This document shows positions 1 to 11,371 of a stretch of DNA of 11,371 nt, in pieces. Position 1 is the stretch's first letter, and each line of letters opens with the position of its first letter. The notes beneath the pieces were generated by a model. The model saw only the letters and a program-made list of their open reading frames with translations. It made no database searches and was not told the DNA's origin. Source of the stretch: an uncultured Oscillospiraceae bacterium (GTDB lineage Bacteria > Bacillota > Clostridia > UBA1381); NCBI GenBank assembly GCA_945876665.1, contig CAMCPC010000017.1:1-11371 (forward strand), written 5' to 3'. The translations under genes and the position numbers were made by a program.

Positions 1-264
1 GCTGTCACAGTCTGCAACAACAGGATTTGTCATAAGGAAGGTCTGCTGAAGCTTGTCAGTATTCTTCTTTGCCCACTCGTTGTGGTCACGGATTATACAG
101 ATAGTCGAATAAATTCCGTAGCCCGCGTTGATGATTTCAGGCGAAAGCTCTGTACCGTCTGAATCTCTGATAACGTCAGCGCCCCATTTATCCGCCATCT
201 GAAGTGTTAGCTCCTCATATCCGCTCTCACCCGGAAGTGTGAAGCCGCCTTTTGTTTTTCCCAT
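1..264 (-). CDS. GH112 beta-galactoside phosphorylase, N-terminal part (cut by window edge)
   Basis: This is the first 88 codons of a gene running off the left edge. The protein begins MGKTKGGFTLPGESGYEEL and continues with KWGADVIRDSDGTELS, IYSTICIIRDHNEWA and LQQTFLMTNPVVAD. I recognise these from the start of 1,3-beta-galactosyl-N-acetylhexosamine phosphorylases (GH112; lnpA/gnpA in other species). GH112 enzymes are cytoplasmic. They split beta-galactosides such as lacto-N-biose, galacto-N-biose or galactosyl-rhamnose with phosphate to give galactose-1-phosphate plus the second sugar. The N-terminal segment alone cannot show which of these is the substrate, and the catalytic residue lies outside the window. 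The ATG at 264 is preceded by AAAGGAG with a suitable gap, and by a good promoter at 303-331, so the gene appears to be transcribed separately from the operon upstream. Confidence 0.88.
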   Translation of the reverse strand, partial: MGKTKGGFTLPGESGYEELTLQMADKWGADVIRDSDGTELSPEIINAGYGIYSTICIIRDHNEWAKKNTDKLQQTFLMTNPVVADCDS

Positions 265-302
265 ATTTGTCTCTCTCCTTTACTTTTTTTCTCAATGTTA
301 AA

Positions 303-331
303 ATTATACCATACCACATAGTTATTGTAAA
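303..331 (-). promoter_or_regulatory. sigma-A promoter of the GH112 gene
   Basis: On the minus strand the -35 box is TTTACA (331-326) and the -10 box is TATAAT (308-303), separated by 17 bp. The bases before the -10 box read TATGG, an extended -10 (TRTGn) motif. The ATG follows about 40 bases downstream. The -35 box lies directly after the T-tract of the terminator at 341-365. Confidence 0.85.
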
Positions 332-333
332 GC

Positions 334-373
334 AAAAAAACAGTGATTTCATTACTAAATCACTGCTTTTTTT
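334..373 (-). terminator. intrinsic terminator of the stalk-protein/GDPD operon
   Basis: A perfect 9-bp stem, CAGTGATTT (341-349) with AAATCACTG (357-365), encloses a 7-base loop. Read on the minus strand it is followed by seven T residues (340-334), and it begins 11 bases after the GDPD stop codon. A T-run also lies on the other side (367-373), so it could act in both directions, although no plus-strand gene ends here. Confidence 0.88.
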
Positions 374-376
374 GTA

Positions 377-1267
377 TTATTCATTTTCATTTACCATATG
401 GTCAAGTCTTGCGGGAATTTCGTTTGTGACGATGAAATCTGCACCATAATCCACATACTGACGAGCAGTATCCGTATTATCCACAGACCACACTCCGCAA
501 TAAATACCCTGCTGATGCAGTATATCAATTTCGGTCTTGCCTACCTGCGGATAATTATACAAAATACCTCTGTTAAATGGTATTTCCGCGATATGCGCAA
601 GATTGTCCGTATACGGCGCGGGAGTATAGCCGATTGTCATAACAGGAATTGAAGTGTTAAGGGTGCGTATAGTCTTCATTGCCTCAAGTTCACCTGTGAT
701 AATGCACCTGTCTGCAATGCCGCTGTTCATAATTGTATTCAGAAACGACTCATAATTTTGGATTGTTTTGATTTCCACCACTGCTACGCAGTTATATTTC
801 ACGCATATATCAAGATATTCTTTAAGTGTCGGTATTTTCAGATTTTCTGTGGTTTTCAGATAATTTCCCTTGTCAATTCTGAACGCGTCAAGCTGCTCAA
901 GGGTATAATCCCCTACCAAACCCGAACCGTCCGTTGTCCTGTCGATATCTTCATCGTGCATACATACGAACTGACCGTCACTCGTTTCGGAAATATCCGT
1001 TTCAATGCCCCAGAACCCCATTCTGCCCGCCAGCTCAAATGCGCTGATACTGTTTTCGGGCGCATAATTGGAATAGCCTCTGTGCGCGACATACTTTTCT
1101 CCGTCTTCTCCGAAAAGCGTCGATGCAGCGTCTGTCGGCTCTATTGCTGCGCCTGTGGTAGATGCCGTAACAGAATCCGTATTATCAGGCGATATTTTAA
1201 GCAGGACTGCGGACACCGCAAAAAGCAGCAGCATGACAATCCATAATTTTTTTCTTATATTATACAT
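377..1267 (-). CDS. glycerophosphodiester phosphodiesterase, membrane-anchored (GDPD family)
   Basis: The 296-residue protein starts with a short basic stretch and a hydrophobic segment (about residues 8-24) that looks like a signal anchor. A Thr/Ser/Ala-rich linker follows, then a GDPD barrel from about residue 58. Family motifs are visible: HRG at 62-64, PEN at 70-72, E89 and D91 in the GIETDIS segment, H104 in VCMHDED, and E165/K167 in VVEIK. These correspond to the metal-binding and catalytic residues of enzymes that split glycerophosphodiesters into glycerol-3-phosphate and an alcohol. With an N-terminal anchor the active domain should lie outside the cell, acting on deacylated phospholipids or glycerol-phosphate polymers; the actual substrate is unknown. 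The ATG lies one base after the stop codon of the stalk-domain gene, so the two are co-transcribed and probably translationally coupled. The ribosome site (GGAA) is weak, which fits coupling. Confidence 0.92.
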   Translation of the reverse strand: MYNIRKKLWIVMLLLFAVSAVLLKISPDNTDSVTASTTGAAIEPTDAASTLFGEDGEKYVAHRGYSNYAPENSISAFELAGRMGFWGIETDISETSDGQFVCMHDEDIDRTTDGSGLVGDYTLEQLDAFRIDKGNYLKTTENLKIPTLKEYLDICVKYNCVAVVEIKTIQNYESFLNTIMNSGIADRCIITGELEAMKTIRTLNTSIPVMTIGYTPAPYTDNLAHIAEIPFNRGILYNYPQVGKTEIDILHQQGIYCGVWSVDNTDTARQYVDYGADFIVTNEIPARLDHMVNENE

Positions 1268-1268
1268 T

Positions 1269-2234
1269 TTATTCCGTTCTTATAATAACAGCCTGCGCGT
1301 CGCCGTCCCAGTCAACCGCAAAGCCGACCATATCTCCTATGTCACGGATTTTGAAATAGGTGTTTCCGTTTATATTATATGAAAGGACTTCCTTTTCCTC
1401 ACCGTCAACATAAACAGGAGCGCTGTTCTGCTCTACGTTGAGCGCCGCACCTTTATCCTCGCTTAATTCTCCGCCTACTATGGTATATTTCACACCCTTT
1501 GAAATAGTTATGGCGCTGAGGCTCTCATCCCACGCAACGTCAAATCTTGCGGCGGATGTGCGCAGAACCATAGCTATATCACGGATTTTATAATAATTTG
1601 AGTCGTTTACGGTATATCCCGAAACCTCCACATCTTCGCCGTCAACAAGAAGCCTTGCATTGGAGTTTGTGGCGGTAAGCGTGTTTATACCTTCGTAGCC
1701 GTCCACGAAATTCTTTATCTTTGTTCTGTTCGGATAACCGTTTGTAAGGAAATCGTTGCCGTACATATCCACATACGGAATTGTCGGGTATGCGCTCACA
1801 TATTCTTTAAGTATTCTTTCCGTGCTCAATGTCTGACCGTCAAACATAAGCTTGTAGTAATTTATAACAGACGAATATCGCGGCACTTCACGTCCGACAA
1901 AGATATATCTGCCTTCCTTGTCATAAACCGTTATATCCGTAAGGCATCTGCCTATGATATTGCCCGGCACTTCTATGTTTGAAATAGTGTTTCCGTTCAT
2001 GGTAAAGCCGGCGCTTATACCTCCGTCAAGTCCGTCACGCATTACAAATGCCTCCGGAATACCGTTTCTGTCAAGGTCGGTAAGTACAACCTCGTTATAA
2101 GACGGGTCTGATGACATTATTTTCATCAATCTTGTAACAAACGCCTCTCTCCAGCTTTCCGCCGCAAAAGTGTTTGCCGTACACATTGTACATATCATAA
2201 CTACAGTTATTACTGCTGAAAGTATCTTTTTCAT
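1269..2234 (-). CDS. secreted stalk-domain (copper amine oxidase N-like) protein
   Basis: This 321-residue protein has a clear signal peptide (MKKILSAVITVVMICTMCTA, cleavage likely near NTFAA-ES at 25-26). The middle region (about 26-185) contains LTDLDRNGIPEAF at 51-63. Its DxDxNG pattern resembles a calcium-binding loop or the dockerin/FG-GAP-like lead-ins common in clostridial secreted proteins. The C-terminal part holds two related stalk-type repeats. The first is about 196-255 (VDGEDVEVSGY...YYKIRDIAMVL) and the second about 275-320 (VDGEEKEVLSY...YFKIRDIGDMV). The KIRDI motif at 216-220 and 295-299 is typical of the domain annotated as copper amine oxidase N-terminal, but no copper-oxidase catalytic domain is present. 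Such repeats are generally thought to be cell-surface or structural modules. The start is supported by AAAAGGAGAG before the ATG and by a consensus promoter upstream. Molecular function is unknown. Confidence 0.88.
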   Translation of the reverse strand: MKKILSAVITVVMICTMCTANTFAAESWREAFVTRLMKIMSSDPSYNEVVLTDLDRNGIPEAFVMRDGLDGGISAGFTMNGNTISNIEVPGNIIGRCLTDITVYDKEGRYIFVGREVPRYSSVINYYKLMFDGQTLSTERILKEYVSAYPTIPYVDMYGNDFLTNGYPNRTKIKNFVDGYEGINTLTATNSNARLLVDGEDVEVSGYTVNDSNYYKIRDIAMVLRTSAARFDVAWDESLSAITISKGVKYTIVGGELSEDKGAALNVEQNSAPVYVDGEEKEVLSYNINGNTYFKIRDIGDMVGFAVDWDGDAQAVIIRTE

Positions 2235-2295
2235 TGTTTCTCTCCTTTTTATTATTATCTGAAATTTTAGAGCTTTCTATGATATATATTATATT

Positions 2296-2324
2296 ATTAT
2301 ACTAAACTTTTGCAATATTGTCAA
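2296..2324 (-). promoter_or_regulatory. consensus sigma-A promoter of the stalk-protein/GDPD operon
   Basis: On the minus strand TTGACA (2324-2319) and TATAAT (2301-2296) are separated by exactly 17 bp. Both boxes match the consensus at all positions. The leader before the ATG at 2234 is about 55 bases, very AT-rich, and ends with AAAAGGAG. Confidence 0.92.
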
Positions 2325-2353
2325 ATCCGGCATGATTATGGCGAAAAAATATT

Positions 2354-2381
2354 TTTCAAAGGTCTTGAAATATATTTTCAA
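2354..2381. repeat. three alternating TTTCAA/TTGAAA half-sites spaced 11 bp
   Basis: TTTCAA (2354-2359), TTGAAA (2365-2370) and TTTCAA (2376-2381) lie at exact 11-bp steps in alternating orientation, forming two overlapping inverted repeats. The middle site is the -35 box of the aldo/keto reductase promoter. This could be an operator. The region is AT-rich, so chance is a real alternative. Confidence 0.4.
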
Positions 2382-2393
2382 ATTAATTATACT
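2365..2393 (+). promoter_or_regulatory. sigma-A promoter of the aldo/keto reductase gene
   Basis: TTGAAA (2365-2370) and TATACT (2388-2393) are separated by 17 bp. The ATG at 2429 follows after a short leader carrying AGAAAGGA (2413-2420), 8 bases before the start. It is divergent from the stalk-operon promoter, with about 40 bp between the two -35 boxes. Confidence 0.85.
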
Positions 2394-2428
2394 GTTATAA
2401 ACAGACTATCTCAGAAAGGATTGGTAAA

Positions 2429-3538
2429 ATGAAATACAGAACACTTGCAGGTGAAAATGTATCCGTTTTAGGCTTTGGATGTATGCGTTTTCCGACCACC
2501 TCAAAAAACGCGGAGGATATAGACATAGAAAAATCAACGGCAATGCTCCGCCATGCGGCAGAAAACGGTGTGAATTATTTTGACACCGCATATGTTTATC
2601 ACGGAGGAAAAAGCGAAAGCTTTATCGGTGAAGCGCTAAAGCCGTATCGTGATAAAATCAATTTTGCCACAAAATGCCCTACATGGGAGGTAAAATGCGA
2701 GGAGGATTTTGACCGCATTCTCACAGAACAGCTCGAAAGACTTCAGACAGACCACATAGATTTTTATCTTATGCACGCGCTGGACAAGGACAGATTTGAA
2801 AACATAGTCCTGAAATTCAATCTTATCGACAAGCTCAACAAGGCAAAGGCAGAGGGAAAAATACGGCACATAGGCTTTTCCTTCCATGACGATGTTGAAG
2901 CGTTCAAGAAAATTATTGACGCAAATCCCGCATGGGAATTCTGTCAGATACAGTTCAATTACATAAACCTTAATTATCAAGCAGGCTTGGAGGGACTTGA
3001 ATACGCCCACAAAAAAGGGCTTGATGTTATCATAATGGAGCCGCTCCTGGGCGGTAAGCTTGCCAATCCTTCAGAGCAGGTTGCCCAAACACTTTCAGAA
3101 GAAAAGACGCCTGTAGAATGGGCAATGGACTTTTTGTGGAACAGAGAAGAAATATCGCTTATACTGAGCGGCATGGGCGCAATGGAGCAGGTGCAGGCGA
3201 ACATCTCATACGCGGACAAGGCAGAGGTGGGAATGCTCACGCAGGAAAACCTTGACATGCTTGCGCATACAAAAGAAGTATTTGACAAAATGGCACTCGT
3301 GCCGTGTACAAAGTGCGCCTACTGTATGCCCTGTCCTTTCGGACTTGATATACCGAAAACCTTTGAGGCATACAACGCCACAGCATCTCGCGGCATGGAC
3401 GCTGCAAGGCAGATATATGCAGCACTCGCAAAGGGCGCTGACAAATGTAAAAAATGCAGAAAATGTGAAAGCGTTTGTCCGCAGAGCATAAAAATCAGCT
3501 CTACCATGACAAAAATCGCCGAAATCTTCAAAAAATAG
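2429..3538 (+). CDS. aldo/keto reductase with C-terminal 2x[4Fe-4S] domain
   Basis: The 369-residue protein has an aldo/keto reductase barrel (about 1-280). It opens with LGFGCMRFP and carries the catalytic tetrad: D52 and Y57 in FDTAYVYHGG, K82 in FATKCP, and H116 in YLMHAL. It therefore probably reduces an aldehyde or ketone using NAD(P)H in the cytoplasm. Behind the barrel come two cysteine motifs. The first is C293-x2-C296-x2-C299-x2-C302-P and the second is C340-x2-C343-x2-C346-x3-C350-P. Together they form a ferredoxin-like pair able to hold two [4Fe-4S] clusters. This fusion is a recognised subfamily in anaerobic Firmicutes; the physiological substrate and electron partner are unknown. 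The gene has its own promoter and ribosome site and appears monocistronic. The hairpin at 3561-3615 probably ends its transcript. Confidence 0.93.
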   Translation: MKYRTLAGENVSVLGFGCMRFPTTSKNAEDIDIEKSTAMLRHAAENGVNYFDTAYVYHGGKSESFIGEALKPYRDKINFATKCPTWEVKCEEDFDRILTEQLERLQTDHIDFYLMHALDKDRFENIVLKFNLIDKLNKAKAEGKIRHIGFSFHDDVEAFKKIIDANPAWEFCQIQFNYINLNYQAGLEGLEYAHKKGLDVIIMEPLLGGKLANPSEQVAQTLSEEKTPVEWAMDFLWNREEISLILSGMGAMEQVQANISYADKAEVGMLTQENLDMLAHTKEVFDKMALVPCTKCAYCMPCPFGLDIPKTFEAYNATASRGMDAARQIYAALAKGADKCKKCRKCESVCPQSIKISSTMTKIAEIFKK

Positions 3539-3552
3539 TCAATAAAGCGGTT

Positions 3553-3581
3553 TTGACATTAACCCTCCTGTATGGTATAAT
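3553..3581 (+). promoter_or_regulatory. perfect-consensus sigma-A promoter of the MBOAT/DHHW operon
   Basis: TTGACA (3553-3558) and TATAAT (3576-3581) have a 17-bp spacer, with TATGG before the -10 box as an extended -10 motif. Transcription should start near A3588, leaving a leader of about 34 bases before the TTG start. The spacer holds the left arm of the inverted repeat at 3561-3574. Confidence 0.92.
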
Positions 3582-3623
3582 GGTTATATCTGACGATTTA
3601 TCATACAGGAGGGTTTTATTTTT
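3561..3623 (+). terminator. hairpin: terminator of the aldo/keto reductase gene that also covers the MBOAT ribosome site
   Basis: AACCCTCCTGTATG (3561-3574) is perfectly complementary to CATACAGGAGGGTT (3602-3615). The stem can be extended inward by a G-U, a U-A and an A-U pair, leaving a loop of about 21 bases. TTTTATTTTT (3614-3623) overlaps and follows the stem, giving an intrinsic terminator 22 bases after the reductase stop codon. The right arm contains AGGAGG (3607-3612), the ribosome site of the next gene. The left arm lies inside the promoter at 3553-3581, so RNA started at that promoter lacks it. Confidence 0.85.
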
Positions 3624-3624
3624 G
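3607..3624 (+). promoter_or_regulatory. ribosome binding site fixing the TTG start of the MBOAT gene
   Basis: AGGAGG at 3607-3612 is followed by a 9-base gap and TTG at 3622-3624. This is the only strong ribosome site in frame. The resulting N-terminus, (M)VFSSLMFMCIFLPVV, matches the usual start of MBOAT proteins. Upstream in-frame ATGs lie within the reductase gene or lack such a site. Confidence 0.85.
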
Positions 3625-5010
3625 GTATTTTCAAGCCTTATGTTTATGTGCATATTCCTGCCTGTGGTACTGATTGCATATAATTTATCAAAAAATCTTA
3701 CATATAAAAACATAATACTCGTTATAGTTTCACTTTTCTTCTACGCGTGGGGCGAACCTGTATGGGTTGTGCTGCTCATATTCAGCGCGCTTGTGGACTA
3801 TGTAAACGGGCGCATAATTGATAAGTTTTACGCGCGTCCGGCAGCAACAGCCGCGCTTATCGCGTCACTTGTGATAAACCTCGGACTGCTCGGAGCTTTC
3901 AAATATTCGGGATTTTTTATAGAAAATATAAATTCGATTCTGCATACAAATATTCCGAACCCGAATTTTTCACTTCCGATAGGAATATCATTCTATACCT
4001 TTCAGACACTTTCATACACAATTGATATGTACCGCGGACGCACAAGAGTACAGAAATCATTTCTTAACTTTCTTGCGTATGTTTCCATGTTTCCGCAGCT
4101 TGTCGCAGGACCGATTGTACGATACAGCGATGTGGCATCTCAGCTTTCGGACAGGCGCGTTACGGCAGAGGATTTTGCCTATGGCATAAAGCGGTTTACC
4201 GCGGGAATGTGCAAAAAGGTTATTCTCGCCAACAGCGCCGGCTCGGTTGCCTCCATGATTCTGGACAGCACGAGGCTTACAGTTGCGTCATCATGGCTTG
4301 GAATTATAATGTACACCTTTCAGATATACTTTGATTTTTCAGGCTACAGCGATATGGCGATAGGCATGGGCAGAATGCTCGGCTTCCGCTTCGGCGAAAA
4401 CTTCCGTTATCCGTATATTTCACGCAGCATAACGGAATTCTGGCGCAGATGGCATATATCGCTGTCAAGCTTTTTCCGCGACTACGTATATATTCCTCTC
4501 GGCGGAAACAGGTACCGTCCTGTTCTTAATTTGTTTATAGTATGGATGCTGACGGGACTATGGCACGGCGCAAGCTGGAACTTTGTACTGTGGGGACTGT
4601 TCTATGGTGTGCTTTTATTTATCGAAAAAACACTGTTCCGGCAGAAATTACAGAAAATTCCTTTCCCTCTCTGCTACATCTACACGATGTTTTTCGTGAT
4701 AATGGGCTGGGGACTGTTCTACTTTACGGACATGAATTCTCTGTGGGTATTCCTGAAAAGCGCATTCGGTGTCGGCAGCGCACTGTATGACCTTACAGCG
4801 GTTTCCACATTCTGCACGAATTTATGGCTGCTGATTGCATGTATAATCGCATCAACTCCCATTCCGTCGATTATATATAATCATCTCTGCAAAAAATCGG
4901 ACACATTCGCCGCAATCACGCAGCCGCTTCTTGTAATAATCGGACTTGGCATATGCTTTATACTGCTTGTGGGACAAACCTATAACCCGTTTTTGTATTT
5001 CAGATTTTAG
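3622..5010 (+). CDS. MBOAT family membrane-bound O-acyltransferase (AlgI/DltB-like)
   Basis: From the TTG start the protein has 462 residues and is strongly hydrophobic, with roughly ten or more membrane segments. It opens with (M)VFSSLMFMCIFLPVV and IILVIVSLFFYAWGEP, typical of the AlgI-type MBOAT group. Hallmark motifs are FWRRWHISLSSFFRDYVYIPLGGNR (H278) and TGLWHGASWNFVLWG (H315, the conserved MBOAT histidine). It should lie in the cytoplasmic membrane and pass acyl groups, most likely acetyl, across it to an extracytoplasmic acceptor. The DHHW protein gene follows after 15 bases, the usual pairing for polysaccharide O-acetylation. No dltA/C/D or alginate genes are near, so D-alanylation is unlikely, and the acceptor polymer cannot be named. 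An open frame extends upstream into the reductase gene, but the ribosome site and family start support 3622. Confidence 0.9.
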   Translation: MVFSSLMFMCIFLPVVLIAYNLSKNLTYKNIILVIVSLFFYAWGEPVWVVLLIFSALVDYVNGRIIDKFYARPAATAALIASLVINLGLLGAFKYSGFFIENINSILHTNIPNPNFSLPIGISFYTFQTLSYTIDMYRGRTRVQKSFLNFLAYVSMFPQLVAGPIVRYSDVASQLSDRRVTAEDFAYGIKRFTAGMCKKVILANSAGSVASMILDSTRLTVASSWLGIIMYTFQIYFDFSGYSDMAIGMGRMLGFRFGENFRYPYISRSITEFWRRWHISLSSFFRDYVYIPLGGNRYRPVLNLFIVWMLTGLWHGASWNFVLWGLFYGVLLFIEKTLFRQKLQKIPFPLCYIYTMFFVIMGWGLFYFTDMNSLWVFLKSAFGVGSALYDLTAVSTFCTNLWLLIACIIASTPIPSIIYNHLCKKSDTFAAITQPLLVIIGLGICFILLVGQTYNPFLYFRF

Positions 5011-5013
5011 AGC

Positions 5014-5028
5014 GAGGTGAGCAACGTG
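5014..5028 (+). promoter_or_regulatory. ribosome binding site fixing the GTG start of the DHHW gene
   Basis: GAGGTGA (5014-5020) sits 5 bases before GTG at 5026-5028. An earlier in-frame GTG at 5017 lies inside this site and has no ribosome site of its own, so 5026 is preferred. Confidence 0.75.
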
Positions 5029-6210
5029 AAAAATAGAACAGTAATCATAGCCTTTGTGCTTATGATAGCGGCATTTATTGTTGTGCTTGCACTTCCGGCG
5101 GACAAGGAAAGCATCGAGGCAGAAAACAGAGTAATGTCTACCGTTCCCCCGCTTGATTCCGATACGGTTTTTTCGGGACAGTTTGCCTCGGGTTTTGAAA
5201 GCTTTATTGGTGACAGCATAGGATTTCGCTCCTTTTTTACACAGCTTGCAAAACAGCTTGAGGATAAAAAGGGTTTCACGCCCGACACAGGTAAAATCAT
5301 ATCCACCAACAAGGACATAGGCACGGGAACAACACAGAAGCAGACGCTTCTTATGGTGAACAACTCAATAATGGAAATGTTCATGCGCAATCCGCAGCAC
5401 GAACAGCTTTATGCCGACACGATAAACCATTATGCCGAAAGTCTTCCCGAAAGCATCAGTCTTTACAGCATGATTATCCCGACACAACTTGAATTTCAGG
5501 AGCCGATGTATAAAAATTTACAGGACAGCCAGAAAGCCGCTATTGATTCAATATATGAAAAGCTTGACGGCAATGTTACGGCAGTTGACGCGTACGGAGC
5601 GCTTGCGCCGCACCGTGACGAATATATATATTTCCGCACCGACCACCACTGGACGCCATTGGGCGCGTATTATGCCTACCGTGAATTTATGAACGCAAAC
5701 GGCGGAAATGCAGTAAACAAGGACGATTTTGAAGCAAACAGAATACAGAATGTACTGGGATACCTTTATGACAGAGTGGATAATCCGGAAATTGCCGCAA
5801 ATCCCGACACAATAGAATGGTATGACGTTGACCCCGATAACCGTCTTGATATTTCGATGCACGACACTGACGAAAACGGCAATCCTACGTCATATAACGG
5901 AACAATGTATGACAGGGCAAAGGCGAATTATCTGTTCTTCTTCGGAAGCGACCACCCTGTGGTTGAAATGACAAATGATGACATTCCCGACGGCAAAACA
6001 CTCGTTGTGCTTAAGGATTCATACTCAAATGTACTCGCGCCATGGCTTATAAACAGCTATCACAAGGTAGTCATGGTAGACCCGCGTATTTACAGAGGAA
6101 ATTTCCGGAATATAATAGATAACTATTCACCTGATGAGGTGCTTATAGTAAATTACATCTTTACAACGAATTTTCCGGATTACTGCAATATGCTCAAAAA
6201 TATGTATTAG
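5026..6210 (+). CDS. DHHW family protein, AlgJ/AlgX-like partner of the MBOAT
   Basis: From GTG 5026 the protein has 394 residues. It starts KNRTVIIAFVLMIAAFIVVLAL, one N-terminal membrane anchor or uncleaved signal, after which the body should be outside the cell. The family signature RTDHHWTPLGAYYAY places D206-H207-H208-W209. The SGNH-like nucleophile block is LVVLKDSYSN with S332, followed by VVMVDPR. In AlgJ/AlgX relatives the Asp-x-His and this Ser form the catalytic triad that accepts acetyl from the MBOAT partner and transfers it to sugar hydroxyls. Here the acceptor is inferred to be a surface polysaccharide or other envelope polymer. The gene shares the MBOAT promoter and ends at a bidirectional terminator, so the operon is just these two genes. 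Confidence 0.88.
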   Translation: MKNRTVIIAFVLMIAAFIVVLALPADKESIEAENRVMSTVPPLDSDTVFSGQFASGFESFIGDSIGFRSFFTQLAKQLEDKKGFTPDTGKIISTNKDIGTGTTQKQTLLMVNNSIMEMFMRNPQHEQLYADTINHYAESLPESISLYSMIIPTQLEFQEPMYKNLQDSQKAAIDSIYEKLDGNVTAVDAYGALAPHRDEYIYFRTDHHWTPLGAYYAYREFMNANGGNAVNKDDFEANRIQNVLGYLYDRVDNPEIAANPDTIEWYDVDPDNRLDISMHDTDENGNPTSYNGTMYDRAKANYLFFFGSDHPVVEMTNDDIPDGKTLVVLKDSYSNVLAPWLINSYHKVVMVDPRIYRGNFRNIIDNYSPDEVLIVNYIFTTNFPDYCNMLKNMY

Positions 6211-6217
6211 GCAATCA

Positions 6218-6246
6218 AAAAGAAGCATCATTCCGATGCTTCTTTT
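6218..6246. terminator. bidirectional intrinsic terminator between convergent operons
   Basis: A perfect 12-bp stem, AAAAGAAGCATC (6218-6229) with GATGCTTCTTTT (6235-6246), has a 5-base loop. A-rich and T-rich outer ends give a U-tract in either direction. It lies 7 bases after the DHHW stop on the plus strand and just after the cardiolipin synthase stop on the minus strand, serving both. Confidence 0.93.
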
Positions 6247-6252
6247 AATTTC

Positions 6253-7788
6253 TTACAAAAGCGGCGCTACAAGGCGCGTTATATGTCCGATAAGACGAGT
6301 GAAAATATTGAAATGCCTGATGTCCTCAAGCGTAATCTTCTGCGATTTTTCAATAGTGTCCTTAAAATCCCTTTCAATATCAATAATTGCGGGAACGTCC
6401 AGCATATACGCCGCACATTCATAATGCAGATACAAACTTCTGTAATCGTGATTTATAGTTCCGACAATAGCTCTGTGTCCGTCGCTTATGGACATCTTTG
6501 CATGAACAAAGCCGGGAGTATATTCATAAATTTCAATACCCGCCTTTATAAGCTCCTTGTAATACGTCCTTGCAAGATAGAACGCATACGGTTTATCGGG
6601 GATATGGGGCATTATTATCTTCACGTCCACACCGCGCTGAGCAGCATACTTCATGCTTTCATACATCTCGTCGTCAATAACAAGATACGGCGTCATTATA
6701 TATACATAATCCATAGCGTTATCCAGATTATGGATATATGCCCTTTTACCGATATACATATCATCAAGCGGCGTGTCGCCGAATGGTATAACGAAACCGT
6801 TTGCGCTCACAGGAGTTTTTTCGGAAGCTGTAATATACTCTCCGCCGTCCTCAATATTTTCTTCATAAACGTTCCACATATCAAGGAACATGGACGTAAA
6901 GCCTGCCACCGCATCTCCGCGGAGCATAAAGCCTGTGTCCTTCCAGTGACCGAAGCGCTCCTTTTCATTTATATATTCATCAGCAAGATTTATTCCGCCG
7001 CTGAACGCGACATCACCGTCAATCACAATAATTTTTCTATGGTCACGGTTATTCTGATGCGTGGATATGAGCGGAACTATAGGCGAAAATACATGGCACT
7101 TTATCCCGTACCTTTCAAGCAACTCGTTATAATGTCTCGGCAGAGTTGTCAGACAGCCCATAGCGTCATATATAAGGCGCACCTCAACTCCCTGCCTTGC
7201 CTTCTGTTTGAGAATTTCAAGTATCTCGTGCCACATACGGCTTGTGGAATTGATAATAAAAAATTCCATAAATATAAATTTTTCCGCTTTCGCAAGCTCA
7301 CGTTTCATGTCCTCGTACATTCTCTCGCCTATAGGGTAATACTGCACCGCAGTATCCGAATAAGCGGGCGAACCTCCGTAGCGTGACAAATATCCCGCAA
7401 AAGCCCCTTCGAGTTTATCTGTGAGCGCTATGTTTTTCATGACCTCCTCATTCTCCGTAAGGTACTTTTTATTTACCTCCTGAGCCTTGTTATAGTCATC
7501 ATTTATGCTGTACGAAATAGTTCCCGTGCGTGTAAATAAGTAAAATAACACTCCGAATATAGGTATTATGGATATAAGCGTTATCCAAGTCATTTTAAAT
7601 GTGGTTTCCTCTGTGCGGTTTACCTCGTATATTATCATAACTGCGCTGAGCAGAGTGGTAAATCCCATAAGGACCTTTGAATAATCCGATATCCATATAA
7701 ATATTGCAATAAATGCGGCAATCTGCATGAGCAGCATCAAAAGCGCAAAAAATTTATTGGAGTACAGGAGCTTGCTTAGCTTCTTCAT
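6253..7788 (-). CDS. cls: cardiolipin synthase (phospholipase D family)
   Basis: The 511-residue protein fits the usual cardiolipin synthase length (about 480-515). Two N-terminal hydrophobic segments (about 13-33 and 38-54), plus a third near 68-86, match the PLD-nuclease N-terminal membrane region. The catalytic part has two HKD motifs: H250-R-K252-IIVI-D257 in NRDHRKIIVIDGDVAFSGG, and H429-A-K431-MSIS-D436 in GFVHAKMSISDGHRAIVGT. These pair to move a phosphatidyl group between two phosphatidylglycerol molecules, giving cardiolipin and glycerol at the inner membrane. The ATG is preceded by AGAGGGGG. Only 24 bases separate it from the DUF5662 gene upstream, and no promoter is visible in that gap, so both are probably transcribed from 8390-8418. 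A long open frame on the opposite strand is a shadow. Confidence 0.95.
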   Translation of the reverse strand: MKKLSKLLYSNKFFALLMLLMQIAAFIAIFIWISDYSKVLMGFTTLLSAVMIIYEVNRTEETTFKMTWITLISIIPIFGVLFYLFTRTGTISYSINDDYNKAQEVNKKYLTENEEVMKNIALTDKLEGAFAGYLSRYGGSPAYSDTAVQYYPIGERMYEDMKRELAKAEKFIFMEFFIINSTSRMWHEILEILKQKARQGVEVRLIYDAMGCLTTLPRHYNELLERYGIKCHVFSPIVPLISTHQNNRDHRKIIVIDGDVAFSGGINLADEYINEKERFGHWKDTGFMLRGDAVAGFTSMFLDMWNVYEENIEDGGEYITASEKTPVSANGFVIPFGDTPLDDMYIGKRAYIHNLDNAMDYVYIMTPYLVIDDEMYESMKYAAQRGVDVKIIMPHIPDKPYAFYLARTYYKELIKAGIEIYEYTPGFVHAKMSISDGHRAIVGTINHDYRSLYLHYECAAYMLDVPAIIDIERDFKDTIEKSQKITLEDIRHFNIFTRLIGHITRLVAPLL

Positions 7789-7812
7789 GAAAATTCCCCC
7801 TCTTTCCGGAGC

Positions 7813-8334
7813 TTATCTGAGTGATTTTATATATGCAAAGGTTTTCTCCTCGCCCTCTTTCTGGAGCATACGGAGCCACCCTTCAAGCAGCGCAGCCGTT
7901 TCAGGGTGCATACTGCTTTTAGCATTTCCTCTTTCAAAATACTCTATAGGATTATCACCTGTGTAATTATCGCCAAGGTATATTTTGCCTGCGGCAACAC
8001 GGTCGCAGAACATTTCCTTGACATATTTAAGCGGCATCTTCACCGCTCCCATACGGCGAGTTTCCGGATTATAATCCGTCCAGTATTCAAAGTGATGTCT
8101 GTTTCTGCCCTTGTGGTGCATCCATGCCAATGAATAGCCGTATTCTTTTCTTTCCGCCTCCGTAGGGCTTCTGTCACCCAAGTAAAACCTTGCGCCCGCA
8201 AAAAATTCCGTTGGGCTGTATTTTGATAAATCATGGCGCAGACCCTGCCACAGAATACCGCACTTATAGCAATGGTATATCACCTTGTGCCTGTGCCGCG
8301 TTATCGTTGAAAAATGTTTTATCAAATGCCACAT
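7813..8334 (-). CDS. DUF5662 family protein (HD-like, unknown function)
   Basis: This is a 173-residue soluble protein with no signal or membrane segment. It resembles the DUF5662 family. Visible signatures are HRHKVIYHCYKCGILWQGLRHDLSKYSPTEF near the N-terminus, AWMHHKGRNRHHFEYWTDY in the middle, VKMPLKYVKEMFCDRVAAGKIYLGDNYTGDNP, and a C-terminal MHPETAALLEGWLRML. The spaced His residues and the HDLSK motif look like a metal site of the HD type. A hydrolase or phosphohydrolase role is therefore plausible, but this is inference; some databases attach misleading names such as catalase to relatives. The ATG at 8334 follows GAGGAAG by about 10 bases and a recognisable promoter. The gene lies directly before cls in the same operon, which hints at, but does not prove, a link to phospholipid metabolism. 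Confidence 0.85.
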   Translation of the reverse strand: MWHLIKHFSTITRHRHKVIYHCYKCGILWQGLRHDLSKYSPTEFFAGARFYLGDRSPTEAERKEYGYSLAWMHHKGRNRHHFEYWTDYNPETRRMGAVKMPLKYVKEMFCDRVAAGKIYLGDNYTGDNPIEYFERGNAKSSMHPETAALLEGWLRMLQKEGEEKTFAYIKSLR

Positions 8335-8389
8335 ATCGTCAGACTTCCTCTTGAATTATTATATGTAAATGGCTTTTCGCCGTGAGACT

Positions 8390-8418
8390 ATTCTATCACA
8401 AATAAATACAATTTACAA
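8390..8418 (-). promoter_or_regulatory. promoter of the DUF5662-cls operon
   Basis: On the minus strand TTGTAA (8418-8413) and TAGAAT (8395-8390) have a 17-bp spacer, and TGTGA precedes the -10 box as an extended -10 motif. It stands about 55 bases before the ATG at 8334. Confidence 0.75.
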
Positions 8419-8508
8419 CAACAAAAATGCTCTCTTTTCTCTTTTTACCATTATTTGATTGATTACCCGCCGGCATTATAGTAAAATTTCATAACTTATA
8501 CCTTAATC

Positions 8509-8533
8509 AAAAAGAGCTGCACGCCGGCAGCTC
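8509..8533 (-). terminator. intrinsic terminator of the HPr-like gene
   Basis: The 7-bp stem GAGCTGC (8514-8520) with GCAGCTC (8527-8533) has a 6-base loop. On the minus strand it is followed by five T residues (8513-8509). It lies 29 bases after the HPr stop codon. The plus-strand side also has TTTTGTT, which may give weak activity in the other direction. Confidence 0.88.
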
Positions 8534-8562
8534 CTTTTGTTCTTAATTTGTCTGACTGTTTT

Positions 8563-8820
8563 TTACAAATTCTCTCTGAAATAGTTTTCCAGAGCATTTG
8601 CGGCTTCTGATTCATCGTTACCCTCAATCTTAATGGTAACGCTGTCGCCTTTCTTCACGCCAAGGCATGTAACTGTAAATAGTCTTTTCAAATTTTCAAC
8701 TCTCTGATTATATTCAATGCTAATATTCGACATATAGTTCTGTGCCTCTCTCACAAGCTGTCCGGCACCTCTCGCGTGAATTCCCTGTTCTCCTTTGATT
8801 GTGTAAGAAAATTGTTTCAT
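8563..8820 (-). CDS. HPr-like phosphocarrier protein, atypical (Arg46, Gly18)
   Basis: This 85-residue protein has the full HPr length and fold pattern. H15 sits in GIHARGAGQLV and R17 is kept, so the site phosphorylated by PTS enzyme I is present. Two usual positions differ. The proline normally after R17 (HARPA) is G18, and the serine at position 46, phosphorylated by HPr kinase in Firmicutes, is R46 in NLKRLFTVTCLGVKKGDSV. The protein may thus still carry phosphate on histidine but cannot be Ser46-phosphorylated for CcpA-type catabolite control. It may be a second, specialised HPr paralogue. No ptsI or PTS permease genes are in the window, and the gene has its own promoter and terminator. 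The ATG at 8820 has GGAGG 8 bases upstream and gives residue numbering identical to canonical HPr; an earlier in-frame ATG at 8856 lacks support. Confidence 0.88.
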   Translation of the reverse strand: MKQFSYTIKGEQGIHARGAGQLVREAQNYMSNISIEYNQRVENLKRLFTVTCLGVKKGDSVTIKIEGNDESEAANALENYFRENL

Positions 8821-8883
8821 GGTTAAAACCTCCATTTCATCAGAAAATATATCCAAAAAGGATTATTCCCTTGATTGACCGTT

Positions 8884-8912
8884 ATTATACCCACGATAGT
8901 CGGATTTGTCAA
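8884..8912 (-). promoter_or_regulatory. consensus sigma-A promoter of the HPr-like gene
   Basis: On the minus strand TTGACA (8912-8907) and TATAAT (8889-8884) are spaced by 17 bp, both perfect matches. The leader is about 55 bases. The rest of the gap up to the WYL gene (8913-9036) holds AT-rich sequence with an imperfect dyad at 8960-8985. I see no convincing terminator for the WYL gene there. Confidence 0.92.
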
Positions 8913-9036
8913 TGGAAACTTCAAGAAAACCATCTTTTTGACAAATTTTCACGATCGGTTAACATAATTTTTATGAAATTTGTTAGGAGATTTTTCCAGT
9001 TTGTATAACACTAACTTACACTATAATATGCGCCGT

Positions 9037-10032
9037 TTAGTTGTCTGCTGCATACTGAGAAGCTACATTATTGATATATTCCGCATATTTCTGCGCCTCT
9101 CCGGACGGAGAAAGGATTTTCACACCTTTTCCCAATCCCGTAAGCCATCCGTAAAACTGCGCGCTGACATTGACCTTCACCGTTGCGGTAAAGCTGCTGT
9201 CATCATTCTTATGTATAATTGCCTCCTTACCAAAGCGGTCCATGACAACTCCGATAAATTTATTTTCAAAGTATATTTCAAGCTCGCTCTCGTTTCCCGC
9301 AAACATTCCAAAGGTGCTTTTTGAAAATGATGCAATATCAAATTTTCCAAACTGCTCACTGCCCTCGCGCATTTCCTTCGTAATTTCTATGCCGAGCATT
9401 TTGTCCACTCTGTAATGGCGTATCTGTCTGCTCTCATCATCATAAGCAATAAGGTAATAATTTTCATCATCCCACGTCAGTACCCACGGACTGACGGTGT
9501 AATAGCCGCCATTCTTTTTCGGCTCAAGCTTCTTATTGATAGTCCATTCGCAATATTTATACCGTATTTTTGAATCTGATGAAATGGCGGAATGAATTTT
9601 ATCTACATTATAATATATACTTTCGTTCATGGTCTTAATTCTGTTTGAAACCACGACCTGACTCTGCAGCTCCTTAGCCTCGAAATGTCCCGCAAGCTTT
9701 TCGATTTTATTTATAAGCTCGCGCGATTTCTTTTCGGTTATAAACTTTGACGACTGTACCGCGTCCACAAGCAGCTTAAGCTCGGGCAGCTCAAAATCCC
9801 TCGACGCAATGTAATATCCCTTCGGCTCACTGCGCCGACTCAGAATATCCAATCCGAAAAGCTTCAGCATTTCAATATCATCGTAAACGCTTTTTCTTTC
9901 AGCCTCAATACCCTGCGCCTTTAATCCCTTGATAATATCAGCTGTGGATATGGCATGCTCCTCGTCAGTATTTTCCATAAGCATCTGCATTATATATAAT
10001 ATTTTCAGCTTCTGAAATTTCGTTTTCCCCAT
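9037..10032 (-). CDS. WYL-domain transcriptional regulator
   Basis: The 331-residue protein begins with a winged helix-turn-helix (about 5-75: KFQKLKILYIMQML, then ISTADIIKGL and ERKSVYDDIEMLKLFGLDI), the layout of YafY/DeoR-like regulators. A linker precedes a WYL domain (about 140-225, with YTVSPWVLTWDDENYYLIAYDDESRQIRHYRVDKM) and a WCX-type C-terminal domain (about 240-325, LEIYFENKFIGVVMDRFG and VSAQFYGWLTGLGKGVKILSP). WYL domains are thought to sense ligands, often nucleic acid or nucleotide-like; the ligand here is unknown. The ATG at 10032 is preceded by GCGGAGTG. The gene follows the sugar-binding lipoprotein gene by 40 bases, and a 20-bp palindrome lies directly upstream of its ribosome site. 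Regulation of itself or of the lipoprotein gene is plausible but unproven. Confidence 0.9.
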   Translation of the reverse strand: MGKTKFQKLKILYIMQMLMENTDEEHAISTADIIKGLKAQGIEAERKSVYDDIEMLKLFGLDILSRRSEPKGYYIASRDFELPELKLLVDAVQSSKFITEKKSRELINKIEKLAGHFEAKELQSQVVVSNRIKTMNESIYYNVDKIHSAISSDSKIRYKYCEWTINKKLEPKKNGGYYTVSPWVLTWDDENYYLIAYDDESRQIRHYRVDKMLGIEITKEMREGSEQFGKFDIASFSKSTFGMFAGNESELEIYFENKFIGVVMDRFGKEAIIHKNDDSSFTATVKVNVSAQFYGWLTGLGKGVKILSPSGEAQKYAEYINNVASQYAADN

Positions 10033-10047
10033 TTTTCACTCCGCTAA

Positions 10048-10067
10048 TTTAACGGTTTACCGTTAAA
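10048..10067. promoter_or_regulatory. 20-bp palindrome upstream of the WYL regulator gene, possible operator
   Basis: TTTAACGGT (10048-10056) and ACCGTTAAA (10059-10067) are perfect 9-bp inverted arms around TT, starting 15 bp before the regulator's ATG. A poor promoter may sit just upstream on the minus strand (TTGCGC at 10098-10093, AATAAT or TAATAA near 10069-10075), so the palindrome would cover its transcription start. It lacks a U-tract in the minus direction, so it is a poor terminator for the lipoprotein gene. An operator is the better reading. Confidence 0.55.
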
Positions 10068-10072
10068 AATTA

Positions 10073-11128
10073 TTAATATACGTCCTTCCACTGCGCAATG
10101 TTAGTGCTGTCAAATTTAAGCAGATCACCAAGCATTACCTCGCTGCCCCCGTCACTGTCAACGCTAATAGTTCTGCCGCCAAGCGTTCCCGCATTAAAGC
10201 TGTCTCCGACAGCTCCCGTAATTGTGCCGTCAGCAAGCGCGTCCATTGTGTATCCCGCAAGGTAGCCTATATCAACGATATTCCATAAAAATACCATAGG
10301 ACTTATTCCGTTTTCAATATAAGGCGCCATCTGTGACGGCATACCCAAACCTGTCAGCTTAACATCAGATTCCTCCTCCTCCAGAACCTGCGCCGCAGCA
10401 AGCATGCCTACTGACGTTGGTGCTATTATAACCTTGACATCATCGTTAGCTAAAAGCCCCTTTGTTTCTGTTGTGGATTTGGTAAAGTCATCATCGCCGT
10501 ATGCAACGCTTACAACAGGTGTATTTGCATACTTTTCCGGATTCTCCGAAATTTCCTTATTCATGTAATCAAGCCATAAATTCTGATTGGTCGCCTGATC
10601 GGTCGAAGTAAGAATTGCAATTCCACCGTTTCCGCCGACAATTTCATAAGCGGCTCTGATAAGCTCACGACCGATTTTTTCAGGGTCTGCCTGCTGAATG
10701 TGCGTCTGTCTTGCGTCCTTATTCACGGCACTGTCAAACGAAATGATTTTTATCCCATCATTCATTGCTTTCTGCAGCACAGGCGACAGCGCGTCCGCAT
10801 CATTTGCTGCAACAGCTATACCTGATACCTTTTGCTCTATAAGCGATTCTATAATCTCAATCTGCTTTTCAGGTGTTGTAACCTCCGGTGATTTGTAAAG
10901 AGCCTGCGCGCCTGTTTCACGGCATGCTGTTTCAAATCCTTCATACACTGTCTGCATATAAGGATTCTGAATATCTTTGCCGACAAAAGCATATGTATTA
11001 GTAATATTTGTATTTTCAACCTCCGGAGAAGGTTCTGTGCTGTTATTGCCCACACAGCCCGAAAGAGCAGCGATACACATCATTGCCGCGCATGATATAG
11101 AAATAATTTTTCTGATACTTGTTCTCAT
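10073..11128 (-). CDS. sugar-binding lipoprotein of the RhaS/LsrB type (ABC transporter substrate-binding protein)
   Basis: From ATG 11128 the protein has 351 residues. It carries a lipoprotein signal: MRTSIRK, a hydrophobic core, and the lipobox LSGC with C25 as the lipid-attached cysteine. The mature part is a periplasmic-binding-protein type 1 fold: YAFVGKDIQNPYMQTVYEGFE, IIESLIEQKVSGIAVAANDADAL, GIKIISFDSAV, and later GLGMPSQMAPYIENG, VFLWNIVDIGYLAGYTMDAL and GDSFNAGTLGGRTI. The last group resembles rhamnose (RhaS) and autoinducer-2 (LsrB) binding proteins. A five-carbon or six-carbon sugar or sugar-like signal is the likely ligand, but which one cannot be read from sequence. No permease or ATPase gene is adjacent; the next gene in the operon is a WYL regulator. 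AGGAGGGG lies 9 bases before this ATG. The longer in-frame start at 11197 would bury the signal peptide and is rejected. Confidence 0.9.
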   Translation of the reverse strand: MRTSIRKIISISCAAMMCIAALSGCVGNNSTEPSPEVENTNITNTYAFVGKDIQNPYMQTVYEGFETACRETGAQALYKSPEVTTPEKQIEIIESLIEQKVSGIAVAANDADALSPVLQKAMNDGIKIISFDSAVNKDARQTHIQQADPEKIGRELIRAAYEIVGGNGGIAILTSTDQATNQNLWLDYMNKEISENPEKYANTPVVSVAYGDDDFTKSTTETKGLLANDDVKVIIAPTSVGMLAAAQVLEEEESDVKLTGLGMPSQMAPYIENGISPMVFLWNIVDIGYLAGYTMDALADGTITGAVGDSFNAGTLGGRTISVDSDGGSEVMLGDLLKFDSTNIAQWKDVY

Positions 11129-11185
11129 GTTATATATCCCCTCCTGAAATATAACTACATATTTTAGATTTATTTCCTTTCTTAT

Positions 11186-11191
11186 ATTATA
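11186..11191 (-). promoter_or_regulatory. likely -10 box of the sugar-binding lipoprotein gene
   Basis: TATAAT on the minus strand (11191-11186) lies about 58 bases before the ATG at 11128 in AT-rich sequence. I find no good -35 box at the right distance (TTTATT at 17 bp), so an activator may be needed, or the call may be wrong. Confidence 0.45.
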
Positions 11192-11228
11192 CAACAAATT
11201 AATGTAAAAATAAATACAAATATCAGTG

Positions 11229-11286
11229 AAAATTAAAATTTTTTTTAAAAAAAAGTGTTGACAAATAGTTTGGTGTCTGTTATAAT
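11229..11286 (+). promoter_or_regulatory. strong tRNA promoter with an upstream A/T tract (UP element)
   Basis: TTGACA (11258-11263) and TATAAT (11281-11286) are spaced by 17 bp, a perfect consensus. Directly upstream, 11229-11254 is 26 bp of A and T only, in long A and T runs, as in UP elements of stable-RNA promoters. Confidence 0.9.
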
Positions 11287-11293
11287 AATTCTT

Positions 11294-11311
11294 GTCGCTG
11301 ATTAGAGCGAC
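11294..11311 (+). repeat. small hairpin at the 5' end of the tRNA precursor
   Basis: GTCGCT (11294-11299) and AGCGAC (11306-11311) form a perfect 6-bp stem with a 6-base loop. It sits right at the expected transcription start and 7 bases before the mature tRNA. Confidence 0.55.
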
Positions 11312-11318
11312 TAAATAT

Positions 11319-11371
11319 GGGAGTTTAGCTCAGCTGGGAGAGCGTCTGCCTTACAAGCAGGATGTCACAGG
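11319..11371 (+). tRNA. tRNA-Val (anticodon UAC), 5' part, cut by window edge
   Basis: The first 53 bases fit the cloverleaf: acceptor GGGAGTT (11319-11325), TA, D-arm GCTC...GAGC (11328-11343), anticodon stem TCTGC/GCAGG (11345-11349/11357-11361), loop CTTACAA with anticodon TAC at 11352-11354, variable ATGTC, and the start of the T-arm ACAGG. The UAC anticodon reads valine GUA codons. The 3' part and any further tRNA genes lie beyond the edge. Confidence 0.95.

Follow-up and report, generated by a model that had tools for sequence, protein, structure and literature searches.

Fold-back inhibition is known from the insertion sequences (IS) IS10 and IS50, in which an end-proximal arm would pair with the Shine-Dalgarno (SD) sequence of the transposase gene only in RNA coming from outside promoters. 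According to two reports (PMC3014915, PMC2988022), inhibitory helices are located at the SD of the bacteriophage T4 genes e, soc, 49 and I-TevI; for e and I-TevI the long early RNAs hide the SD whereas the RNA from a close upstream late promoter does not, the transcripts from this immediately upstream promoter lacking the 5' strand of the helix and being well translated, and in T4-type phages the late promoter is found within the region encoding the 5' strand. For B. subtilis, a further report (PMC5942855) describes at sigG a hairpin of 20+ bp that is proposed to keep spoIIGA-sigE read-through RNA from being translated and that cannot form in RNA from sigG's own promoter. The transposase SD treated in PMC8450116 is hidden in the gene's own long leader, which is not a read-through lock.

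Here we analyze a stretch of 11,371 bases (hereafter the window, which is the whole of contig C17) in which the gene of an MBOAT membrane O-acyltransferase follows an aldo/keto reductase gene. Our main reading, to which we give a probability of roughly 0.78, is that the spacer of the MBOAT promoter encodes an anti-SD lock, such that the SD would be hidden in read-through RNA and RNA from the internal promoter would be translated. In T4 e (lysozyme) and I-TevI a helix hides the SD only in RNA from upstream promoters, as is predicted for this locus; the phage genes, however, use late promoters, the lock acting as a timer, whereas the MBOAT gene has a housekeeping-type consensus promoter on a bacterial chromosome, and the T4 lock was shown experimentally whereas that of MBOAT is predicted. 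At a vegetative-type chromosomal promoter, the lock would insulate rather than time. The likeness to sigG is one of logic, a hairpin proposed to block read-through RNA and absent from own-promoter RNA; sigG differs in that a sporulation-sigma promoter is used and a developmental switch is guarded, whereas MBOAT is an envelope-type acyltransferase behind TTGACA/TATAAT. IS of the same genome family carry this CCTCC...TATAAT...GGAGG layout, but these are mobile elements whereas the MBOAT lock sits on a host operon. The kind of mechanism is thus already known, and the differences lie in the vegetative consensus promoter, the inclusion of the whole 14-bp left arm in the spacer and an apparent dependence on gene order. 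A literature search, from which most subscription journals were absent, did not find the MBOAT case.

Architecture of the reductase-MBOAT gap

The features of the locus, all on the forward strand, are as follows.

2429..3538 (+): aldo/keto reductase gene with C-terminal 4Fe-4S domain (PF00248, E 1.6e-39; PF13183/PF13187)
3553..3558 (+): -35 box TTGACA of the internal promoter (sequence, promoter scan; kept in the seven lock genomes)
3561..3574 (+): left (anti-SD) arm AACCCTCCTGTATG, entirely inside the promoter spacer (sequence, repeat search, covariation)
3576..3581 (+): -10 box TATAAT, with TG at 3573-3574 (sequence, promoter scan, seven-genome comparison)
3588 (+): predicted transcription start, about 7 nt past the -10 box (placed from the -10 position only)
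3602..3615 (+): right arm CATACAGGAGGGTT (sequence, repeat search, covariation)
3607..3612 (+): SD AGGAGG within the right arm (sequence; GGAGG in 7/7 lock genomes)
3614..3623 (+): T-rich stretch TTTTATTTTT at or after the stem end (possible terminator tail in the window's genome, not conserved)
3622..5010 (+): MBOAT membrane O-acyltransferase gene, TTG start, 462 aa (PF03062, E 1.9e-29)
5029..6210 (+): DHHW / AlgX-like gene 3' of MBOAT, predicted start (PF14286, E 4e-47; PF16822, E 1.7e-8)

The reductase stop codon occupies 3536-3538 and the TTG start of MBOAT 3622-3624, and the gap of 83 bases between the two genes holds both promoter boxes and the inverted repeat. Against the DltB model the MBOAT protein scores below the cut-off (151.7 vs 375 bits); its probable partner is the DHHW / AlgX-like gene. 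A promoter-like TTGAAA-17-TATACT at 2365-2393 (10/12 consensus matches) is located 5' of the reductase gene, which is a possible source of read-through RNA. The internal promoter, TTGACA-17-TATAAT at 3553-3581 with a spacer of 17 bp at 3559-3575, agrees with the consensus in 12/12 positions. Three further sites of the window reach the same 12/12, at 8912-8884 (-), 2324-2296 (-) and 11258-11286 (+), the last of these preceding a tRNA gene interrupted by the window end. An Rfam search of the window yielded no RNA family above the gathering score except this tRNA at 11319-11371; a riboswitch or other known RNA at the element is rejected, no match being found there.

Checked base for base against the sequence, the coordinates of the earlier note all proved right. 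The arms 3561-3574 and 3602-3615 are fully complementary over 14 bp, as claimed for a perfect inverted repeat, the left one lying in the promoter spacer and the right one containing AGGAGG, and the T-tract runs into the TTG start. In the repeat search the pairing could be extended to 17 nt at 94% (3561-3577 / 3599-3615). The window contains a single perfect inverted repeat of 14 bp whose arms are no more than 60 nt apart, and any such repeat was present in 2 of 300 dinucleotide shuffles. The RNA 3539-3640 gives a predicted fold of -34.7 kcal/mol (z -6.06), a value as low being reached in 0 of 200 shuffles. Judged on the sequence, the inverted repeat and its pairing with the SD are not due to chance.

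RNA reading through from the reductase promoter would hold both arms, and the hairpin would then hide the ribosome-binding site of MBOAT; RNA likely begun at the internal promoter (near 3588) lacks the left arm and would be translated. The predicted probability that GGAGG is unpaired is 0-0.009 in the read-through RNA of the seven lock genomes, and it is higher in the internal RNA than in the read-through RNA in all seven. When 3 nt of coding sequence are included, the internal RNAs of the seven genomes reach predicted values of 0.44-0.73; with 40 nt the predictions are 0.07 for the window, the lowest of the seven, 0.11 for G011 and 0.44-0.59 for the other five. For the window itself, the predicted mean is 0.46 with 3 nt, 0.07 with 40 nt and 0.14 with 80 nt, the drop from 0.46 to 0.07 arising because the SD can pair, according to the prediction, with codons about 12-16. 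The prediction is thus good for the lock but only moderate, in the window, for a short RNA that is freely translated. The description of the internal RNA as freely translated, given in the earlier note, is only partly supported, in view of the predicted re-pairing of the window's SD with early codons (0.07-0.46). We infer that read-through occurs and that the lock insulates the output of MBOAT/DHHW from transcription of the reductase gene.

A fraction of the read-through RNA may, in the window, also be terminated at this hairpin with its T-tract. Taken further, this becomes a different explanation, in which the hairpin serves above all as intrinsic terminator of the reductase transcript and overlaps the SD by economy, MBOAT being insulated at the level of transcription. 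The predicted hairpin of the window indeed leaves few bases unpaired, and TTATTTTT comes directly after it, with 7 T in 8 nt; on the other hand, it is not among the terminators predicted by a scan whose loop limit was 8. The behaviour of the T-tract in the relatives, described below, leads us to regard this explanation as unlikely.

Conservation and covariation within the genus

The genus is represented by 16 genomes including that of the window. A MBOAT match is present in 16/16 and its start is readable in 15, the exception being G004, where the 5' part of the gene lies beyond the contig end; all 15 readable copies retain TTG and, after it, V-F-S-S. Seven of the 15 genomes (the window, G002, G005, G006, G011, G014 and G008) carry TTGACA-17-TATAAT or TACAAT, the spacer being able to pair with the SD region, and in 7/7 the left arm lies upstream of the -10 box, the promoters being assigned by consensus only. 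Duplexes between each genome's own spacer and SD range from -20.3 to -26.3 kcal/mol, whereas their shuffles average -7.0 to -9.7 and 0 to 2 per 2000 are as low, and the helices of 17 positions contain 0-3 mismatches.

For the analysis of covariation, the alignment consisted of 7 sequences and 17 pairs, that is 119 cells. The arms had been excised and concatenated to match the window helix, whose register is thereby somewhat favoured; 93.3% of the cells are paired (shuffles: mean 79.3%, sd 2.7, reached in 0/500), and registers slid by 1-3 columns leave 50.4-63.0% paired. Cells changed on both sides number 17 (shuffles 6.7, 0/500) and the covariation score is 0.504 (shuffles 0.236, 0/500); the pairs with a change on both sides (6 vs 4.4 in shuffles, 76/500) and the further pair types (15 vs 12.4, 35/500) are not extreme. 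Three of the five measures therefore lie beyond all 500 shuffles, in a statistic where related sequences can exceed every shuffle and for a sample of seven sequences that form two tree groups and include the near-duplicates G002/G005 and G008/G014. Double changes are seen at spacer positions 3 (A-U, G-C or U-A), 4 (A-U or C-G), 12 (G-C or U-A) and 14 (A-U or G-C). Arms combined across genomes often pair more weakly than the own arms, as for G014 left with G005 right (-8.6 kcal/mol, own -26.3); exceptions are G005 left with the window right (-25.4, own -25.0), G011 left with G006 right (-25.5, own -22.7) and the window left with G006 right (-22.5, own -25.8). The compensatory changes in the seven genomes support the view that the pairing is under selection. 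The search of related genomes for the same overlap and for covarying arms, which the earlier note had put forward as a check, ends with 7/15 genomes that keep the pairing by compensatory changes.

The T-tract has fared differently from the SD pairing, which is kept. The stem is followed by TTATTTTTGG in the window and by TTTGG, TTTGG, TTTTTGG, TTTTGG, ATTGG and ATTGG in the other six genomes, which corresponds to 7 T in 8 nt in the window and to 4-6 per 8 nt with short T runs in the relatives. The window element therefore resembles an intrinsic terminator overlapping a SD in its hairpin and T-tract and differs from one in that the T-tract is not conserved. The termination proposed in the earlier note may take place in the window itself, with its 7 T in 8; as the conserved main function it is rejected, since the T-tract is not kept in the relatives.

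The arms could also be a DNA operator, as the earlier note had suggested, at which the promoter overlapped by the repeat would be repressed through binding of a dimeric regulator. The perfect symmetry of the DNA in the window and the position of the left arm between the -35 and -10 boxes are what would be expected of such a site. However, the -10 box and the SD core are separated by anything from 21 to 60 nt (26, 21, 21, 60, 24, 25 and 26 nt in the seven genomes), and the other arm contains the SD in 7/7. Of the 20 non-Watson-Crick cells, 12 are G-U, of which 11 have U on the left and G on the right; G-U pairs are tolerated by an RNA helix but not by a DNA palindrome, a point of little weight as C-to-T drift opposite the fixed G of the SD gives the same pattern. 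The operator is thus disfavoured by the variable distance of the arms and, weakly, by the G-U pairs, and we consider it improbable. The spacer-encoded lock fits better than either terminator or operator, because the T-tract is not kept and the arm distance varies.

Long helices are plausible substrates of RNase III, and the read-through duplex might be a processing or decay site for this double-strand RNase in place of a translation lock. The 17-position helices with their 0-3 mismatches in seven genomes are in line with such a role; a cleavage site, however, would not need the SD as one arm in every lock genome, and processing is compatible with the lock rather than replacing it. As a substitute for the lock, this seems a poor candidate to us. 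The locus combines a SD predicted to pair with an upstream arm, a consensus promoter past the 5' arm, a co-oriented unit upstream and compensatory changes, all properties expected of a read-through lock.

Relation to the upstream neighbour

The lock is present in 7/7 genomes that have a same-strand reductase gene 72-111 nt upstream together with an internal promoter. It is absent from G007 and G003, in which only 29 and 26 nt, respectively, separate the stop codon of the reductase from the start of MBOAT, a gap which leaves no room for a promoter. It is likewise absent from G001, where promoter and SD remain and the gap of 389 nt contains several hairpins (by eye), an observation that speaks for the terminator explanation. 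In the five remaining genomes (G009, G010, G012, G013 and G015), an asparagine-synthase-like (asnB) gene, so assigned by sequence, lies 135-151 nt upstream, and the promoter is followed by a leader of 77-84 nt with a GC-rich hairpin of its own; the spacer/SD duplex amounts to -7.9 to -11.6 kcal/mol, with 81 to 301 of 2000 shuffles as low. These five have a promoter but no strong lock, so that a same-strand neighbour combined with a promoter is not always locked, and their sequences count against a simple gene-order rule.

Complementarity lost while promoter and SD are kept had been named in the earlier note as a sign against the lock. This situation is encountered in 6/15 genomes, namely G001 and the five with the asnB neighbour, all six with a changed upstream neighbourhood, whereas 7/7 genomes with the window's neighbourhood and promoter keep the pairing. 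The claim of a ribosome-site lock is upheld by the covariation and by its occurrence, within the 15 genomes of the genus, only next to the reductase gene and an internal promoter. On the MBOAT tree, the lock genomes of the window, G002 and G005 are grouped with the non-lock genomes G007, G001 and G003 (support 81/96, drawn open), and the remaining four lock genomes form another clade (support 99/99). As lock and non-lock genomes mix on this tree, loss of the lock within the genus, or its repeated gain, is likely from the sequences.

The second MBOAT copy, present in 8 genomes, has no such lock. Outside the genus, visual inspection of the folded MBOAT upstream regions, 14 from the family, revealed none, and family-wide conservation is rejected on this ground. 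Neighbours of these 14 regions were typed by a simple longest-ORF call, which places an opposite-strand ORF next upstream in 7/14 (L054, L056, L060, L061, L062, L064, L065) and a same-strand ORF at 21-34 nt in L057, L058 and L063, at 795 nt in L055 and at 83 nt in L066, which yet has no lock; L067 and L068 are cut off upstream. In L062 and L065, which belong to another genus, the TTGACAAAT of the MBOAT promoter is repeated in inverted form further downstream, the SD being untouched (by eye).

Similar layouts at other genes

A wider reading, which we put forward tentatively and rate somewhat below an even chance, would make the spacer of vegetative promoters a reusable insulator dependent on gene order. 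The anti-SD would evolve once a co-oriented gene is present upstream and be lost on plain operon membership or on gain of a terminator; it would act at several host loci of the genus, namely MBOAT, the asnB-like gene of G004 and, behind a putative promoter, a ymxH-like gene whose SD hairpins have matching changed arms in 7/15 genomes, as well as, independently, in three or more kinds of IS. Should the lock work as proposed, a bacterial gene can be isolated from the transcription of its neighbour with no terminator needed, by a lock written into spacer bases whose sequence RNA polymerase largely ignores, and a device of phage timing and sporulation is used for plain insulation. There would then also be a testable rule tying gene order to 5' sequence, and operon predictions from co-orientation and co-transcription could fail at the protein level.

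A scan of the G014 genome (1,498,135 bases), in which starts were called in a simple way and hairpins with loops below 12 nt are missed, ranks the MBOAT start as the one with the strongest upstream/SD duplex of 1044 SD-bearing starts (-28.7 kcal/mol; next -23.7). A -10-like box between the arms combined with a duplex of -18 kcal/mol or lower was found at 3/1044 starts, with 0.0 expected from 3 mononucleotide shuffles per gene; when the -10 condition is dropped, the excess is small (11 vs 7.0 expected). By this sequence measure, locks at host genes are of low commonness genome-wide. The pattern TTGACA-N1-8-CCTCC-N4-11-TATAAT occurs 11 times in 8/16 genomes of the genus; three of these are the MBOAT lock, while inspection by eye of the other eight revealed no SD hairpin like it, just a short CCTCC/GGAGG pair in L079.

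In 70 genomes of the family, CCTCC-N3-9-TATAAT-N12-42-GGAGG was found 77 times against 12 for the reversed pattern, a rough control in that every copy of a multi-copy element enters the count and genomes are rich in SDs in any case. Several of the 30 loci fetched (L198-L227) precede transposases. The layout of anti-SD, TATAAT and SD is seen at the transposase genes of L198, L200, L204, L218, L220, L225 and L226, some of them multi-copy (five in G023). L220 is IS200-like (PF01797), as is L198 below the cut-off, L200 is a unit with a rve integrase ORF (second ORF, Pfam), L226 is of the Mutator type (Pfam), and L204, L218 and L225 were assigned to transposases by eye. Compared with 14 IS or IS-like loci, the MBOAT element gives only matches of 9-15 nt (best E 0.038), and the 12-mer ACCCTCCTGTAT is found exactly only in the two arms of the element within its own genome assembly (81.6% complete). 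An IS or MITE origin of the MBOAT element is rejected, no kin having been found; since only runs of 9-15 nt are shared, its lock looks convergent with the IS layout.

A PRC-barrel gene (PF05239 for the L237/G006 copy), which we take to be ymxH/ylmC-like, has its SD in a hairpin of 11-20 bp (-20.0 to -30.6 kcal/mol), the arms of which differ between genomes yet still match. This hairpin is present in 7/15 loci (L237, L240, L241, L244, L246, L247 and L250), where a same-strand flippase-like ORF (by eye) ends 46-88 nt upstream. It is absent from L238, L239 (the window's genome), L242, L243, L245 and L251, and looks decayed in L248; L249 is ambiguous, with the same kind of neighbour and the SD paired in a longer predicted hairpin. 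In L241 and L244 a GAATAT(T/C) box precedes TATACAA by about 15 nt, boxes which resemble a sporulation sigma-E promoter.

As a single case, the asnB-like gene of G004 (L233 about 495-548, G004:C21), which follows the apparent end of a DHHW gene, carries a lock of its own, TCTCCTCCG ... TATAAT ... CGGAGGGGA; the asnB-like copies of the five asnB-neighbour genomes (L228-L232) have none by eye. At the SpoIIE gene (L093, assigned by PF07228 and PF19732; L130, L157 and L160, assigned by a near-identical N-terminus), found in Lacrimispora xylanisolvens, a Hungatella MAG and other records, 15-16 paired positions surround TATAAT, the promoter being uncertain because TTGACA is 21 nt from TATAAT. L122, L126, L143 and L162, from Terrisporobacter and other records, have the SD of a gene that we assume to be SpoIVA-like in a hairpin reading TATAAT on both strands. 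Finally, at L290 in G014 (start 14379, reverse strand), arms AACCTCC / GGGAGGTT flank TTTATAAT with -18.6 kcal/mol, ahead of an ORF of 125 codons that looks like a membrane protein.
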